Positions 1 to 64,000 of a DNA stretch of 64,000 bases are shown here, in pieces. The stretch is from Salipiger mangrovisoli (GTDB lineage: Bacteria > Pseudomonadota > Alphaproteobacteria > Rhodobacterales > Rhodobacteraceae). Position 1 is the first letter of the stretch; every line of letters begins with the position of its first letter. Where the stretch lies: assembly GCF_015223355.1 (NCBI RefSeq), contig NZ_JADFFK010000009.1, positions 184,788-248,787 on the forward strand. The letters are read 5' to 3'. Under the pieces are notes generated by a model, which searched no databases, was not told the origin of the DNA, and was given only the letters and a program-made list of their open reading frames with translations. Both the position numbers and the translations under genes were made by a program.

Positions 1-424
1 CTATGCCATCGGCGGCTCGGCGCAGACGGCGCAGCTGATGGGGGTGCCGCGGGCGCGGACGACCATCGGCATCTACGCCGTCTCGGGCGGTCTGGCCGGG
101 CTCGCGGGGATCGTCTACACGCTCTACACCTCGGCGGGCTACTCGCTGGCGACCGTCGGCGTGGAACTTGACGCGATCGCCGCGGTGGTCATCGGAGGCA
201 CGCTCCTGAGCGGTGGCAGCGGATTTGTCGCGGGCACTTTCTTTGGCATTCTGATCATGGGGCTGATACAGACATACATCGTCTTCGACGGCACGCTCTC
301 GAGCTGGTGGACGAAGATCGTGATCGGGGGCCTGCTCTTCGCCTTCATCATGCTGCAAAAGGGACTGGGTTGGGCAACGACGGCGCGCATAAGGCTTCTG
401 ACCGCATCAGACGCGCGATCATGA
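1..424 (+). CDS. Sugar ABC transporter permease, RbsC/YjfF type (5' partial)
   Basis: The frame is open from base 2 (reading YAIGGSAQTAQLMGVP) to a stop at 422-424, so the gene begins upstream of the window. The YAIGG...A.LMGVP stretch, the GLAG loop and the DAIAAVVIGGTLLSGGSG motif are hallmarks of the BPD_transp_2 permeases of CUT2 sugar importers (RbsC, YtfT, YjfF). About 140 C-terminal residues with several membrane segments are visible. The stop overlaps the start of the next gene (ATGA), so the two are translationally coupled. The substrate cannot be read; the adjacent DgoR-like regulator suggests a sugar or sugar acid. Confidence 0.9.
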   Translation, partial: YAIGGSAQTAQLMGVPRARTTIGIYAVSGGLAGLAGIVYTLYTSAGYSLATVGVELDAIAAVVIGGTLLSGGSGFVAGTFFGILIMGLIQTYIVFDGTLSSWWTKIVIGGLLFAFIMLQKGLGWATTARIRLLTASDARS

Positions 425-1149
425 CATTGACGGCGGGCGGCGGGTTTTCGGACCGCGCCCAGAGCCACACCACCCACGTGGTGGACCAGCTGGGGCTGGC
501 CATCGTCGCCGGGGAATACCCCGAGCGCGCGATGATCCCGCTCGACCCCGACCTCGAGGAAATGTTCGGCGTCTCGCGCACGGTCATCCGCGAGGCGAAG
601 AAGACGCTCATCGCCAAGGGCATGCTGGCCTCGAAGGCGAAGGTCGGCACGCGGGTGCAGCCCTCGTCCGAGTGGAACATGTTCGACCCCGACGTGCTGC
701 GCTGGCACTCCGAGCAGAAGACGCCGGGGCGTTTCGTGGCGGACCTGAACGAGATCCGGCTGATCATCGAGCCCTCGGCGGCGGCGCTGGTGGCCGAGCG
801 GGCAGGTCCGGCCGAACATGCAAGGCTGGACGCAAGCTGCGATGCGCTGGCTCAGGCCACCAGCCGGACGGCCTTTGCCATGGCGGATCTCGAGTTCCAC
901 AAGCTTATCCTGCATCTCTCCGACAACCGTTTCCTGCAGTCGCTGGGCGATCTGGTGCAGGCGGCGCTCTACTCGCAGCTCATCGCCGAGGCCGAGGAAG
1001 CGCGCGAGCCGGGCGACCTTGCCCGCAGCGTGGAAAAGCACCGCGCCATCGTCGATGCGATCCGCGCCGGAATGCCCGACCGCGCCCGCGCCTGCATGGA
1101 AAAGGTGGTGATGGATGCCCCGGCTGGGGGCGTGCGCCGGGCGGGCTGA
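421..1149 (+). CDS. GntR-family regulator, FadR/DgoR-like
   Basis: A 242-residue transcription factor. I chose the ATG at 421, which overlaps the upstream stop as ATGA, over the longer frame from 307 that runs antisense-like through the permease gene. Residues 20-75 form the winged HTH (DLEEMFGVSRTVIREAKKTL). This is followed by WNMFDPDVLRWHSE, the linker typical of DgoR-like regulators of sugar-acid operons. The rest is an all-helical FCD effector domain with the FHKLILHLSDN and E.H..I..AI metal-site motifs. It probably represses the preceding transporter operon in the absence of a sugar-acid ligand. The ligand is inferred from family only. Confidence 0.88.
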   Translation: MTLTAGGGFSDRAQSHTTHVVDQLGLAIVAGEYPERAMIPLDPDLEEMFGVSRTVIREAKKTLIAKGMLASKAKVGTRVQPSSEWNMFDPDVLRWHSEQKTPGRFVADLNEIRLIIEPSAAALVAERAGPAEHARLDASCDALAQATSRTAFAMADLEFHKLILHLSDNRFLQSLGDLVQAALYSQLIAEAEEAREPGDLARSVEKHRAIVDAIRAGMPDRARACMEKVVMDAPAGGVRRAG

Positions 1150-1189
1150 AATCAACCCGAGAGAATTTCCCGAATCCGGGAAGGGCACG

Positions 1190-2119
1190 TCAGAAGTGCC
1201 GGATGCTGTCCTGTACCATCCCCAGAAGCCGCTCCGCCGCCTTGGAGATGTGCCGTCCCCGCGCCTGGATGATCAGGTAGGGCTCGACCGTCAACAGCCG
1301 GTTCAGCTGCAGTCGCCGCAGGTCGGCCGAGACCGGCGGTTCGAGCATCAGGTCGATCACCTCCTGCGACATCGGCGCGACGGCGTCGGAGTCCTTCAGA
1401 AGCGCGATGATCGCCAGCAGCGAAGAGGTGGTGATCACGTCGGGCGGGGCGGTCATCCCCTCGTCGTGGAAGGCGGTCTCGATCGCCGCGCGGATCGGCG
1501 CGCCGCGTTGTTGCAGGATCCAGCGCGTGGCGTGCAGGTCAGCGATGGCGACAGGGCTGTGACCGAGCATCGGGTGCCCGTCGCGCACCAGAAGCTGCAC
1601 GATCTCGTCGCGCGCCGGTTCGAGGATGAAGTCGCGCTCGTCGAACTGCGGCGGCAGGCGGGCGAGGGCGAAGTCGAGCTCGCCGCGTTCCAGCGCTTGC
1701 ACCAGCGCGACCGAGGGCGCGACTTCGATCGAGATGTCCATCGAGCTGGACACCGCCTTCAGCCGCTGCACCTGCGGCACCAGCTGGCCGAGCGCCGGGC
1801 CGGTCACCGCGCCGACCCGCACCGTGCCGCCGAGGCCGGAATGCAGATCGTCGAAATCTTCGGCCATGCGGCGCAGGTCATGCTCGATGCGGCGCGCGTG
1901 CTGGGCGAGCAGCGCGCCCGTGGGCGTCGGTTCCATCCCCTTGGGCGTGCGCTGGAACAGACGCGCGCCAATGGCACGCTCCAGCTCGCCCAGCATCCGG
2001 GAGGCTCCGGGCTGGGTCATCCGGCAAGAGGTGGCGGCCACCTGCAACTGCCCGTGCTCGGATATCGCCGCGATGAGACGGATTTGCGCGGGGCGCAGGT
2101 TCCTCAGAAGCTCTGACAC
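1190..2119 (-). CDS. gbpR: LysR-family regulator of the chvE operon (GbpR-like)
   Basis: A 309-residue LysR-type regulator, divergent from chvE. The open frame extends to a TTG at 2152. I prefer the GTG at 2119, which has AAGG eight bases upstream and gives the usual N-terminus before LRPAQIRLIAAISEHGQLQVAA. HTH is at about residues 8-65, followed by the LysR substrate-binding domain. In Agrobacterium, GbpR sits divergent from chvE-gguAB and activates it in response to L-arabinose, D-galactose and related sugars. The same gene order and N-terminal signature are seen here, so that role is inferred with fair confidence. Confidence 0.85.
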   Translation of the reverse strand: MSELLRNLRPAQIRLIAAISEHGQLQVAATSCRMTQPGASRMLGELERAIGARLFQRTPKGMEPTPTGALLAQHARRIEHDLRRMAEDFDDLHSGLGGTVRVGAVTGPALGQLVPQVQRLKAVSSSMDISIEVAPSVALVQALERGELDFALARLPPQFDERDFILEPARDEIVQLLVRDGHPMLGHSPVAIADLHATRWILQQRGAPIRAAIETAFHDEGMTAPPDVITTSSLLAIIALLKDSDAVAPMSQEVIDLMLEPPVSADLRRLQLNRLLTVEPYLIIQARGRHISKAAERLLGMVQDSIRHF

Positions 2120-2274
2120 GTAGCATACCTTAACTGTTATGCAGATCACCAATAATGGTATTTGTTCGGTATGTCACGATTAAGTAGGACTTTTGACGTC
2201 CCCACGGGAGTCCATTCGGAGTCCGGGGGGACCAGCGGGGTGCGGGAGACGCCCCCTTCAACGGGAGGATACCG
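2120..2274. promoter_or_regulatory. gbpR-chvE divergent control region
   Basis: The 155-bp region between the divergent LysR gene and chvE contains GCATA (2123-2127), ten bases, then TATGC (2138-2142). This dyad has the length and spacing of a LysR-type operator. It lies just upstream of the regulator's GTG start, consistent with control of both genes. chvE has a good ribosome site (GGGAGGA) just before its ATG. The promoter boxes are not clear enough to call. Confidence 0.5.
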
Positions 2275-3339
2275 ATGAAACTGACGAAACTCGCGGGTGC
2301 GCTCGCGGTAAGCCTTATTGCGCTTTCCAGCGCGGCCTTCGCGCAGGACAAGGGCACCGTGGGCATCGCCATGCCGACCAAGAGCTCGGCGCGCTGGATC
2401 GACGACGGCAACAACATGGTCAAGCAGCTCGAGGAAGCCGGCTACGGCACCGACCTGCAATACGCCGAGGACGACATTCCCAACCAGCTCGCGCAGATCG
2501 AGAACATGGTGACCAAGGGCGTCGATGTGCTGGTGATCGCCGCCATCGACGGCACCACCCTGTCGAACGCGCTGGCCAACGCCGCCGCCTCGGGCGTGCG
2601 CATCGTGGCCTATGACCGCCTGATCCGCGACAGCGGCGACGTCGATTATTATGCCACCTTCGATAACTTCAAGGTCGGCGTGCAGCAGGCGACCTCGCTG
2701 GTCGAGGGCCTGAACGAGCGCTTCCCCGACAGCAAGCCTTGGAACGTCGAACTCTTCGGTGGCTCGCCGGACGACAACAACGCCTACTTCTTCTACAACG
2801 GCGGCATGTCGGTGCTGCAGCCGCTGATCGACAGCGGCGACATCGTCGTCCAGTCCGGCCAGATGGGCATGGACAAGGTCGGCACGCTGCGCTGGGACGG
2901 CGCGGTGGCGCAGGCGCGCATGGATAACATCCTGTCGGCCAACTACACCGACAAGGACGTGCACGGCGTACTCGCCCCCTACGACGGCCTGTCCATCGGC
3001 ATCCTGTCGTCGCTCAAGGGTGTCGGCTACGGCTCCGGCGATCTGAAGATGCCGATCGTCACCGGTCAGGACGCGGAAGTTCAGTCGGTGAAGTCGATCC
3101 TCGCCGGCGAGCAGTATTCGACGATCTTCAAGGACACCCGCGAACTGGCCCGCGTCACCGTCGGCATGGTCAACGCGCTGATGGAAGGCTCCGAGCCCGA
3201 GATCAACGACACCTCCACCTACGACAACGGCGTGAAGGTCGTTCCGTCCTACCTGCTCGAGCCCGTCCCCGTCGACGCCTCGAACTGGGAAGAGATCCTG
3301 ATCGGCTCCGGCTACTATACCGAAGACCAGATCAAGTAA
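2275..3339 (+). CDS. chvE: ChvE-type periplasmic sugar-binding protein
   Basis: A 354-residue periplasmic binding protein of ABC importers. Signal peptide: [23 protein letters not shown] then QDKGTVG. The mature part is Peripla_BP_4 ([47 protein letters not shown]), as in ChvE/Gbp of Agrobacterium and Azospirillum, which bind L-arabinose, D-galactose, D-glucose, D-xylose and D-fucose. It is the first gene of the sugar operon, followed by a strong RNA hairpin pair and then the ATPase gene. In Agrobacterium, ChvE also presents sugars to VirA; no virulence gene is present here, so only uptake and chemotaxis roles are suggested. Confidence 0.93.
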
Positions 3340-3351
3340 GCACTCCTCCCG

Positions 3352-3406
3352 AGCGCCCCATTTGCTCCCGGGGCGCTGCATTGGGGGAGGCCCTCGGGCC
3401 TCCCCC
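3352..3406 (+). terminator. Two stable hairpins between chvE and gguA
   Basis: Hairpin 1 pairs AGCGCCCC (3352-3359) with GGGGCGCT (3370-3377). Hairpin 2 pairs GGGGGAGGCC (3383-3392) with GGCCTCCCCC (3397-3406) around a CTCG tetraloop. Neither is followed by a T run. This pattern after a binding-protein gene usually stabilises its mRNA and reduces read-through, giving more binding protein than ATPase and permease. A leaky terminator cannot be excluded. Confidence 0.7.
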
Positions 3407-3438
3407 GACCTTCACTTCATACAAGGCAGGTACGGGTC

Positions 3439-4956
3439 ATGACTCTTCTGCTCGAGATGCGCGGTATCACCAAGGAATTTCCGGGTGTGAAGGCGCTCGA
3501 CCAGGTGAATCTCCAGGTCCGCGAAGGCGAGATTCACGCGATCTGCGGCGAGAACGGTGCCGGCAAGTCGACCCTGATGAAGGTGCTTTCCGGGGTTTAC
3601 CCGGTGGGCAGCTACGACGGGGAAATCCACTACGACGGCCATCTCGCCGAGTTCAAGACGCTGCGCGACAGCGAGGAACGCGGCATCGTCATCATCCACC
3701 AGGAACTCGCGCTGGTGCCGCAGCTGTCGATTGCCGAGAACATCTTCCTCGGCAACGAGCGGCAGACCGGCGGCGTGATCCAGTGGCAGGAAACCTTCCG
3801 CCGCACCGAGGAACTGCTGGCCAAGGTCGGCCTGCGCGACGCGCCGGGCACGCTGGTCGACAGTATCGGCGTCGGCAAGCAGCAGCTGGTCGAGATCGCC
3901 AAGGCGCTGTCCAAGGACGTGAAGCTGCTGATCCTCGACGAGCCGACGGCGGCACTGCAGGAGAACGACAGCCGCAAGCTGCTTGACCTGATGCTCGAGC
4001 TGAAGGCGCAGGGCGTGACCTGCATCATCATTTCCCACAAGCTGAACGAGGTGCGCTACGTCGCCGACACGGTTACCGTGATCCGCGACGGTATGGCGGT
4101 CTCGGAGCTCGACGCCTCGCAGGGCCTGTCCGAGGACCGCATCGTCCGGGACATGGTGGGCCGCGACATGTCGCAGCGCTACCCTGACCGCAACCGCCGC
4201 GCCGGTGAGGTGGTCATGGCAGTGAAGGACTGGAACGTCTGGCACCCCGAGCACGCCGAGCGGCAGGTCATCAAGAACATCAGCTTCAACGTCCGCGCCG
4301 GCGAGGTCGTCGGCATCGCCGGTGTCATGGGCTCGGGCCGCACCGAGCTGGCCATGTCGATCTTCGGCCAGAGCTGGGGCAGGGGCATCTCGGGCGAGGT
4401 GAGCTTGCACGGCAAGCCGATCGACGTCTCGAAGGTCGATCGCGCCATCGACGCGGGGCTGGCCTATGTCACCGAGGACCGCAAGTCGCTGGGGCTGATC
4501 CTCGACGAGAGCATCCGTTTCAACACCACCCTCGCCAACTTGAATGGCGTCTCCGACAAGGGCGTGCTGAACGAGGCCGAGGAGACCGATGTCGCCGAGC
4601 GCTACCGCAAGGCGCTGGCCACGCGCACGCCGACGGTGATGCAGAAGGTCGGCAACCTCTCGGGCGGCAACCAGCAGAAGGTGGTTCTGGCCAAGTGGCT
4701 GTTCACCGAGCCCGAGGTGCTGATCCTCGACGAACCCACGCGCGGCATCGACGTCGGCGCGAAATACGAAATCTACTCGATCATCAACGAGCTGTCCGCG
4801 CAGGGCAAAGCCGTCGTGATGATCTCGTCGGAGATGCCCGAACTGCTGGGCATGTGCGACCGCATCTATGTCATGAACGAAGGCGCTTTCGTCGGGGAAC
4901 TCTCCGCCGAGGAAGCCAGCCAGGAGCGCATCATGTCGCTCATCGTCAGCGAGTGA
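3439..4956 (+). CDS. gguA: Sugar ABC transporter ATP-binding protein GguA (MmsA-like)
   Basis: A 505-residue double ATPase of CUT2 sugar importers. The first cassette has Walker [10 protein letters not shown] (about residues 36-44) and Walker [12 protein letters not shown]. Its signature region, [14 protein letters not shown], is degenerate, as is usual in this family. The second cassette has the classical signature LSGGNQQKV and Walker [15 protein letters not shown], but its P-loop is degenerate ([10 protein letters not shown]). Length matches GguA/XylG/MglA. It follows chvE by 99 bp and precedes gguB by 13 bp, so it energises uptake of the sugars bound by ChvE. Confidence 0.93.
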
Positions 4957-4969
4957 GAGGGGAGGGGAC

Positions 4970-6208
4970 ATGTCCACTCATACGGCAGAAACCGCAGGGC
5001 AGCCTGAAAGCCAGGGCCTGAAGCACTACCTGCGCAACCACATGCGCGAATACGGGCTGCTCTTCGCGCTCATCGCCATCATGGTGTTCTTCCAGGCGGT
5101 GACCGGCGGCACGCTTCTGCGCCCGGTCAACATCACCAACCTGTTCCTGCAGAACAGCTACGTCATCATCATGGCGCTGGGGATGCTGATCGTCATCGTC
5201 TCGGGCAACATCGACCTGTCGGTCGGCTCGGTGCTGGGCTTCATCGGCGCGCTGGCGGCGGTGATGATCGTGCATTGGGGCTGGTCCGTCCCCCTGACCA
5301 TCATCACCTGCCTGATCGTCGGCGGGCTGATCGGCGCGGCGCAGGGCTACTGGGTGGCCTATTGGTCGATCCCCTCGTTCATCGTGACGCTGGCGGGCAT
5401 GCTGGTGTTCCGCGGCGCCTCGCTCTGGCTGCTGCAGGGGCAGTCCGTCGGCCCCTTCCCGCCGGGCTTCCAGATGCTCTCGACCGGCTTCGTGCCCGAC
5501 CTCTTCCCGGCCGCGATGACCGCCGGGCTGGCCGAGATCGCCGGGTCGCGCAACTTCAACCTGCTGGCCATGGCCGTCGGCATCATCGCCGCCGTCGCCA
5601 TCGTCTGGCTCGGCCTGCGCGAGCGCGCGCGGGACAAGGCCTATGGCATCGAGGGCGAGCCCGCGAACTTCTTCTGGGTGCGCAACGCCATCGTCTGCGG
5701 CGCGCTGCTTTTCCTGACCTACAAGATCGCCACCTTCCGGGGTCTGCCCAACGTGCTGGTCACCATGGGCGTGCTGATCATCATCTATGCCTTCATCACC
5801 CAGAAGACGGTGATCGGCCGCCGCATCTACGCGCTTGGCGGCAACCGCAAGGCGGCCAAGCTCTCGGGCATCAAGACCGAGCGTCTGACCTTCCTCGCCT
5901 TCGTCAACATGGGCGTGCTGGCGGCGCTGGCGGGTCTCGTGTTCGCTGCGCGGCTCAACACCGCGACCCCCAAGGCGGGCTTCGGCATGGAGCTCGACGT
6001 GATCGCGGCGGTCTTCATCGGCGGCGCGTCGATGGCGGGCGGCTCGGGCAAGATCGTCGGCGCGGTGGTCGGCGCCTTCATCATGGGCGTGATGAACAAC
6101 GGCATGTCGATCATGGGCATCGGCATCGACTACCAGCAGATGATCAAGGGTCTGGTGCTGCTCGCCGCAGTGATCTTCGACGTCTACAACAAGTCAAAGC
6201 AGGGCTGA
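4970..6208 (+). CDS. gguB: Sugar ABC transporter permease GguB
   Basis: A 412-residue inner-membrane permease of the XylH/GguB group, longer than RbsC. Multiple hydrophobic segments run from residue 25 to the end. NIDLSVGSVLGFIGALAA and YALGGNRKAAKLSGI are the conserved permease loops, and DVIAAVFIGGASMAGGSGKI is the C-terminal family motif. The ATG at 4970 is preceded by GAGGGGAGGGG. It forms the transmembrane channel with GguA. Confidence 0.93.
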   Translation: MSTHTAETAGQPESQGLKHYLRNHMREYGLLFALIAIMVFFQAVTGGTLLRPVNITNLFLQNSYVIIMALGMLIVIVSGNIDLSVGSVLGFIGALAAVMIVHWGWSVPLTIITCLIVGGLIGAAQGYWVAYWSIPSFIVTLAGMLVFRGASLWLLQGQSVGPFPPGFQMLSTGFVPDLFPAAMTAGLAEIAGSRNFNLLAMAVGIIAAVAIVWLGLRERARDKAYGIEGEPANFFWVRNAIVCGALLFLTYKIATFRGLPNVLVTMGVLIIIYAFITQKTVIGRRIYALGGNRKAAKLSGIKTERLTFLAFVNMGVLAALAGLVFAARLNTATPKAGFGMELDVIAAVFIGGASMAGGSGKIVGAVVGAFIMGVMNNGMSIMGIGIDYQQMIKGLVLLAAVIFDVYNKSKQG

Positions 6209-6262
6209 GCCACGCGCTCGGCCCCCAAACAAGCCCTCTGAGCAGTTCACCGGAGACCGACC

Positions 6263-8014
6263 ATGTCCGCCAAGGATTTCACCCCCGCCCCCTGGCCGCG
6301 CAAGCTGCGCTCGACCCATTGGTACTCGGGCAACTCGCGCGACACGATCTACCACCGCGGCTGGCTGAAGAACCAGGGCTACCCGCATGACCTGTTCGAC
6401 GGGCGGCCGATCATCGGCATCCTCAACACCTGGTCCGATCTCACCCCCTGCAACGGCCACCTGCGCGAGCTGGCGGAAAAGGTGAAGGCGGGCGTCTGGG
6501 AGGCCGGCGGCTTCCCGGTCGAGGTGCCGGTGTTCTCGGCCTCCGAGAATACCTTCCGCCCCACCGCGATGATGTTCCGCAACCTCGCGGCGCTGGCCAT
6601 CGAAGAGACCCTGCGCGGTCAGCCCATCGACGGCGCGGTGCTGATGGTCGGCTGCGACAAGACCACGCCCTCGCTGATGATGGCCGCCGCGTCGTGTGAT
6701 GTGCCCTCGATCGTCGTCACCGGCGGGCCGATGCTGAACGGCTATTTCCAGGGCGAGCGCGTCGGCTCCGGCACGCACCTCTGGAAGTTCTCCGAGATGG
6801 TGAAGGCCGGGGAGATGACGCAGGAGGAGTTCCTCGAGGCGGAGCAGTCGATGTCCCGCTCCTCGGGCACCTGCAACACCATGGGCACGGCCTCGTCGAT
6901 GGCGTCGATGGCCGAGGCGCTCGGCATGGCGCTTTCCGGCAACGCCGCGATCCCTGCGGTGGACAGCCGCCGCCGCGTGATGGCGCAGCTTTCGGGCCGC
7001 CGCATCGTGCAGATGGTGAAGGACGACCTGAAGCCGTCGGACATCCTGACCAAGGAAGCCTTCGAGAACGCCATCCGCACCAACGGCGCGATCGGCGGGT
7101 CGACCAACGCGGTGATCCACATGCTGGCGCTGGCGGGCCGGGTCGGCATCGACCTGACGCTCGACGACTGGGACCGCTGCGGCCGCGACGTGGCGACCAT
7201 CGTCAACCTCATGCCCTCGGGCAAGTACCTCATGGAAGAGTTCTTCTATGCCGGTGGCCTGCCGGTGGTGCTGAAGCGCCTCGGCGAAAGCGGGCAGCTG
7301 CACAAGGACGCGCTCACCGTCTCGGGCAAGAGCATCTGGGACGAGGTCAAGGACGTGGTGAACCACAACGAGGACGTCATCCTGCCGCTCGAGAAGGCGC
7401 TGACCCAGCAGGGCGGCATCGCCGTGCTGCGGGGCAACCTCGCGCCCAAGGGCGCGGTGCTGAAGCCCTCTGCGGCCTCGGAGCACCTGCTCAAGCACAA
7501 GGGCCGCGCCGTCGTCTTCGAGGACATCGACGACTACAAGGCAAAGATCAACGACGAGGCGCTCGACATCGACGAGACCTGCATCATGGTGCTGAAGAAC
7601 TGCGGGCCCAAGGGCTACCCGGGCATGGCCGAGGTCGGCAACATGGGCCTGCCGCCGAAGGTGCTGAAGAAGGGCATCACCGACATGATCCGCATCTCCG
7701 ACGCGCGCATGTCGGGCACCGCCTATGGCACGGTGATCCTGCACACCTCGCCCGAGGCGGCGGCGGGCGGGCCGCTGGCCGTGGTCCGCGACGGCGACAT
7801 GATCGAGCTCGACGTGGCCAGCCGCCGCTTGCACCTCGACATTCCGGACGAAGAGCTGGAGGCGCGCCTCGCCGCCTGGGCCCCGACGCATGACCTGCCC
7901 GGCTCCGGCTACGCCTGGCTTCACCAGAGCCATGTCGAGGGCGCCGACACCGGCGCCGATCTCGACTTCCTCAAGGGCTGTCGGGGCAACGACGTGGGCA
8001 AGGACAGCCACTGA
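6263..8014 (+). CDS. IlvD/Edd-family sugar-acid dehydratase, probable L-arabonate dehydratase
   Basis: A 583-residue dehydratase converting an aldonate to its 2-keto-3-deoxy derivative. Three cysteines placed as the cluster ligands of the IlvD/Edd family are present: C63 (DLTPCNG), C131 (VGCDKTTP) and C204 (SSGTCNTMGTA). In Rhizobium L-arabonate dehydratase the equivalent cysteines hold a [2Fe-2S] cluster, and the spacing here is the same. Other family motifs include GGSTNAVIH and RMSGTAYGTV. Neighbours (ChvE importer, lactonase, aldose dehydrogenase) favour L-arabonate over branched-chain dihydroxy acids. D-galactonate, D-fuconate or D-xylonate remain possible. Confidence 0.87.
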   Translation: MSAKDFTPAPWPRKLRSTHWYSGNSRDTIYHRGWLKNQGYPHDLFDGRPIIGILNTWSDLTPCNGHLRELAEKVKAGVWEAGGFPVEVPVFSASENTFRPTAMMFRNLAALAIEETLRGQPIDGAVLMVGCDKTTPSLMMAAASCDVPSIVVTGGPMLNGYFQGERVGSGTHLWKFSEMVKAGEMTQEEFLEAEQSMSRSSGTCNTMGTASSMASMAEALGMALSGNAAIPAVDSRRRVMAQLSGRRIVQMVKDDLKPSDILTKEAFENAIRTNGAIGGSTNAVIHMLALAGRVGIDLTLDDWDRCGRDVATIVNLMPSGKYLMEEFFYAGGLPVVLKRLGESGQLHKDALTVSGKSIWDEVKDVVNHNEDVILPLEKALTQQGGIAVLRGNLAPKGAVLKPSAASEHLLKHKGRAVVFEDIDDYKAKINDEALDIDETCIMVLKNCGPKGYPGMAEVGNMGLPPKVLKKGITDMIRISDARMSGTAYGTVILHTSPEAAAGGPLAVVRDGDMIELDVASRRLHLDIPDEELEARLAAWAPTHDLPGSGYAWLHQSHVEGADTGADLDFLKGCRGNDVGKDSH

Positions 8015-8889
8015 TGGAGGTCTTCGACGCCCGGATTTGCGCACTGGGAGAGGGGCCGCTCTGGCATCCCCTGCGCGAAGAACTCTTCTGGTTCGACATC
8101 ACCGGCCGGCGGTTGATGTCGCATCACCCGGCCTCGGGCCACACCCGCGCGGTGCCGCTGACCGACCTGTGCTCGGCGGCGGCCTGGATCGACCACGACC
8201 GCCTGCTGGTCGCCTCCGAGACCGGGCTCTGGACCTATGACGTCACAACCGGGGCCTTCGGGCATCTTGCCGACCTCGAGAAGGACAATGCCGTGACCCG
8301 CTCGAACGACGGTCGGGCGGACCCCTGGGGCGGCTTCTGGATCGGCACCATGGGCAAGAACGCGGAGCCGGGGGCGGGGGCGATCTACCGCTATTTCCGC
8401 GGCGTGCTGCGCAAGATCGTCGACGGCATCACCATCCCCAACGCGCTCTGCTTCGACAAGGCGCGGGGCTGTGGCTACTTCGCCGACACCGATGCGCGGC
8501 TGCTCTTCCGGGTGCCGCTGGACGAGACCGGCTGGCCCACCGAGGCACCCGAGGTCTTGGTCGACTTCACCCACGCCGGGCTCAACCCCGACGGCGCGGT
8601 GACCGATGCCGCCGGGACTCTCTGGCTGGCGCTCTGGGGAGAGGGGGCGGTGATCGAGGTCTCGCCCGAGGGCAGGCTTGGGTCGCGCCACGAGATGGCG
8701 GCACCGCACAGCACCTGTCCGGCGTTCGGCGGGCCGGAATTCTCCACGCTCTACTGCACCAGCGCAACACAGGGTCTTGGGCCCGACGCGCTGGCCGAGG
8801 CCCCGATGTCCGGCGCGGTCTTCGTCGAGCTCGGCGCGGGCCGGGGCCGCGCGGAGCCCGCGTTCATACTCGATACGGGAGACGCCTGA
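8014..8889 (+). CDS. SMP-30/gluconolactonase-family sugar lactonase
   Basis: A 291-residue six-bladed propeller lactonase. The start overlaps the previous stop by one base (TGATG). Metal-site residues of the SMP-30 fold are visible: E13 in GEGPLWH, N in TRSNDGRADPWGGFWIGTMG, N in IPNALCFD and D in NPDGAVTD. It would hydrolyse the aldono-lactone made by the adjacent dehydrogenase (L-arabino-gamma-lactone or D-galactono-lactone) to the acid used by the dehydratase. Substrate inferred from context. Confidence 0.88.
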   Translation: MEVFDARICALGEGPLWHPLREELFWFDITGRRLMSHHPASGHTRAVPLTDLCSAAAWIDHDRLLVASETGLWTYDVTTGAFGHLADLEKDNAVTRSNDGRADPWGGFWIGTMGKNAEPGAGAIYRYFRGVLRKIVDGITIPNALCFDKARGCGYFADTDARLLFRVPLDETGWPTEAPEVLVDFTHAGLNPDGAVTDAAGTLWLALWGEGAVIEVSPEGRLGSRHEMAAPHSTCPAFGGPEFSTLYCTSATQGLGPDALAEAPMSGAVFVELGAGRGRAEPAFILDTGDA

Positions 8890-9824
8890 TGAGCGATCCG
8901 ATCCAGCTTGGCCTCGTCGGCCTCGGCACCATCGCGCGCAACCAGCACCTGCCGTCGCTGGCAGAGGTCCCGGCGCTGCGCCTTGCCGCCATTGCGAGCC
9001 GTCACGCCGGGCACGACACGCTGCCGTCCTACCATGATATCGACGAGATGCTGGCCAAGTCTCCGGACCTGCAGGCCATCTCGCTCTGCACCCCGCCGCA
9101 GGGCCGCTTCGCGCAGGCGGTGGCGGCGATCACTGCGGGCAAGCACGTGATGCTGGAAAAGCCGCCGGGTGCCAGCGTCTCCGAGGTCGAAGGGCTGGCG
9201 CGGCTGGCGCGGGCGAAGGGGGTGACGCTTTTCGCCACCTGGCATTCGCGCGAGGCGGCGGCGGTCGAGGAGGCGCGGGCGCTGCTCACTTCCGCCGCGA
9301 TCAGGCGGGTGACGATCACCTGGAAGGAAGACGTGCGCCACTGGCACCCGGGGCAGGAATGGATCTGGGAGCCGGGTGGGCTCGGTGTCTTCGATCCCGG
9401 CATCAACGCGCTGTCGATCCTCACCCGCATCCTGCCCGAGCCGGTGCACCCCGTGGCAGCGCATCTGGAGGTGCCGCAGAACAAACAGGCCCCGATCGCC
9501 GCGAAGCTCGACATGCAGACCGCCTCGGGCGCGCCCGTCGAGGCCGAGTTCGACTGGCGCCAGACCGGGCCGCAGACCTGGGACATCCGCGTCGAGAGCG
9601 ACGGCCCCGAGGTGCTGCTGCGCGAGGGCGGGGCGAAGCTCTTCGTCGGGGGCGCGGAGAGGATCGCCGCCGAGGACCGCGAGTACCGGCGGCTCTATGT
9701 CCGTTTCGCGGAGCTCATCGCGGCGGGCGAGTCCGATGTCGATCTCGCGCCGCTCCAGCTTGTCGCCGACGCCTTCCTGCTGGGCGCCCAGTCCCGTGTC
9801 GAGGCATTCCATGACGATCCCTGA
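8889..9824 (+). CDS. Gfo/Idh/MocA-family aldose 1-dehydrogenase (L-arabinose/D-galactose type)
   Basis: A 311-residue NAD(P)-dependent oxidoreductase. N-terminal Rossmann motif GLVGLGTIARNQHLPS; catalytic-Lys motif MLEKPPGAS; WEPGGLGVFDPGINALSILTRILP is characteristic of the L-arabinose/D-galactose 1-dehydrogenases of Azospirillum and Rhizobium (about 310 residues). It oxidises the aldose to its lactone, the first step after import. The TGATG overlap with the lactonase gene and the 14-bp overlap with the epimerase gene show one operon. The NAD versus NADP preference is not deduced. Confidence 0.88.
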   Translation: MSDPIQLGLVGLGTIARNQHLPSLAEVPALRLAAIASRHAGHDTLPSYHDIDEMLAKSPDLQAISLCTPPQGRFAQAVAAITAGKHVMLEKPPGASVSEVEGLARLARAKGVTLFATWHSREAAAVEEARALLTSAAIRRVTITWKEDVRHWHPGQEWIWEPGGLGVFDPGINALSILTRILPEPVHPVAAHLEVPQNKQAPIAAKLDMQTASGAPVEAEFDWRQTGPQTWDIRVESDGPEVLLREGGAKLFVGGAERIAAEDREYRRLYVRFAELIAAGESDVDLAPLQLVADAFLLGAQSRVEAFHDDP

Positions 9825-10857
9825 GCGCCATCCCTTCGGACACGTGCGCTCGAGCACACCGGTCGAGCGCATCGTGCTGCGCGCCGGCGAGGTGAGCGCC
9901 GAGGTGCTCACCTATGGCGCGACGCTGATGTCGCTGCGGGTACCCGACCGGCAGGGACGGCTCGACGACATCGTGCTCGGTTTTGACGACCTCCGGGGCT
10001 ATCTCGACAACCGCATGTTCTACGGCGCTTCGGTGGGGCGCGTCGCGAACCGTATCGCGGGCGGGCGGTTCACCCTCGACGGGCGAAACCACCAGCTGGC
10101 GCAGAACGAGGGCGAGACCACGCTGCACGGCGGACCTGATGGCTTCGACCGGCGCAACTGGGCGGTGTCCGAGCTTGGTGATGGCGCGGTGACACTCGAG
10201 ATGGTCAGCCATGCAGGGGATCAGGGGTTTCCCGGCACGCTGACAGCGCGGGCGATCTATGCGCTGCGCGCCACCCCCGCAGGGGCATGTCTGAGCCTCA
10301 CCTACGAGGCCGAGACGGACGCGCCGACGCTGGTGTCGATGACCAACCACAGCTTCTTCGCGCTGGCCGGGCTCTCGGCGCTGCCCGATCGCCCACGCTC
10401 GGCGCTCGAGTACCGGCTGAAGGTGCCCGCCGCGCGCTACCTGACGGTGGACGAAAAGCTCATCCCCACCGGCGTTGCGCCGGTCGGGGCCAGCCCCTTC
10501 GACTTCCGCGATGGGCGGCAGCCGCTGACCGCCGTGCGCTCCGGCGCGCTCGACGGCTACGACCATTGCCTCTGCCTCGATCCCGGCGAGATAGAGCTGC
10601 ATGATGCCGTCAGCGGGCGGCTCATGCGGATGACCACCAACCTTCCCGGATTGCAGGTCTACACGGGCAATTTCCTCGACGGCTCGGTCCCGGCCAAGGG
10701 CGGCTACGCGGCCCGCAAGCACGACGCGATCTGCCTTGAGCCGCAGATCTGGCCCGATGCGATCAACATGCCCGAAAGCTGGGGCGCACAAAGCCCGGTG
10801 CTGCGGCCGGGAGAGCTGCGCCGCGCGGAGATGAGCTTTACCTTCGGCATCCGCTAG
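9811..10857 (+). CDS. galM: Aldose 1-epimerase (mutarotase)
   Basis: A 348-residue galactose-mutarotase-like protein. I use the ATG at 9811 (MTIPERHPFGHV), because the longer frame from 9376 is a shadow of the dehydrogenase gene. Motifs: ASVGRVANRIAGGRF, TTLHGGPDGFDRRNW, catalytic His in TNHSFFAL, and catalytic Glu in ICLEPQIWPDAINMP. It interconverts alpha and beta sugar anomers, supplying the form used by the aldose dehydrogenase. It is the last gene of the sugar operon. Confidence 0.92.
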   Translation: MTIPERHPFGHVRSSTPVERIVLRAGEVSAEVLTYGATLMSLRVPDRQGRLDDIVLGFDDLRGYLDNRMFYGASVGRVANRIAGGRFTLDGRNHQLAQNEGETTLHGGPDGFDRRNWAVSELGDGAVTLEMVSHAGDQGFPGTLTARAIYALRATPAGACLSLTYEAETDAPTLVSMTNHSFFALAGLSALPDRPRSALEYRLKVPAARYLTVDEKLIPTGVAPVGASPFDFRDGRQPLTAVRSGALDGYDHCLCLDPGEIELHDAVSGRLMRMTTNLPGLQVYTGNFLDGSVPAKGGYAARKHDAICLEPQIWPDAINMPESWGAQSPVLRPGELRRAEMSFTFGIR

Positions 10858-11045
10858 GGCACGGCGCGGCCAGCGGTACCGGCCGCCCCGTGCCGCCGGT
10901 CCGCGGAGCGCATGTTTCGCCGCCATGCGTGGGCAGATTCCCGCCGCAACCTATGATCGGATTGCATGGCCGGGATTCGCGCTGGCCTTTGATGCAAACC
11001 CGTGTTCCCATTGTAGTGGGATACGCAAATCAAAACGTGGGTGAC

Positions 11046-11795
11046 ATGGGTTCGACTCGTTACGCGAAGCTCCTGATCGATACCGCAGACACGTTGGCCG
11101 AGGCACGGACACCCCAGGAAAAATGGGATGCCGCGGTGACGATCGGCCGCCGGATCGGAGCGAAGGATGTCAACTGCGGGGCCATCATGCGCGACACGCG
11201 CGAGCTGGCGTGGCTGCGCAGTTCCATGGATATCAGATGGCTGCGGCAGTACCATCAGGCGCGCTTTTATGAAATCGACGCGGTGCTGGCCGGGTGCAAG
11301 GCCGGAACGCCTCACCAGTTTCTCGACGTCCGGAACCAGCTGACATCGGCGACGGGGGCGCGGCGCCGGGACATGTACCGATGCCTGATCGACTTTGATT
11401 ATCGCTACTTCATTGTGCAGACCTGGGGCTTCGGCGCGACGGAGCGGTCGATTGTCCTCGGCTGCGAGAACGACCCCCTTGATCTCTACGGGCCGGGCAC
11501 CGACCGCGCCTTCCGGGCGGTCTCGGCGATGATGAGCGATGCCATCCTGCCGCCCGGCGATCAGGCGACGCAGGAATGGGTTTGCGAGTCGCCCTGGACG
11601 CATCTGAGCGCCCGCGAGCGCGACGTGCTGAGCTATCTCGCGCTTGGGCTGGAATTGCACGAGCTGGCCGAGCGCTTCACCATGACCGAGAAAGAGGTGG
11701 CTTGGACCTTGCGCAGCGCCTGCCGGACGCTGGGCGTTGCCGCCCCCGAGCAGGCGCTGTCCCTGGCGATGGCGCGGGGCCTAATCGCGCTTTAG
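11046..11795 (+). CDS. LuxR-family solo regulator with autoinducer-binding domain
   Basis: 249 residues from the ATG at 11046; in-frame ATGs further upstream (10992, 10890) lack a ribosome site. Residues 20-165 resemble the acyl-homoserine-lactone domain: W65, Y69 and D78 match TraR W57, Y61 and D70. The Pro after the Asp is Ala and the second conserved Trp is absent, so the ligand may differ. Residues 187-245 are a GerE-type HTH (LSARERDVLSYLALG), with EVAWTL replacing the usual TVK.HL recognition segment. No luxI-like gene is in the window, so it is a solo. Targets unknown. Confidence 0.82.
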   Translation: MGSTRYAKLLIDTADTLAEARTPQEKWDAAVTIGRRIGAKDVNCGAIMRDTRELAWLRSSMDIRWLRQYHQARFYEIDAVLAGCKAGTPHQFLDVRNQLTSATGARRRDMYRCLIDFDYRYFIVQTWGFGATERSIVLGCENDPLDLYGPGTDRAFRAVSAMMSDAILPPGDQATQEWVCESPWTHLSARERDVLSYLALGLELHELAERFTMTEKEVAWTLRSACRTLGVAAPEQALSLAMARGLIAL

Positions 11796-11804
11796 CGGGT
11801 GCCG

Positions 11805-11830
11805 CGCCGTGACGCCTTGGCGCCACGGCG
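11805..11830. terminator. Bidirectional hairpin between luxR solo and tonB
   Basis: CGCCGTG (11805-11811) pairs with CACGGCG (11824-11830). Inside it, CGCC (11813-11816) pairs with GGCG (11819-11822), giving a long interrupted hairpin in the 39 bp between two convergent genes. There is no T tract on either side, so termination strength is uncertain, but placement is typical of a shared terminator. Confidence 0.65.
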
Positions 11831-11834
11831 GACG

Positions 11835-12830
11835 TCAGCGTCCCTTGATCTGGATGGTAAAGCTGGTCTGGGCCCCAGCGGGTGGCGGCGGGAAGGGCGC
11901 GGCGCTGCGCACGACCCGCAGGGCAGCCTGGTCGAGGGCCGACGAGCCGGAACTCTGCGCCACCGAGGCTCCCGCAAGGCCGCCGCTCCCGGACACCCGG
12001 AAGGCGACGACCGTCGCGCCGCGGGCGTTGACCCGAGGTTTCGGAACGCGCGAGAGCTTGCGCATCACCTGGCCCGGATAGTTGCTTGCGGCGGCATTGC
12101 CCGCCTCCTGTGCGCGGCCACCGTTGCCGGCGGTGGCAGAGGCCCCACCGGCGCGGCCGGTGGCGGCCCCGGCGACGGCGTTCTGCTCGGCATTGCCCTG
12201 CGGACGCGCTGCCTGCTGGCGCGGCTCGGGGGTCGGCTTGGGCTGCGGTTGCGGCTCGGGCTCCTTCGGGCGCTGCGCGATCTCGGGGGCACGCTCCTTG
12301 GGACGCGGCGACTGCTCGGGCGCGGCTTCGGTGACCTCCTCGGGCGCCTCTTCCTCGGGCTTCAGCACTTCGGGATCTGTGGCCTCGGCGGTGAGCGTCT
12401 CTGGCTCGGGCTGCACGGTTTCGGGGGTCTCTGGCGGCTCTTCGCGCACCACCTCTTCGTCCGGTGCCACCGGCACCACCGGCTCGGCCTCCAGCGGCGG
12501 CACGACGGGCAGCGCGGCGATCTGCGGGTCGAGCGGCTCGGGCTGCGTCGGCGTGACGGGCACCGGCTGCGCCTGCTGGACCTCTTGCGGCGGCACCGGT
12601 TCCGGCTGCTCCGGCGCAACCGTCTCGGCGGTTTCCTCGACCGGATCGGCGGACATCGTGCCCATCGCCATGTCGGCGAAATCGGTGCCGAGCGCGAGGT
12701 CGCTGCCGCCCGACATGCCTTCCATCTCGGCCTGCATCTTGGGCGGCATCACCGCCAGCAACGCGCCGCCATGCGCCGAGAGTGCCAGCACCGCAGCGGC
12801 GAGCTTCACCTTGCGCGAGGATGCAATCAT
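11835..12830 (-). CDS. tonB: TonB-family energy transducer
   Basis: 331 residues from the ATG at 12830, preceded by GGGGGCTGG; the longer frame to 13226 is a shadow of exbD. There is one N-terminal membrane anchor (about residues 9-29). A long Pro/Glu periplasmic spacer with PEP, EPQPQPKP and PKE repeats covers about residues 70-220. The C-terminal TonB domain (NYPGQVMRKLSRVPKPRV, FRVSGSGGLAGASVAQSSG, LDQAALRVVRSAAPFPPPP) ends in FTIQIKGR. It transmits proton-motive energy to outer-membrane receptors. Its start overlaps the exbD stop (ATGA). No receptor gene is adjacent. Confidence 0.93.
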   Translation of the reverse strand: MIASSRKVKLAAAVLALSAHGGALLAVMPPKMQAEMEGMSGGSDLALGTDFADMAMGTMSADPVEETAETVAPEQPEPVPPQEVQQAQPVPVTPTQPEPLDPQIAALPVVPPLEAEPVVPVAPDEEVVREEPPETPETVQPEPETLTAEATDPEVLKPEEEAPEEVTEAAPEQSPRPKERAPEIAQRPKEPEPQPQPKPTPEPRQQAARPQGNAEQNAVAGAATGRAGGASATAGNGGRAQEAGNAAASNYPGQVMRKLSRVPKPRVNARGATVVAFRVSGSGGLAGASVAQSSGSSALDQAALRVVRSAAPFPPPPAGAQTSFTIQIKGR

Positions 12831-13213
12831 TCCAGCCCCCTTTCGGTGACGATCATCACCTTCTCGGCTCCGGCGGCGCGCAGGGCGCGGCCGATGTCCA
12901 CCAGTTTCGCGGCGGGCAGGTCGCGGTCGGGCACCAGCCGGGCCAGCGTCATCGCCTCCTCGCCCAGCACCTCGAGGAATTCTTCGGGCGCGGCGATGGC
13001 TTGGCCGCGGACGGTCATCGACCCGTCGGCATCGATCACCAGCGCGTCGGCCGGCGCCGCGCCCTCGAGATCGGCGGTGTGCACGAGGTTCAGCGACGGA
13101 TCGAGCGGACGCGCCACGGTGCCCGCGACGAGGAAGAAGACCAGCATCAGAAAGACGATGTTGATCAGCGCGATCGTCGGTTCGCGCTCGGTTTTCTGTT
13201 TCTTGCGGCGCAT
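12827..13213 (-). CDS. exbD: ExbD-family protein, membrane Asp replaced by Asn
   Basis: A 128-residue protein with a short basic cytoplasmic tail, one membrane segment (about 14-33) and a periplasmic domain. The family motif that reads L-I-D in the partner ExbD reads TIALINIVFLML here, so the otherwise essential transmembrane Asp is N18. It is encoded between the normal ExbD and TonB, with overlapping start and stop codons on both sides. It probably pairs with the other ExbD inside the ExbB ring. Confidence 0.88.
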   Translation of the reverse strand: MRRKKQKTEREPTIALINIVFLMLVFFLVAGTVARPLDPSLNLVHTADLEGAAPADALVIDADGSMTVRGQAIAAPEEFLEVLGEEAMTLARLVPDRDLPAAKLVDIGRALRAAGAEKVMIVTERGLE

Positions 13214-13605
13214 CAGGAGGCTCCAAGAACCGTGGCGCGGAAGCCGCTGACGCCGCGCAGGGTCACCAGCAGATCCGTCAGCCGTTGCGCGCTGACCTCG
13301 CCGCGCAGCGCCACGATGAGCGGCTGCGGCGCGTCTTCGGCGGCGGGCTCGCCGCGCGTCTCCGCCAGCTTGGCGGGCAGCTCGTCGAGTGTCAGCTCGG
13401 TGCCGTTGAGGCGAACCGTCTCGGCGCCGAGCTGCAGGAACAGCGGGCGGGTGTCCGAGGCGGCGGCCCCGGAGCCGGCCGCGGCGAGCTCCACCTCGGC
13501 AAAGCGCGTGAAGGTCGAGGTCAGCATGAAGAAGAGCAGCAGCAGGAAGATCACGTCGATGAGCGAGGTCATCGACAGCTTCCGCCGCCGGCGGATCTTA
13601 CGCAT
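13213..13605 (-). CDS. exbD: ExbD-family protein with conserved membrane Asp
   Basis: 130 residues from the ATG at 13605 (MRKIRRRRKLSMTSLIDVIF); the upstream part of the open frame lies inside exbB. Basic N-terminus, one membrane helix with the protonatable D17 in SLIDVIFLLLLFFML, then a periplasmic domain. It is the proton-conducting partner of ExbB. The start overlaps the exbB stop by 8 bp, and its own stop overlaps the second exbD start (TGATG). Confidence 0.9.
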   Translation of the reverse strand: MRKIRRRRKLSMTSLIDVIFLLLLFFMLTSTFTRFAEVELAAAGSGAAASDTRPLFLQLGAETVRLNGTELTLDELPAKLAETRGEPAAEDAPQPLIVALRGEVSAQRLTDLLVTLRGVSGFRATVLGAS

Positions 13606-14251
13606 GGCGCGCGGCACCCTTGGGCCGAAGCGCCTCGGCGGAGGTGCCGGTGGGCGACAGGATGGTGTGCACGGCACGCTCGGCCAGCACGCGCTCGGAT
13701 TCCATGCGCGCCTCGAACCAGCTCAGGATCACCGCCGTCGGCATGGCGACGACGAGGCCGACCGCGGTGGTCAGCAGCGCCACCCAGATGCCGCCCGCGA
13801 GAATCGACGGATCAACCTGGCTGCCCGCGTCCTGCAAGGACTGGAACGCCGAGATCATGCCGAGCACCGTGCCGAAAAGGCCCAGGAGCGGCGCCAGCTG
13901 CGAGACCGAGTCGAGCAGACGGAAGCCCTTTTCAAGCCGTGCGAAGCGGGTCTCGGCCTCGGCTTCGAGCCGTGCCGGGTCGGTCTGGCCGGACATCGCC
14001 ATGTCGATCACCGGGCGCAGGTAGGAGCGCGAGCGGTTCAGCGCCTCGCGCGCGCCGGTGCGGTCGCCGCGGTCCCAGGCGTTGACGGCCTCGCGCAGCG
14101 CCGCATGACGTCCGACGCCCGAGGCGGCGAATTGCCAGAACTTGTAGAGCACCACCGCCAGCGTCAGCAGGGAGATGGCGACGAGCAGCAGAACCACCGG
14201 CCCGCCAAGGTCCGCGATGCGGCGAATGCCGTCCAGGATCATGTCGATCAT
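13598..14251 (-). CDS. exbB: ExbB/TolQ/MotA-family proton channel protein
   Basis: A 217-residue membrane protein. First hydrophobic segment at about residues 14-37 (GGPVVLLLVAISLLTLAVVLY). Two more lie in the conserved C-terminal part: LDSVSQLAPLLGLFGTVLGMISAF, the ExbB/TolQ signature, and ILAGGIWVALLTTAVGLVVAMP. It forms the pentameric channel around the ExbD pair and drives TonB. ATGA overlap with the upstream small exported-protein gene. Confidence 0.93.
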   Translation of the reverse strand: MIDMILDGIRRIADLGGPVVLLLVAISLLTLAVVLYKFWQFAASGVGRHAALREAVNAWDRGDRTGAREALNRSRSYLRPVIDMAMSGQTDPARLEAEAETRFARLEKGFRLLDSVSQLAPLLGLFGTVLGMISAFQSLQDAGSQVDPSILAGGIWVALLTTAVGLVVAMPTAVILSWFEARMESERVLAERAVHTILSPTGTSAEALRPKGAARHA

Positions 14252-14673
14252 CCGATCACCTCCACGTCGCTGCGCGATTTCAGCTCAAGACCCTTGGTAC
14301 AGAGGTCCGACTCGGCGCCGCCCGCCTCGCAGCGGTTGGCGCCATTGATGAGAATCTGTCCAAGCCCGTCGCATCCGGTGCCCGGGACAACGAATTGCCG
14401 GACGCGCGGACGGCCCGCGGGCAGGCTGCCGAAGTCGAAGAGCGTCAGCCGATCGACCTGCCCCTCGGTGTTCAGCAGCACGGTCTCGTAGACCGCCGCG
14501 TCGATGTCGGTGTCGTGGCCGTTGCGGATGAGGAAGCTCAGCTGGCATCCGGACTCGACGCTCTTGGTGGCGTTGAGTTCGAGCGAGAGCACGCCGGCGG
14601 CGCCGGTCTCCTGGGCGGCGAGCGGCAGCGGCAGCAGCGCGAGAAGCGGCAGGGTTATGCGGAGAATACGCAA
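14248..14673 (-). CDS. Small exported protein leading the tonB-exb operon (TTG start)
   Basis: About 141 residues of unknown function. The frame opens at 14772, but AGGAGA at 14681-14686 sits seven bases before a TTG at 14673. That start gives a clean signal peptide, MRILRITLPLLALLPLPLAA, then QETGAAG. The mature part is about 120 residues, small and beta-rich, with four Cys (SGCQLSF, GTGCDGL, ANRCEAG, SDLCTKG), which could form two disulfides in the periplasm. It overlaps exbB by ATGA. I do not recognise a family; the operon position suggests a periplasmic accessory of the TonB system. Confidence 0.72.
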   Translation of the reverse strand: MRILRITLPLLALLPLPLAAQETGAAGVLSLELNATKSVESGCQLSFLIRNGHDTDIDAAVYETVLLNTEGQVDRLTLFDFGSLPAGRPRVRQFVVPGTGCDGLGQILINGANRCEAGGAESDLCTKGLELKSRSDVEVIG

Positions 14674-14773
14674 AACAAGGTCTCCTGACTTTGGCTGGAA
14701 AGGCTTGCCCTCGGGGGTCCGGAGGCTGGCAGGCACGGGGAGATATGACTCCATTGTTGCCCTATGTGTCACG

Positions 14774-15319
14774 AACGCAAGCGATGCTCAATACCTGACT
14801 AAATCAATACAGAATTTTGCACATGAGGGACAGGGCTCCCTTGGATCGCTGAAGCGGCCATCGGCAATTTGGCATTGCGCCGATCACGGGTGACCTTCGG
14901 GGGCCGAAATATGCAGATAGGCTAAGAGAGTTTCACGTTAACAGATGGTGTTCAGTCCGGCAGGAGCCGATTTCACGGTGTCAGAGCCCTCCGGCCCCAA
15001 CGGCGACCGCGCCGAAATTCCGCAATTCTTCTGTTCCAGAGTTCCGGACTCGCCATTCGAAACCGACCGAGCTCGGCGCTCGGCGACTGGAGCGGCTGAT
15101 CCCGCACGCGCGCCGTCAGGGAATATGATCGATGTCACGGCCGAGGTTCGCGGCAGCCTTTCTCCCTTGGCAGCTCCGGCGCGATGTCGGCGGTCTTTGC
15201 TGCCAAGGGTATTCGTCGAGGATGTTGAGACTCCGGAGGGCCAACTCGTCGCACCAGCCCGGCGATCCCGCGACAGGCACAGCGGCCATAGGCCCGGGGC
15301 AGCGCGATGAGGTCGGCGG
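14774..15319. other. Intergenic stretch, no convincing gene
   Basis: 546 bp between the tonB operon promoter side and the 3' end of a hydrolase gene. The part near 14780-14840 is AT-richer and should carry the promoter of the exported-protein/exb operon, but I see no clear promoter boxes and no TGA-N9-TCA iron box. The open frames at 14938-15310 on both strands lack ribosome sites and recognisable domains. Confidence 0.5.
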
Positions 15320-15925
15320 TCAGCCGGTCAGCAAGTCTGCCAGCGCCGAGAGCTCGCCCTGGCGGATTTCATGGCCACCGTCATGGGTCTCGGTCCGCAA
15401 CTCTGCACCCTGCGCGCCGAACCATCGAACCAACCTGTCGCTCAGCCCCCAGGGGCAGATCGGATCGCGGTGCCCGGCGGTGATCAACACATGCCGCCCG
15501 CCGAGATCGACAGGCGCGGGCTCCCAGGGAACGAGCGGGTGCAGCAAGCCGATCCGGTCGAAGAGTTCGGGATGCGCCATCACCACCGAGGCAAGGATGT
15601 TGGCACCGTTGGAATAGCCGAAGCCATAGACCGGAACGCCCGGATTGGCTTCTTTGTGCGCGGCGACGAACGCGGCCATCCGCTCGGTCCGGCGGGCGAG
15701 GTCGTCCATGTCGTAGACGCCCTCGCCGGTGCGCCGGAAGAAGCGTGCGGCGCCGCCTTCAGAGACGTCCCCTCGGGGCGAGACGATGCCCGCGCCGGGG
15801 TGGATCTGCCGCACCAGCTCGAAGAACTGGTTCTCGTCCCCGCCGGTGCCATGAAAGGCGAAGATCAGCGGGGCGCCCGGATCGGGGGAACGGGTGCGGG
15901 CATGGTAGCTCAGGGTCTGCGTCAT
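15320..15925 (-). CDS. Alpha/beta hydrolase, carboxylesterase/MhqD-like
   Basis: A 201-residue serine hydrolase of the phospholipase/carboxylesterase family. Oxyanion motif FAFHGTGGDENQFF; nucleophile elbow VYGFGYSNGANILAS (GFGYSNGA, Ser nucleophile); Asp in GHRDPICP; His in DGGHEI. Genes of this type often follow MhqO-like dioxygenases, where they act in quinone or methylhydroquinone detoxification. Here the start lies 2 bp beyond the dioxygenase stop, so the two are one transcription unit. Confidence 0.85.
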   Translation of the reverse strand: MTQTLSYHARTRSPDPGAPLIFAFHGTGGDENQFFELVRQIHPGAGIVSPRGDVSEGGAARFFRRTGEGVYDMDDLARRTERMAAFVAAHKEANPGVPVYGFGYSNGANILASVVMAHPELFDRIGLLHPLVPWEPAPVDLGGRHVLITAGHRDPICPWGLSDRLVRWFGAQGAELRTETHDGGHEIRQGELSALADLLTG

Positions 15926-15927
15926 GA

Positions 15928-16860
15928 TCAGGCTCCGATTGCGGGCAGAAGCTCTTCGATCTGGCCGCGGTATGGCTCGTATCGGCTCGGCAGCTTCAGC
16001 GCCTGCCCGAGGTTCGCGGTGTCCTCGTCCCGGTCGAAACCGGGCTCGTTGGTGGCAATCTCGAACAGCACGCCGCCGGGGGTGCGGAAGTAGATCGCCC
16101 AGAAGTAGTCCCTGTCGATCACCGGGGTCACCTGGTAGCCGGTGTCGAGCAGCGCCTCGCGCACCCGCAGCTGCGCCGCGCGGTCCTCGACCGCAAAGGC
16201 GATGTGATGCACCGATCCTGCGCCCTGCGCCGCGGTCTGACCACCGGCTACGGTCTCGAGGTCGATGGTGTCGGCGGCATTGCCGCCCTCGATGCGGTAG
16301 CGGGTGACGGCACCGTCGGTCTCGTCCTTCTGGTAGCCCATGAAGGTCAGCAGCTCGGCGGTGGCGGCGCTGTCGCGCAGCCGCATCCGGGCGCCGTGAA
16401 AGCCGAGGATGCCGGCCTCTTCGGGCACGCCGGCGCCGGTCCAGGCGGTGCGGCCGCGATCAGCACTCTCCACCAGCGCGAAGCCGTCGCCATCGGGGCC
16501 GGCGAACGCCAGCCGGGTTTCGCCGAGGAAGCTGCTTTCGGTCAGCCCGGTCGCGCCCTTGGCGGCGAGCCGGTCCTTCCAGTAGCCGAGCGCGCCCTCG
16601 GGCACGGCGAACTCGGTCACGCCGACCTCACCGGTGCCGCGGCGGCCGCGGGGCATCTGGCCGAAGGGGAAGTAGGTCATCACCGAGCCGGGGGTGCCGA
16701 TCTCGTCGCCGTAGTAGAGGTGGTAAACCTCGGGCGCGTCGAAGTTGACGGTCTTCTTGACCCGGCGCAGGCCGAGGGTGTCGGTGAAGAAGCGGTTGTT
16801 CTCGGCCGCATCCGCCGCCATCGAAGTGACGTGGTGCAGCCCTTTGATGTCCGTGATCAT
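15928..16860 (-). CDS. Ring-cleaving dioxygenase, MhqO/MhqA-like glyoxalase-fold protein
   Basis: 310 residues from the ATG at 16860, preceded by GGAG at good spacing (in-frame upstream ATG at 16872). It contains two tandem vicinal-oxygen-chelate modules. Metal ligands are suggested by H in GLHHVTSMA, H in GSVHHIAFAVED and E in GGVLFEIATNEPGF. This matches Bacillus MhqO/MhqA and many proteobacterial homologues that open hydroquinone-type rings. Transcribed with the downstream esterase, divergent from a LysR gene that likely controls it. Confidence 0.85.
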   Translation of the reverse strand: MITDIKGLHHVTSMAADAAENNRFFTDTLGLRRVKKTVNFDAPEVYHLYYGDEIGTPGSVMTYFPFGQMPRGRRGTGEVGVTEFAVPEGALGYWKDRLAAKGATGLTESSFLGETRLAFAGPDGDGFALVESADRGRTAWTGAGVPEEAGILGFHGARMRLRDSAATAELLTFMGYQKDETDGAVTRYRIEGGNAADTIDLETVAGGQTAAQGAGSVHHIAFAVEDRAAQLRVREALLDTGYQVTPVIDRDYFWAIYFRTPGGVLFEIATNEPGFDRDEDTANLGQALKLPSRYEPYRGQIEELLPAIGA

Positions 16861-16944
16861 CTCGATCTCCATCAAGGGGTGTCTGGTGCATCCAAGGTAG
16901 GCGCTGAGATAATTTTTAAGAATAGAAACAAAGCGGCATTTACT

Positions 16945-16965
16945 ATTGCGATAGATCGTAACAAT
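16945..16965. promoter_or_regulatory. Candidate LysR operator in the dioxygenase-lysR intergenic
   Basis: An AT-rich dyad in the 113-bp divergent gap: ATTG-CGAT (16945-16952), AG, ATCG (16955-16958), TAA, CAAT (16962-16965). The internal CGAT/ATCG arms are perfect and the outer arms are offset by three bases. It lies just upstream of the lysR start, where an autoregulated divergent operator is expected. Confidence 0.35.
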
Positions 16966-16973
16966 TTGCTGTC

Positions 16974-17879
16974 ATGCAGACCATCAAACCGATCCGCGTC
17001 TTTCTGGAAGTCGTTGAGCAGGGCAGCTTCGCCGGCGCGGCCCGCAGCCTGCGGATGACCCCGGCCTCGATCACCAGGATCATTGCCCAGCTCGAGGAAG
17101 ACCTCGGCCAGCAACTGCTGCTGCGCACGACGCGGCAGGTCTCGCTCACCGGGGCAGGGGCGATGGTCGCGGCGCGCTACCGCCCGGTGCTCGAAGAGTT
17201 CGACAGGGTGACCGAGGAGGTCACGCGCACCACGACGCCCGACCGCGGACGGCTGGCGATCAACGCGCCGATGTCGTTTGGCATGCGGCTGATGCCGGGT
17301 CTGGTGGCGAGTTTCCGGCTGGCCTATCCGCACATTGCGCTCGATATTCATCTGACCGATGTGCTGATCGACATCCTCGAGGCGAACTGCGATCTTGCGA
17401 TCCGCATCTCGGACCCTCCGGCGGACAAATCCACGATCTGGCGGCGGATCTGCCAGGTGCCGCGGCAGGTGGTCGCTTCGCCCGCGCTCTTCGATCGCAT
17501 CCCGCGCCCGGAGGCTCCCGACGACCTGCGGCCCGAGCACTGCCTGTCCTACGGGCATGGAGCCGCCGCCGAAACCTGGACCTTCACCCGCGGCGGCCAG
17601 CGCCGGACGCTGCGCGCCGGGACCGATGTCACGTCGAACAATGGCGAATTCCTCTACGAGATGGCGCTGTCAGGCAACGGCATGGTCAACCTGCCCGATT
17701 TCCTGGTGCGGGAGGGGCTGGCCTCAGGCGCTCTCGAGGTGGTGTTGCCCGAGTGGCAACTGCCGCCACTCAACCTCATGCTCTATTATCCGCCCTACGA
17801 GAAACTGCCGCCGCTGGTCGGGACCTTCACCGACTTCTTCGAGGCCTATATCCGCGACATCGACAGTTTCAATTTCTGA
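16974..17879 (+). CDS. LysR-family regulator, divergent to MhqO-like dioxygenase
   Basis: A 301-residue LysR-type protein. HTH at residues 1-60 (FLEVVEQGSFAGAARSLRMTPASITRIIAQLEEDLGQQLL), followed by a substrate-binding domain of the CrgA/DmlR group (RLAINAPMSFGMRLMPGLVASF). Divergent, with a 113-bp gap to the dioxygenase/esterase operon, so it is the likely regulator of quinone-type stress genes. Effector not deducible. Confidence 0.88.
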   Translation: MQTIKPIRVFLEVVEQGSFAGAARSLRMTPASITRIIAQLEEDLGQQLLLRTTRQVSLTGAGAMVAARYRPVLEEFDRVTEEVTRTTTPDRGRLAINAPMSFGMRLMPGLVASFRLAYPHIALDIHLTDVLIDILEANCDLAIRISDPPADKSTIWRRICQVPRQVVASPALFDRIPRPEAPDDLRPEHCLSYGHGAAAETWTFTRGGQRRTLRAGTDVTSNNGEFLYEMALSGNGMVNLPDFLVREGLASGALEVVLPEWQLPPLNLMLYYPPYEKLPPLVGTFTDFFEAYIRDIDSFNF

Positions 17880-18419
17880 GCTGCCTAGGGTGCCCCTGCG
17901 GCCTGACCGGTGACGCAGGCGCCGGTATCGGCTTGCAGAGCGAAGTCTTCCGGACCTCGAACACTTTGGTGACGGAGAGCGCGTCGGTTGAGCCGCGGGT
18001 GGCAGACAGGCCCGACGCCTCCCACATTCCGATTTCAGTCTGGTCGCCCAGTGGGCCACTGACACCGTCAGCTCGGTCATGAGCCAGGACGCGGGAGCGG
18101 CGCGGCGGCGCATAGGAGTGAACTTCGGCGATCTTTCGAGAGCCATCCCTGGACAGGACTGGTTGGCACCGAGCGCTTTCGCCTAATCCTTAGGCGCAGC
18201 GTAGCACCGGCCGACCCTCCATGCGATCGCGATCCGGACGCGCCTGCCGATCCCTGCGGCGCCAGAGGCCCTCTCTATATGCGGGAAATTCCATCCGGCA
18301 CGCGCCGGGCTTTCTTTATTCCAAACGCGAATGAAATCTTCGCGCTTCGTCATTGGACAGGTCCGACCGGCTGCTCAGAGACTGCTTTCATCAGAGTAGA
18401 ACTGAAAGCGGAAGCTACA
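17880..18419. other. Intergenic stretch, no convincing gene
   Basis: 540 bp between the LysR gene and the M20 amidohydrolase gene. Small open frames on both strands (for example 17724-18146 minus) have no start signals or domain-like sequence. The last 150 bp is AT-richer and must carry the promoter of the M20/peptide-transport operon. I see no IS ends or tRNA. Confidence 0.45.
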
Positions 18420-19847
18420 ATGCAGAATGCCGAACCGATCTGGGCCCACGTTGAGTCGCATCAGGATGACCTCGTAGAGCTTTCGGACCGTGTCTGGGGA
18501 ATGCCCGAGACGCTCTATGCCGAATATGAATCCTGTTCCGAGCACACGCAGGTGCTGCGCGCCAAGGGCTTCAAGGTGACCGAAGAGATCGCGGGGATCC
18601 CGACCGCGGTCATGGGCGAGGCAGGCGAGGGTGGCCCGGTGATTGCCATTCTGGGCGAGTATGACGCGCTGCCCGGTCTCAGTCAGGAGGCGAATATCGC
18701 CGAGCCGCGCCCGATCGTGCCCGGTGGCAACGGCCATGGCTGCGGTCACAACCTTCTGGGCTCGGCGGCCCTGCTCGCCGCCTGCGCGTTGAAGGACTGG
18801 CTTGCCGAGAATGGCCTGCCCGGACGGGTGCGCTACTACGGCTGTCCGGCGGAAGAGGGCGGCGCTGCCAAGGCCTTCATGGTGCGCGAGGGGGCCTTCG
18901 ACGATGTCGACGCGGCGATCACCTGGCATCCGGCCTCGATGACCAAGGTCGACGAGGCCGAGAGCCTCGCCAACACGCGGATGGACTTCGAGTTCACCGG
19001 ACGGTCGAGCCACGCCGCCGCCGCCCCGCATCTCGGCCGCTCGGCGCTCGACGCTGCCGAATTGATGAACGTCGGCGTGCAGTACCTGCGTGAACACATT
19101 CCGCAGGAAAGCCGCATCCACTACGCCTACCTCGATGCCGGCGGCACCGCGCCCAATGTCGTGCAGGGCAAGGCCAAGACCCGCTACGCAATCCGCTCGA
19201 CCACGCTTTCGGGCATGTTCGCGCTCAACGAGCGGGTGCAGAAGATCGCGCGCGGCGCGGCGATGATGACCGACACCGAGGTCTGCATCTCGGTGATGTC
19301 GGCGGTCTCGAACATGCTGGGCAACACGCCGCTCGAGGAAGCCATGCAGAAGGCCATGGACGGGCTCGGTGGCGTGCCCTTCGATGACGTGGACCGCCAG
19401 TACGCCACAGAGATCCAAGCCACGCTCAGCGCCGAGGACATCGCGTCGAACTACCGCTCGGTGGGGCTGAAGCCGCGCAGCGACGAACCGCTCTGCGACT
19501 ACGTCGTGCCGATGGAGAACCGCGGCACGAAGATGATGGGCTCGACCGACGTCGCCGACGTGTCCTGGGCGGTGCCGACGGTGCAGGCGCGCGTCGCCAC
19601 GCATGCCATCGGCACGCCCGGCCACAGCTGGCAGATCACCGCGCAGGGCAAGGCGCCCGCAGCGCACAAGGGGATGGTCTACGCCGCCAAGGTGATGGGG
19701 GCGACCGCGCGCATGCTCTATTCCGACGAGACGCTGCTGGCCCGCGCCAAGAAGGATCACCGTGACCGGCTCGGTGCCGAGCCCTACGTCTGCCCGATCC
19801 CCAAAGACGTCCTTCCGCCGCTCAAGCCGCGTCCCGCGGCCGAGTGA
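18420..19847 (+). CDS. M20-family amidohydrolase/peptidase, AbgB-like
   Basis: 475 residues from the ATG at 18420 (MQNAEPIWAHVESHQ); the frame open from 18279 is too long at the N-terminus. Motifs of the M20D group: GEYDALPGLSQ, NGHGCGHNLLGSA with metal ligands C108 and H110, and catalytic Glu in GCPAEEGGAAK (about 145-146). Length and the C-terminal HSWQITAQGKAPAAHKGM fit p-aminobenzoyl-glutamate hydrolase subunit B-like enzymes, which cleave N-acyl amino acids or dipeptides. It heads a Dpp-type transporter operon, so its substrate is probably the imported peptide or an amide of it. Confidence 0.87.
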   Translation: MQNAEPIWAHVESHQDDLVELSDRVWGMPETLYAEYESCSEHTQVLRAKGFKVTEEIAGIPTAVMGEAGEGGPVIAILGEYDALPGLSQEANIAEPRPIVPGGNGHGCGHNLLGSAALLAACALKDWLAENGLPGRVRYYGCPAEEGGAAKAFMVREGAFDDVDAAITWHPASMTKVDEAESLANTRMDFEFTGRSSHAAAAPHLGRSALDAAELMNVGVQYLREHIPQESRIHYAYLDAGGTAPNVVQGKAKTRYAIRSTTLSGMFALNERVQKIARGAAMMTDTEVCISVMSAVSNMLGNTPLEEAMQKAMDGLGGVPFDDVDRQYATEIQATLSAEDIASNYRSVGLKPRSDEPLCDYVVPMENRGTKMMGSTDVADVSWAVPTVQARVATHAIGTPGHSWQITAQGKAPAAHKGMVYAAKVMGATARMLYSDETLLARAKKDHRDRLGAEPYVCPIPKDVLPPLKPRPAAE

Positions 19848-19944
19848 GCGCGTGACTCTGGCGGCGCCGGCACAAGGCGTCGCCACTCCGTGGCTCGGGC
19901 CAAAGAACACCCGGCCATCCCCAACAGGAAAGGAAACTTGGTCC

Positions 19945-21543
19945 ATGAAACGTAACTTACGCCTCCTGTCATCGGCGGCCCTTGCCACTGCTTTGGCCGT
20001 CCCTGCCGTCAACGCCGAGACACCGGCCAACGCGCTCGTCATGGCGTGGAACATCGACTCGATCTCGACCTTCGACCCGGCCCAGGTCGGCGAGGTGGTG
20101 ACCAACGAGCTGCTGCAGAACACCTGCGAAGAGTTGGTCGCCCGCGTGCCGAGTGACGAGGCCGAGGTGCGACCCGCCTTCGCCGAGAGCTGGGATGTGG
20201 CCGAGGATGGCAAGACGATCACCTTCCACCTGAAGTCGGGAGCGGTGTTCCCCTCGGGAAATCCGGTGACCGCGCAGGACACCATGTGGTCCCTCAAGCG
20301 CGTCATCTCGCTCGGCTACGGCAACGCGGCGCAACTGACGGATTACGGCTTCACCGAAGAGAACATGGACGAGCGCATCACCGCGCCCGATGACACGACG
20401 CTGGTGCTGAAATTCGGCGACGTCTACCCGACCTCGCTTCTGATGCAGGCCATCGCCGCCAACCGCGTGGCCGGCACGCTCGACAGCAAGCTCATCATGG
20501 AGCACGAGCAGGACGGCGATCTCGGCAACGCGTACCTCAAGGACAAGACCGCCTGCTATGGCCCCTACAGCCTTGCGCAGTGGAACCAGGGGCAATCGGT
20601 GGTGCTCGAAGCCAACGAGACATACGCGGGCGAGAAGCCGAAGCTCGGCCGCGTGTTCATCCGCCATGTGGCCGAGACCGGCACGCAACGCCTGATGGTC
20701 GAGAACGGCGACGTCGACATCGCCCGCGACCTGACGCCGGACGACCTGCGCGAGCTCGAGGCCAAGGACGGCGTCTACGTCACCTCGGCGCTGAAGCCGC
20801 AGCTGATCTTCTGGACCTTCAATGCCGCCGACGAGATCTTCGACGATCCCAAGGTGCGCCGGGCGATGAAATACCTCATCGACTACGACGCGCTGGGGGA
20901 CACGGTGATGCAATACCTCGGAACCCCCTGGCAAAGCTTCGCCCAGTCCGGTGCGCTTGGCGCGCTGCCCAAGGAAGAGGCCACCCCGTTCTCGCTCGAT
21001 CTCGACAAGGCCAAGGCTCTGCTGACCGAGGCAGGATATCCCGACGGCTTCGAAGCGACCATCTACGTCGGCTCGCTGCCCTGGTCGGCGCCGCTGGGCC
21101 AGCACGTGCAACAGAATGCCGCGAAGATCGGCGTGACCTTCAACATCGAGCAGATGGCCAACGCGCAGTTCTTTGCCAAGGTCCGCGGTCGTGATTTCCA
21201 GACCGGCATCAAGGCCTGGCAGACCGGCGTTCCAGACGCGCATGGCAACGCCTCGCGGCTCGTGTTCAACCCGGACAACAGCGACGAGGCCAAGGCCACG
21301 CAATTCCCGTCCTGGCGCGCGTCCTTCTATGACGAGACGATGAACGAGCTGGTCACCGCTGCCGCGGTCGAAACCGACGTCGAGAAGCGCAAGGAGATGT
21401 ACGCCGAGCTCCAGAAGGACTGGATGGACAATGGCGAGATGGCCGTGATGTTCCAGACCTATTTCGTCGCCGCGGCGCGTGACACGCTCAAGGATTGGAC
21501 GTGGAACGGCTTCCAGGTCTACTACGGCATGGCGAGCAAGTAA
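19945..21543 (+). CDS. Peptide ABC transporter substrate-binding protein (SBP_bac_5)
   Basis: 532 residues from the ATG at 19945, preceded by AGGAAAGGAA. Signal peptide MKRNLRLLSSAALATALAVPAVNA then ETPANALVMAWNIDSISTFDPAQVGEV. Family 5 binding-protein motifs include GKTITFHLKSGAVFPSGNPVTAQD and the closing LKDWTWNGFQVYYG. It is the specificity protein of the following DppBCDF-like transporter. It resembles a second binding protein at 28765-30360 over its whole length, pointing to a duplication within the locus. Confidence 0.92.
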   Translation: MKRNLRLLSSAALATALAVPAVNAETPANALVMAWNIDSISTFDPAQVGEVVTNELLQNTCEELVARVPSDEAEVRPAFAESWDVAEDGKTITFHLKSGAVFPSGNPVTAQDTMWSLKRVISLGYGNAAQLTDYGFTEENMDERITAPDDTTLVLKFGDVYPTSLLMQAIAANRVAGTLDSKLIMEHEQDGDLGNAYLKDKTACYGPYSLAQWNQGQSVVLEANETYAGEKPKLGRVFIRHVAETGTQRLMVENGDVDIARDLTPDDLRELEAKDGVYVTSALKPQLIFWTFNAADEIFDDPKVRRAMKYLIDYDALGDTVMQYLGTPWQSFAQSGALGALPKEEATPFSLDLDKAKALLTEAGYPDGFEATIYVGSLPWSAPLGQHVQQNAAKIGVTFNIEQMANAQFFAKVRGRDFQTGIKAWQTGVPDAHGNASRLVFNPDNSDEAKATQFPSWRASFYDETMNELVTAAAVETDVEKRKEMYAELQKDWMDNGEMAVMFQTYFVAAARDTLKDWTWNGFQVYYGMASK

Positions 21544-22616
21544 TGGCGGACACGGGGACGATGACCAAGTCGCTCTCCGCCACCGGCCGCGGCAGGACCA
21601 TCGTCCTGCCGCGTCTGGTCGGAGGTCTCAAGACGCTCGGTTCGGTACTGGTCACCTTGCTGGGCCTCGCCGCGCTGACGTTCATGATCGGCCGCATGCT
21701 GCCCATCGACCCGGTGCTGGCGGTGCTCGGCGACAATGCCACGCAGGACGCCTATGACGCGATGGCCGCAAAGATGGGGTTGGATCAACCCCTGCTGGTC
21801 CAGTTCGCCGACTACCTGTGGAACATCCTGCATTTCGACTTCGGCAATTCGCTGCTCTCGGGGCGCCCGGTTGCGGATGAGATCGCGCGGGTCTTCCCGG
21901 CGACAATGGAACTTGCGACGCTGGCGATGATCATCGGCACCGGCATTGGCGTGCCGCTCGGCGTCGTGGCCGCGGTGTACCGCAACTCGCCGATCGACCA
22001 TGTGGCGCGGATCGTCTCGCTGCTGGGCTACTCGGCGCCGAACTTCTGGCTCGGCCTGATGGGGCTTGTGGTGTTCTACTCGGTGCTGGGCATCGTCGGT
22101 GGGCCGGGACGCATCGACATGATCTACGAGTTCGACCTGCAGCCCGTGACCGGCTTTTTCCTGATCGACTCGGCCCTGGCCGGAAAGTGGGACGTCTTCG
22201 GCAACGTGCTGAGCCACCTGATCCTGCCCGCGCTGATCCTTGCGCTGAGCGCGCTGGCCTATGTCAGCCGCATGACCCGCACCTTCATGATCGACCAGCT
22301 CGAGCAGGAATACGTGATCGCCGCCCGCGCCAAGGGCATCGGCCGCTGGCGCATCGTCTGGACCCACGTCTTCCGCAACGTGGCGGTGCAAGTGATCACG
22401 GTGGTTACGCTGTCCTACGCCTTTCTTCTGGAGGGGGCGGTGCTGACCGAGACCGTCTTCGCCTGGCCGGGCTTCGGCCGCTACATGACCAACTCGCTGC
22501 TCTCGGGCGACATGAACTCGGTGGTGGGCTGCACCCTGGTGATCGGCGTGATCTTCGTCGTGCTGAACCTGTTCTGCGACATCCTCTACCGCGTCATCGA
22601 CCCGCGCACCCGCTGA
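21543..22616 (+). CDS. Peptide ABC transporter permease, DppB-like
   Basis: 357 residues from the ATG at 21543, overlapping the previous stop (TAATG). First membrane helix at about residues 30-55, then the BPD_transp_1 permease domain. The conserved EAA-type loop is present (EYVIAARAKGIGRWRIVWTHVFRN), and the end is typical of DppB (ILYRVIDPRTR). It pairs with the next permease. Confidence 0.92.
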   Translation: MADTGTMTKSLSATGRGRTIVLPRLVGGLKTLGSVLVTLLGLAALTFMIGRMLPIDPVLAVLGDNATQDAYDAMAAKMGLDQPLLVQFADYLWNILHFDFGNSLLSGRPVADEIARVFPATMELATLAMIIGTGIGVPLGVVAAVYRNSPIDHVARIVSLLGYSAPNFWLGLMGLVVFYSVLGIVGGPGRIDMIYEFDLQPVTGFFLIDSALAGKWDVFGNVLSHLILPALILALSALAYVSRMTRTFMIDQLEQEYVIAARAKGIGRWRIVWTHVFRNVAVQVITVVTLSYAFLLEGAVLTETVFAWPGFGRYMTNSLLSGDMNSVVGCTLVIGVIFVVLNLFCDILYRVIDPRTR

Positions 22617-22636
22617 GGCGGAAAGGACAAACTGAC

Positions 22637-23560
22637 ATGACCGACATCTCCTCTCCGCCGCGGTCCGGCTCGCTGGGCACCTGGCTGCGCGATCCCAACC
22701 CGACCTCGCCCCTGCAGGCGCGGCTGCACCAGAGCTGGCGCATGTGGCGAAAGTTGCGGCGCAACGGCTCTGCCCTGCTGGGCCTGGCGATCCTGCTGGT
22801 GATCGCGCTGGCCGCGCTGTTCGCGCCGCTGCTGGCGACACATGACATCTTTGCGCAGGACCTCGGCAATCGGCTGGCGCTGCCTTCGGGCGAGCATTGG
22901 TTCGGCACCGACGAACTTGGCCGGGACATCTACTCGCGGCTGCTCTACGGCGCCCGCATCACCCTTTACATCGCCGGACTGACGGCGGTGATCTCGGCGC
23001 CGATCGGGCTGTTGGTGGGGGCTGTCTCGGGGTATTTCGGCGGCTGGGTCGATACGGTGATGATGCGCGTCACCGAGATCTTCCTTGCCTTCCCGTCGCT
23101 GGTTCTTGCGCTGGCCTTCGTGTCGGCGCTCGGGCCGGGCATCAACAACGCGATCATCGCCATCTCGCTCACCGCATGGCCGCCGATCGCCCGGCTGGCA
23201 CGGGCCGAGACGCTGATCATCCGCCGCTCGGACTACATTTCGGCGGTACGCCTGCAGGGCGCGTCGGCACTGCGGATCATCGCGCGGCACGTGGTGCCGA
23301 TGTGCCTGCCCTCGGTGATCGCGCGGGTCACGCTGAATATGGCGTCGATCATCCTCTCGGCGGCGGGCCTTGGCTTTCTCGGTCTCGGCGCACAGCCGCC
23401 CAGCCCGGAATGGGGTGCCATGCTGTCCTCCGCGCGCCAGTTCATCCTGTCGAACGGCTTTGTCGCAGCTGCCCCCGGCATGGCGATCCTGCTGACCTCG
23501 ATTGCCTTTAACCTCGTAGGCGATGGCCTGCGCGACGTGCTGGACCCGCGCCATGACTGA
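22637..23560 (+). CDS. Peptide ABC transporter permease, DppC-like
   Basis: 307 residues from the ATG at 22637 (MTDISSPPRSG). OppC-type N-terminus, then GEHWFGTDELGRDIYSRLLYGAR, the DppC/OppC hallmark, an EAA loop (DYISAVRLQGASALRIIARHVVP), and the end GDGLRDVLDPRHD. The stop overlaps the next start by 8 bp. Confidence 0.92.
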   Translation: MTDISSPPRSGSLGTWLRDPNPTSPLQARLHQSWRMWRKLRRNGSALLGLAILLVIALAALFAPLLATHDIFAQDLGNRLALPSGEHWFGTDELGRDIYSRLLYGARITLYIAGLTAVISAPIGLLVGAVSGYFGGWVDTVMMRVTEIFLAFPSLVLALAFVSALGPGINNAIIAISLTAWPPIARLARAETLIIRRSDYISAVRLQGASALRIIARHVVPMCLPSVIARVTLNMASIILSAAGLGFLGLGAQPPSPEWGAMLSSARQFILSNGFVAAAPGMAILLTSIAFNLVGDGLRDVLDPRHD

Positions 23561-24419
23561 GACTGCATTGATCCAAGACCCGCTCCTGAGCGTGCGCGAC
23601 CTCAACATCACTTTCCGCAGCGAGGGCCGCGTCACGCAGGCTGTTCGCGGTGTGTCCTTCGACCTCGGTGCCGAAAAGCTGGGAATCGTCGGCGAGTCCG
23701 GATCGGGGAAAAGCCAGACCGGACGCGCCCTGATGCGCCTCTCTCCGCCTTCGGCGGAGATCACCGCCGAGCGGATGCAATTCGGTGGGATCGACCTGCT
23801 GCGCGCCAGCGAGCGCCAGATGATGCGGATCCGCGGCAATGACATCGCGATGATCCTGCAGGACCCGAAGTATTCGCTGAACCCTCTGATGAAGGTCGGC
23901 AAGCAGATCGCCGAGGCCTACCGCATGCATCACCGCGTCGGCCGCTCCGAGGCGCGCAGCCGCGCCATGGCAATGCTCGAGAGCGTACATATCCGAGACC
24001 CCGAGCGGGTTTACGAGCTGCTGCCGCACGAGGTTTCGGGCGGTATGGGGCAGCGCATCATGATCGCCATGATGCTGATCGCCGAACCCAAGCTTATCAT
24101 CGCCGACGAGCCGACATCGGCGCTCGACGTGACGGTCCGGCGGCAGGTGCTGTCCGTGCTGCAGGAGCTCGTCGACCGCGCCGGGGCGAGCCTCATCTTC
24201 ATCAGCCACGATCTCAACCTCGTCGCCGATTTCTGCGACCGGGTGCTGGTGATGTACCGCGGCCGCGTGCTCGAGAACCTGCCCGCGGCCGCGCTCGGGC
24301 AGGCGCGTCACCCCTACACTCGCGGCCTGCTCGACAGCCTGCCGCGTCTCGATCACCCCTGCGACGAGCTTGCGGTGCCGGTGCGCGACCCGGCCTGGCT
24401 CGACGCGCCCGCCGCCTGA
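23553..24419 (+). CDS. Peptide ABC transporter ATP-binding protein, DppD-like
   Basis: 288 residues from the ATG at 23553. Walker A GESGSGKSQTGRAL, signature EVSGGMGQRIMIAMML, Walker B LIIADEPTSALD, H-loop FISHDLNLV and a C-terminal ARHPYTRGLLDSLPRLD segment typical of the oligo_HPY extension. It is somewhat shorter than the usual 325-330 residues because the tail is short. One of two ATPases of this importer. Confidence 0.9.
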   Translation: MTETALIQDPLLSVRDLNITFRSEGRVTQAVRGVSFDLGAEKLGIVGESGSGKSQTGRALMRLSPPSAEITAERMQFGGIDLLRASERQMMRIRGNDIAMILQDPKYSLNPLMKVGKQIAEAYRMHHRVGRSEARSRAMAMLESVHIRDPERVYELLPHEVSGGMGQRIMIAMMLIAEPKLIIADEPTSALDVTVRRQVLSVLQELVDRAGASLIFISHDLNLVADFCDRVLVMYRGRVLENLPAAALGQARHPYTRGLLDSLPRLDHPCDELAVPVRDPAWLDAPAA

Positions 24420-24433
24420 GAGAGGAACGCGAC

Positions 24434-25201
24434 ATGACAACACCCAATCTCGAGGTCTCGCAGCTGAGCATCGCCTTCGGGCAGGGCTCCTCGCGGGTCG
24501 AGGTGGTCAAGCAGGCAAATTTCGGCATCGGCAAGGGCGAAAGCTACGGGCTGATCGGCGAGTCGGGCTGCGGCAAATCGACGATCCTGCGCGCCGTCGC
24601 AGGCCTGAACCCCGACTACGAGGGCGCGTTGCTGATCGACGGGTTCGAGTTGCCGCGCCGCCGCAGCAAGGAGTTCTTCCGAAAGGTTCAGATGGTCTTC
24701 CAGGATCCCTATGCCTCGCTGCACCCGCGCAAGATGGTGCAGAACGTGCTGATCGAGCCGCTGCAGATCATGGGGCTCGACCGCAGGCAGGAGCGCATCG
24801 ATACGATCCTGAGTGACGTCGGGCTCGACCAGAGCTTCCGCTTCCGCTTTCCGCACGAGCTGTCGGGGGGGCAGCGGCAGCGCATCGCGATCGCGCGCGC
24901 GCTGATCGTCGAACCAGAACTGGTGCTCCTCGATGAGCCGACCTCGGCGCTCGACGTGTCGGTGCAGGCAGAGATCCTCAACCTCCTGAACCGGCTGCGC
25001 CGCGAGCGCGGGCTGACCTACCTGATGGTCAGTCACGACATCGCGGTGGTTGCGCATATGTGCGACCGCGTGGCGATCATGAAGGACGGGCGGATCCTCG
25101 AGAAACTGACCCCCGAGCAGCTGCGCAACGGCGCGGTGTCCGAGGCCTATACGAGTGACTTCCTGGCCGCCTCCGCCCCGGCGGTGGTTCGGGCAGGCTG
25201 A
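24434..25201 (+). CDS. Peptide ABC transporter ATP-binding protein, DppF-like (short form)
   Basis: 255 residues. Walker A GESGCGKSTILRA, QMVFQDPYASLHPRKM, signature ELSGGQRQRIAIARAL, Walker B VLLDEPTSALDVS, H-loop MVSHDIAVV. The C-terminal oligo_HPY domain found in most DppF proteins is missing; the protein ends soon after the nucleotide-binding domain, with no sign of frameshift. It follows the dppD-like gene by 14 bp and completes the transporter. Confidence 0.9.
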   Translation: MTTPNLEVSQLSIAFGQGSSRVEVVKQANFGIGKGESYGLIGESGCGKSTILRAVAGLNPDYEGALLIDGFELPRRRSKEFFRKVQMVFQDPYASLHPRKMVQNVLIEPLQIMGLDRRQERIDTILSDVGLDQSFRFRFPHELSGGQRQRIAIARALIVEPELVLLDEPTSALDVSVQAEILNLLNRLRRERGLTYLMVSHDIAVVAHMCDRVAIMKDGRILEKLTPEQLRNGAVSEAYTSDFLAASAPAVVRAG

Positions 25202-25223
25202 GACAGACAAGGACGGAACTCCC

Positions 25224-26597
25224 ATGACAACACTTCTCGAAGCAATCGCCTCTCGGGCGGCGGGCGGCGCCCCCGTGACCGCGGCAAACCGGCGCGCAGC
25301 CGAGCACGCCATCGCCGACACTCTGGCCTGCATCGTCGGCGGGCAGGGGGATATTGCCACGCTTGCGGTTCGGCGTGGCACCGGCGCGGCGCGGGCATCG
25401 GGCCCCGCCACGCTGGTCGGCGGCGGCAGCGCCGCCGCGCCGCAGGCGGCGATGATCAATGCGACTGCGGGTCATGCGCTCGATTTCGACGACAACTTCG
25501 GCCCCGGCATGAGCCATGCCTCTGCGGTGCTTGTCCCGGCCCTGCTGGCGATTGGCCAGGGCAATGGTGCCACGGGTGCCGAGCTGGTCAGCGCCTATCT
25601 CACCGGTCTCGAGGCGCAGGCGCTGGTCGGGCTCGGCGTGCGGCCCGAGCACTACGTGGCGGGCTGGCACGGCACCTCAACTGTTGGCACCATCGGGGCC
25701 GCGGCAGGCTGTGCGGCGCTGATCGGGCTGGACCGCGACGGCATTGTCCAGGCCATGTCGCTGGCGGTGAGCATGGCCTCGGGCATGAAGGGCCAGTTCG
25801 GCACGCCGACCAAGCCGTTCCACGCGGGGATGGCGGCCCGCAATGCCGTCGAGGCGGCACAGCTCGCGGCGGCAGGGCTCTACGGTCGTGCCGACATCCT
25901 CGAGCGGGCGCAGGGATTTGGTGCGCTGATGAGCGGCGGCCAGGACGCGGTCTGGGCGCTGCCCGAGCCGGGCGCTCCGCATGTGATCGAGACCGAGGGC
26001 CTGATGCCCAAGATCCACCCCTGCTGCGGGTCGACCCACAACTCGGTCGACATGGTGCAGGCGCTGCGGGCCGAGCATGGATTTGCCGCCGACGCGGTCG
26101 AGAAGGTGGTGCTGACCGTCGGGCGCGCCAACTACCGCAACCTTGCCTATCCCGAGCCGGTGACCCAGATGGAGGCGCGGTTTTCGATGCAATATTGCGT
26201 GGCGCTGGCGCTCACCCAGGACATGCTGTCGCTGTCGGACTTCAGCCCCGAGGCGGTGGCGCGACCGCATGTGCGCGCGCTCTTGCCGCGCATCGAGATG
26301 GAGGTCATGCCGCTCGACGAGGAAATTGCGCAGCTGCGTCCGGCGCACCGCGCGCAGATCACCCTCAAGGACGGTCGCAGCTTCAGCGCCGCGCTGGCGC
26401 ATGCGCGGGGCACTTTGCACGACCCGCTCGACGAGGCGACCCGCGTGGCCAAGCTGCGTGACTGCTTCGACTACGCCGGGCTGGTGCTCGACGATGCCGG
26501 TCTGGCGCTGCTGTCGGATATCGACGACCAAACCAGCCTGACGGGGCTCTGCGGACTCCTTGAGAGCCGCGCCGCGGAATTGGCCGACGCGGGTTAA
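25224..26597 (+). CDS. MmgE/PrpD-family protein
   Basis: 457 residues from the ATG at 25224 (MTTLLEAIASRAAGG). PrpD-fold motifs: AEHAIADTLACIVGG, NATAGHALDFDDNFGPGMSHASAVLVPALLA, GMKGQFGTPTKPFHAGMAARNAVEAA and PKIHPCCGSTHNSVD. Characterised members are 2-methylcitrate dehydratase, cis-aconitate decarboxylase and iminodisuccinate epimerase, so this is probably an isomerase or lyase acting on a polycarboxylate or amino-acid derivative. Last gene of the M20/Dpp operon, suggesting it handles a product of the imported compound. Confidence 0.85.
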   Translation: MTTLLEAIASRAAGGAPVTAANRRAAEHAIADTLACIVGGQGDIATLAVRRGTGAARASGPATLVGGGSAAAPQAAMINATAGHALDFDDNFGPGMSHASAVLVPALLAIGQGNGATGAELVSAYLTGLEAQALVGLGVRPEHYVAGWHGTSTVGTIGAAAGCAALIGLDRDGIVQAMSLAVSMASGMKGQFGTPTKPFHAGMAARNAVEAAQLAAAGLYGRADILERAQGFGALMSGGQDAVWALPEPGAPHVIETEGLMPKIHPCCGSTHNSVDMVQALRAEHGFAADAVEKVVLTVGRANYRNLAYPEPVTQMEARFSMQYCVALALTQDMLSLSDFSPEAVARPHVRALLPRIEMEVMPLDEEIAQLRPAHRAQITLKDGRSFSAALAHARGTLHDPLDEATRVAKLRDCFDYAGLVLDDAGLALLSDIDDQTSLTGLCGLLESRAAELADAG

Positions 26598-27559
26598 TCC
26601 CGCGCCGCGCTGAATCGCGCAGGCGCTACGGGGCCATTCGCGAGCTGCCGGTGCAGAGAGGCACCGGCAAGCCGCTCGGCGGCATCCCAGATGCGCCCCT
26701 CGATCGGACGATGGTTGCCCTTCTTGCGATACATCGCGATCTCGGCCTCGAGGATCCAGTCCTGCTTGCCCGCAAGCACGAGCCGGCCGCTGCGCAGGTC
26801 CTCGGCAACCAGGCTTTCCGGGATCCAGGCGAGGCCCGCGCCGACCAACGCCAGCGAGTGCAGTCCGACGCTCATCGCGTTTGCGGCCACGACGTTCATC
26901 GCCACGAGCTTCTCGCGCAGCAGCGGCGCCAGGACCTGGGCGAAGAAGCTCTGCGTGCCGTAGCTGAGGAAACGCACCACGTCGCCGCTGTCGAGATTGT
27001 GCAGCGGCCGACCGTCGGCATTCGGAGCGCTGACCGGCAGGATGCGCTCGGTTCCGAGGGTGATCCGGTCGAGATCACGCGGGTCGAGTCCCATCGTCAC
27101 CGCCGGATGCACATAGGTCAGCAACAGGTCGCTCTCGCCATTGTTGAACATGCGGATGGTGTCGCAATAGGCCGCGTTGGCCGGGATCGGCGCCTCGGCG
27201 AACTTGCCGATCTCGGCCTCGATCGCCACCTTCCAGTCCGGCAGGAATGTCACTCTGAGCGTGTGCATGGCCAGGATGTTGACCTGATCACGCGGCTGCT
27301 CGGACACGCCGCGGATGCAGGAGCGCAGGTTGGTGAACTGCTGCACCAGGTCGCGCGCCTGGCGTATCATCACTCTGCCCTCGGTGGTGAGCTGTACGGG
27401 ATAGCTGGACCGGTCGATCAGCGGCGCGCCGACCCAATGCTCGAGGCTGCGGATACGTTTGGACAGGGTCGACTGCGTGATATTGCGCATCTGGGCTGCG
27501 CGAGAGAAGTTCCGGACGTCGCTGAGACAGACGAAATCCTCGAGCAGTTTGAGTTCCAT
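26594..27559 (-). CDS. LysR-family regulator of the peptide locus
   Basis: 321 residues from the ATG at 27559 (MELKLLEDFVCLSDVRNFSRAAQ); the longer frame to 27613 would run towards the terminator. HTH at residues 1-60 with NITQSTLSKRIRSLEHWVG. The substrate-binding domain follows. It is convergent with the MmgE/PrpD gene (stops overlap by 4 bp) and lies between the two halves of the peptide locus, so it probably controls one or both. Confidence 0.87.
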   Translation of the reverse strand: MELKLLEDFVCLSDVRNFSRAAQMRNITQSTLSKRIRSLEHWVGAPLIDRSSYPVQLTTEGRVMIRQARDLVQQFTNLRSCIRGVSEQPRDQVNILAMHTLRVTFLPDWKVAIEAEIGKFAEAPIPANAAYCDTIRMFNNGESDLLLTYVHPAVTMGLDPRDLDRITLGTERILPVSAPNADGRPLHNLDSGDVVRFLSYGTQSFFAQVLAPLLREKLVAMNVVAANAMSVGLHSLALVGAGLAWIPESLVAEDLRSGRLVLAGKQDWILEAEIAMYRKKGNHRPIEGRIWDAAERLAGASLHRQLANGPVAPARFSAARD

Positions 27560-27628
27560 GGCGCGACCTTTGCGGCGGAGGACATCCTGCAACCATTGAG
27601 TGAGTTTTGTCATGGAGCTGTCAAGAAA

Positions 27629-27652
27629 AGAGCCCCCGAAAAGGGGGGCTCT
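27629..27652 (-). terminator. Rho-independent terminator after the minus-strand serine hydrolase
   Basis: AGAGCCCCC (27629-27637) pairs perfectly with GGGGGCTCT (27644-27652) around a 6-base loop. On the minus strand the stem is followed by TTTTCTT. It lies 41 bp beyond the hydrolase stop and separates that operon from the lysR gene. Confidence 0.88.
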
Positions 27653-27693
27653 CGCCGAGCGACTGCGTAGGCTCTGGGCGGCTGCCCGCGATG

Positions 27694-28692
27694 TCAGCCG
27701 CGCGCGGCCCTGAGCACCGCCTTCAGCACGTATCCGAACTCGTGCTTGCTGATCGCGCGGCCCTTCTGCTCGGTGTCGACTCGATGCACGAGGACCATGT
27801 CGAGTTCGGGGATGACCATGCAGTAATGCCCGCCCGCGCCCTGCGCGGCGTAGGATCCCGCCGGCGTGCGCACGCCGGGGACAAAGACGCCGTCACGCTC
27901 AAGCCACCAGCAGTAGCCATAGGCGCCGCGGTGCCCCGCGTCGGAATAGCGCAGCAGATTTTCCTCGGCCCAATCTTCTGGAAGCACGCGCCGTCCCGAC
28001 CAGCGCCCGGCCTGCAGGAAAAGCTGGCCGAACCGTGCCAGGTCGCGGCTGCTCATGCGGAATGGGTAGGCCGGGTGGCGCGAAACCTCGAAGGGCTCGG
28101 TCCAGGCATCGGGGCGGTCGCCCGCGAGCGAGAAGTCCTGCATCCCGAGCGGCGCCGCGATCCGCGTGGCAAAGGCCTCGGCGACCGAAAGCCCGATGCA
28201 CTGGGTAAAGACCGTTCCAAGCGCGTTGAAATCCCAGTTGTTGTAGCACCAGAAGGTGCCGGGCGCGTGGCTGTGGCGCTTTTCCTTGATGAGCTGCATC
28301 CACTCGGTCTCGTAGCCCGCGGGGTGGTAGATGCCGGAGCGCGCCATCAGCAGGTCGTGGACCGTGGCCTGCCGTTCGACGCGGCTGAGCGGGTCGTGGT
28401 CATCAATTCCAAGGCTTTGCATCGTCGCGGTCAGGTCGATCCGCCCGGCCGCCACGTCCTCTCCGATCATTGCGGCAAGAAAGCTCTTGCGGATCGAGTG
28501 GCAGAGAAACTTGTGGGTGATGTCGCCATGGGTGAACACGACGCGCCCGCCCTGCACCACCATCAGGCAATCGGAGTTCTGCGAGGCGAGGACCTCGTGA
28601 AGGCGGGCAACGCCCGCGCCGTTCCAGCCCGCGGCCTCGGGGCTGTCAAAGCTCTGCCAGGTCGCGCCGGGGTTGCTTTCGATGCCTGTCAC
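27694..28692 (-). CDS. Beta-lactamase-family serine hydrolase
   Basis: 332 residues of the penicillin-binding/class C beta-lactamase fold (6-aminohexanoate-dimer hydrolase and esterase group). SxxK motif S66-I-R-K69 (CHSIRKSF) and a YxN-like motif in FWCYNNWDFN. The third motif may be in GAGGHYCMV. It has no signal peptide, so it probably works in the cytoplasm. It follows a binding-protein gene in one minus-strand operon with an S9 peptidase, which suggests it cleaves an imported amide, ester or D-peptide. Substrate unknown. Confidence 0.85.
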   Translation of the reverse strand: MTGIESNPGATWQSFDSPEAAGWNGAGVARLHEVLASQNSDCLMVVQGGRVVFTHGDITHKFLCHSIRKSFLAAMIGEDVAAGRIDLTATMQSLGIDDHDPLSRVERQATVHDLLMARSGIYHPAGYETEWMQLIKEKRHSHAPGTFWCYNNWDFNALGTVFTQCIGLSVAEAFATRIAAPLGMQDFSLAGDRPDAWTEPFEVSRHPAYPFRMSSRDLARFGQLFLQAGRWSGRRVLPEDWAEENLLRYSDAGHRGAYGYCWWLERDGVFVPGVRTPAGSYAAQGAGGHYCMVIPELDMVLVHRVDTEQKGRAISKHEFGYVLKAVLRAARG

Positions 28693-28716
28693 GGCAAGTC
28701 CTTCCCTTCTTACTGC

Positions 28717-28744
28717 GCCGGGCCCGCGGTTGAGCGGGCCCGGC
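28717..28744 (-). terminator. Strong intercistronic hairpin after the second binding-protein gene
   Basis: GCCGGGCCCGC (28717-28727) pairs with GCGGGCCCGGC (28734-28744) around a 6-base loop. On the minus strand there is no T tract after it. As after chvE, it sits just downstream of a binding-protein gene and probably stabilises that transcript or dampens read-through into the hydrolase gene. Confidence 0.7.
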
Positions 28745-28764
28745 AGGATATTGATATCAATGGA

Positions 28765-30360
28765 TTACTTGGTGGCCTTGCCGTAGTAGATGCGGAAGCC
28801 GTTCCAGGTCCAGTCGTGCAGGCTGTCGCGCTTTCCGGCGGCGCTCATCGTCTGCATGATGTACGCCATCGGCCCCTGCTGCATGATGTCCTGCTGCAAC
28901 GCGTGGTACATCCGCGCGCGCAGCTCCGGGTCACGCTCGAAAAGCGCCGCCTCGACGCGCGCGTTCATCTCCTCGTCCTGGTACCCCGAGCGCCATGCCG
29001 GGTACTGGGTCAGTTTCGCCTCGAGCGCATTGTCCGGGTTCATCACCAAGCGCGAGGCCATGCCGTTGGCGTCGGGCACATTGGTCTTGAAGCCGAGCAG
29101 CGCCGCGTCGAAATCCCTTGCGCGGTTCCGGGCGTAGAGCTGGGCATTGGCCATGCGCTCGATCTTGAAGGTGACGCCGGCCTTCGAGGCGGTCTCCTGT
29201 ACCGACTGCGCGATCGGGTTGCCGTAGGGGTGCGAGCCGATGATCAGCGACACTTCGAAGCCCTCGGGGAAGCCTGCCTCTGCCAGCAGTGCCTTGGCCT
29301 TTTCGACATCGACCTTGAAGGGCTGCCCCTCTTTCTCGTCCAGCGCTCCGAAGGCGCCAAGCTGCACGAAGGAGGCGCGCGGCACGCCGACTCCTTTCAT
29401 CACGGAGTCCGCCAAGCCCTGGTAATCAATGAGATGGCGCATCGCGAGGCGCACCTTGGGATCATCGAACGGGGGCTTGGTGACATTCATGCCCATGTAG
29501 AACAGCGAGGGGACAAGCGTGCGCACCACGTCGACACCGTCCTGAGACTCGAGCGCGTCGAGATCCTCGGCGGTAAGATTGCGCGCGACATCAACGTCAC
29601 CCTTCTCGAGCAGCAGGCGCTGGGTGCCGGGTTCGGCGACGTGGCGGATCAGCACGCGCGGCAGGTTGGGCGTGTTCGGGCCGGTGTAGGTCTCGTTGGC
29701 CTGCAACAGCACGCTTTCGCTGGGGTTCCACTGCGCGACGCTGTAGGGGCCGACGCAGGCGCTCTTGTCCTGCAGGTAGGCGTTGCCGCGATCGCCGTCG
29801 GTCTCATGCGCCTCGACTTCGCTGCGGTTGAGCATGACCGAGACACGGTTGGCGGCGATCGAGGCCAGCAGGAGGTTCACCGGGTAGGGTTTGTCGAGCT
29901 GCATCACCACGGTCCGATCGTCGGGAGCGCTGATCAGCCTGTCGATCGTGTCCTGTGTGAACCCATATTCGGTCAGCGAGGCCGAGTTGCCGAAGCCCAA
30001 CTCGACCACGCGCTTCATCGACCAGACAAGATCGCCGGCCGAGCCCGGCGTGCCGTCGGGATAGACGATGCCGTCGCGCAGGTGGAAGGTGACGGTCTGC
30101 CCGTCTTCGGAGACGTCCCAGCTCTCGGCGAGGCTGGGGACGAACTCGGCCTCGTTCTCGGGGTCGTAGTCCACCAGTGCGTCGCAGGCATTCATGATGA
30201 TCTCGTCGGTCACCACTTCGGCGATCTGCGCCGGATCGAAGCTGGAAATCGCGTCGATGTTGTAGGCCATGACCAGGGCGCTGTCAGGTGTCGCGGCCTG
30301 AGCGCCTGCCGCCGCGCCAAGCGCAAGCGCGCTGGCCGCAAGAAGGGGGCTGAACTGCAT
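28765..30360 (-). CDS. Orphan peptide-binding protein (SBP_bac_5), paralogue of 19945-21543
   Basis: 531 residues. Signal peptide MQFSPLLAASALALGAAAGAQA then ATPDSALVMAYNIDAISSFDPAQIAEV. This closely follows the sequence of the other binding protein; both end in a DWTWNGF..YYGK/SK motif. No permease or ATPase genes accompany it, so it may deliver a related substrate to the same DppBCDF-like transporter. It is co-transcribed with the S9 peptidase (37-bp gap upstream) and the serine hydrolase downstream. Confidence 0.9.
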   Translation of the reverse strand: MQFSPLLAASALALGAAAGAQAATPDSALVMAYNIDAISSFDPAQIAEVVTDEIIMNACDALVDYDPENEAEFVPSLAESWDVSEDGQTVTFHLRDGIVYPDGTPGSAGDLVWSMKRVVELGFGNSASLTEYGFTQDTIDRLISAPDDRTVVMQLDKPYPVNLLLASIAANRVSVMLNRSEVEAHETDGDRGNAYLQDKSACVGPYSVAQWNPSESVLLQANETYTGPNTPNLPRVLIRHVAEPGTQRLLLEKGDVDVARNLTAEDLDALESQDGVDVVRTLVPSLFYMGMNVTKPPFDDPKVRLAMRHLIDYQGLADSVMKGVGVPRASFVQLGAFGALDEKEGQPFKVDVEKAKALLAEAGFPEGFEVSLIIGSHPYGNPIAQSVQETASKAGVTFKIERMANAQLYARNRARDFDAALLGFKTNVPDANGMASRLVMNPDNALEAKLTQYPAWRSGYQDEEMNARVEAALFERDPELRARMYHALQQDIMQQGPMAYIMQTMSAAGKRDSLHDWTWNGFRIYYGKATK

Positions 30361-30397
30361 GAGATCTCTCCTGTCGGGGCTTGTTTTCGTTGCGGGA

Positions 30398-32215
30398 TCA
30401 GAGGTGTCGCGCCAGGAAGGCGGCTATGGTCTCGAAGACGCGGCTCTTGTTGCTGCGGCGCGAGAACCCGTGGCCCTCATGCTCGATGCGCAGGTAGTCG
30501 ACCGGGCGATCGAGCCCGCGCAGGGCCGAGAGCACCTGCTCGCCCTGTTCGATCGGAACGCGCGGGTCGTCGGTGGCGTGGACGATCAGCAGCGGCGCGG
30601 TGATCCGCGCTATCCGGGCGATCGGTGAGATGCGGCGGAGCAGTTCGGCATCTTGCACCGGGTCGCCGTATTCCGCGGCGCGCAGCACCTGCCGCCAGGG
30701 GCCGGTGGTCATCATCAACGTCGGAAAGTTCGAGATGCCGTAGATGTCGATGCCGCAGCACCATTTTTCCGGCGCCTCGGTCATCGCGGCGAGCGTCATG
30801 AAGCCGCCGTAGCTTTGCCCGGCGACGGCGATGCGCGCGGCGTCGGTGTCTTCACGGGCCGCTATGTGATCGCGCAGGGCGATGAGATCCTGCACCGCGT
30901 CCATACGCTTTTCGAGATCGTCCGCCGCGCAATAGCGCCGGCCATAGCCCGACGAGCCGCGCACGTTCGGAGCGACCACCATGATGCCGTTCTGCAGGTG
31001 GTGGGGTATATCGGCGCGGAACTGCGCCTTCCACTGGGATTCCGGGCCGCCGTGGACCAGGAACAGCACTGGCCAGCCGGTCTCGGGCGGGGTGCCGGCG
31101 GGAGTGTAGAGGAAATAGGGCACCGAGAGCCCGTCGAAACTGTCGAAGCGCAGCACCTCGGGCGCACAATGGCTGGTGACGGGGCCGGTGTCGGCAGCGG
31201 CGAAGAGCCGGGTAAAGCCGTCCTCGGCGGACCAGCCCCAGAGTGCGGTCGGCTCGGAAGGGCTGGAGAAATCGAGGATCAGTTGGCGCGTCTCGGGGGC
31301 AAAGGCCAGGCCGCCGATGACGCCGCCAGCCGGCGCCCCCAGGTCGGTCGCCGTGCCGGTTGCCAGATCGACCAGTTCGATGCGCAGCAGACCTTCGCGG
31401 TTCACCACGCAGGCGGCGCTTGTCTTGTCGGGCGCAAGCACGGCTTTCTCAATTTCCCAACCCGGCGCTTCGTGCAGCGGTGTGAGCGTCTGCGCCGAGA
31501 AGTCGGCGTGACAGAGCCGGGGCACATCGTTGCCTTGGTCGGTCAGAACCAGCGCGCCGCAGGCGTCCGGGTCGAGCTTGACCGACAGGTATTGCGCCGG
31601 GCCGGCGTGCGGCAGGGCCGGCGTCGCCACGCCGGTGCCGAGGGCGAGCCAGAGCAGATCCTGGTCGCGCATCGAGCGCCGGCAGTCCCGGAGCAGCAAG
31701 CGGTCGTCGCCGGCAAAGGCCAAAGGCTCGACATGGCCCGCGCCTTGCCAGACGCGGCGCCGCTCGAACGTCCCGAGGTCCATCACGTGAATGTCCATCA
31801 GCCGCGGGTCGCGTTCGTTGCTGGCAAAGGCGATCCGCGTGGCATCGGCGGACCAGCAGCCCCAGACGTGCACCCGCCCTCGGGCAGTGGTGAGCGGGCG
31901 CGGGCTGCCCTCTGCGCCTGGGATCAGCCAGATCTGGTAGCGCTCGTCCATCCCGCAATCGGTGGTGTAGATCAGGTCGCGCCCCTTGGGCGCAAAGGCG
32001 ATGGAAACCACGCGCTCGGACAGGTCGGTAATTTGCCGGGGTGGCCCCGAAGGCCGGCCGTCCTGCATGTCGCACAGCCAGATTTGGTTCAGCCCGCTCT
32101 CGTTCGACAGAAAGGCCATCTGCGTGCCGTCGGCAGAGAGAGACGCGCCGCTGGCCTCGGGCAGGGCGACGTAGTCGGACATGGAAACGGGGGCGACCGG
32201 GCTTGGGCTGTTCAT
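30398..32215 (-). CDS. S9-family (prolyl oligopeptidase/acylaminoacyl) peptidase
   Basis: 605 residues from the ATG at 32215, with AGGAG just upstream; the frame to 32302 is unneeded. An N-terminal seven-bladed WD40-like propeller (for example DLIYTTDCGMDERYQIWLIP) precedes the alpha/beta hydrolase domain. That domain has LFLVHGGPESQW, nucleophile AVAGQSYGGFMTLAAM, Asp in VHATDDPRVPIEQGE and His in EHEGHGFSR. No signal peptide, so probably cytosolic cleavage of short imported peptides. First of three genes with the orphan binding protein and serine hydrolase. Confidence 0.9.
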   Translation of the reverse strand: MNSPSPVAPVSMSDYVALPEASGASLSADGTQMAFLSNESGLNQIWLCDMQDGRPSGPPRQITDLSERVVSIAFAPKGRDLIYTTDCGMDERYQIWLIPGAEGSPRPLTTARGRVHVWGCWSADATRIAFASNERDPRLMDIHVMDLGTFERRRVWQGAGHVEPLAFAGDDRLLLRDCRRSMRDQDLLWLALGTGVATPALPHAGPAQYLSVKLDPDACGALVLTDQGNDVPRLCHADFSAQTLTPLHEAPGWEIEKAVLAPDKTSAACVVNREGLLRIELVDLATGTATDLGAPAGGVIGGLAFAPETRQLILDFSSPSEPTALWGWSAEDGFTRLFAAADTGPVTSHCAPEVLRFDSFDGLSVPYFLYTPAGTPPETGWPVLFLVHGGPESQWKAQFRADIPHHLQNGIMVVAPNVRGSSGYGRRYCAADDLEKRMDAVQDLIALRDHIAAREDTDAARIAVAGQSYGGFMTLAAMTEAPEKWCCGIDIYGISNFPTLMMTTGPWRQVLRAAEYGDPVQDAELLRRISPIARIARITAPLLIVHATDDPRVPIEQGEQVLSALRGLDRPVDYLRIEHEGHGFSRRSNKSRVFETIAAFLARHL

Positions 32216-32353
32216 CGGGGCTCCTGTCTGCTGCGGCCTGTGGCCAGCAAAAGTCCACCCGATACGGGGCCGAGTTTCCAACAACTGTTTGGAAAGATTC
32301 AAGTCCGATCCGGCATAGTTTGCCGCAGCGGCAGCGGCAGCGGCTGCCTTGGT

Positions 32354-33052
32354 TCAGCGGGTTCCGGCGGCGTGGCCTGCGCGGATCTCGTCTTCGGTGC
32401 GCGACCAGTTGTCGATCATCCGCCGGCCCGAGCGGTAGGTGTGTTCGGCCTGGATGCGATAGGCGCGCTCCGGCTGGCGCTCCAGCAGCGCATCGAACAA
32501 TTCGAGGTGCTCGTCCTGCGACTGGCGCAGCAGGTCAGCGTCGAACCAGCGCCAGCGGATCAGGTTGAACAGCGGCACTTCGTTGGCCCTGCGCACCAAG
32601 TCGGCAAGGAATGGGTTCTGTGCCGCCGCGCGGATGGTGTCGTGGAAGCGGCGGTTGATCGGCAGGAACGCATCGCGGATCTCGTCGTCCCAGCGCCGCT
32701 CGCGCACCAGTGCCCCGGTCTGCGCCAGCAGGTCGCGAAGTTCGGCCTCAGCGGCGGGAGACAGCCCGTTCTCGGCGGCAAGCCGCGCCGCCAGTCCCTC
32801 GAGTTCTGTGCGCACGCGGAAGATCCGCGCGATGTCCTCGACCGTGAAGCGTCGCACCGTGTAGCCGGCGTTGGGCGTGTAGTCGAGCAGCCCCTCGGCC
32901 GCGAGCGCCGAGAGCGCATTGCGTACCGGGGTTCGCGATACGCCGATGCGCTCGGCAAGATCGACTTCATTCAGTCGGCTGCCGCCGGGATATCGCGCCT
33001 CGGCGATCCCCTCCCTGATATGGCGCATGACCTGCTGGCCGCGTGTCGACAT
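32354..33052 (-). CDS. GntR-family regulator (FCD domain)
   Basis: 232 residues from the ATG at 33052, preceded by GGAGAG; the frame to 33271 lacks support. HTH at about residues 8-70 (LNEVDLAERIGVSRTPVRNALSALAAEGLL), then an FCD domain (FHDTIRAAAQNPFL and EHLELFDALLERQPERAYRIQAEHTYR). It lies upstream of the S9/binding-protein/hydrolase operon on the same strand and divergent from the EamA/D-aminopeptidase pair, so it could govern both. Confidence 0.87.
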   Translation of the reverse strand: MSTRGQQVMRHIREGIAEARYPGGSRLNEVDLAERIGVSRTPVRNALSALAAEGLLDYTPNAGYTVRRFTVEDIARIFRVRTELEGLAARLAAENGLSPAAEAELRDLLAQTGALVRERRWDDEIRDAFLPINRRFHDTIRAAAQNPFLADLVRRANEVPLFNLIRWRWFDADLLRQSQDEHLELFDALLERQPERAYRIQAEHTYRSGRRMIDNWSRTEDEIRAGHAAGTR

Positions 33053-33285
33053 CGCTCTCTCCGTTTTCGGTCTTTTGTATCCAGCGGGCGGCGCGGCGCA
33101 AGGACGAAGGCGCGTCGCAGGTTGATCACGGCCTGAATTGTATCCAATCCGTCTTGTAAGTCGAAATATTCGGGCGTAGGACTCCCGTGATGGCGCAATA
33201 TTTCGGATTGGGAGTCTTTTTGGATGCCGAACGCATGTTTTATTGGATGCAATCTGGCCGTTCCGCCTCAATCTGAGACCCTTTC

Positions 33286-34194
33286 GTGAACTTCGCCGAG
33301 GATTTTGCGGAACGCTTCCGCCTGCGCATCGCGGCGCTGCCGGCCAACCTGCAAGGCGCGGTCTGGGTGGTCATGGCCGGGCTGGTCCTGACGGTGATGA
33401 CCGCGCTCATCAAGACCGTCGGCTCGACGATCCCGGTAGTTCAGATCCTGTTTGTTCGCCAGATCGTGATGACCGCGGCGATGCTGCCGCGGATCCTGCG
33501 CGATCCGCGTGACGCGTTCCACACCACCAGCCCCAGGCTGCACCTGGCGCGGGTGGGGCTGTCGTCCGTGGCGATGACCGCCGGCTTCACGGCCATGGTC
33601 CACCTGCCGCTGGCCGATGCCGTGGCGATCAGCTTTTCGCGGTCCTTCTTCGTGGCGATCTTCGCCATCGTGATCCTGCACGAGATTGTCTGGGCGCACC
33701 GATGGATCGGCATCATCGCCGGATTCCTGGGCGTGGTGATCATCACCGATCCGCGCGGCGCAGAGGTGGATGGATACACCTTGCTGGCCCTGCTTGCGGC
33801 GGCGGCGGTGGCGATGATCATGGTGATCGTCCGCAAGCTGGCGCAGAGCGAGAAGCTGGGCACGGTGATCACCTATCAGGCGGTGGGCGTCGGTGCGATC
33901 CTCGCGATCCCGGCGGCGATGTCCTGGGTCGCGCCCACGCTCGAGCAATGGCTGCTGCTTCTCTGCATCGGCACGCTGTCGACCGTGGGGCAGAGCCTCA
34001 ACTTCCTGGCCTTCCGCGTCGGCGAGGCGACGGCACTGGCCCCCTTCGACTACCTGCGGCTGGTCTATTCGGCGCTGATCGGAGCGGTTTTCTTCCTCGA
34101 GGCACCAACGCTCACCACGCTGGGGGGCGCGTTGCTGATCGTGGTCGGCACCCTATGGGGCTTCTGGATGGAAAAGCGCTATCGGCATGTTTGA
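33286..34194 (+). CDS. EamA/DMT-family membrane transporter (GTG start)
   Basis: 302 residues from a GTG at 33286. Ten hydrophobic segments in two repeats, with EamA motifs (LPLADAVAISFSRSFFVAIFAIVILHE and RVGEATALAPFDYLRLVYSALIGAVFFLE). Members export metabolites and amino acids. The stop overlaps the D-aminopeptidase-like gene by 8 bp, suggesting efflux of an amino acid released in peptide breakdown. Substrate is inferred from context only. Confidence 0.85.
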   Translation: MNFAEDFAERFRLRIAALPANLQGAVWVVMAGLVLTVMTALIKTVGSTIPVVQILFVRQIVMTAAMLPRILRDPRDAFHTTSPRLHLARVGLSSVAMTAGFTAMVHLPLADAVAISFSRSFFVAIFAIVILHEIVWAHRWIGIIAGFLGVVIITDPRGAEVDGYTLLALLAAAAVAMIMVIVRKLAQSEKLGTVITYQAVGVGAILAIPAAMSWVAPTLEQWLLLLCIGTLSTVGQSLNFLAFRVGEATALAPFDYLRLVYSALIGAVFFLEAPTLTTLGGALLIVVGTLWGFWMEKRYRHV

Positions 34195-35668
34195 CGCAGA
34201 TTGGGCCGCGGCGCAGGCGGCGGCAGAGGAAGAGCTCGAGCGCTGGGACGAACAGGGGCCGGGTGCGGTTGTGCTCGGCATCGAGCGGGGCAGGCTGCAA
34301 CTGCTGGCCGCCCGTGGCCGGGCCGAGTGCGGCGGGGCGGCGCTCGACGGGACCAGCGTGTTCCGCTGGGCATCGGTCACCAAGCATGTGCTTGCCGCGT
34401 GTCTGCTCGAGAGCGGCGTGCTGCCGCTCGAGATGCCGCTCGGTGCGGCGCTGCCGGAGCTTGCGCCCGCTCCTGCCGCCGTCACCGTCGCGCAGGCGCT
34501 TGCCATGCAGGGCGGCCTGCCGGACACGCGCGAAAGCCTGACGCTGCTTGGCTTTCACGCGCTCGACCGGACCGATGCGGCCGCGCTGCTGGCCTGGTCC
34601 GCCGGGATTGACCGGCTGAACGCCGAGCCGGGCACGGAGGTCGCCTATTCCAACGGCGGCTACCGCCTGCTCGAGGCGGCCCTTGCGCGGCGCGGGGTGG
34701 TCTTTGCCGAATGGGTCGCGGCACGCGCAGGGCGGCTCGGCCTCGGGATGCACGCCTCGGAGCACTGGAGCGATCCGGTGCCCGGCCTCGTGCCAGGCCA
34801 TGTTGTCGGCCAAACCGGCTGGAGCCACGGCGCACAGGGCATGCACCTGTCTGCGGCGGGCTCGCTCTCGGGCTCGGCGGAAGACCTGGCGCTCTGGCTC
34901 GCCGATCTTATGCCGCGCCCGGAGTTTGCGCGGATGTCCCGACCGCTGCCATTGGCGTCTGGACAGGCGACAAGCTACGGCCTTGGGCTGCGGCTCTTGC
35001 AGATCGGCGGCGAGATGGTGGCCGGGCACGGCGGCGCACAGCCGGGCTATCGCGCCGGGTTTCTCTGCGCTCCGGGTGAAGCGCGGGCGCTGGTCGTGCT
35101 GAGCAACCGCGACGACGGCGATGCCACCGGCATCGCGGCGCGCGTCTGGGCGCGGATGCGCAGCACGCGGCTGCGCCGCGACGCGGTGGGCACCTGGGCA
35201 CCGCCGGGGCTCTACGCGGCCCCGGGCGGCGATCTCTGGGCCGAAGTGAAGCCCGGCGCGATTTCCGTGCGTGACGCCGAGGAGGCCTTGTTCGCCGCGT
35301 CCGATGGCTGGGTCGAGAGCGCCGCGCCGCAGTCCATGATGCGGTTGCGCTGCACGGATGGCGCGATTGTGGGAGAGATGTTCCACAAGCCGGTGCGCCT
35401 TCTGCCGGTCTCTGCCGGAAACGGCGAGGCGGAAGCGCCCGAACTCGATGGCCACTGGATTGGTGACGGTGCGCTGCTCGGCATCCGCGGGACCCGCCTG
35501 CGGTGGGGCGCGGGGCCGCGTGCGACAGACGTGGCGTTGACGCCGCTGGGCAATGGACGATGGCTGTTTCCCGCCATGGGGCGCCGCATCTGCCTGACGC
35601 GGCTCGCCCCGGACCGAGTCCGGCTGTCGCTGGCGCGCTCGCGGGTCGTCGAATACCGAAGGCTTTGA
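34187..35668 (+). CDS. D-aminopeptidase-like serine hydrolase
   Basis: 493 residues. The N-terminal beta-lactamase-like domain has S63-V-T-K66 (WASVTKHVLAA), Y155-S-N (VAYSNGGYRLLE) and a GHGGAQPGY loop. The C-terminal 150 residues are a lipocalin-like beta region (GTWAPPGLYAAPGGDLWAEV). The layout and spacing resemble Ochrobactrum D-aminopeptidase (about 520 residues; Ser62, Lys65, Tyr153), which releases N-terminal D-Ala and Gly. No signal peptide. Coupled to the EamA gene. Exact substrate not proven. Confidence 0.8.
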   Translation: MFDADWAAAQAAAEEELERWDEQGPGAVVLGIERGRLQLLAARGRAECGGAALDGTSVFRWASVTKHVLAACLLESGVLPLEMPLGAALPELAPAPAAVTVAQALAMQGGLPDTRESLTLLGFHALDRTDAAALLAWSAGIDRLNAEPGTEVAYSNGGYRLLEAALARRGVVFAEWVAARAGRLGLGMHASEHWSDPVPGLVPGHVVGQTGWSHGAQGMHLSAAGSLSGSAEDLALWLADLMPRPEFARMSRPLPLASGQATSYGLGLRLLQIGGEMVAGHGGAQPGYRAGFLCAPGEARALVVLSNRDDGDATGIAARVWARMRSTRLRRDAVGTWAPPGLYAAPGGDLWAEVKPGAISVRDAEEALFAASDGWVESAAPQSMMRLRCTDGAIVGEMFHKPVRLLPVSAGNGEAEAPELDGHWIGDGALLGIRGTRLRWGAGPRATDVALTPLGNGRWLFPAMGRRICLTRLAPDRVRLSLARSRVVEYRRL

Positions 35669-36555
35669 CCCTCGCTGCGATCAACCATGCCATCGCTCAG
35701 TCGAGGTTGTCGGCAAGCTATTGTGTTGCTTAGAAAAATTTGATTGACGCGCGGGAAGAGGGGGAATGACTTTCCGCTGCGGCGGTCGTCCAAAAGCTTC
35801 CGAGCGTATCGCTCGGGCTCGATCAGAAAGTGATCCAACTCGGTTCCAAGCTTGGGGAACGAGGCCATCCCGGTCAAACTTTCGCGGTGACATGAAGAGT
35901 GCCGCGGAAGCGCGTGGATGTCTGGCTTCGGTCTTTTGCCGCCCTTCTCGGCTCAGGATTCTCCGGCGAACACCCTCGGTCGCACGGCGCTGGCGGTCGT
36001 GGTCCTGCCGGATTTCGACAGGTGCCAGCCCCGCAGCGCGCGTGTGGGGCAGTCGATCACCATCCGTCCTTAGCGGTCCAGATGCGGGCGGACGCGGTCG
36101 ACCGTGCCTCGTTCGGTGCAGGGTCGCACGTCCGGCGCGCCTCCGAGACCGTCGTGTTGTCCTGGATGATTTCGATCACCGGGGCTGCCTTGGGCTTCGC
36201 CCTCCATGCGTGATGCTGGCGTCCATCGTCATGCGCATCGCGTGTCACATGCTCGGCGGGGCCTGGGTATAGGTTCGGCCTGCCAGCGGATCCCTTGAGG
36301 AGCCGAGACAATTTTGCGGTGCCGGGGATCGGTCAATCGCCAGGCCGCCAGGCACTTGGGGTGCGCCGGGAGTCCCGGCGGAAAGCAGGGCAATATCCCG
36401 GTCAAAGCGCGCTTGTGCCGGGACGAGTGGCTCAAGCGCGCCGTGATCTTGGCTGCCCTGTTCAGGGGCCGGAGGCGCGTGTGGCTCTCCGCCGTGATGG
36501 TTGCCCAGGCGTCTCCGCCTCGCTTGTCGAGACGTCGGGTCCGATCGCGAAGCTT
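35669..36555. other. Gene-free stretch, possibly decayed DNA
   Basis: 887 bp between the D-aminopeptidase-like gene and the 3' end of the phosphodiesterase gene. Several open frames of 60-170 codons occur on both strands (for example 35766-36272 plus, 36057-36311 minus). They have no ribosome site, atypical composition (Arg/Ser-rich) and no motif I recognise. It may be the remains of an insertion sequence or decayed gene, but I cannot identify an end or a transposase motif. Confidence 0.45.
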
Positions 36556-37368
36556 TCAGACCTCGCCGAAGGGCCAGGGCCCGGGTACGTGCCCGACCGG
36601 GATCTGCATCGAGGTGAAGCCCTGGTCGGCCGCATGGCTGATCAGGGTCAGCGCGCCGGGCTCGAGCGTGAGGCAATTCTCGGCATCGGCGCGGCGGTCG
36701 AGATGCACCGCGTGACAGGGTGCCGGGACGATCTGGCAGGGCACGGCTCCGATCTGCGCGCTCGCCGTGCGATGCACGTGACCCGAAATCATGCGAACCG
36801 GGCCCGGATGGGCTTCGAGCCGGCGCAGGACTGCCGCACCATCGTGCAGGTTGTCGGCATCCATCGCCGCAATGCCCGAGGCCATCCACGGGTGATGCGT
36901 CGCGACCAGCGCGGGCCGGCTGCCGATGCGGGTCAGCGCGGCATCGAGGAAGGCATGGCCTTCCTCACCCAGCTCGCCGTGGTGTGCACCCTCGCGCAGG
37001 GTATCGAGCGCGATCAGGTCCCAATCCTCGAAGCTGCGCTGCCAGTTCACCTCACCGCTGGCCGGAAGCCAGTCGGTGCCTGCAAAGACCGTCCGCATGG
37101 GCGCGCGACGGTCATGATTGCCGGGGATCGCCCACCAGGGCAGGGCGAGCCGCTGCATGATCGTGGCGAAGCGGCGGTACTCGTCCTCGGTGCCGTGATC
37201 GGTGAGATCGCCGGTCACCAGAACGCCGGCGACCGGCCCCAGCTCGGGCAGGCGGGTGTTGATCGTGGTGATCGCCGACATCAGCGCGGCGGCGGTGTCG
37301 GAATGGCCGTAGGCGAGGGCACCCTCGGGCACGATATGCGTGTCGGACAGGACGATGATCGAGGTCAT
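36556..37368 (-). CDS. Metallophosphoesterase (CpdA/Icc-like phosphodiesterase)
   Basis: 270 residues of the calcineurin-like fold, with all metal-site motifs: LSDTHI (D..H), VTGDLTDHG (GD), PGNHDRR (GNHD), ATHHPW (H) and SGHVHRT (GHxH). Such proteins hydrolyse cyclic nucleotides or glycerophosphodiesters. No signal peptide, so cytoplasmic. It is the last gene of a LacI-headed ABC importer operon (13-bp gap to the ATPase gene), which suggests it acts on the imported substrate. Confidence 0.87.
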   Translation of the reverse strand: MTSIIVLSDTHIVPEGALAYGHSDTAAALMSAITTINTRLPELGPVAGVLVTGDLTDHGTEDEYRRFATIMQRLALPWWAIPGNHDRRAPMRTVFAGTDWLPASGEVNWQRSFEDWDLIALDTLREGAHHGELGEEGHAFLDAALTRIGSRPALVATHHPWMASGIAAMDADNLHDGAAVLRRLEAHPGPVRMISGHVHRTASAQIGAVPCQIVPAPCHAVHLDRRADAENCLTLEPGALTLISHAADQGFTSMQIPVGHVPGPWPFGEV

Positions 37369-37381
37369 GGGGGTCTTTCAA

Positions 37382-38407
37382 TCAGGCTGCGGCGGGCAGG
37401 GTCAGGATCGCATGCGGCGGAATGGACAGCCGCACCGTGTCGCCGGGGCGGGGGGCGCTATGGCCGTGGTGCAGGGAAAACAGAGGCGCCGGGCCGGTGG
37501 TGGTCAGCTTGATGCGGTAGTGGGTGCCGAGGAAGGTCACCGCGTCCACGGTCGCGGGCAGGGGGCCGGCATCGTCGAGCGCAATGTCTTCACCCCGCAC
37601 CCAGGCAGTGGTTCCATGCGCGGGCTGCGCCAGCGGCAAGACCGCCCCGTCGATGAGCAGCCTGTCGCCTTCGATCCGCCCGCCGAGCGGCATCGCGTTG
37701 CCGACGAAGCGCGCGACGAAGGCGTCGGCGGGGCGTCGGTAGAGCGCCTCGGGCGCACCGATCTGCAGCATGTTTCCCATGCTCATCACGGCGACCCGAT
37801 CGGCGATCGCCATGGCCTCGTCCTGGTCGTGGGTGACAAAGACGGCGGTTGTCCCGACGGCGCGCAGCAGCTCGGCCAGCTCGTCGCGCAGGTCGGTGCG
37901 CAGCGCGGCATCGAGGGCGGAGAGCGGCTCGTCGAGCAGCAGCACCCGCGGGCGCGGCGCCACGGCGCGGGCCAGCGCGACCCGCTGGCGCTGGCCGCCC
38001 GAGAGCGCGGTGATCGCACGGTCGGCGTAGGGCTCGAGGCGGCACAGGGCGACCACCTCTGCAACCCGTGCGGCGATCGCGGCACGCGGCAGCCCTGCCA
38101 TCTTCAGCCCGTAGCCGATGTTGCCGCGCACCGACATGTTGGGGAACAGCGCGTAGTTCTGGAACACCATGCCGATCTTGCGCCGCTCGACGGGCAGGCG
38201 CGTCACATCCTCGCCGTTGAAGCTGAGCGTGCCGCCCGCATCGGCGCTCTCGAGCCCGGCGATGATCCGCAGAAGCGTGGTCTTGCCGCAGCCGGAGGGG
38301 CCGAGCAGCGAGAGGATCTCGCCCTCGGCGATCTCCAGCGATGTGGGGTTCAGGGCACGTGTGCCATCCGGGAAGGTCTTGGCGACCTTCGAGAGCGTCA
38401 GGGTCAT
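37382..38407 (-). CDS. ABC transporter ATP-binding protein (PotA/FbpC/AfuC type)
   Basis: 341 residues from the ATG at 38407. Walker A LGPSGCGKTTLLRI, Q-loop MVFQNYALFPNMSV, signature LSGGQRQRVALARAV, Walker B VLLLDEPLSALD and H-loop VTHDQDEAM. The C-terminal TOBE domain (about 250-335) includes WVRGEDIAL. It belongs to the group serving iron, spermidine, phosphonate and sugar-phosphate importers. ATGA overlap with the upstream permease gene. Confidence 0.9.
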   Translation of the reverse strand: MTLTLSKVAKTFPDGTRALNPTSLEIAEGEILSLLGPSGCGKTTLLRIIAGLESADAGGTLSFNGEDVTRLPVERRKIGMVFQNYALFPNMSVRGNIGYGLKMAGLPRAAIAARVAEVVALCRLEPYADRAITALSGGQRQRVALARAVAPRPRVLLLDEPLSALDAALRTDLRDELAELLRAVGTTAVFVTHDQDEAMAIADRVAVMSMGNMLQIGAPEALYRRPADAFVARFVGNAMPLGGRIEGDRLLIDGAVLPLAQPAHGTTAWVRGEDIALDDAGPLPATVDAVTFLGTHYRIKLTTTGPAPLFSLHHGHSAPRPGDTVRLSIPPHAILTLPAAA

Positions 38408-39189
38408 CGGAACATCCTCTGGGCGCGGGAGCTGGCCCATTGCATTGCCATCAGCAGCGGCACGATCATCACGAAGAAGACCAGCGTGTAGGCCGAGGCG
38501 ATCTCGAGCCGCATGGAGGCGTAGCTGTCGGCCAGCCCCACCGGCAGGGTTTTCAGGAACGGGGTGTGCAGCATCCACGTCAGGTTGAACTCGCCGATCG
38601 ACAGGGTGACCACCGTCAGCCCCCCGGCGAGCACACCGGGCAGCGCGTTGGGCACCACCACGTCGATGAAGCGGCGCCATGGCCCGGCGCCGAGCGTGGC
38701 GGCGCTTTCCTCAAGGCTCCTGAGATCGATCGCCGCCAGTACGGCGAGCACGGCACGCAGCATGAAGGGCAGCGTGTAGAGCACGTGGCCAACGAGGATG
38801 AAGCTCCAATGCGCGCGGAACCCCTGCAGGCTGCCGTAGAGCTGCAGGAGCGCCAGCGCCAGCGCGAGGCCCGGAATGGCGAGCGGCAGCGAGACGAACT
38901 CCTCGATCACCCGCGAGCCGCGGCCGGGTCTGCGCGCCAGCGCGTAGGCGGCGGGCACGCCGATCAGCGTGGTCACCACGAGGCAGGCCAGCGCCAGGCC
39001 GATCGACAGGAAGATGCTGCCGGAATAGAGCGACCAGACCTCGGCCACCCATTTCAGCGTGAGCCCCGACGAGAGCCCGCGGAAATAGTTCGCGGTGACC
39101 CCGGCCAGCACCGACTGGATCGTCGGCACCAGCAGGAAGGCGCAGGCCAGCAGGGTGAGCGTGAGTTGCAGTGCCTTGGCGATCCGCAT
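38404..39189 (-). CDS. ABC transporter permease (second)
   Basis: 261 residues with six hydrophobic segments of the BPD_transp_1 fold. EAA-type loop SLEESAATLGAGPWRRFIDVVVPNALPG faces the ATPase. It follows the first permease with one base between codons and precedes the ATPase with an ATGA overlap. Forms a heterodimeric channel with the neighbouring permease. Confidence 0.9.
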   Translation of the reverse strand: MRIAKALQLTLTLLACAFLLVPTIQSVLAGVTANYFRGLSSGLTLKWVAEVWSLYSGSIFLSIGLALACLVVTTLIGVPAAYALARRPGRGSRVIEEFVSLPLAIPGLALALALLQLYGSLQGFRAHWSFILVGHVLYTLPFMLRAVLAVLAAIDLRSLEESAATLGAGPWRRFIDVVVPNALPGVLAGGLTVVTLSIGEFNLTWMLHTPFLKTLPVGLADSYASMRLEIASAYTLVFFVMIVPLLMAMQWASSRAQRMFR

Positions 39190-39190
39190 C

Positions 39191-39994
39191 TCAGCCCCCC
39201 GCCGCGATGGTGCCGCCCGAAAGGCTGCGCGCGGTCAGCAGCAGCCCCCAGGTGACAAGCCCGAGCACCACCGAGAGCGCCGAGGCCATGGCGAAATTCG
39301 CCGACAGGGTGAACTCGGTGTAGATGACCATCGGCAGCACGTCGATGTCGGTGGCCAGCGTGAAGGCGGTGCCGAAGGCCCCCATGGCGGTGGCGAAGGC
39401 GATGGCCCCGGCGGCGATCAGCGCCGGGCGCAGCGCTGGCAGGAGCACGTCCCATGTCACCCGCCACGCGGGCGCGCCGAGGGTTCGGGCGGCCTCTTCG
39501 AGGGCGGGGTCGATCTTCTCGGCGGCGGCCATGACCGTCAGCAGGACGCGCGGGATGGAGAAGTAGAGGTAGCCGAGAAAGAGCCCGAAAGACGAATAGG
39601 CAAACACCGTGTGACCGGGGGTGAGCTGGTTGACCAGCCCCTGACGCCCGGCGAGCAGGATGATCATGAAGCCGACGACGACCCCCGGAAAGGCCAGCGG
39701 CAAGGTCAGCACAGAGAGAAGCAGGCTGCGGCCGGGAAAGCGGTTCCGCTGCAGGAAGAGCGCCGCCGTGGTGGAGATCGCCAGCGCCGCTACGGTGACC
39801 GTCGCCGAGATCCAGATGGTCTGCAGCAGCGCCGAGATATAGCGCGGGGTCTGCAGGATCTGCCAGTAGACCCCCCAGCCGTCGTCGCCCGAGGCGGCGC
39901 CGAGCACCAGCCGCGTGAGCGGCAGCGCCAGGAAGGCCAGCGTGAAGCTCGCCAGCGGCAGCAGGCAGGCCAGAGAGAAGAAGCGTATGGACAT
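39191..39994 (-). CDS. ABC transporter permease (first)
   Basis: 267 residues from the ATG at 39994 (MSIRFFSLACLLPLASF); the frame to 40135 would read through the intercistronic hairpins. Six membrane segments and the EAA loop ALEEAARTLGAPAWRVTWDVLLPALRP. Partner of the next permease; co-directional with binding protein and ATPase. Confidence 0.9.
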   Translation of the reverse strand: MSIRFFSLACLLPLASFTLAFLALPLTRLVLGAASGDDGWGVYWQILQTPRYISALLQTIWISATVTVAALAISTTAALFLQRNRFPGRSLLLSVLTLPLAFPGVVVGFMIILLAGRQGLVNQLTPGHTVFAYSSFGLFLGYLYFSIPRVLLTVMAAAEKIDPALEEAARTLGAPAWRVTWDVLLPALRPALIAAGAIAFATAMGAFGTAFTLATDIDVLPMVIYTEFTLSANFAMASALSVVLGLVTWGLLLTARSLSGGTIAAGG

Positions 39995-40004
39995 GTGGGA
40001 CTTC

Positions 40005-40125
40005 CGGGCCGTCGGCCCGCTTGGGGAGGGATGGGGCCAACGGCCCGCTGGGAGGACGCTCGGTGTCGCCCTGTCGCGCGTGGCCTCGGCGGTTTGGGTG
40101 CCCGGAGGAGGGGTCTCCTCCGGGC
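40005..40125 (-). terminator. Intercistronic hairpins between binding protein and permease genes
   Basis: The 137-bp gap carries a perfect 11-bp stem, GCCCGGAGGAG (40100-40110) with CTCCTCCGGGC (40115-40125), 4-base loop. A second stem pairs CGGGCC (40005-40010) with GGCCCG (40014-40019). No T tract follows on the minus strand. The position after a binding-protein gene again suggests mRNA stabilisation or partial termination. Confidence 0.65.
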
Positions 40126-40131
40126 GCGGCG

Positions 40132-41142
40132 TCACTTCACCTCTGACAGGTAGCGCTCGCCAAAGGCCTGCTGGACCGCCTCCATCTGCGCGTAGTCAAC
40201 CGCGACGGCGCGTTTGTATTCGGAGGCGGGCAGGAACTTCTCGGCGACATCTGCGGGCAGCTCGACCGGGCGGGCGGGTTGCAGGTAGGCGTTGGTCCAG
40301 ATCGCCTGGCCCTCGTCCGACAGGATGAAGTCGAGCACCTTCTTGCCGGTTTCGGCGTGCGGCGCGTCAGCCACGAGGCCCATCACGTAGGGTACGCGGA
40401 TCGAGCCTTCGCAGGGCAGGACGAACTCGAAGTTGCCGTCTTCCTGGTACTTGGCGCGATAGGCGTTGAAGTCGTAGTCGAAGAGGATCGGGATCTCGCC
40501 CGAGACCACCCGCGCGTAGGAGGTCTGCTTGGGCACCATCGGATCGTTCTGCGCCAGTTCGGAGAAATAGGTGATCGCCGGATCGAAATTGTCGAGATCG
40601 CCATCGAAGGCGAGGTTGGCGGCCACCGCGGCGGCGTAGCCGACGAAGGCCGACGACGGGTCGAGATAGCCCACCATGCCGCGATACTCGGGCTTGGTCA
40701 GATCGGCGAAGCACTGCGGCACGGGCGCGCCGCCAAGCGCGTCGACGTTCACGAAGAAGCCGATGGTGCCGTAGTGGACGGCGACCCACTTGCCCTCGGG
40801 GTCCTTCAGCCCCTCGGGCACGTCCTCGAAGCCTTCGGGCTTGTAGGGCTGCACCAGCCCCTCGGCCCCGGCCTTGATGCCGGTGGTGACGCCGTAATAG
40901 GCCACGTCCGCCACCGGGTTGTCGCGCTCGGCGACCAGCTGCGCGAAGGTCTGGCCGGAGTTCTTGTTGTCATGCGGCATCTGCACGCCGATCTCGTGGT
41001 CGAGCGCCTCGAGCATCGAGGACCAATCGGCCCATTCCGGCGGGCAGTTGTAGCACACGGCGTCCTCTGCCATGGCCGGGGCGGCAAGGCAGAGCGTTGC
41101 GAGAGCTGTTGTCACAAAGGCGACGCGGGCGGTATGAGACAT
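40132..41142 (-). CDS. ABC transporter periplasmic binding protein (AfuA/SBP_bac_6-like)
   Basis: 336 residues. Signal peptide MSHTARVAFVTTALATLCLAAPAMA then EDAVCYNCPPEWADW. Binding-protein motifs: GTIGFFVNVDAL, DLTKPEYRGMVGYLDPSSAF, GEIPILFDYDFNAYRAKY and KKVLDFILSDEGQAIWTNAYLQPARP, typical of the group binding ferric iron, phosphonates or sugar phosphates. Two Cys near the mature N-terminus (C-Y-N-C) are unusual and could form a disulfide. The adjacent phosphodiesterase favours a phosphate ester or phosphodiester ligand; this is inference. Confidence 0.85.
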   Translation of the reverse strand: MSHTARVAFVTTALATLCLAAPAMAEDAVCYNCPPEWADWSSMLEALDHEIGVQMPHDNKNSGQTFAQLVAERDNPVADVAYYGVTTGIKAGAEGLVQPYKPEGFEDVPEGLKDPEGKWVAVHYGTIGFFVNVDALGGAPVPQCFADLTKPEYRGMVGYLDPSSAFVGYAAAVAANLAFDGDLDNFDPAITYFSELAQNDPMVPKQTSYARVVSGEIPILFDYDFNAYRAKYQEDGNFEFVLPCEGSIRVPYVMGLVADAPHAETGKKVLDFILSDEGQAIWTNAYLQPARPVELPADVAEKFLPASEYKRAVAVDYAQMEAVQQAFGERYLSEVK

Positions 41143-41154
41143 GTGTTCGTCCTG

Positions 41155-42243
41155 TCAGGTTCGTTTGAACGATGGATTTTGGTCGGGATGGGCTGACGGC
41201 GACCGGGTGGCCGCCCGGTCGTCGTCGCGATCCTCCGCCGGGGCGCCAAGCGTGGCTCCGGGACGGAAGGTGAAGGGCAGGGGGGCCGGCGGCTCCGGCA
41301 TCTCTCCCCGCAGCATGGCGAGAAGCAGGCGGGCCGCTTGCCGGCCCATCGCTTCCGGGTCTGTTTCGACCGTGGTCAGGGGGCGGTCCAGGTGGCGACC
41401 GATCTCGATCCCGTCGAAGCCGATCACCGACAGATCCTGCGGCACCCGCAGCCCGAGCTCGCGCGCCGCACGTTGCAGCGCGATCGCCAGGACATCGTTC
41501 GAGGCGAAGATCGCGGTCAGGCCGGGGTGGGCAGAAAGCGTCCGGGCAAGAGCGGCCGGGCTGGCAGCCTCGTCCTCAGAAACCTCGACGAGCACGGGGG
41601 CGGCCATGCCGAGCGCAGCGCAACCCTGCATGAAGCCGGTGAACCGCGCGCGGGATCTGTCCGAGGTCGAGAACCTGAGCGCGAGAAAGCCGGTGTTGCG
41701 GTGACCGGCATCGGCGCATCGGCGCGCGACCTCTCGGGCGGCGGCGGCATTGTCGACATGCGCCGACAGCAGCCCCGCACGCGGATCGTGGAACATCAAC
41801 ACGGCGGGAATGCCGCTCGCGCGCGCCGCGCCCAGCTCGGAGCTGTCTTCGGGTGCCACCATCGTGACGATCAGCCCGTCGACCTGCTTTGCAGTCAGGA
41901 CCCGGAGCGCCTCGGCGTCACGCTCTGGGTCATAGGTCGAACTGGCGATCAGGCATTGATAGCCCGCATCGCGCAGCTGTTCCTGAGCGCCTTGCACCGC
42001 CTCCGCGAAAACCGGGTTTGCCAGCGAGGGCACCAGCACGCCCACCGTCATCGACCGGCTGCTCTGCAGGGCGCGGCCAATGGCGGAAAAGGCGAACCCC
42101 AGGTCCGCAGCGGCGCGCTCGACACGTGCCCGGCTGTCGGCACTGGTCGCTCCGGAGCGGTTCAGCACGCGGCTTGCCGTTGCCACGCTGCACCCTGCGC
42201 GGGCCGCGACGTCCCGTATCGTGATCTTCGTGCCGCGCGCCAT
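41155..42243 (-). CDS. LacI-family transcriptional repressor
   Basis: 362 residues. N-terminal LacI HTH and hinge (TIRDVAARAGCSVATASRVLNRS), then a periplasmic-binding-protein-like effector domain (TVGVLVPSLANPVFAEAVQGAQ, IFASNDVLAIALQRAARELGLRVP, DLSVIGFDGIEIGRHLDRPLTTVETDPEAMG). It precedes the binding-protein gene by only 12 bp on the same strand and has its own operator upstream. It therefore likely autoregulates a six-gene operon: lacI, binding protein, two permeases, ATPase and phosphodiesterase. Confidence 0.9.
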   Translation of the reverse strand: MARGTKITIRDVAARAGCSVATASRVLNRSGATSADSRARVERAAADLGFAFSAIGRALQSSRSMTVGVLVPSLANPVFAEAVQGAQEQLRDAGYQCLIASSTYDPERDAEALRVLTAKQVDGLIVTMVAPEDSSELGAARASGIPAVLMFHDPRAGLLSAHVDNAAAAREVARRCADAGHRNTGFLALRFSTSDRSRARFTGFMQGCAALGMAAPVLVEVSEDEAASPAALARTLSAHPGLTAIFASNDVLAIALQRAARELGLRVPQDLSVIGFDGIEIGRHLDRPLTTVETDPEAMGRQAARLLLAMLRGEMPEPPAPLPFTFRPGATLGAPAEDRDDDRAATRSPSAHPDQNPSFKRT

Positions 42244-42257
42244 GTCGGGCCCTCATT

Positions 42258-42271
42258 TGGAAACGTTTCCA
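42258..42271. promoter_or_regulatory. LacI-type palindromic operator
   Basis: A perfect 14-bp palindrome, TGGAAACGTTTCCA, lies 14 bp upstream of the lacI start. The central CG and flanking AAAC/GTTT are the classic core of LacI/GalR-family operators. Its location implies negative autoregulation. Confidence 0.82.
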
Positions 42272-42649
42272 CAGCCAGATATCGTCGATTCGTAACGTCC
42301 GCATGACGGCGCCGGTGTTCTGGTGACGAGAGTTCGACCCGAGCCGCGGCGCCATCGGGACTGGACCTGATCGCCCGCCGCGCGCTCCGGTCTCACCCCT
42401 GTTCAGGTTGCCGAAAGGGTCAGCTCATCGACGGGTCTTGCCTTTCGCGGCTGGAAACCCGCTTGCGATCTCGAGGTCGGGAATAGCCTGTCAGCCATGC
42501 GAAAATCTCGGACCAGCAGCACTCTTCGACGCGCAAGGCTAGATCCTTCGGAAACCTAAGAACGTGAAACAACTCTGTCTGAAACACTTACGTCCGCCGC
42601 GCGTGGAGGCTATGCAGGGGAAAGTTTACCCTAGGTTGCAGGAGCTGCC
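42272..42649. other. Intergenic region between lacI and the siderophore locus
   Basis: About 380 bp with no convincing gene. It holds the promoter of the LacI operon on one side and of the YdcZ-type pair on the other (ribosome site GGAG at 42639-42642). I searched for TGA-N9-TCA or Fur-like boxes and saw none. Confidence 0.5.
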
Positions 42650-43153
42650 ATGGCCGCCACAACGTCCGGTGTCGCAGGACCCCGCAGGCCGAACCCTCTG
42701 GAAATTTGCGCGGCGCTCTGCGCCGGGTCCCTGCTGACGCTCATGTTGCTGAGCAACGGGATGATGGCGGCGCATACGACACCCATCTTCGCCTCGTTGA
42801 CCGCGCATGGCGTCGGAACGGCGGTGGCGGTGCTGCTGCTTGCGCTGTTCTGGCTCCGCGCTGACAAAGGTCCGAAAGCGCCGCGTGCCCGCGCGCCGCT
42901 CTGGGCCTATCTCGGCGGGATTTCTGGCGCGCTCACCGTCGTCGTCTCGACGGTGGTGGTGAACTCGTCGCTGGCGCTGACCGGGACGATGGCGCTGGGG
43001 CTGGCGGGGCAGGTGGTGCTGGCGCTGATCTTCGACGCCACGGGCGCGCTGGGCATGGAGCGGCGCTTGCCGCGCCGCAATGACCTTTTGGCGCTCGCGG
43101 CGATCATCGCCGGGACGCTGCTGATTATCTTCGCACGGGGAAGCGCGGCATGA
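42650..43153 (+). CDS. DMT-superfamily membrane protein, YdcZ/DUF606 type (first of pair)
   Basis: 167 residues, about five hydrophobic segments: CAGSLLTLMLLSNGMMAAHTTPIFASLTAHGVGTAVAVLLLALF, then SGALTVVVSTVVVNSSLALTGTMALGLAGQVVLALIFDATG, a YdcZ motif. Half-size DMT proteins usually work as pairs. The stop overlaps the start of a second, similar gene (ATGA). The cytoplasmic loop is basic. Adjacent siderophore genes suggest a role in siderophore or precursor export, but this is unproven. Confidence 0.82.
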   Translation: MAATTSGVAGPRRPNPLEICAALCAGSLLTLMLLSNGMMAAHTTPIFASLTAHGVGTAVAVLLLALFWLRADKGPKAPRARAPLWAYLGGISGALTVVVSTVVVNSSLALTGTMALGLAGQVVLALIFDATGALGMERRLPRRNDLLALAAIIAGTLLIIFARGSAA

Positions 43154-43569
43154 TCTGGATGATCCTTCTCGGCATCGGGTCCGGCATGCTGGTGACCCTG
43201 TCGCGGCAGCTCAACGGGCGGCTCGCGCTGTCGACCTCGGCGATGCAATCGTCCTTCTGGAACCATGCCGTTGGGTTTGCCGTGCTGGTGCCCTGCGCAC
43301 TGGTGGCGGGCAGTCTCTGGCCCGCCGAAGCCGCCAGCGCGCATTGGTTCGCCTGGGTGGGCGGGGCGATCGGGGTGGTCTTCGTGGCCAGCGGCAGCTG
43401 GCTCATTCCGCGCCTGGGCGCCGCCCTCACCGGCGGGCTGCTGGTCGCCGGGCAGATGCTGTCGAGCGTGGCGCTGGATCTTCTGCGTGGCGTGGATGCG
43501 ATGCTGGCGCTGCAACTCGCGGGCGTCGTCCTGATCCTCTTTGGGGTCTATCTGAGCCGCCGCAACTGA
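43150..43569 (+). CDS. DMT-superfamily membrane protein, YdcZ/DUF606 type (second of pair)
   Basis: 139 residues with four or five hydrophobic segments. MLVTLSRQLNGRLALSTSAMQSSFWNHAVGFAVLVPCAL is the YdcZ family signature, and LTGGLLVAGQMLSSVALDLLRGVD corresponds to the second half. Coupled by ATGA to the preceding half-transporter, so they probably form a heterodimer. About 150 bp before entE, on the same strand; a small GC hairpin (43593-43607) lies between. Confidence 0.82.
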   Translation: MIWMILLGIGSGMLVTLSRQLNGRLALSTSAMQSSFWNHAVGFAVLVPCALVAGSLWPAEAASAHWFAWVGGAIGVVFVASGSWLIPRLGAALTGGLLVAGQMLSSVALDLLRGVDAMLALQLAGVVLILFGVYLSRRN

Positions 43570-43723
43570 GGCCCGACGGCCGGGGTGTAGGGGCGGCGAA
43601 GCGCCGCGCGCAATTCCGACTGAAAGACACGGTCTTGTAAGTTGACTGTTTTTGTAGTGATTGGTAGCGCAAGGACAGCGCCGCCGGTCACGCGGTGCAG
43701 GAACAGTCAGAGGCGACACGACC

Positions 43724-45349
43724 ATGAGCATTCCCCGGCAGATCTGGCCTGAATCCTTCGAGCGGCTCTACGTCGCGAACGGCCACTGGCAGGGCGAGAC
43801 CTTTGGCCGGATGCTCGACCGGCTGGAAGCCGATTTCGGAGAGCGTCTCGCGCTTGTCGCCGGCGAGGCGCGCTGGAGCTACGCCGAGCTTGCCCGCCGC
43901 GCCCGCGTCGCGGCCGAGGGCTTCGCGGGTCTGGGGCTCGCGCCGGGAGAGCGGGTGCTGGTGCAGCTGCCGAACCGGGCGGAGTTCCTAGTGGCTGTCT
44001 TCGGCCTCTTCTACGCGGGGTTGGTGCCGGTCTACGCGCTGCCCGCCCACCGCGAGACCGAGGTGCTGCATCTCGCCGCCAAGTCCGGGGCGCGGGCCTA
44101 TGTGATCGCCGACCGGCACGACGGCTTCGACTACCTGCCGCTGGCGCGCAAGGTGCTGGCGGAAGTGCCGGGCGTCGCCCATGTGATCGTGGCGGGCGCG
44201 GCGGCGGAATTCACCGCCTTCGACGGCCTTGGAGACCAGGGGCTGACTGCCCCTGTTCCGCGCAACCCGCGCGAGGTCGCCTTCCTGCAGATCTCCGGCG
44301 GCTCGACGGGCCTGCCGAAGCTGATCCCCCGCACCCATGACGACTACCTCTACAGCGTCCGCGCCTCTGCCGAGATCTGCGGGCTGAACGCCGAGAGCGT
44401 CTACCTCTGTGCCCTCCCTGCCGCGCACAATTTCCCGATGAGCTCGCCCGGGTACCTCGGCGTGCTGCACGTGGGCGGCACCGTGGTCATGAGCCCGAAC
44501 CCGCAGCCCGAGGTCGCCTTCCGCCTGATCGCCGAGCACGGCGTGACGATCACCGGCCTCGTCCCGCCCCTCGCGCTGCTCTGGATGCAGGCCGCGCCGC
44601 GCTCGAAGCACGACCTCTCGAGCCTGCAGGTGCTGGGCGTCGGCGGCGCAAAGTTCATCCCCGAGGCGGCGGCCAGGGTCCGCCCGACGCTTGGCTGCAC
44701 GCTGCAGCAGGTCTTCGGCATGGCTGAGGGTCTGGTGAACTACACCCGCCTCGACGATCCCGAAGACATCATCATCAACACCCAGGGCCGCCCGATCAGC
44801 CCCGACGACGAGGTTCTGGTGCTTGACGACGACGGCAATCCGGTACCCGAGGGCGAGCCCGGAAACCTCTACACCCGCGGGCCCTACACCATCCGCGGCT
44901 ACCACGAGGAGCCCTCGGCCAATGCCCGCAGCTTCACCCCCGACGGCTTTTACCGCACCGGCGACGTGGTGCGCCGCCTGCCCGGCGGCTACCTGGAGGT
45001 GCGGGGCCGGGCCGGGGATCATATCAACCGCGCCGGCGAGAAGATCTCGGCCGAGGAGGTCGAGGACCACCTGATCGCGCATGAGGGCGTCTTCGATGCC
45101 GCCGTCGTGGCGCTGCCCGACAAGTTCCTCGGCGAGAAGACCTGCGCCTTCGTGGTGCGCGCCGAGGGCGAGGTGCAGTCGAAGGACCTAAAGGCCTTCG
45201 TCCGCGACCGCGGCATCGCCGAGTTCAAGGTGCCGGACCAGATCGTCTTTGTCCCCGCCTTCGAGACCACCGCCGTGGGCAAGGTCAGCCGCAAGGCGCT
45301 GCGCGCCGCGCTTAAGGACACCTACCTGAACAAAGGAGACGCCGCATGA
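43724..45349 (+). CDS. entE: 2,3-dihydroxybenzoate-AMP ligase (EntE/DhbE-like)
   Basis: 541 residues from the ATG at 43724. An ANL-family stand-alone adenylation enzyme: P-loop-like FLQISGGSTGLPKLIPRTHDDY, QVFGMAEGLVNYTRLDDP, YRTGDVVRRLPGGYLEVRGRAGDHINRAGEKISAEEVE and GKVSRKAL. In the pocket, H235-N236-F-P-M-S-S241 and V338 match Bacillus DhbE (Asn235, Ser240, Val337), which selects 2,3-dihydroxybenzoate; salicylate enzymes have Cys and Leu at the latter two. It activates the aryl acid and loads the adjacent carrier protein. ATGA overlap with the carrier gene. Confidence 0.92.
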   Translation: MSIPRQIWPESFERLYVANGHWQGETFGRMLDRLEADFGERLALVAGEARWSYAELARRARVAAEGFAGLGLAPGERVLVQLPNRAEFLVAVFGLFYAGLVPVYALPAHRETEVLHLAAKSGARAYVIADRHDGFDYLPLARKVLAEVPGVAHVIVAGAAAEFTAFDGLGDQGLTAPVPRNPREVAFLQISGGSTGLPKLIPRTHDDYLYSVRASAEICGLNAESVYLCALPAAHNFPMSSPGYLGVLHVGGTVVMSPNPQPEVAFRLIAEHGVTITGLVPPLALLWMQAAPRSKHDLSSLQVLGVGGAKFIPEAAARVRPTLGCTLQQVFGMAEGLVNYTRLDDPEDIIINTQGRPISPDDEVLVLDDDGNPVPEGEPGNLYTRGPYTIRGYHEEPSANARSFTPDGFYRTGDVVRRLPGGYLEVRGRAGDHINRAGEKISAEEVEDHLIAHEGVFDAAVVALPDKFLGEKTCAFVVRAEGEVQSKDLKAFVRDRGIAEFKVPDQIVFVPAFETTAVGKVSRKALRAALKDTYLNKGDAA

Positions 45350-45582
45350 GCCTGACGCAGGAGAAAATGCGCGCCGACATCGCCGAGGCGCTGGAGATCG
45401 CGCCGGAAGAAATCACCGCCGAGGCCAACCTCTTCGACCTCGGGCTCGACTCGATGCGGCTGATGTTGCTGGTCATGGGCTGGCAGGACGAGGCCGAGGA
45501 CGCGGATCTCTCCGAGATCTGGGAGCATCAGACCTTTGCCGGCTGGTGGGGTGTCGTCGCGGCCCAGAAGGTCGGGGTCTGA
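45346..45582 (+). CDS. Free-standing aryl carrier protein
   Basis: 78 residues, a single carrier domain. Phosphopantetheine attachment site S36 in FDLGLDSMRLMLLV; helix 1 at residues 3-18. Resembles the C-terminal ArCP part of EntB, but the isochorismatase domain is absent. It would carry 2,3-dihydroxybenzoate from EntE to the condensation domain of EntF. Translationally coupled to entE (ATGA) and one base from the entF start. Confidence 0.9.
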   Translation: MSLTQEKMRADIAEALEIAPEEITAEANLFDLGLDSMRLMLLVMGWQDEAEDADLSEIWEHQTFAGWWGVVAAQKVGV

Positions 45583-45583
45583 C

Positions 45584-48500
45584 ATGATACCGGGGCGCAC
45601 GGCTTTCCCGCTCACCGAGGCGCAGGAGGGCCTGTGGTACGCACAGGCGCTCGACCGCGCGAACCCGATCTTCAACTGCGGCCAGTACATCGAGCTGCGC
45701 GGCGGGCTTGACGTCGCGCGTTTCACCCGCGCCTTCGACGCGGCGGTGGCGCAGAGCCCTGCCTTGCGCCTGCGCTTCGGCATGGAAGGCGGCGCGCCGC
45801 GGCAATGGCTGGCCGAAGCGGGGCCGCGGCTGGAGGTGGTCGATCTGGCCAATGCCGGGGATCCCGAGGCCGAGGCGCTGGCGCGCATGTGGGCCGACAA
45901 TGATCGCGCCATCGACCTTGCCGAGGAGCAGGCCAGCCGTTTCGCGCTCTATCTTCTGAGCGGGGACCGCGCCTTCTGGTACGAGCGCATCCACCATCTC
46001 GCCACCGATGGCTTCGGCATCGTGCTTCTGACCAACCGTGTCGGAGAGCTGTATTCGGCGCAAGAGACCGGCAAGCCTCCGGCGCCGTTCCCGGCGCTCG
46101 GTGCTGTCTTCGAGGAAGACGCCGCCTACCGGGCTTCCGAACGCCGCGCGGCGGAGGCCGCCTTCTGGCAGGGCGAGATGCGCGGACTGGAAACGGTGGC
46201 AGGTCCCGCCGAGGGTCGGGCGGTCACCTCGACCCGCTTGGACCGGGCGCGTGCCGAACTGTCGCAGGAGTTTCGCGCCAGGCTGATGGCCGTCTCGAAG
46301 GCCGCAAGAGTGGGCTGGCCCGACGTTCTGACGGTGCTGACCGCCGCCTATTTCTCGCGCGTCTCGGGGACCGGCGAGCGGGTTTTCGGCCTGCCCTTCA
46401 TGGGACGCATGGGCACGAAGGCCGCCCGCGTCCCCTGCATGTGGATGAACGTGCTGCCCTACCGCTGCGACCCGGATGAGGATACGCCGCTGCCGGAGCT
46501 GCTGCAGGCCGAGGCGCGGCGGCTCGGCAGCCTGCGCAAACATGGGCGCTACCGCTCCGAACAGCTGCGCCGGGACCTGCGCCGCACCGCCATCGATGCC
46601 CGTCTCTATGGTCCGCTGATCAACGTGCAGCCTTTCGACATGCCGCCGCGCTTCGCCGGGCTTGAGGCGCATCTGCACATCCTCGGCGCGGGGGCGGTGG
46701 ACGACATCACCGCCACCTTCCGGGGCGACGCGATTGCCTCGCTGTCGCTCGAGATCGACAGCAACCCGGCGCTCTATTCCAAGGCGGAGGCGCGGGCGCA
46801 CCTCGCGCGTCTGGAAGTCTTCTTGATGGGGGCGCTCGGCAGCGAAAGGCTCGCCGACGTGCCGACGCTGACGCCGCAGGAAGAGCGGTGGGCGGTGCAT
46901 GGGGTCAATGCCACGGATCATCCGGTCCCCGAGATCACGCTCACCGATCTCATATGCGCGCAGATGCGTGCCACGCCGGACGCGCCTGCGGTGGCTTTCG
47001 GGTCAACGACCCTTAGCTATGCCGAACTGGACCGGCGCTCCGCCGCCCTCGCGTCGGCGCTGCACGCACGAGGGGCCGGGCCGGGAAAGGTGGTGGCCAC
47101 GGCGCTGCCGCGCTCCGAGCACCTTGCGGTGGCGCTGGTGGCAATCCTGCGCGCCGGGGCGGCCTATGTCCCGCTCGATCCCGAGAACCCGCCCGCCCGG
47201 CTCGGCGCGCTGCTCGAGCGTACCGGCGCTGTGGCGCTGCTGGCCGAGGCGGATCTCGACGCCGGCGGCATGGCCCCCTTTGCGCCCGAGGCATGGCCCG
47301 AGACCGGTGAAGCGCCCGAGCCCGGCACCACGCCGGACGATCTGGCCTATATCCTCTTCACCTCCGGCTCGACCGGCGAGCCCAAGGGGGTGATGATCGA
47401 GCACCGCGCCATCGTGAACCGGCTGCTGTGGATGCGCGACCACTATGGTATCGATACCGCGGACCGCATCCTGCAGAAGACCCCGATCACCTTCGACGTG
47501 TCGGTCTGGGAGCTGTTCCTGCCCTACCTCTGCGGCGGCACGCTGGTCTTTGCCGAACCGGGCGCGCATCGCGACCCCTCGGCCATCGCGCGGCTGGTCC
47601 GTGCGCAGGGCATCACCACGATGCATTTCGTGCCCTCGATGCTCTCGGCCTTCCTCGAGGCCCCGGCGTCGGAAGGGCTCGAACTGACGCGCGTTTTCTG
47701 CTCTGGCGAGGCGCTGACCGCCGAACACAGGACCCGCTTCCACGCGCGGGTCAAGGCGCAGCTGCACAACCTCTATGGCCCGACCGAGGCGGCGGTGGAC
47801 GTGACCTATTGGGACGCCGCGCCCGAGGACGAGAGTCAGCCGTTGCCCATCGGCTTCCCGGTCTGGAACACCCGCGTGCATGTGCTCGACGCGCGGATGC
47901 GCCCGGTGCCGCCGGGTGTTCATGGGCAGCTCTACCTCGGCGGGGTGCAACTGGCGCGGGGATACCTCGGGCGACCCGATCTGACGGCGGAACGCTTCGT
48001 CCCCGATCCCTTCCGCCGTGGCGCGCGGCTCTACGCGACGGGGGACGTGGCCTTCATGCGGCCCGACGGGGCGGTGGTCTACGCGGGCCGCGCCGATCAT
48101 CAGGTCAAGATCCGCGGGATGCGCATCGAGCCGGGTGAGATCGAGGGGGCCATCAGGGTCACCGGGCTGGTGCGCGACGCCGTGGTCATCGCCCGCGCCG
48201 ACGGTGGCGCGGAGCCGCGACTCGTGGCCTATGTGCTGACCGGCCCGGCCTTCGACAGCGCGCCGCTGCTGGCCGACCTGGCGACCGCGCTGCCCGCGCA
48301 CATGGTGCCCGCGGCGGTGGTCGCGCTGGAAAGCTGGCCGATGACCAGTTCCGGCAAGCTGGACCGCAAGGCGCTGCCCGCGCCGGTGCTGTCGATGCCG
48401 AAGGGCACGCCGCCGGTCGGCCCGGTCGAGGAACGTCTCGCGGCGCTCTATGCCGAGGTGCTGCACCTGCCGCAAGCGCCGGGGCGCGAGGCGGATTTCT

Positions 48501-49459
48501 TCGACCTTGGCGGCGACAGCCTGACGGCGCTGACCCTCAGCTTCCGCATCGAAGCCATCTTCGGGCAGGATCCGGGACTGGGGCAGATCTTCGAAACGCC
48601 CGGTCTTGCCCAGCTCGCACGAGCGCTGGAGATGGCGGACACGGCCCGCGCGGGTCTCGCCCCGTTGCTGCCGCTGGCCGAGGGGCAGGGGGCGCTGCTC
48701 TTCATCCTGCACCCGGCGGGCGGGTTGGGCTGGGGCTATCGGCGGCTGGCGCGGGCATTGACGGCGCCGCGCCCGGTCTTTGCCCTGCAATCCCCGATGC
48801 TGACCGGCGCACCGCTGCCCGGTGCTCTTCGCGCGCTGGCGTCGGATTACGCGGACCGGATCGAGGCGCAGGCACCACGCGGGATGATCCATCTCGCAGG
48901 CTGGTCAGTGGGTGGTATTCTCGCCCAGGAGGTCGCGGTGGAGCTCGCGGCGCGTGGCCGCGCGCTGGGGCTGGTCGCGATGCTCGACAGCTATCCGGCA
49001 GAGTGCTGGCGCGCCGAGCCCGAGCTGACCGACGCCGAGGCGTTGCGCGCGCTTCTGGCCATTGCCGGGCACGATCCTGACCGCCACCCGGATCTCGACA
49101 GCCGCGCCGCAGTGGTAGGCTTTCTCAAACAGGGCGGCACCCCGCTCGGCAGCCTGCCGGACGCGGTGCTTGATGCGGTGGTGCAGCTGGTCACCGGCAC
49201 CAACCGGCTGATCCGGGGGCACCATCATCGGCGCTACGACGGCGTGCTCACCCATGTCCGCGCGGCGCGCGATCACGCGGGCCGCGACCTGCATGCGGGG
49301 CTCTGGGCGCCTCATGCGGCGCAGGTGGTGGCGATCGACCTGCCGCTGTTGCACCCCGAAATGGTCTCGCAGGCGGCGGCCGAGGCGCTGGGGCCGGCGT
49401 TTTCGGCGCGCATGGTCGCGGCAGAGGCTGGGCAGCTGACGGAGGTGCTGCGCGCCTGA
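45584..49459 (+). CDS. entF: Non-ribosomal peptide synthetase EntF (C-A-T-TE)
   Basis: 1291 residues, almost the same as E. coli EntF (1293). Condensation domain 1-430 with HHLATDG (137-143); adenylation domain about 455-880 (LFTSGSTGEPKGVM, NLYGPTEAAVDVTYW, GRADHQVKIRGMRIEPGEIE); carrier S979 in LGGDSLTAL; thioesterase with S1108 in GWSVGG, and His in LLHPEM. Pocket residues read D-V-W-H-F-S-L-V-D plus the usual Lys, identical to the serine code of EntF. It should condense dihydroxybenzoate with L-Ser and release a cyclic or linear ester. The frame open from 45536 overlaps the carrier gene and is not the start. Confidence 0.95.
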   Translation: MIPGRTAFPLTEAQEGLWYAQALDRANPIFNCGQYIELRGGLDVARFTRAFDAAVAQSPALRLRFGMEGGAPRQWLAEAGPRLEVVDLANAGDPEAEALARMWADNDRAIDLAEEQASRFALYLLSGDRAFWYERIHHLATDGFGIVLLTNRVGELYSAQETGKPPAPFPALGAVFEEDAAYRASERRAAEAAFWQGEMRGLETVAGPAEGRAVTSTRLDRARAELSQEFRARLMAVSKAARVGWPDVLTVLTAAYFSRVSGTGERVFGLPFMGRMGTKAARVPCMWMNVLPYRCDPDEDTPLPELLQAEARRLGSLRKHGRYRSEQLRRDLRRTAIDARLYGPLINVQPFDMPPRFAGLEAHLHILGAGAVDDITATFRGDAIASLSLEIDSNPALYSKAEARAHLARLEVFLMGALGSERLADVPTLTPQEERWAVHGVNATDHPVPEITLTDLICAQMRATPDAPAVAFGSTTLSYAELDRRSAALASALHARGAGPGKVVATALPRSEHLAVALVAILRAGAAYVPLDPENPPARLGALLERTGAVALLAEADLDAGGMAPFAPEAWPETGEAPEPGTTPDDLAYILFTSGSTGEPKGVMIEHRAIVNRLLWMRDHYGIDTADRILQKTPITFDVSVWELFLPYLCGGTLVFAEPGAHRDPSAIARLVRAQGITTMHFVPSMLSAFLEAPASEGLELTRVFCSGEALTAEHRTRFHARVKAQLHNLYGPTEAAVDVTYWDAAPEDESQPLPIGFPVWNTRVHVLDARMRPVPPGVHGQLYLGGVQLARGYLGRPDLTAERFVPDPFRRGARLYATGDVAFMRPDGAVVYAGRADHQVKIRGMRIEPGEIEGAIRVTGLVRDAVVIARADGGAEPRLVAYVLTGPAFDSAPLLADLATALPAHMVPAAVVALESWPMTSSGKLDRKALPAPVLSMPKGTPPVGPVEERLAALYAEVLHLPQAPGREADFFDLGGDSLTALTLSFRIEAIFGQDPGLGQIFETPGLAQLARALEMADTARAGLAPLLPLAEGQGALLFILHPAGGLGWGYRRLARALTAPRPVFALQSPMLTGAPLPGALRALASDYADRIEAQAPRGMIHLAGWSVGGILAQEVAVELAARGRALGLVAMLDSYPAECWRAEPELTDAEALRALLAIAGHDPDRHPDLDSRAAVVGFLKQGGTPLGSLPDAVLDAVVQLVTGTNRLIRGHHHRRYDGVLTHVRAARDHAGRDLHAGLWAPHAAQVVAIDLPLLHPEMVSQAAAEALGPAFSARMVAAEAGQLTEVLRA

Positions 49460-49474
49460 GCCGCGGTGCGGGGC

Positions 49475-50353
49475 TCAGGCGCGGGCGGCCAGTGCCAGGG
49501 CACCCGGCAGCGAGGCGGGCAGCGCGGCGATATGCACCGCGCCGGGATAGACCTGTGCCGAGATCTCCAGCCCTGCAGGTCTGGCCCGCAGCCGCTCGAT
49601 CGCCCGCAGCGTCGCGGCGGGCGGGCCGTCCGGCTGCGGGCCGGCGCTGCCGGTGCGCTTTTCCCTGTCGCCCATGCCGAAATGGAGCGGCCGGGCGCGC
49701 CCCTCGGCAATGCTGCGGGTGTCCACGAGCCGCGCCACCAGCGCTTCATCCCACCAGACCGAGGGGCTGATCGCGGCAAAACGGGCAAAGCTCTCGGGGC
49801 GCGTCAGTGCGCTATAGAGCGTGAAGAGCCCGCCGAAACTGTGTCCCCAAAGCGTGCGCCGCGCCGGATCGACAGGCAGGTCACGCTCGACCTCGGCGCG
49901 GATGCTGCCGGTGAGCCGGGCGAGGTAGGTCTCGGCCCCGCCCGCGAGGCGCTCGGGGTGATGCGGGTCCGGGCGAGGTGCGGCTCCGGCGCAGACGGGA
50001 GGCGAGTAGTCGAAGATGCGGTGCGCGCGGGCGAACTGCTTTTCGGTGTCATAGCCGATGCCCGCGAGCACCAGCCCCGGCGCGGATTCGAGCAGCGCAG
50101 GGGTCAGGAAATCGAAGGCGGCGTTGCCGTCCAGCATGTAGAGGATCGGCCAGCCGCTGGCGGGCGCGCCTTCCTTCGGCACCGCGAGGAAGAGCCGGAC
50201 AGCCGGTGCCTCGGGGTCGTCGGGACCACAGCTTGCGCGTGGCAGGACGCGGCTACTCAGGACGTGCGAAGCAACGGGCACCGAAAGGATTTCCAGCGTC
50301 GCCTCGCGCCCGCGATGCGGTGGCAGGGGGGCCTGCGGGGCTGTTTCGCACAT
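49475..50353 (-). CDS. Siderophore esterase, IroE/BesA-like
   Basis: 292 residues from the ATG at 50353. Alpha/beta hydrolase of the esterase-D/Fes group: PILYMLDGNAAFDFL, GIGYDTEKQFARAHRIFDYSPP, nucleophile TLWGHSFGGLFTLYSAL, Asp in FGMGDREKR, His in YPGAVHIAAL. IroE-type enzymes open the Ser trilactone of enterobactin-like siderophores. No obvious signal peptide, so probably cytoplasmic iron release. Convergent with entF (15-bp gap) and divergent from the ferric-siderophore importer, sharing an iron-type operator. Confidence 0.85.
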   Translation of the reverse strand: MCETAPQAPLPPHRGREATLEILSVPVASHVLSSRVLPRASCGPDDPEAPAVRLFLAVPKEGAPASGWPILYMLDGNAAFDFLTPALLESAPGLVLAGIGYDTEKQFARAHRIFDYSPPVCAGAAPRPDPHHPERLAGGAETYLARLTGSIRAEVERDLPVDPARRTLWGHSFGGLFTLYSALTRPESFARFAAISPSVWWDEALVARLVDTRSIAEGRARPLHFGMGDREKRTGSAGPQPDGPPAATLRAIERLRARPAGLEISAQVYPGAVHIAALPASLPGALALAARA

Positions 50354-50373
50354 GACATTCGCTCTCGGGCTTA

Positions 50374-50398
50374 TTAGTTGACAATACCACTCAAGTAA
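50374..50398. promoter_or_regulatory. IRO-like iron-responsive operator (TGA-N9-TCA)
   Basis: In the 96-bp gap between the divergent esterase and importer genes, TTAGTTGA (50374-50381) and TCAAGTAA (50391-50398) form an inverted repeat with nine bases between. The core is TGA-N9-TCA, the RirA recognition (IRO) motif known from Rhizobium. It suggests iron-dependent repression of both the uptake and esterase genes. Confidence 0.72.
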
Positions 50399-50449
50399 TT
50401 TCCCTTGGCGCCGGCTGCAATGGCCGATCGTGCCGAAGAAAGGACTCCC

Positions 50450-51586
50450 ATGACTCTGCGTCTCAGGCATCCGCGAACCCTCTGGGCCAGCTGGCTCCCG
50501 TTTGCCCTTCTGCTGGTTGTTGCGAGCCTGACGCTGTCTGCCGCGCCGGTCCGGGCCGAGATCCGGGTGACCGATCTGGCGGGACGCGACGTGGTGCTGC
50601 AGGCTCCGGCACAAAGGATCGTGCTGGGCGAGGGGCGGCACCTTGCGGTGCTGGGGATGTTGCACGATGATCCGGTGGCGCTGCTGGCGGGCTGGCGGCA
50701 GGACAAGGGGCTCGACCCGGCCACCTATGAGGCCTATCTCGCCAAGTTCCCGGCGCTGGCCGACGTGGCGGCGGTGGGGGCGGGCAACCGGCAGCTCTCG
50801 GTCGAGAGCACCATCGCGCTGATGCCGGATCTCGTGCTGCTGAGTCTCATGGATGCGCGCGATCCGCAGATGGAGATGCCGCTGCGCCAGCTCGAGGCCG
50901 CGGGAATCCCGGTGGCTTTCGTAGATTTCTTCACGGCGCCGCTGGACAACACCCTGCCGAGCCTGCGTCTGATCGGCGCGCTGACCGGGGCCGAAGCGCG
51001 GGCGGAGGACTTTGCCGAATTCTATCAGGAGCACCTTGATGCCCTGCGCCTGACGTTGAAGGCCACGCAGCCCGCACCGCCGCGTGTGTTCATCCACGTG
51101 CACGCGGCGCCGAACGGCTGCTGCGCCACCGTCGGGCCGGGTGTTTTCGACGAGTTCGTCGAGGCGGCCGGCGGCTATAACATCGGCCGCGACAGCGTGC
51201 CGGGGGTGATGGGCAACGTCGGGCTCGAGAACCTGCTGGCCGCGGATCCCGACGTCTACCTTGCCACGGGCGGCGCGCATATGGCGGCGCGGGGCGGGTT
51301 GGTGCTGGGCGCAGGCATCGACGCGGAGACGGCGGAGCAGAGTTTCGCCGCGCTGACCGCGACCCCCGGCTTCGCGGACCTGCGCGCCGTTCAGGAAGGG
51401 CGGGCGATCGGCATCTGGCACCTGTTCAACGACTTCCCGGCGCATATCGCGCTGATCGAGGCGCTGGCCAAGCGCTTCCACCCGGACCTTTTCCCGGACC
51501 TCGACCCGATGGCCACCATGGCCGAGTTCGAGGACCGTTTCTCGCCGGTTCCGATGAGCGGCAGCTACTGGACCCCCGCCGAATGA
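50450..51586 (+). CDS. Ferric-siderophore ABC transporter, periplasmic binding protein (FecB/FepB-like)
   Basis: 378 residues from the ATG at 50450 (ribosome site AAAGGA). Signal peptide MTLRLRHPRTLWASWLP...APVRA then EIRVTDLAGRDVVLQAPAQRIVLGEGR, the helical-backbone metal receptor pattern (Peripla_BP_2). NVGLENLLAADPDVYLATGG and EGRAIGIWHLFNDFPAHIALIEALAKRFHPDLFPDLDP are typical of FecB/BtuF. It binds ferric siderophore in the periplasm. ATGA overlap with the permease gene. Confidence 0.9.
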   Translation: MTLRLRHPRTLWASWLPFALLLVVASLTLSAAPVRAEIRVTDLAGRDVVLQAPAQRIVLGEGRHLAVLGMLHDDPVALLAGWRQDKGLDPATYEAYLAKFPALADVAAVGAGNRQLSVESTIALMPDLVLLSLMDARDPQMEMPLRQLEAAGIPVAFVDFFTAPLDNTLPSLRLIGALTGAEARAEDFAEFYQEHLDALRLTLKATQPAPPRVFIHVHAAPNGCCATVGPGVFDEFVEAAGGYNIGRDSVPGVMGNVGLENLLAADPDVYLATGGAHMAARGGLVLGAGIDAETAEQSFAALTATPGFADLRAVQEGRAIGIWHLFNDFPAHIALIEALAKRFHPDLFPDLDPMATMAEFEDRFSPVPMSGSYWTPAE

Positions 51587-52626
51587 GCGCGGTGGAGGCG
51601 ATCCTTGCCGAACAGACCCGGCGCAGCCAGCGCCGCGTGCAACTTGTTGCCCTGCTTGCGATTGGGGCGCTCGCCTCGGTTCTGCTCGACCTCGTCTCGG
51701 GGCCCTCCGGCCTGCCGCTCGGGCAGGTGCTGCGGGCGTTGACCGGCCTCGGCGAGGTGCCGAAGGCCGCCGAGGTGATCGTCTGGCAGGTGCGCCTGCC
51801 GGTGGCGGTCATGGCGCTGCTGGTCGGGGCGGCGCTGTCGCTCTCGGGCGCCGAAATGCAGACCGTGCTCGACAACCCTCTGGCCGAGCCCTTCACTCTG
51901 GGCATCTCCGCGTCGGCGGCGCTTGGTGCCGGTACGGCGATCGTTCTGGGTCTCGCGATTCCCGGCATTCCGGCGCTCTGGGCCGTCTCGGCCAATGCGT
52001 TCCTCTTCGCGCTGCTCGCGCTGGGGCTGCTGCAACTTGCCGCGGCACTGCGCGGCGGCGGCTCCGAAGTGGTGATCCTGCTGGGCATCGCGGTGAATTT
52101 CACCGCTGCGGCGCTGCTCGCGCTGGTGCAATTCGTCGCCTCGCCGGACGCGCTGCAGCAACTGGTGTTCTGGACCATGGGCAGCCTCGTCAACGCCCGC
52201 TGGGAGGGCATCGCGGTGCTGGCGCTGGTGCTGGCGCTCTGCCTGCCGTTCTCGCTGGCCGCCTCGTGGCGGCTGACCGCGCTGCGGCTCGGGGCTGATC
52301 AGGCGCAGGGCTTCGGGCTCGACGTGGCGCACCTGCGGCGCTGGACGCTGGTGCGGGTGAGCCTGCTGGCCGCGGCCTCGGTCTCGATGGTCGGCGTCAT
52401 CGGCTTCGTCGGCCTCGCCGGGCCGCATATCGCGCGCATGGCGGTCGGCGAGGATCACCGTTTCCTGCTGCCCGCCAGCCTCTTCACCGGGGCGCTGCTG
52501 ATGTCGCTGGCCTCGGTCGCCTCGAAGCTGCTGGTGCCGGGCATCCTGCTGCCGGTGGGCATCGTCACCTCGCTGGTCGGCCTGCCGGTGTTCTTCGCGC
52601 TGATCTTGCGGGGGAGCGCGCGATGA
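51583..52626 (+). CDS. Ferric-siderophore ABC permease (FecCD family)
   Basis: 347 residues with about ten hydrophobic segments. FecCD motifs: VRLPVAVMALLVGAALSLSGAEMQTVLDNPLAEPFTLGISASAALGA, TLVRVSLLAAASVSMVGVIGFVGLAGPHIARM and LPVGIVTSLVGLPVFFALI. Homodimeric inner-membrane channel of the importer. ATGA overlaps on both sides. Confidence 0.93.
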   Translation: MSAVEAILAEQTRRSQRRVQLVALLAIGALASVLLDLVSGPSGLPLGQVLRALTGLGEVPKAAEVIVWQVRLPVAVMALLVGAALSLSGAEMQTVLDNPLAEPFTLGISASAALGAGTAIVLGLAIPGIPALWAVSANAFLFALLALGLLQLAAALRGGGSEVVILLGIAVNFTAAALLALVQFVASPDALQQLVFWTMGSLVNARWEGIAVLALVLALCLPFSLAASWRLTALRLGADQAQGFGLDVAHLRRWTLVRVSLLAAASVSMVGVIGFVGLAGPHIARMAVGEDHRFLLPASLFTGALLMSLASVASKLLVPGILLPVGIVTSLVGLPVFFALILRGSAR

Positions 52627-53408
52627 GCCTCGATATTCGTGGCCTGACGGTCGCGCGCGGGACGCGCAAGGTGATCGACGGGCTGACCCTGCCGACGTTT
52701 GCAATGGGCGAGTTCGCGGTGATCGCCGGTCCGAACGCGGCGGGCAAGTCGACGCTTCTGCGGGCGATTGCCGGGCTGCTCCCCTCGACGGGCGAGGTCC
52801 TTCTGGAAGGGCAGCCGCTGCACGCTCTGCCGCGCGCCGAGATGGCGCGGCTCATCGGCTTCATGCCGCAGAGCCTCGAAAGTCGCTCGGCGCTGACGGT
52901 GCTCGACAGCCTGACCGTGGCGATGAACGCGGGCGGCGGGCTGGCCGGGCGGGCGCTGCGCGGCCCCGCCGCCGGGCGTCACGCGCTGGAGGTTCTGGAG
53001 CGCTTCGGGCTTGCCGATCTGGCACTGCGGCCGATGGCGGCGCTCTCGGGCGGGCAGCGGCAGGCGGTGGGGCTGGCGCAGGCGATGATCCGCGACCCGA
53101 AGCTGCTGCTGCTCGACGAGCCGACCTCGGCGCTCGATCTGGCGCGGCAGTTCCAGCTTCTGTCAGAGGCCCGCAAGCTCGCATGCGAGGGGCGCATCGT
53201 CATCGCGGTGCTGCACGATCTGGCGCTGGCGGCGCAATGGGCTGACCGGGTGGTCCTGCTCGAAGGCGGCGCGCTGCGCGCCTCTGGCGCGCCGGCAGAG
53301 GTGCTGACGCCGCAGAGCCTGTCACAGGTCTACGGCATCGAGGCACGGGTCGAACGCTGCTCTGAAGGGCGCGTGATGGTCATGGTGGACGGGCTCTCGC
53401 AGCCCTGA
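52623..53408 (+). CDS. Ferric-siderophore ABC ATP-binding protein (FepC/FecE-like)
   Basis: 261 residues. Walker A AGPNAAGKSTLLRA; IGFMPQSLE Q-loop; signature LSGGQRQAVGLAQAM; Walker B LLLLDEPTSALDL; H-loop AVLHDLALAA. The P-loop has Ala in place of the usual Gly (NAAGKS), as in several siderophore ATPases. Energises the FecCD permease. Confidence 0.92.
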   Translation: MSLDIRGLTVARGTRKVIDGLTLPTFAMGEFAVIAGPNAAGKSTLLRAIAGLLPSTGEVLLEGQPLHALPRAEMARLIGFMPQSLESRSALTVLDSLTVAMNAGGGLAGRALRGPAAGRHALEVLERFGLADLALRPMAALSGGQRQAVGLAQAMIRDPKLLLLDEPTSALDLARQFQLLSEARKLACEGRIVIAVLHDLALAAQWADRVVLLEGGALRASGAPAEVLTPQSLSQVYGIEARVERCSEGRVMVMVDGLSQP

Positions 53409-53423
53409 TTTTCAGGAGAGATT

Positions 53424-53969
53424 ATGATGCAGATTCTGGACAGCGCGGAGCGCTACGGCGCCATTTCTCGGCTGCTGCACTGGGCGGTGGCGGTGCTGAT
53501 CCTGTGGCAATTCCTCGGCATGGGGCTGAAGCTGATCTTCGGGCGCAACGATTTCGTCGGCTTCTTCGTCGGCACCCACCAACCGGTGGGATTTGTCATC
53601 TTCTGGCTGGTGGTGGTCCGGGCGCTTTGGGCGCTGGCAAGCCGCAAACGCCGTCCCGAGCATGGCACCGGGCTGGTCGCCAAGGCGGCGGCAGCGGGCC
53701 ACGGGCTGCTCTATGCGCTGATGATCGCCATCCCCTCTCTCGCGCTGCTGCGCGCCTGGGGAGGCACGCGCGGCTTTGCGCCCTTCGGAATCGAGGTGTT
53801 TGCCCCCCGCGAGGCCGAGATCGCCTGGGCCACCGGCCTTGCCAACCTGCTGCACGGCGAGCTCGGCTGGGTGCTGGCGGTGCTGATCCTCGGCCATATC
53901 GCCATGGTGGGCGTGCACGAGAGCCTCTGGCGTGACGGCACGCTGCGCAAGATGGCCGGGCGGCGCTGA
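53424..53969 (+). CDS. Cytochrome b561-family membrane protein
   Basis: 181 residues with four membrane segments. Candidate haem ligands: H in SRLLHWAVAVL, H in THQPVGF, H in NLLHGELGW, and H in ILGHIAMVGVHE. Ribosome site AGGAG; the ATG at 53427 is equally placed. Family members move electrons across the inner membrane. At the end of a siderophore uptake operon (15-bp gap), it may supply electrons to reduce ferric siderophore, an inference from context. Confidence 0.86.
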   Translation: MMQILDSAERYGAISRLLHWAVAVLILWQFLGMGLKLIFGRNDFVGFFVGTHQPVGFVIFWLVVVRALWALASRKRRPEHGTGLVAKAAAAGHGLLYALMIAIPSLALLRAWGGTRGFAPFGIEVFAPREAEIAWATGLANLLHGELGWVLAVLILGHIAMVGVHESLWRDGTLRKMAGRR

Positions 53970-54050
53970 GGGCACAACGGCCGCGCGGAGACCTCTGGCA
54001 CAGACGACCGGCGCTGCTGGTGTCCGGCACCTTTCCCCTGCTTGAAGCAG

Positions 54051-54088
54051 AAAGAAAAAGCCCCGCCAGGCAGACGAGCCGGCGGGGC
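54051..54088 (-). terminator. Rho-independent terminator of ccrM
   Basis: GCCCCGCC (54060-54067) pairs with GGCGGGGC (54081-54088), and on the minus strand the stem is followed by TTTTTCTTT (54059-54051). It lies about 60 bp past the methyltransferase stop. A second hairpin just upstream pairs GTGCCTGC (54095-54102) with GCAGGCAC (54107-54114) around CGAA. Confidence 0.88.
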
Positions 54089-54147
54089 GAGTTCGTGCCT
54101 GCCGAAGCAGGCACCGGCGGTCGTGAAACCGTTCTTGTCCCTGGAAC

Positions 54148-55344
<1,197 letters not shown>

Positions 55345-55349
55345 TTAAA

Positions 55350-55979
55350 TCAGGACCTTACGTTTGCGTCTTGATACAAGATATTGTGTATGGGTGCGAA
55401 GGATCTTCTATGGTGTGGGGTCACACCGAAATCTCGGAGCCCATCCATGTGCTTTTTGGAGCCGTACCCTGCGTTAGTTTCCCACCCGTAATGCGGGTAC
55501 TGTTGCGCCAAGTCCCGCATCAGAGCGTCCCGCCAAATCTTCGCGACGATCGAAGCAGCCGAGATACTCACAGACTTACCATCCCCCTTAACCACAGCCG
55601 TGGCGGGGCAGGGCAGATCGGGCGGCAGGCGGTTGCCGTCGATCAGCAGATGCGCCGGTCGCGCGGGCAGGGCCGCGACGGCGCGGCGCATGGCGAGGTG
55701 GGTGGCCTGTAGGATGTTGATCTCGTCGATCTCCTCGACCGTGGCCACGCCGAGCCCGACCTGTGCCTGCGCGCGGATGATCGGCTCCAGCGCCTCGCGG
55801 CGCTTGAGGGTGAGTTTCTTGGAGTCGTTGAGCCCCGTGGGGATCAGCGCCGGATCAAGGATCACCGCGGCGGCGACCACCGGCCCGGCAAGCGGCCCGC
55901 GGCCAACTTCGTCAACCCCGGCGACCAGCGCGCCACCCGCCCAGAAGGGCGACTCGAAAGATGTATCAGGTCCAGTCAT
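55350..55979 (-). CDS. rnhB: Ribonuclease HII
   Basis: 209 residues. Catalytic motifs: [19 protein letters not shown] (D22, E23), LLIDGNRLP, and [17 protein letters not shown]. The C-terminal [29 protein letters not shown] is the RnhB signature. It removes ribonucleotides and RNA primers from DNA. Lies 90 bp upstream of ccrM on the same strand, the common alphaproteobacterial order. Confidence 0.95.
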
Positions 55980-56016
55980 GCCGGTGTTCTGCGCCCTCTG
56001 GCGCAGCAGGGCAAGA

Positions 56017-56943
56017 TCAGCGCGCCTTGGGGTGCGTTGCCTCGTAGACCTTCATCAGGTGCACGCTGTCGACCGAGGTATAGGCCTGCGTCGTCGACAG
56101 CGAGGCATGGCCAAGAAGCTCCTGGATGGCGCGCAGGTCGCCACCGGCCGAGAGCAGGTGCGTCGCGAAGCTGTGGCGCATTGCGTGCGGCGTGGCGCTG
56201 GCGGGAAGGCCGAGCTGCATGCGCGCCTTCTCGGTCACCGACTGGATCAGCCGCGGGTTCAGCTTGCCGCCGCGGGCGCCGCGGAAGAGCGGGCTTGTAG
56301 GCGTGATCTCGAAGGGGCAGAGCTTGAGGTAGGTCTCGACCGCGCGGCGGGCCACGGGGATGACCGGCACGATCCGCTCCTTGCCGCCCTTGCCGAGGAT
56401 GCGCAGCGACTCGGCGAAGGGCCAGTCGGCGCCGGTCAGCCCCAGCGCCTCGGAGATGCGCAACCCGCAGCCGTAGAGCAGGGTGATGACCGCCGCGTCG
56501 CGCGCGCCGATCCAGCCCTCGCGCGATTGCATCTCGACGGTGTCGATCATCGCGCGGGCGGCGTCCTCGGTCAGGGGCCGGGGCAGTTTCTTCTGGAACT
56601 TGGGCGCGCGGGCAGAGAGCACGGCGGTGGGCTCGAAGCCCTCGCGCTCGGCCAGCCAGCGGTAGAAGCTCTTCACCGCCGAGAGCTTGCGGGCCATCGA
56701 CCGCGGCGCGCAGCCATTGCCGTGCAGATGCGCCATGAAGGCGCGCATGTCGGGCGTGGTGACGCGGGCGAGCGGCTTCAGCCCCTGCGGTTCGGCGTGG
56801 TGCAGCGTCTGGAAGGTGATGAACTCGGCGACGTCCGCGCGATAGGCAGTGATGGTGTTCTCCGAGGCATTCTTCAGCGCGCGAGCGTGGTCGAGCCAGC
56901 CTTGCAGCGCGTCGCGCGCCGCCGGAGAAAGCGCAAGGCTCAC
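56017..56943 (-). CDS. xerC: Tyrosine recombinase XerC
   Basis: 308 residues. N-terminal SAM-like core-binding domain (about 1-100), then the catalytic domain: R in [14 protein letters not shown] in [29 protein letters not shown] (HxxR), [17 protein letters not shown] (His and Tyr nucleophile). Resolves chromosome dimers at dif with XerD. The start overlaps the DUF484 stop, as is usual for xerC. Confidence 0.93.
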
Positions 56944-57644
56944 GACAGCCAGCGACGCATGGTCCGCTCGAACACCCCGCCGAAGAAGGCGAGAAGATCG
57001 GTGCCCTGCTGCGGCGTGAACATCTGCGGGTCCTCCGAGCCCATGACCAGCAGGCCGGGCAGGCGGCGCGGGCCGAAGTCGAGCTTGAGGCAGGCCTCGG
57101 AGCGGATCAGATCTGCGCGCGGGCCGAAGATGCGCCGGTCTCCGGTGCCGAGCTGGCGCAGCGTGACCTGCCGCAGCGGCGCGTCCACGCGCTCGGTCAG
57201 GTAGCTGGCGACGAAGCCGGGTTCCGCCAGCGACAGCACCTCGCCAAGCTTGCTGACGGCGCGGGTGTCGTCGGGATGGCCGGTTTCCAGCACCAGCCGG
57301 ATGATATCGACCCGCAGGATCGCGGCGACCTCGCCGTTGAGGTCGCGCAGGAAGGGCTCGAAGGCCACCGGGTCGAGCATCCTGAGGATGGCGCGGTGGA
57401 TCTGGTTGGTGCCGGCAAGGTTCTCGTAGGCGGCGGCGATGACGCTGCGGTGGGTGTCTTCGAGCCGATCCAAGCGCGACTCGAGCCGCTCCATGGCAAT
57501 GCCGCGCAGGTCCACGATATTGGACCCCATGGCGCGTTCGTTGGACGCGATGAGCGCCTGCATCAGGTCGCGGTCATCGAGAATCATGTCGGGGCGAGAG
57601 AGCAGCTGCTCGCGCAGCGTCTCGTCGATACGGGGACTGCTCAT
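56940..57644 (-). CDS. DUF484-family protein upstream of xerC
   Basis: 234 residues from the ATG at 57644 (MSSPRIDETLREQLLSRPDMI); the longer frame to 57779 lacks a site. N-terminal helical part, coiled-coil-like segment (ERLESRLDRLEDTHRSVIAAAYEN), then a GAF-like domain ending with LLVMGSEDPQMFTPQQGTDLLAFFGGVFERTMRRWL. DUF484 genes precede xerC in many proteobacteria; function unknown. ATGA-like 4-bp overlap with xerC. Confidence 0.85.
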   Translation of the reverse strand: MSSPRIDETLREQLLSRPDMILDDRDLMQALIASNERAMGSNIVDLRGIAMERLESRLDRLEDTHRSVIAAAYENLAGTNQIHRAILRMLDPVAFEPFLRDLNGEVAAILRVDIIRLVLETGHPDDTRAVSKLGEVLSLAEPGFVASYLTERVDAPLRQVTLRQLGTGDRRIFGPRADLIRSEACLKLDFGPRRLPGLLVMGSEDPQMFTPQQGTDLLAFFGGVFERTMRRWLS

Positions 57645-57848
57645 GCCTGTTCCGGTCTGTCCGTGCCTGTTCCGGGTGATCCGTGTTTTGTGGCCAAGCC
57701 TATCAGGTCCGTCTGCCGATTGCGCCCCCTTTTCTCGGGGTGCAGGCGTGTTTCCGCAGGTTGTGGCGATGTCGCCCATTGGGAAAGGGAAGACTTTGGC
57801 AGCGCGAGGTTTTCTGGCAGACTAAACGGGGCACAGGAGGAGGATCCC

Positions 57849-58166
57849 ATGCCCACCATCACCCATCCAAGCTCTGCCCAGACGGTCATCACCACCTTCG
57901 AGACCAGCCCCGGCACCTGCCAGGACCTGCTCGAGGCGCTCGAGGCGGCCTATGACGAGTTCATATCGAAGCAGGCGGGGTTCGTCGGGGCGGGTCTGCA
58001 CGTCAATGACGCGCAGACCCGGATCGCCAACTATTCGCAGTGGGAGCGGCGCGAGGACTTCCTGGCGATGCTGCGCAGCCCCGAGATGCGCGCGTGGAAT
58101 CGCAGGTTCAACGATCTCAGCCGCAGCTTCGAACCGGTGCTCTACGAGGTCGCGGCGGTTTACTGA
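57849..58166 (+). CDS. Small ABM-like (antibiotic biosynthesis monooxygenase fold) protein
   Basis: 105 residues, start at ATG 57849 after AGGAGGA. A single ferredoxin-like domain: VITTFETSPGTCQDLLEALEAAYDEFISKQAGFVGAGLHVNDAQTRIANYSQWERREDF. The pattern matches ABM-family proteins, which include quinol monooxygenases, haem-degrading enzymes and stress proteins. No haem ligand or active residue stands out. Transcribed alone. Confidence 0.75.
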   Translation: MPTITHPSSAQTVITTFETSPGTCQDLLEALEAAYDEFISKQAGFVGAGLHVNDAQTRIANYSQWERREDFLAMLRSPEMRAWNRRFNDLSRSFEPVLYEVAAVY

Positions 58167-58205
58167 CGCCGCGCGCGGGGTCTCTGCCAGGCCGAGGGGC
58201 GCAGA

Positions 58206-58901
58206 TCACGCCGCCAGCGTGCGGGCGGTGCCGCGGCGTTCGGTGACCCGCAGCCTGTAGCCTTCGCCGCGCACTGTCTCGATCGACAGCGCCGCCTCGA
58301 CGGGGGCGAGATGGGCGCGCAGGTTGCACATGTAGACATCGAAGACCCGCGGCGCGGGTTCGTTCTCGAAGCCGTAGACGTGGCTCATCAGCGTCTCGCG
58401 CGTGGCCAGTCGACCGGGGCGCAGCGCGAGGAATTCGAGGATCTCGTAGAGCTTTGGCGACAGCGAAAGCGTGGTTGCCCCGAAATGCACCCGGCGCCGT
58501 TCCAGATCGAAGCGCAGCGGGCCGCAGTCGCTGACCGGCAGCGAGACGCCATGCGCGCGGCGGGCCACCGCGGCGAGCCGTGCGATGATCTCTTCGGGCG
58601 CCGCGTCCGAGGACAGCACGGTGTCGGCCCCGGCCATCAGCCAGGCGGCGATCTGCGCGCCGTCGGACTCGCGGGCGATCAGCGCGATCGGCACCTCTGG
58701 GTTGAGGTCCCGCAGATGGGCGAGGGTGGTGTGGCTGCGCAGCACGCCGGCATCGACCACCAGAAGATCATGCGCGCCGATACGGTGAAATTCCTCGATG
58801 TCCTCGGCTGCTTCGCAACGGGTCAGCAGCGTGCCGGTCTGCGACAGCGCATGGCCGAGGCTCATCATTTTCCAGGTGGTTTCAGCAATCAGGTAGCGCA
58901 T
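58206..58901 (-). CDS. OmpR-type response regulator with degenerate receiver
   Basis: 231 residues from the ATG at 58901 (ribosome site AGGAG). The C-terminal winged helix is intact (RLATRETLMSHVYGFENEPAPRVFDVYMCNLRAHL, IETVRGEGYRLRV) and CtrA-like in flavour. The receiver is atypical: the N-terminal acidic pair is reduced to AETTW, D50 (LLVVDAG) could be the phospho-Asp, and the conserved Lys near residue 100 is replaced (TVLSSDAA). No kinase gene adjacent. It is probably phosphorylation-independent or atypically controlled. Confidence 0.82.
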   Translation of the reverse strand: MRYLIAETTWKMMSLGHALSQTGTLLTRCEAAEDIEEFHRIGAHDLLVVDAGVLRSHTTLAHLRDLNPEVPIALIARESDGAQIAAWLMAGADTVLSSDAAPEEIIARLAAVARRAHGVSLPVSDCGPLRFDLERRRVHFGATTLSLSPKLYEILEFLALRPGRLATRETLMSHVYGFENEPAPRVFDVYMCNLRAHLAPVEAALSIETVRGEGYRLRVTERRGTARTLAA

Positions 58902-59185
58902 GGGCAAGCTCCTCCTAAGCACCGCGGGCGTGGGCGCCGACGGCGGGTCCGTTCGATTGGGGCGAGGGTGACCGTTCTTGCAGGTCTGCCGGGTAACCGG
59001 GCCATCCCGTGAGCCCATCCGGGTCCGTCGGGGGAGGGCGGCGCGTTCTGCGGCCCGTTCCAAGAGGTACCGCCCAATTGTGCCCGAAATGTGTTGGCAT
59101 CTTGGGCGGGCGAGGATGATTTGTATCAAGGCGCTATACCTTCGCAGAGCCCATGATGCCGCAAGGTCAGGAAAGGAGGCCTCGT

Positions 59186-59593
59186 ATGTACAAGAACATT
59201 CTCGTGCCCATCGCCTTTGACAGCGACTCCAAGGCTCTGAAGTCCATCGAGGTTGCGCAGGCGCTTGCGGACCCGGACGCAAAGATCACCCTGCTGCACG
59301 TGATGGAGCACATTCCCGGCTATGCGATCACCTACATGCCGCCCGAGTATCTGGCACAGTCGCGTGCCGCGCTCGAAAAAGAGCTGGGTGACATGGCGGC
59401 GAAGCTGCCCCACGCCAAGGGAATGGTGATCGAGGGCCACTCCGGACGCTCCATCCTCGAATACGGCGAGGAGAACGGCTGCGATCTGATCATCATCGCC
59501 TCGCACCAGCCGGCGATGAGCGACTACCTGCTCGGCTCGACCGCCGCCGTTGTGGTGCGCCATGCGCATTGCGCGGTGCACGTGCTGCGCTGA
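59186..59593 (+). CDS. Universal stress protein (UspA family)
   Basis: 135 residues from the ATG at 59186, with AAAGGAGG just upstream. MYKNILVPIAFDS start, KITLLHVMEHIPGY, VIEGHSGRSILEYGEENGCDLIIIASHQPAMSDYLLGSTAAVVVRHAHCAVHVLR. The G-x2-G part of the ATP motif is replaced (HQPAMS), so ATP binding is doubtful. Single gene, probably stress-induced. Confidence 0.9.
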   Translation: MYKNILVPIAFDSDSKALKSIEVAQALADPDAKITLLHVMEHIPGYAITYMPPEYLAQSRAALEKELGDMAAKLPHAKGMVIEGHSGRSILEYGEENGCDLIIIASHQPAMSDYLLGSTAAVVVRHAHCAVHVLR

Positions 59594-59620
59594 CCTTCGC
59601 AGGGGGCGTGACATCTTGGT

Positions 59621-59654
59621 CGAGGCACCCCGCGCTGTCGCGCGCGGTGCCTCG
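59621..59654. terminator. Bidirectional hairpin between usp and epimerase genes
   Basis: CGAGGCACC (59621-59629) pairs with GGTGCCTCG (59646-59654), with an inner stem CGCGC (59631-59635)/GCGCG (59640-59644) and a 4-base loop. It fills the 66-bp gap between two convergent genes. No T run, so Rho-independent termination is likely but unproven. Confidence 0.7.
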
Positions 59655-59659
59655 GAAAC

Positions 59660-60721
59660 TCAGGAGATGCGGCGCAGGTCGCCAGAGCTGAGCGAGTCCC
59701 GCGCCCAGTCGTTTGCGCCGTAGTACTCGCGGTACCACTCGACGAAGGACTGGACACCCTCGAGCAGGCTCGTATCGGGGCGATAGCCGGTCAGCTCGTG
59801 CAGCAGGCTGGCGTCGGCCCAGGTTGCGGGCACGTCTCCGGGCTGCATCGGCAGCGGGTTGCGCAGCGCCTTCAGGCCGGTCGCCCGTTCGATTGCCGCG
59901 ATGAAGTCGCCAAGCGGCACCGCCTGCGAGTTCCCGATGTTGATCACGCGCCAGGGGGCGACCGGCGACAGCGAGTCGCCCGGAGGGACAACCCCGTCGG
60001 CAGGCCGCTGCGGCACCACGTCGATCAGCAGACGGATGCCCTGCACCAGATCGGTGACATAGGTGAAATCGCGCATCATGCGGCCGTGGTTGTAGACGTC
60101 GATCGGCTCGCCGCCCAGAATCGCGCGGGTGAACTTGAACAGCGCCATGTCGGGCCGACCCCAGGGCCCGTAGACGGTAAAAAAGCGGAACATCGTCACC
60201 GGCAGACCGTAGAGATGCGCGTAGCTGTGGGCCATGCCCTCGGTGGCCTTCTTGGTGGCGGCATAGAAGGACATCTGGTGGTCGGTCCGGTCGGTCTCGG
60301 CGTAGGGCATGCGGGTGTTCGCGCCGTAGACCGAGGACGTCGACGCGAGCAGCATATGCTCCGGCGGAACCGCACGGGCGGCTTCGAGCAGTTCGAAGGT
60401 GCCGATCATATTGCTGTCGAGATAGCTGCGGGGGTCTTCGAGCGAGTGGCGTACGCCCGCCTGCGCCGCAAGGTGCACGACGATGTCGGGCCGCTCGGTT
60501 GCGAACAGCTCCCGGAGGAAGCCTGCGGTCTCGACAGACGCGTTGAAGAGAGAGAAGGCCGGCGACTCTCGCAGCATCGCCTGACGCTGCAATTTGAGGT
60601 TCACGTCATAGTATTCGGAGAGATTGTCGACCCCGACGACGCGAAACCCGTCGCCTAGGAGCCGCTGACACAGGTGGAAACCTATGAAGCCTGAAGAGCC
60701 AGTGACCAAAGCGGTGCGCAT
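59660..60721 (-). CDS. UDP-glucuronate 4-epimerase (SDR family)
   Basis: 353 residues from the ATG at 60721 (AGGAG at 7-base spacing). Rossmann motif VTGSSGFIGFHLCQRLL, VDNLSEYYDVNLKLQRQ typical of UDP-glucuronate epimerases (CapI, LpsL), STSSVYG, catalytic Y-K in FYAATKKATE, RFFTVYGPWGRPDMALFKFTRAIL. It converts UDP-glucuronate to UDP-galacturonate for surface polysaccharides. The UDP-glucose 6-dehydrogenase gene at the window end would supply the substrate. Confidence 0.9.
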   Translation of the reverse strand: MRTALVTGSSGFIGFHLCQRLLGDGFRVVGVDNLSEYYDVNLKLQRQAMLRESPAFSLFNASVETAGFLRELFATERPDIVVHLAAQAGVRHSLEDPRSYLDSNMIGTFELLEAARAVPPEHMLLASTSSVYGANTRMPYAETDRTDHQMSFYAATKKATEGMAHSYAHLYGLPVTMFRFFTVYGPWGRPDMALFKFTRAILGGEPIDVYNHGRMMRDFTYVTDLVQGIRLLIDVVPQRPADGVVPPGDSLSPVAPWRVINIGNSQAVPLGDFIAAIERATGLKALRNPLPMQPGDVPATWADASLLHELTGYRPDTSLLEGVQSFVEWYREYYGANDWARDSLSSGDLRRIS

Positions 60722-61225
60722 CAAAGAACTCCTAACAAAAAATCATTTCAAGAAAAAATATCTAAGTTCTTGTGGGCTGCCCGGCTGCAAGGCAAGCGGT
60801 TTCTGTCTCAAGGCAGCCATTGCTCGGTGCTCCGCCTGTCAGGGCACATTCGAGCGGCGACATCCCCCGCGAGCGCGCGGGTTGAAGCCATGGCGGGTGT
60901 CGGGCGGCGGTGCTCGCTGAGGGTGCCCGAGTTCGGCGATTCGAGCGAGCGGCAGCGTGATTTGACCAGGCGCCATGCCAAGACGATGCTGCGGATGCAG
61001 CCGTATCGGCAATGTTGCTCAACCGGAAACAGAGGCTTGCCCGGAAAATGAGCGGATTTCCCGCATCGGCACCATTAAATTCAGGCGCAGGCTTCCAATG
61101 AATTTTCACCTATCTACCTGAAAACAATGTATATTAGTCCTATGCGTAAAATGGATTACATTCCGCCCTTAGAAGGGCATCTTAAAATGTCTGTGAGGTA
61201 TAGGTTAATGCAGCCTTAAAGATAA
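60722..61225. other. Intergenic region upstream of the peptide operon
   Basis: About 500 bp. The first 300 bp is GC-rich; overlapping open frames on both strands (60762-61109 minus, 60770-61051 plus) are without start signals or motifs. The last 150 bp is clearly AT-rich, unlike the surroundings. It contains an inverted repeat, GCCCT (61165-61169)/AGGGC (61174-61178), which may be an operator for the operon starting at 61285. Confidence 0.5.
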
Positions 61226-61254
61226 TTGGCAGAGTATCTGCGCTTTGCTATAGT
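61226..61254 (+). promoter_or_regulatory. Promoter of the peptide operon (sigma70-like, possible sigma54 overlap)
   Basis: TTGGCA (61226-61231) and TATAGT (61249-61254) are separated by 17 bp, a near-consensus -35/-10 pair 30 bp before the start codon. The same -35 region also reads TGG then TGC with GG and GC ten bases apart, the spacing of a sigma54 -24/-12 element. The first reading is stronger. The gene start follows AAGGAG. Confidence 0.6.
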
Positions 61255-61284
61255 CTGATTCATTGAAAAAAGGAGTTTTCTAGC

Positions 61285-61503
61285 ATGACTGATAAGACAC
61301 CTCAGGGTGACTCCCTGGAATCCCCCGGCCGTCGCGAGCTGCTTGGCAAGGCCGGGAAATACGCAGCGGTTACGCCGCTTGCAGTCACCGCGCTTCTCTC
61401 CACCTCGATGAAGGCTGATGCCGGCGGCATCTTCCGTTCTGGCGGGATGAAGCACAAGAAAAAGTACAAGATGAAGAAGAAGTACGGCCACTATAAGCAC
61501 TAA
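61285..61503 (+). CDS. Precursor-like small exported peptide with basic tail
   Basis: 72 residues. Three parts: an acidic/polar N-terminus; a twin-Arg-type export leader (G15-R-R-E-L-L-G-K-A-G, then a hydrophobic stretch 26-40, AxA at 44-46); and a 26-residue tail G47-H72 with nine Lys, three His, three Tyr and one Arg and no acidic residue. The predicted mature peptide is strongly cationic. There is no Cys and no lasso, lanthipeptide or sactipeptide signature. An HPr-kinase-like gene and a nucleotidyltransferase gene follow on the same strand, so the peptide may be their substrate. Family not recognised. Confidence 0.78.
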   Translation: MTDKTPQGDSLESPGRRELLGKAGKYAAVTPLAVTALLSTSMKADAGGIFRSGGMKHKKKYKMKKKYGHYKH

Positions 61504-61506
61504 GCC

Positions 61507-61535
61507 CGCCGGGGGCCGGCGTTCTTCGGTCTCCT
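61507..61535 (+). terminator. Hairpin with pyrimidine tail between peptide and kinase genes
   Basis: CGCCGG (61507-61512) pairs with CCGGCG (61516-61521), followed by a pyrimidine-rich TTCTTCGGTCTCC stretch. It sits four bases after the peptide stop and may act as a partial terminator or attenuator, so that the peptide is made in excess of the kinase. Such leaky hairpins follow many precursor-peptide genes. Confidence 0.5.
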
Positions 61536-61548
61536 GATTTTCTTCATT

Positions 61549-62643
61549 TTGAGAAGACGTTTTTCGTTGAGTGAAAACCTTTTTGTCCTCCCCGCAGCAG
61601 GGGTCACGCTGGCGGAAGTGAACCGTCAGCATCTTCTCTTAGTCCCAGAGAAGGAGCTTCTGTTTTCGGCCACTCCCCCGGTGGCCGAGGCTTGGGCAGG
61701 GTTCGAACTTGGCGTTGCGTCCGTGACATCGGATGCCGCCGCTGCGACTGGCGGCGGCATTCTTGCGGACCTGATACAGATCGGCGCGCTGGAGCCGCTG
61801 GCCACGACGAGCGGACCGGCCCGCGTTTGCTGTTCCGAAACGCTTGATCTTGCGGGGCTGCGTGTCGGCCTTGCCTTCGAGGACGAGAACCTTCGCGCAG
61901 AGCTCATGCCCTGTTTCGCGCATCTTGGCGTGCCGCCCAGCCGGGGCGACGATCATATCGTCGTGCAACGCCAGGGCGAGCTCATCGGCATCGCCCGCCG
62001 CGACGAGGATATCGACTGGGTGGCACCGCACGAGGCGGTGCCGCTGCTCAAGATCAAGCTGACCGAAGTCCTGTTCGACCACACCCATGACGTCATGCTG
62101 CATGCCGCCCAGCTTGAACGGCAGGGGCGATGCCTGCTGCTGCTCGGCGACGCGGGTGCCGGCAAGAGCACGCTTGCCACCGCGCTCGAAGAAGCGGGCT
62201 TCTCATTGCTGAGCGACGACATCGTGCTGCTGTCGCGGAGCGGCGAGGTCGCCGCACTGCCATTTCCGGTGACGTTGAAAGAGGGCTCCTGGACGCTGCT
62301 CGGACACCGCCGTGAAGAGATCGAAGGCGCTGGACAGCACCTGCGCCCGGATGCGCTGAACGTGCGCTACCTGGGGCTGAAAGGCGATGGTGGCTGGAAG
62401 GATGTGGGCTGGGTCTTGAAGCTCGATCGCCAGTCCGAAGGCGCGGCTTCGATCAGGGATCTGAGCCTGTCCGAGGTCTTCTCGGCCATGCTTGCGGCCG
62501 CCTGGTCGGGCGAAGAGGCCATGTCGCCCGAAGTCTTCGCCGCGATGGCAGGATGTCTGCAAGGCGCGCGCCACGGACGGCTGACGTATTCGGATTTGCC
62601 GCGTGCCCTCGTCGAGGTGTCGCGGTTCTGTGACGTGGAATGA
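61549..62643 (+). CDS. HPr-kinase-like protein (HprK-related)
   Basis: 364 residues from a TTG at 61549; a second TTG at 61567 is also possible, and neither has a strong ribosome site. The kinase-like core has P-loop G200-DAGAGKST (LLLLGDAGAGKSTLATALEEAGFSLLSDDIVLL), a preceding H185 (DVMLHAAQLE) as in HprK, and an Asp pair 223-224. The first 150 residues are unlike HprK. HprK-related kinases occur in lasso-peptide clusters (where they phosphorylate the peptide) and in exopolysaccharide loci. No HPr or PTS gene is nearby, so HPr is an unlikely substrate. Confidence 0.82.
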   Translation: MRRRFSLSENLFVLPAAGVTLAEVNRQHLLLVPEKELLFSATPPVAEAWAGFELGVASVTSDAAAATGGGILADLIQIGALEPLATTSGPARVCCSETLDLAGLRVGLAFEDENLRAELMPCFAHLGVPPSRGDDHIVVQRQGELIGIARRDEDIDWVAPHEAVPLLKIKLTEVLFDHTHDVMLHAAQLERQGRCLLLLGDAGAGKSTLATALEEAGFSLLSDDIVLLSRSGEVAALPFPVTLKEGSWTLLGHRREEIEGAGQHLRPDALNVRYLGLKGDGGWKDVGWVLKLDRQSEGAASIRDLSLSEVFSAMLAAAWSGEEAMSPEVFAAMAGCLQGARHGRLTYSDLPRALVEVSRFCDVE

Positions 62644-62783
62644 ACGTGTAAAGCGGAGGTGTTCCTGGGAATTCAAGTTGGAAGTGATTGTCTGTAAGTG
62701 ATTTTTTCAGAATTTTTTTTGCGTCTCCGCGTTCAGGTTTGTGACCGCGTTTCGCCATTTTTTAACGGCAATGGAATGGGTAC

Positions 62784-63755
62784 ATGAGAGCAGGTTTTAC
62801 TGCGACTTCCCCTCTGGAAAGCCTTGGCCGCGCATTGTGCGGCGACCTTGGTCATGTGCCCGACTGGGCAGGGCTGATCGGCACGGCCAATGACGAATTC
62901 GTCACGCCAGCCCTGTATCACCGGCTGCGCCAGGGAGATGTTCCGTCCGCCGAACCCGAGGCGATGGCCTACCTCGGAGAGCTCGATTCCCTCAATTGTC
63001 GTCGGAATCGCAGCCTCTGGGCCATGGTCGCGGACTGCACGGGGCTGCTCAATGCCGCGGGCATCGTGCCGACCCTGATCAAGGGCGCCAGCGAGATGGC
63101 GCTTCAGGACGATCCCGCGCAATTTTACCGGCTGATGATCGACGTCGACATGCTTGTCGAGCCGAACGAGGCCGAACACGCGCAGCGCCTTCTGGCCGAG
63201 GCCGGGTTCACCGTGCTCGAGGACAGCGAGTATGAGCATTCGCCCGGCAGCTTCTGGAAAGAAGGCTACCTCGGAACGCTTGATCTGCACGCGGGCCTGC
63301 AATCGGGAATCGCGCGGTTCCTTCAGGGCGACGACTGGCAGCGGCGGCGTGTTCTTTGCGAAAAGGACGGGCTGCGATTCCGCGTCCCCGATCCCTCTCT
63401 GCGGCTGCTGATCAATATCAGCCATGACATGCTGCATCACACCGGGCTGGCCAGGGGCGGCATCAGCTTGCGCTACCTGCTGCCGCTGCGGATGCAGCTC
63501 CAGCAGGAGGCGGCGGGTCTCGATTGGCCCTGGCTTCTCGGGCTGCGGCGCGACCGCGCTTTCCGCCTCGCCTTCGATCTTCAGATGCTCATGCTTGAAG
63601 AGATCTTCGACATGCCGCTGCCGCCCGGGGTGCACCCCGATCGGCTCACCCGGCTGCTGCACCGCCGCCGCCTGCTCAAGGCGCGCCATCCGGGCTTCGC
63701 AGAGCTCGAGTGGGCCGTGGTGAAGCCAGTCTACACCCGGCTGAAGAAGCGTTGA
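62784..63755 (+). CDS. Nucleotidyltransferase-fold protein (NTP_transf_5 family)
   Basis: 323 residues from the ATG at 62784. Nucleotidyltransferase core: IVPTLIKGASEMAL (K100) and FYRLMIDVDMLVEPNE with D120/D122. A helical C-terminal half contains PDPSLRLLINISHDMLHHTG and a tail rich in Arg. Proteins of this family are frequent beside HprK-like genes in RiPP and polysaccharide loci; substrate and cofactor are unknown. It follows the kinase-like gene by 140 bp of AT-rich sequence. Confidence 0.82.
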   Translation: MRAGFTATSPLESLGRALCGDLGHVPDWAGLIGTANDEFVTPALYHRLRQGDVPSAEPEAMAYLGELDSLNCRRNRSLWAMVADCTGLLNAAGIVPTLIKGASEMALQDDPAQFYRLMIDVDMLVEPNEAEHAQRLLAEAGFTVLEDSEYEHSPGSFWKEGYLGTLDLHAGLQSGIARFLQGDDWQRRRVLCEKDGLRFRVPDPSLRLLINISHDMLHHTGLARGGISLRYLLPLRMQLQQEAAGLDWPWLLGLRRDRAFRLAFDLQMLMLEEIFDMPLPPGVHPDRLTRLLHRRRLLKARHPGFAELEWAVVKPVYTRLKKR

Positions 63756-63908
63756 TCGGTTCAGGCAAAACGCGGGTCGCTGCCTGTCAGAGATCCTTTG
63801 GCGCGCGCTTGGCCCGGCAAGACGCCTTCTCGGATCGAAACTGCTTTGAGTCGTACCCCGGAAGCGATAAACCTCACGTATTGTTTTGTTATTCTAAGGA
63901 TTTTTAAG

Positions 63909-64000
63909 ATGAAGATTGCCATCATCGGCACCGGCTACGTGGGGCTTGTCTCCGGGGTCTGTTTCTCGGATTTCGGCCACGAGGTGGTCTGCGTCGACAA
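63909..64000 (+). CDS. UDP-glucose 6-dehydrogenase (3' partial)
   Basis: The first 30 codons are present, [23 protein letters not shown] then HEVVCVD, running off the window. This is the characteristic N-terminal NAD-binding motif (GxGYVGL) of UDP-glucose/GDP-mannose dehydrogenases of the Ugd/TuaD group. The enzyme makes UDP-glucuronate, the substrate of the epimerase encoded on the other side of the peptide module. AAGG lies about nine bases upstream of the ATG. Confidence 0.9.

Follow-up and report, generated by a model that had tools for sequence, protein, structure and literature searches.

What do a small peptide, an HPr-kinase-like protein and a nucleotidyltransferase-like enzyme do together beside polysaccharide genes? 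The question is raised by one end of a 64,000-nucleotide stretch of Salipiger mangrovisoli DNA (the window), in which an earlier note had placed three consecutive same-strand genes for these proteins.

Gene layout of the locus

The ORF check of the window bore out this arrangement, with three same-strand ORFs at 61285-61503, 61549-62643 and 62784-63755. The genes, their neighbours and the proposed modification site are listed below.

59660..60724, minus strand: divergent gene for an NAD-dependent sugar-nucleotide epimerase (Epimerase, E 5.6e-54; GDP_Man_Dehyd, E 4.6e-51)
61285..61503, plus strand: gene for a 72-aa precursor-like peptide, with a leader (residues 1-46), the invariant Ser52 of an SGG and a variable tail rich in Lys and His
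61438..61440, plus strand: codon of Ser52, the putative phospho-acceptor, proposed from its invariance across aligned peptides
61567..62643, plus strand: gene for an HprK-like kinase with a predicted RRE-type domain (alternative start, TTG 61549)
62784..63755, plus strand: gene for an NTP_transf_5 enzyme of predicted nucleotidyltransferase fold (323 aa; PF14907 match)
63910..64000, plus strand: 5' part of ugd, the UDP-glucose 6-dehydrogenase gene, named from its own sequence

The epimerase is presumably of the UDP-glucuronate epimerase type. The right edge of the window is the contig end, which cuts inside ugd; in relatives a full-length copy of ugd lies downstream of the nucleotidyltransferase (NTase) gene. 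A short HprK, separate from the kinase of the module, was found elsewhere in the same genome (G000:C22, 56.5 bits).

Promoter and upstream region

The region preceding the peptide gene was compared in a DNA alignment of seven loci, and the following elements were located.

61205..61219, plus strand: CtrA-type full site TTAATGCAGCCTTAA (TTAA-N7-TTAA), immediately 5' to the -35
61226..61254, plus strand: sigma-70-like promoter TTGGCA-17-TATAGT, conserved in the seven-locus alignment
61270..61275, plus strand: Shine-Dalgarno sequence AAGGAG of the peptide gene
61511..61534, plus strand: GC-rich stem-loop with a T-rich stretch on its 3' side, in the intergenic region of peptide and kinase

The promoter scan on its own was weak (1 found, 0.6 expected). 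At the Shine-Dalgarno sequence, AAAGGAGTTTT was identical in all seven loci. Seven orthologs compared over codons 1-54 gave pS values of 0.24 to 0.64 and pN values of 0 to 0.054. This pattern, together with the Shine-Dalgarno sequence and the conserved promoter, upheld the view that the peptide is a real gene.

The CtrA-type site was the sole match in 64 kb, with 0 expected in 100 shuffles. As defined in the available text of PMC6180460 and PMC9437464, the CtrA-regulon motif is TTAA-N7-TTAA near the -35, which is what the Salipiger promoter carries. The two TTAA halves were kept, with N7 varying, in 7/7 Salipiger operon promoters. The site suggests that the operon may answer to the CtrA phosphorelay. 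The site was absent from the other 52 of the 59 peptide upstream regions examined (220 bases each), and the orphan Salipiger copy L013 had none.

The stem-loop scan gave nine such sites in the region against 3.4 expected, and the one listed is a possible attenuator. Since it was poorly conserved in the seven-locus alignment, this terminator-like element was taken as weak evidence, dropped and left unused.

The peptide family

The window peptide matched no Pfam family, and its NCBIfam matches, galactokinase and other weak ones included, were dismissed as chance level. A profile search recovered 963 peptide relatives among 7985 candidates scored; among the matches listed (120 of the 963), none had a Pfam domain and all were hypothetical or uncharacterized wherever the source names them. 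No description of the family or module was found in the titles and abstract openings searched, and the terms 'HprK-related kinase A' and 'HPr-rel-A system' returned no match in the literature search. The 72-aa peptide belongs to an alphaproteobacterial family without a name, built of a Tat-like leader (consensus RRxFLxxCGRFAAVTPPAVTxLLST), then one invariant Ser, usually as SGG, and then a variable tail.

The Ser52 column was Ser in 41/41 aligned peptides, including the 15 rows recruited without a sequence pattern. Nine peptide columns were invariant, four of which (G24, A27, T30 and P31) lie within the search pattern that recruited 26 of the 41 rows. The leader pattern RRx[FL]L was present in all 41 peptides and AxA in 36, with the full consensus RRxFLK in 21; the NCBIfam Tat model gave weak matches to two. 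The Tat-like character of the leader suggests a route of export.

Several weak profile matches were left out: those inside a 675-aa unrelated frame (G437) and a 568-aa frame (G224), the N-terminus of an apparent FAD oxidase recognised by eye (G485), and matches in G327, G151, G342, G518, G643 and G674. Possible distant relatives of the family are the tandem Cys-rich peptides in G390 and the two in G603; they were excluded from alignments A3, A4 and A7, G390 nonetheless being counted as a peptide genome in the tallies 8/9 and 4/5.

The kinase and its N-terminal domain

Counted from its first TTG, the kinase ORF 61549-62643 encodes 364 aa. The TTG at 61567 is the more likely start, because TTGAGTGA is invariant in 7/7 loci and L014 lacks the upstream TTG. 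Two regions of the kinase bear on its function.

61606..61803, plus strand: predicted N-terminal PqqD/RRE-type domain (limits approximate)
62101..62220, plus strand: catalytic set His185, P-loop Lys206 and Asp223-Asp224 (numbered from 61549)

The identification as an HPr-kinase-like protein with an intact P-loop was corroborated by matches to the HprK-related kinase A model TIGR04352 (E 9.3e-18; 64.3 bits, under the curated cut-off of 200) and to PF07475 (E 5.2e-6, under the curated cut-off), and by an unbroken GDAGAGKST. The match to HPr kinase/phosphorylase TIGR00679 was 26.9 bits, under the curated cut-off of 240. TIGR04352 matched all 31 kinases of the set (best E 8.7e-32). In the HprK-related kinase A cassette the PqqD part is a separate protein, whereas here it is fused to the kinase.

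Within the catalytic set, His, Lys and the first Asp were present in 31/31 kinases and the second Asp in 29/31. The same His-Lys-Asp-Asp set is named for lasso-peptide kinases in the available text of PMC9266682, and its retention agrees with the likeness to lasso-peptide-phosphorylating kinases that had been pointed out before.

The first third of the kinase ORF is predicted to form a PqqD/RRE-type domain, which the earlier note had overlooked. The structure model has three strands followed by three helices, a beta3-alpha3 winged helix akin to solved RREs, the window kinase being assigned through the alignment and the model. In a single-sequence Pfam search, the window kinase gave no PqqD match. 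A profile of the kinases' N-terminal domains, however, found the lasso B1/RRE proteins TbiB1 (5v1u; E 1.9e-6) and TfuB1 (6jx3; E 3.8e-4), matching over nearly the whole domain; the domain differs from these proteins in being fused to a kinase and in lacking an accompanying lasso peptidase.

With both the kinase residues and the RRE of lasso type, a lasso-peptide cluster with its cyclase and peptidase elsewhere in the genome had to be considered. The lasso peptidase B2 domain (Transglut_core3) was absent from 13/14 module genomes, that of the window included, and in the 14th it lay about 3.3 Mb away from the module; this explanation was therefore rejected as scarcely conceivable. Among the ORFs that surround the L012 and L014 modules, none for an Asn-synthase-like cyclase was noticed. 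The residue modified by lasso kinases is a C-terminal Ser, yet none of the 41 aligned peptides ends in Ser, so the phosphorylation site must differ.

The NTP_transf_5 enzyme

The third ORF matched NTP_transf_5 (PF14907) at 77.8 bits, over the curated cut-off of 31.2, which confirms the family assignment made earlier. The NTase motifs KG (63081-63086) and DxD (63141-63149) were invariant in 28/28 sequences, and a nucleotidyltransferase fold is predicted. PF14907 has no close solved relative. Compared with the FKRP/LicD phospho-sugar transferases, the enzyme showed similarity of fold but no sequence match.

Besides sugar transfer, this fold also fits transfer of a nucleotide or a phospho-sugar. 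The enzyme might transfer a nucleotide (AMPylation or UMPylation), or a whole phospho-sugar in the manner of FKRP/LicD, the acceptor being either the phosphopeptide or Ser52 itself. We regard this as unlikely, though a serious contender: in the available text of PMC9266682 and PMC8498205, the reported products of one tested relative bore hexoses, not nucleotides. That relative is PsmN of pseudomycoidin, reported there to add sugar to the phosphate after PsmK has acted.

The two systems share an HprK-homolog kinase beside an enzyme of nucleotidyltransferase family and a ribosomal peptide substrate (PMC9266682, PMC8498205, as far as their available text goes). The Salipiger-type module differs in having no lasso peptidase in 13/14 genomes, an RRE-type domain fused to the kinase, a Tat-like leader, an invariant Ser that is not C-terminal but lies just past that leader, and up to 11 dispersed peptide matches for a single enzyme pair.

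Recurrence of the module and dispersed peptides

The earlier note had made its reading depend on co-occurrence of the three genes in other genomes. The trio recurred in 7/20 genomes of the genus and also outside it among alphaproteobacteria, and on this point the reading survives. Among 78 named peptide loci, 35 had the kinase and NTase genes within 7 kb and 43, including 14 shortened by contig ends, had neither. In 19 of 20 genomes holding an orphan locus of this kind, one kinase was encoded, each time next to an NTase, against as many as 11 peptide matches; a peptide lay within 1.5 kb of the kinase in 5 of these 19. In G669 the nearest peptide was about 50 kb from the kinase.

Judged from these gene counts, a single kinase/NTase pair appears to act for as many as 11 dispersed peptide matches, unlike a natural-product cluster devoted to one peptide. 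In its layout the arrangement resembles a sorting system more closely. In sorting of the sortase/exosortase type, one enzyme acts on many tagged substrates; the likeness lies in a genome having one enzyme pair for short, dispersed substrates with a common sorting-like sequence, and the difference in a tag that is N-terminal and Tat-like and in enzymes of kinase and NTase folds.

Exceptions were seen. The class survey, with five candidates scored per genome, found strong peptides and no kinase at E 1e-8 in G425 and G433, G425 also having no PF14907 match; G713 had a peptide and no kinase, and G622 the reverse. The weaker kinase matches of this survey (E above 1e-30) were classed wholesale with the ordinary HprK-type or P-loop proteins; the one in G543 adjoins a weak peptide match.

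The peptide could instead be an ordinary small Tat-exported protein, the kinase regulating the NTase or a polysaccharide enzyme. The leader does resemble the N-terminus of the apparent Tat-exported FAD-dependent oxidase of G485 (recognised from its translation), which the same profile found. Given an RRE-type domain fused to the kinase, and kinase and NTase genes that adjoin the peptide or share its genome except in G425, G433, G713 and G622, this is highly improbable.

Polysaccharide neighbourhood

Polysaccharide markers, all of them taken in the first place from module loci or the window, flanked 19/35 module loci against 2/43 orphan loci. The loci are related to one another, and the P values therefore overstate the case. 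None of nine Sinorhizobium/Ensifer module loci had a marker. As to the polysaccharide context described earlier, polysaccharide and sugar-nucleotide genes do often flank the module, while a functional tie is one that we infer.

A conserved leader, a variable tail and an RRE-type enzyme are also hallmarks of RiPPs. The peptides might form a new RiPP class, a secreted bacteriocin or signal, with incidental polysaccharide neighbours. The Sinorhizobium/Ensifer loci agree with this, as does the Sinorhizobium meliloti module L122, which sits among housekeeping genes, and an HlyD-like export gene lies some 5 kb away at a Mesorhizobium locus (L172) (both recognised from ORFs). Against it are the marker contrast and the several dispersed peptides per single kinase match in most genomes searched, and we consider it distinctly unlikely.

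Proposed mechanism and significance

The reading put at slightly better than an even chance is leader-guided phosphorylation of the invariant Ser, transfer of a sugar onto the phosphate and then export, probably by Tat. It keeps from the earlier interpretation the recurrent module and the lasso-kinase residues, and departs from it in the Tat-like leader, the predicted leader-binding domain and the service of many peptides by one pair. Phosphorylation, sugar, export and the polysaccharide tie are steps that we infer as follows.

The RRE domain of the kinase would grip the conserved leader core of the peptide, and the kinase would phosphorylate Ser52, the invariant serine past the leader. The NTP_transf_5 enzyme would then add a sugar from a nucleotide sugar, by analogy with pseudomycoidin, on which PsmN was reported to act after PsmK. 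The Salipiger donor might be UDP-glucuronate, UDP-galacturonate or UDP-glucose, proposed because ugd lies directly downstream and the epimerase gene divergently upstream. Tat transports finished substrates, and we noticed no export signal on either enzyme, so modification would precede export. Once mature, the basic tail would lie at the cell surface together with acidic polysaccharide.

A broader version is possible, if on the unlikely side. The RRE-kinase and the NTP_transf_5 enzyme, as a glycosyl (or glycosyl-phosphate) transferase, would form a genome-wide alphaproteobacterial tagging system, placing a sugar-phosphate on a single Ser near the leader cut of many dispersed peptides with Tat-like leaders; the exported phosphoglycopeptides would anchor or prime surface polysaccharide. 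If true, such a system would be a bacterial counterpart of Ser-Gly-linked proteoglycans.

For the orphan pair of HprK-like kinase and NTP_transf_5 enzyme, the analysis provides a candidate family of dedicated substrates, present in tractable species that include Sinorhizobium meliloti. Leader-guided phosphoglycosylation would be set apart from lasso peptides, and the arrangement hints at a way in which gene-encoded peptides could become linked to exopolysaccharide.

The trio in Salipiger

The three open reading frames claimed in the earlier note proved to be real and lie where it had placed them. With their neighbours, they are:

61285–61503, forward strand: 72-aa peptide
61567–62643, forward strand: HprK-like kinase with a predicted leader-binding domain (PqqD/RRE-type, RRE) at its N-terminus
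62784–63755, forward strand: NTP_transf_5 enzyme (NTase)
59660–60724, reverse strand: divergent sugar-nucleotide epimerase
63909–64000: UDP-glucose 6-dehydrogenase gene (ugd), broken by the contig end

Co-occurrence of the three genes elsewhere, on which the proposed module depended, was confirmed: within the genus, 7 of 20 genomes carried the trio. In the four relatives with a long enough fetched stretch (loci L012, L014, L015 and L016), the trio was flanked by the divergent epimerase and ugd. Across codons 1–54 of the peptide gene in seven orthologues, differences were mostly synonymous (pS 0.24–0.64, pN 0–0.054), which shows that the peptide is translated, as the earlier reading needed, and that its leader is strongly constrained. 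Unlike the leader, the tail varied among orthologues in length and content.

Of five close protein matches, two carry an organism name, and both are Salipiger, which places the source in or close to that genus. The source genome comprises 6.35 Mb over 95 contigs, and the window end coincides with the end of contig C95, which breaks within ugd. As 92 bases at the end of contig C20 match at 96% identity, the genome may carry two ugd copies, which possibly broke the assembly. In one Salipiger (G011:C1), a solitary second peptide copy (L013:9658–9858) was found upstream of mraW; kinase and NTase were absent from the fetched 19 kb, as was a CtrA-type site.

A peptide family with a conserved leader

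Searches of the peptide against Pfam and NCBIfam gave chance-level matches only. The Salipiger peptides were used as query to find looser relatives across the class, and a profile and a pattern built from the alignment of these recovered numerous further members. In the protein database, a profile search identified 963 relatives among 7985 scored candidates; the 120 listed lacked any Pfam domain, and those that were named were hypothetical or uncharacterized.

From the peptides found, 41 were selected and aligned, revealing nine invariant columns: R16, R17, L20, G24, A27, T30, P31, A46 and S52. The scan pattern that supplied 26 of the rows contained G24, A27, T30 and P31, and did not contain the other five; all nine also held in the 15 rows from outside the pattern scan. 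The motif RRx[FL]L was present in all 41 peptides (full RRxFLK in 21), AxA within 6 residues before the Ser in 36, SG in 38 and SGG in 31. None of the 41 had a C-terminal Ser.

Family members at loci L116, L119, L135 and L061 reached 144–171 aa with Gly/Ser-rich tails, indicating that the leader is also borne by larger cargo. A similar leader, followed by Cys-rich tails, was seen in three small peptides encoded in tandem in one genome (G390; L063:7430–8266, contig C61), whose kinase and NTase genes sit on a different contig.

Kinase and NTase often accompany the peptide

Scanning genome contigs for the pattern produced 242 matches; 209 of them were confirmed, and the best 80 (78 loci) were retained. 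Kinase and NTase profiles matched together at 35 loci (module loci) and not at all at 43 (orphan loci), some of which may be false orphans since contig ends left 14 of the 43, and 2 of the 35, shorter than 14 kb. Either enzyme alone was found at none of the 78. Module loci came from Sinorhizobium/Ensifer, Pararhizobium, Mesorhizobium, Bradyrhizobium, Tardiphaga, Rhodopseudomonas, metagenome-assembled genomes and one unclassified record.

In a separate draw of 385 genomes of the class, 17 had a peptide match at E 1e-3, including an apparent oxidase in G485 and other weak ones, and nine had a kinase match below 1e-30. Eight of these nine also had a peptide match (Fisher 1.9e-11), and four of five did so without the six genomes supplying query rows (Fisher 1.9e-6), P values that ignore the relatedness of the genomes. 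Because five kinase candidates were scored per genome, and two genomes (G425 and G433) had strong peptides with no kinase match among them, the two go together strongly, though not in every case.

Whole-genome searches were performed for 20 of the 43 orphan loci. A single kinase match (E 7.5e-102 or better) was present in 19 of these genomes, the exception being G713, which had none. The NTase adjoined the kinase in all 19, and a peptide lay within 1.5 kb of the kinase in five. At E 1e-6, 34 of 35 searched genomes had 1–11 peptide matches each, a few of them partial; G622 had the kinase and no peptide match.

Polysaccharide surroundings

Twelve polysaccharide markers, every one drawn from module loci or the window, matched 19/35 module and 2/43 orphan loci (Fisher 7e-7; 6e-6 without the marker-source loci L135, L145 and L172). 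Among loci of at least 14 kb, the counts were 18/33 and 1/29 (7e-6), with 15/30 module loci still marked after removal of the source loci (4e-5). Which genes lay nearby depended on the lineage: Salipiger had ugd and the epimerase, Bradyrhizobium and its relatives had rml genes, Mesorhizobium had Wzx/Wzy together with a sugar transferase, and G691 had galU with a glycosyltransferase (ugd, rml and galU being named from sequence). None of nine Sinorhizobium/Ensifer module loci carried any of the 12 markers. The polysaccharide link drawn in the earlier note is thus frequent and found in several lineages, but not universal.

Two large proteins were also observed close to the module. Salipiger relatives have one with a right-handed beta-helix (L012:2820–5528), and Mesorhizobium has one with cadherin/Ig domains (L145:7415–10861), with homologues at 15 module and no orphan loci. 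Both are possible surface partners of the peptide.

Promoter and nearby regulators

In the Salipiger operon promoter, TTAA-N7-TTAA lies directly 5' of the −35 element and is unique in the window (0 expected). The TTAA halves were kept, with a variable spacer, in all seven operon promoters; the motif was not found in the other 52 of 59 examined peptide upstream regions. According to PMC6180460, TTAA(N7)TTAA is the full CtrA site, and activating CtrA sites sit near −35. Other genes of the window include:

58209–59000, reverse strand: CtrA-like regulator (best NCBIfam model Rhodobacterales CtrA, 103 bits against a cut-off of 350)
54148–55335, reverse strand: CcrM-type adenine methyltransferase with RAMA domain (638.9 bits against 830)
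45536–49459, forward strand: EntF-like single-module NRPS (848 bits against 2400)
51583–53408, forward strand: iron-siderophore-type ABC permease and ATPase, after the NRPS

The CtrA-like regulator has a DNA-binding domain and no Pfam receiver match. It sits one gene past the epimerase, with a universal stress protein gene between, and a homologue is near the module in relatives L014–L017. It could read the predicted site. The methyltransferase is another cell-cycle gene near the module, and the NRPS and ABC genes are likely a siderophore locus.

Proposed mechanism

Directly observed were the parts list, its conservation and the genome layout, and nothing further. In the mechanism postulated, the RRE domain would bind the peptide by its conserved leader, and the kinase would phosphorylate Ser52, just past that leader; the NTase would then put a sugar on the Ser52 phosphate. 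The finished peptide would exit by Tat with its signal removed, and its basic tail, bearing the sugar-phosphate, would end up beside acidic polysaccharide. We infer each chemical step, and lean only slightly towards the whole, from leader grip to Tat export.

A kinase/NTase pair acting on a peptide is already known from lasso peptides. Here, in contrast, the lasso peptidase was absent from 13 of 14 module genomes, the RRE is fused to the kinase, the likely acceptor position differs, there being no C-terminal Ser, and one enzyme pair appears to serve several peptides. These differences point to a distinct variant of the known scheme.
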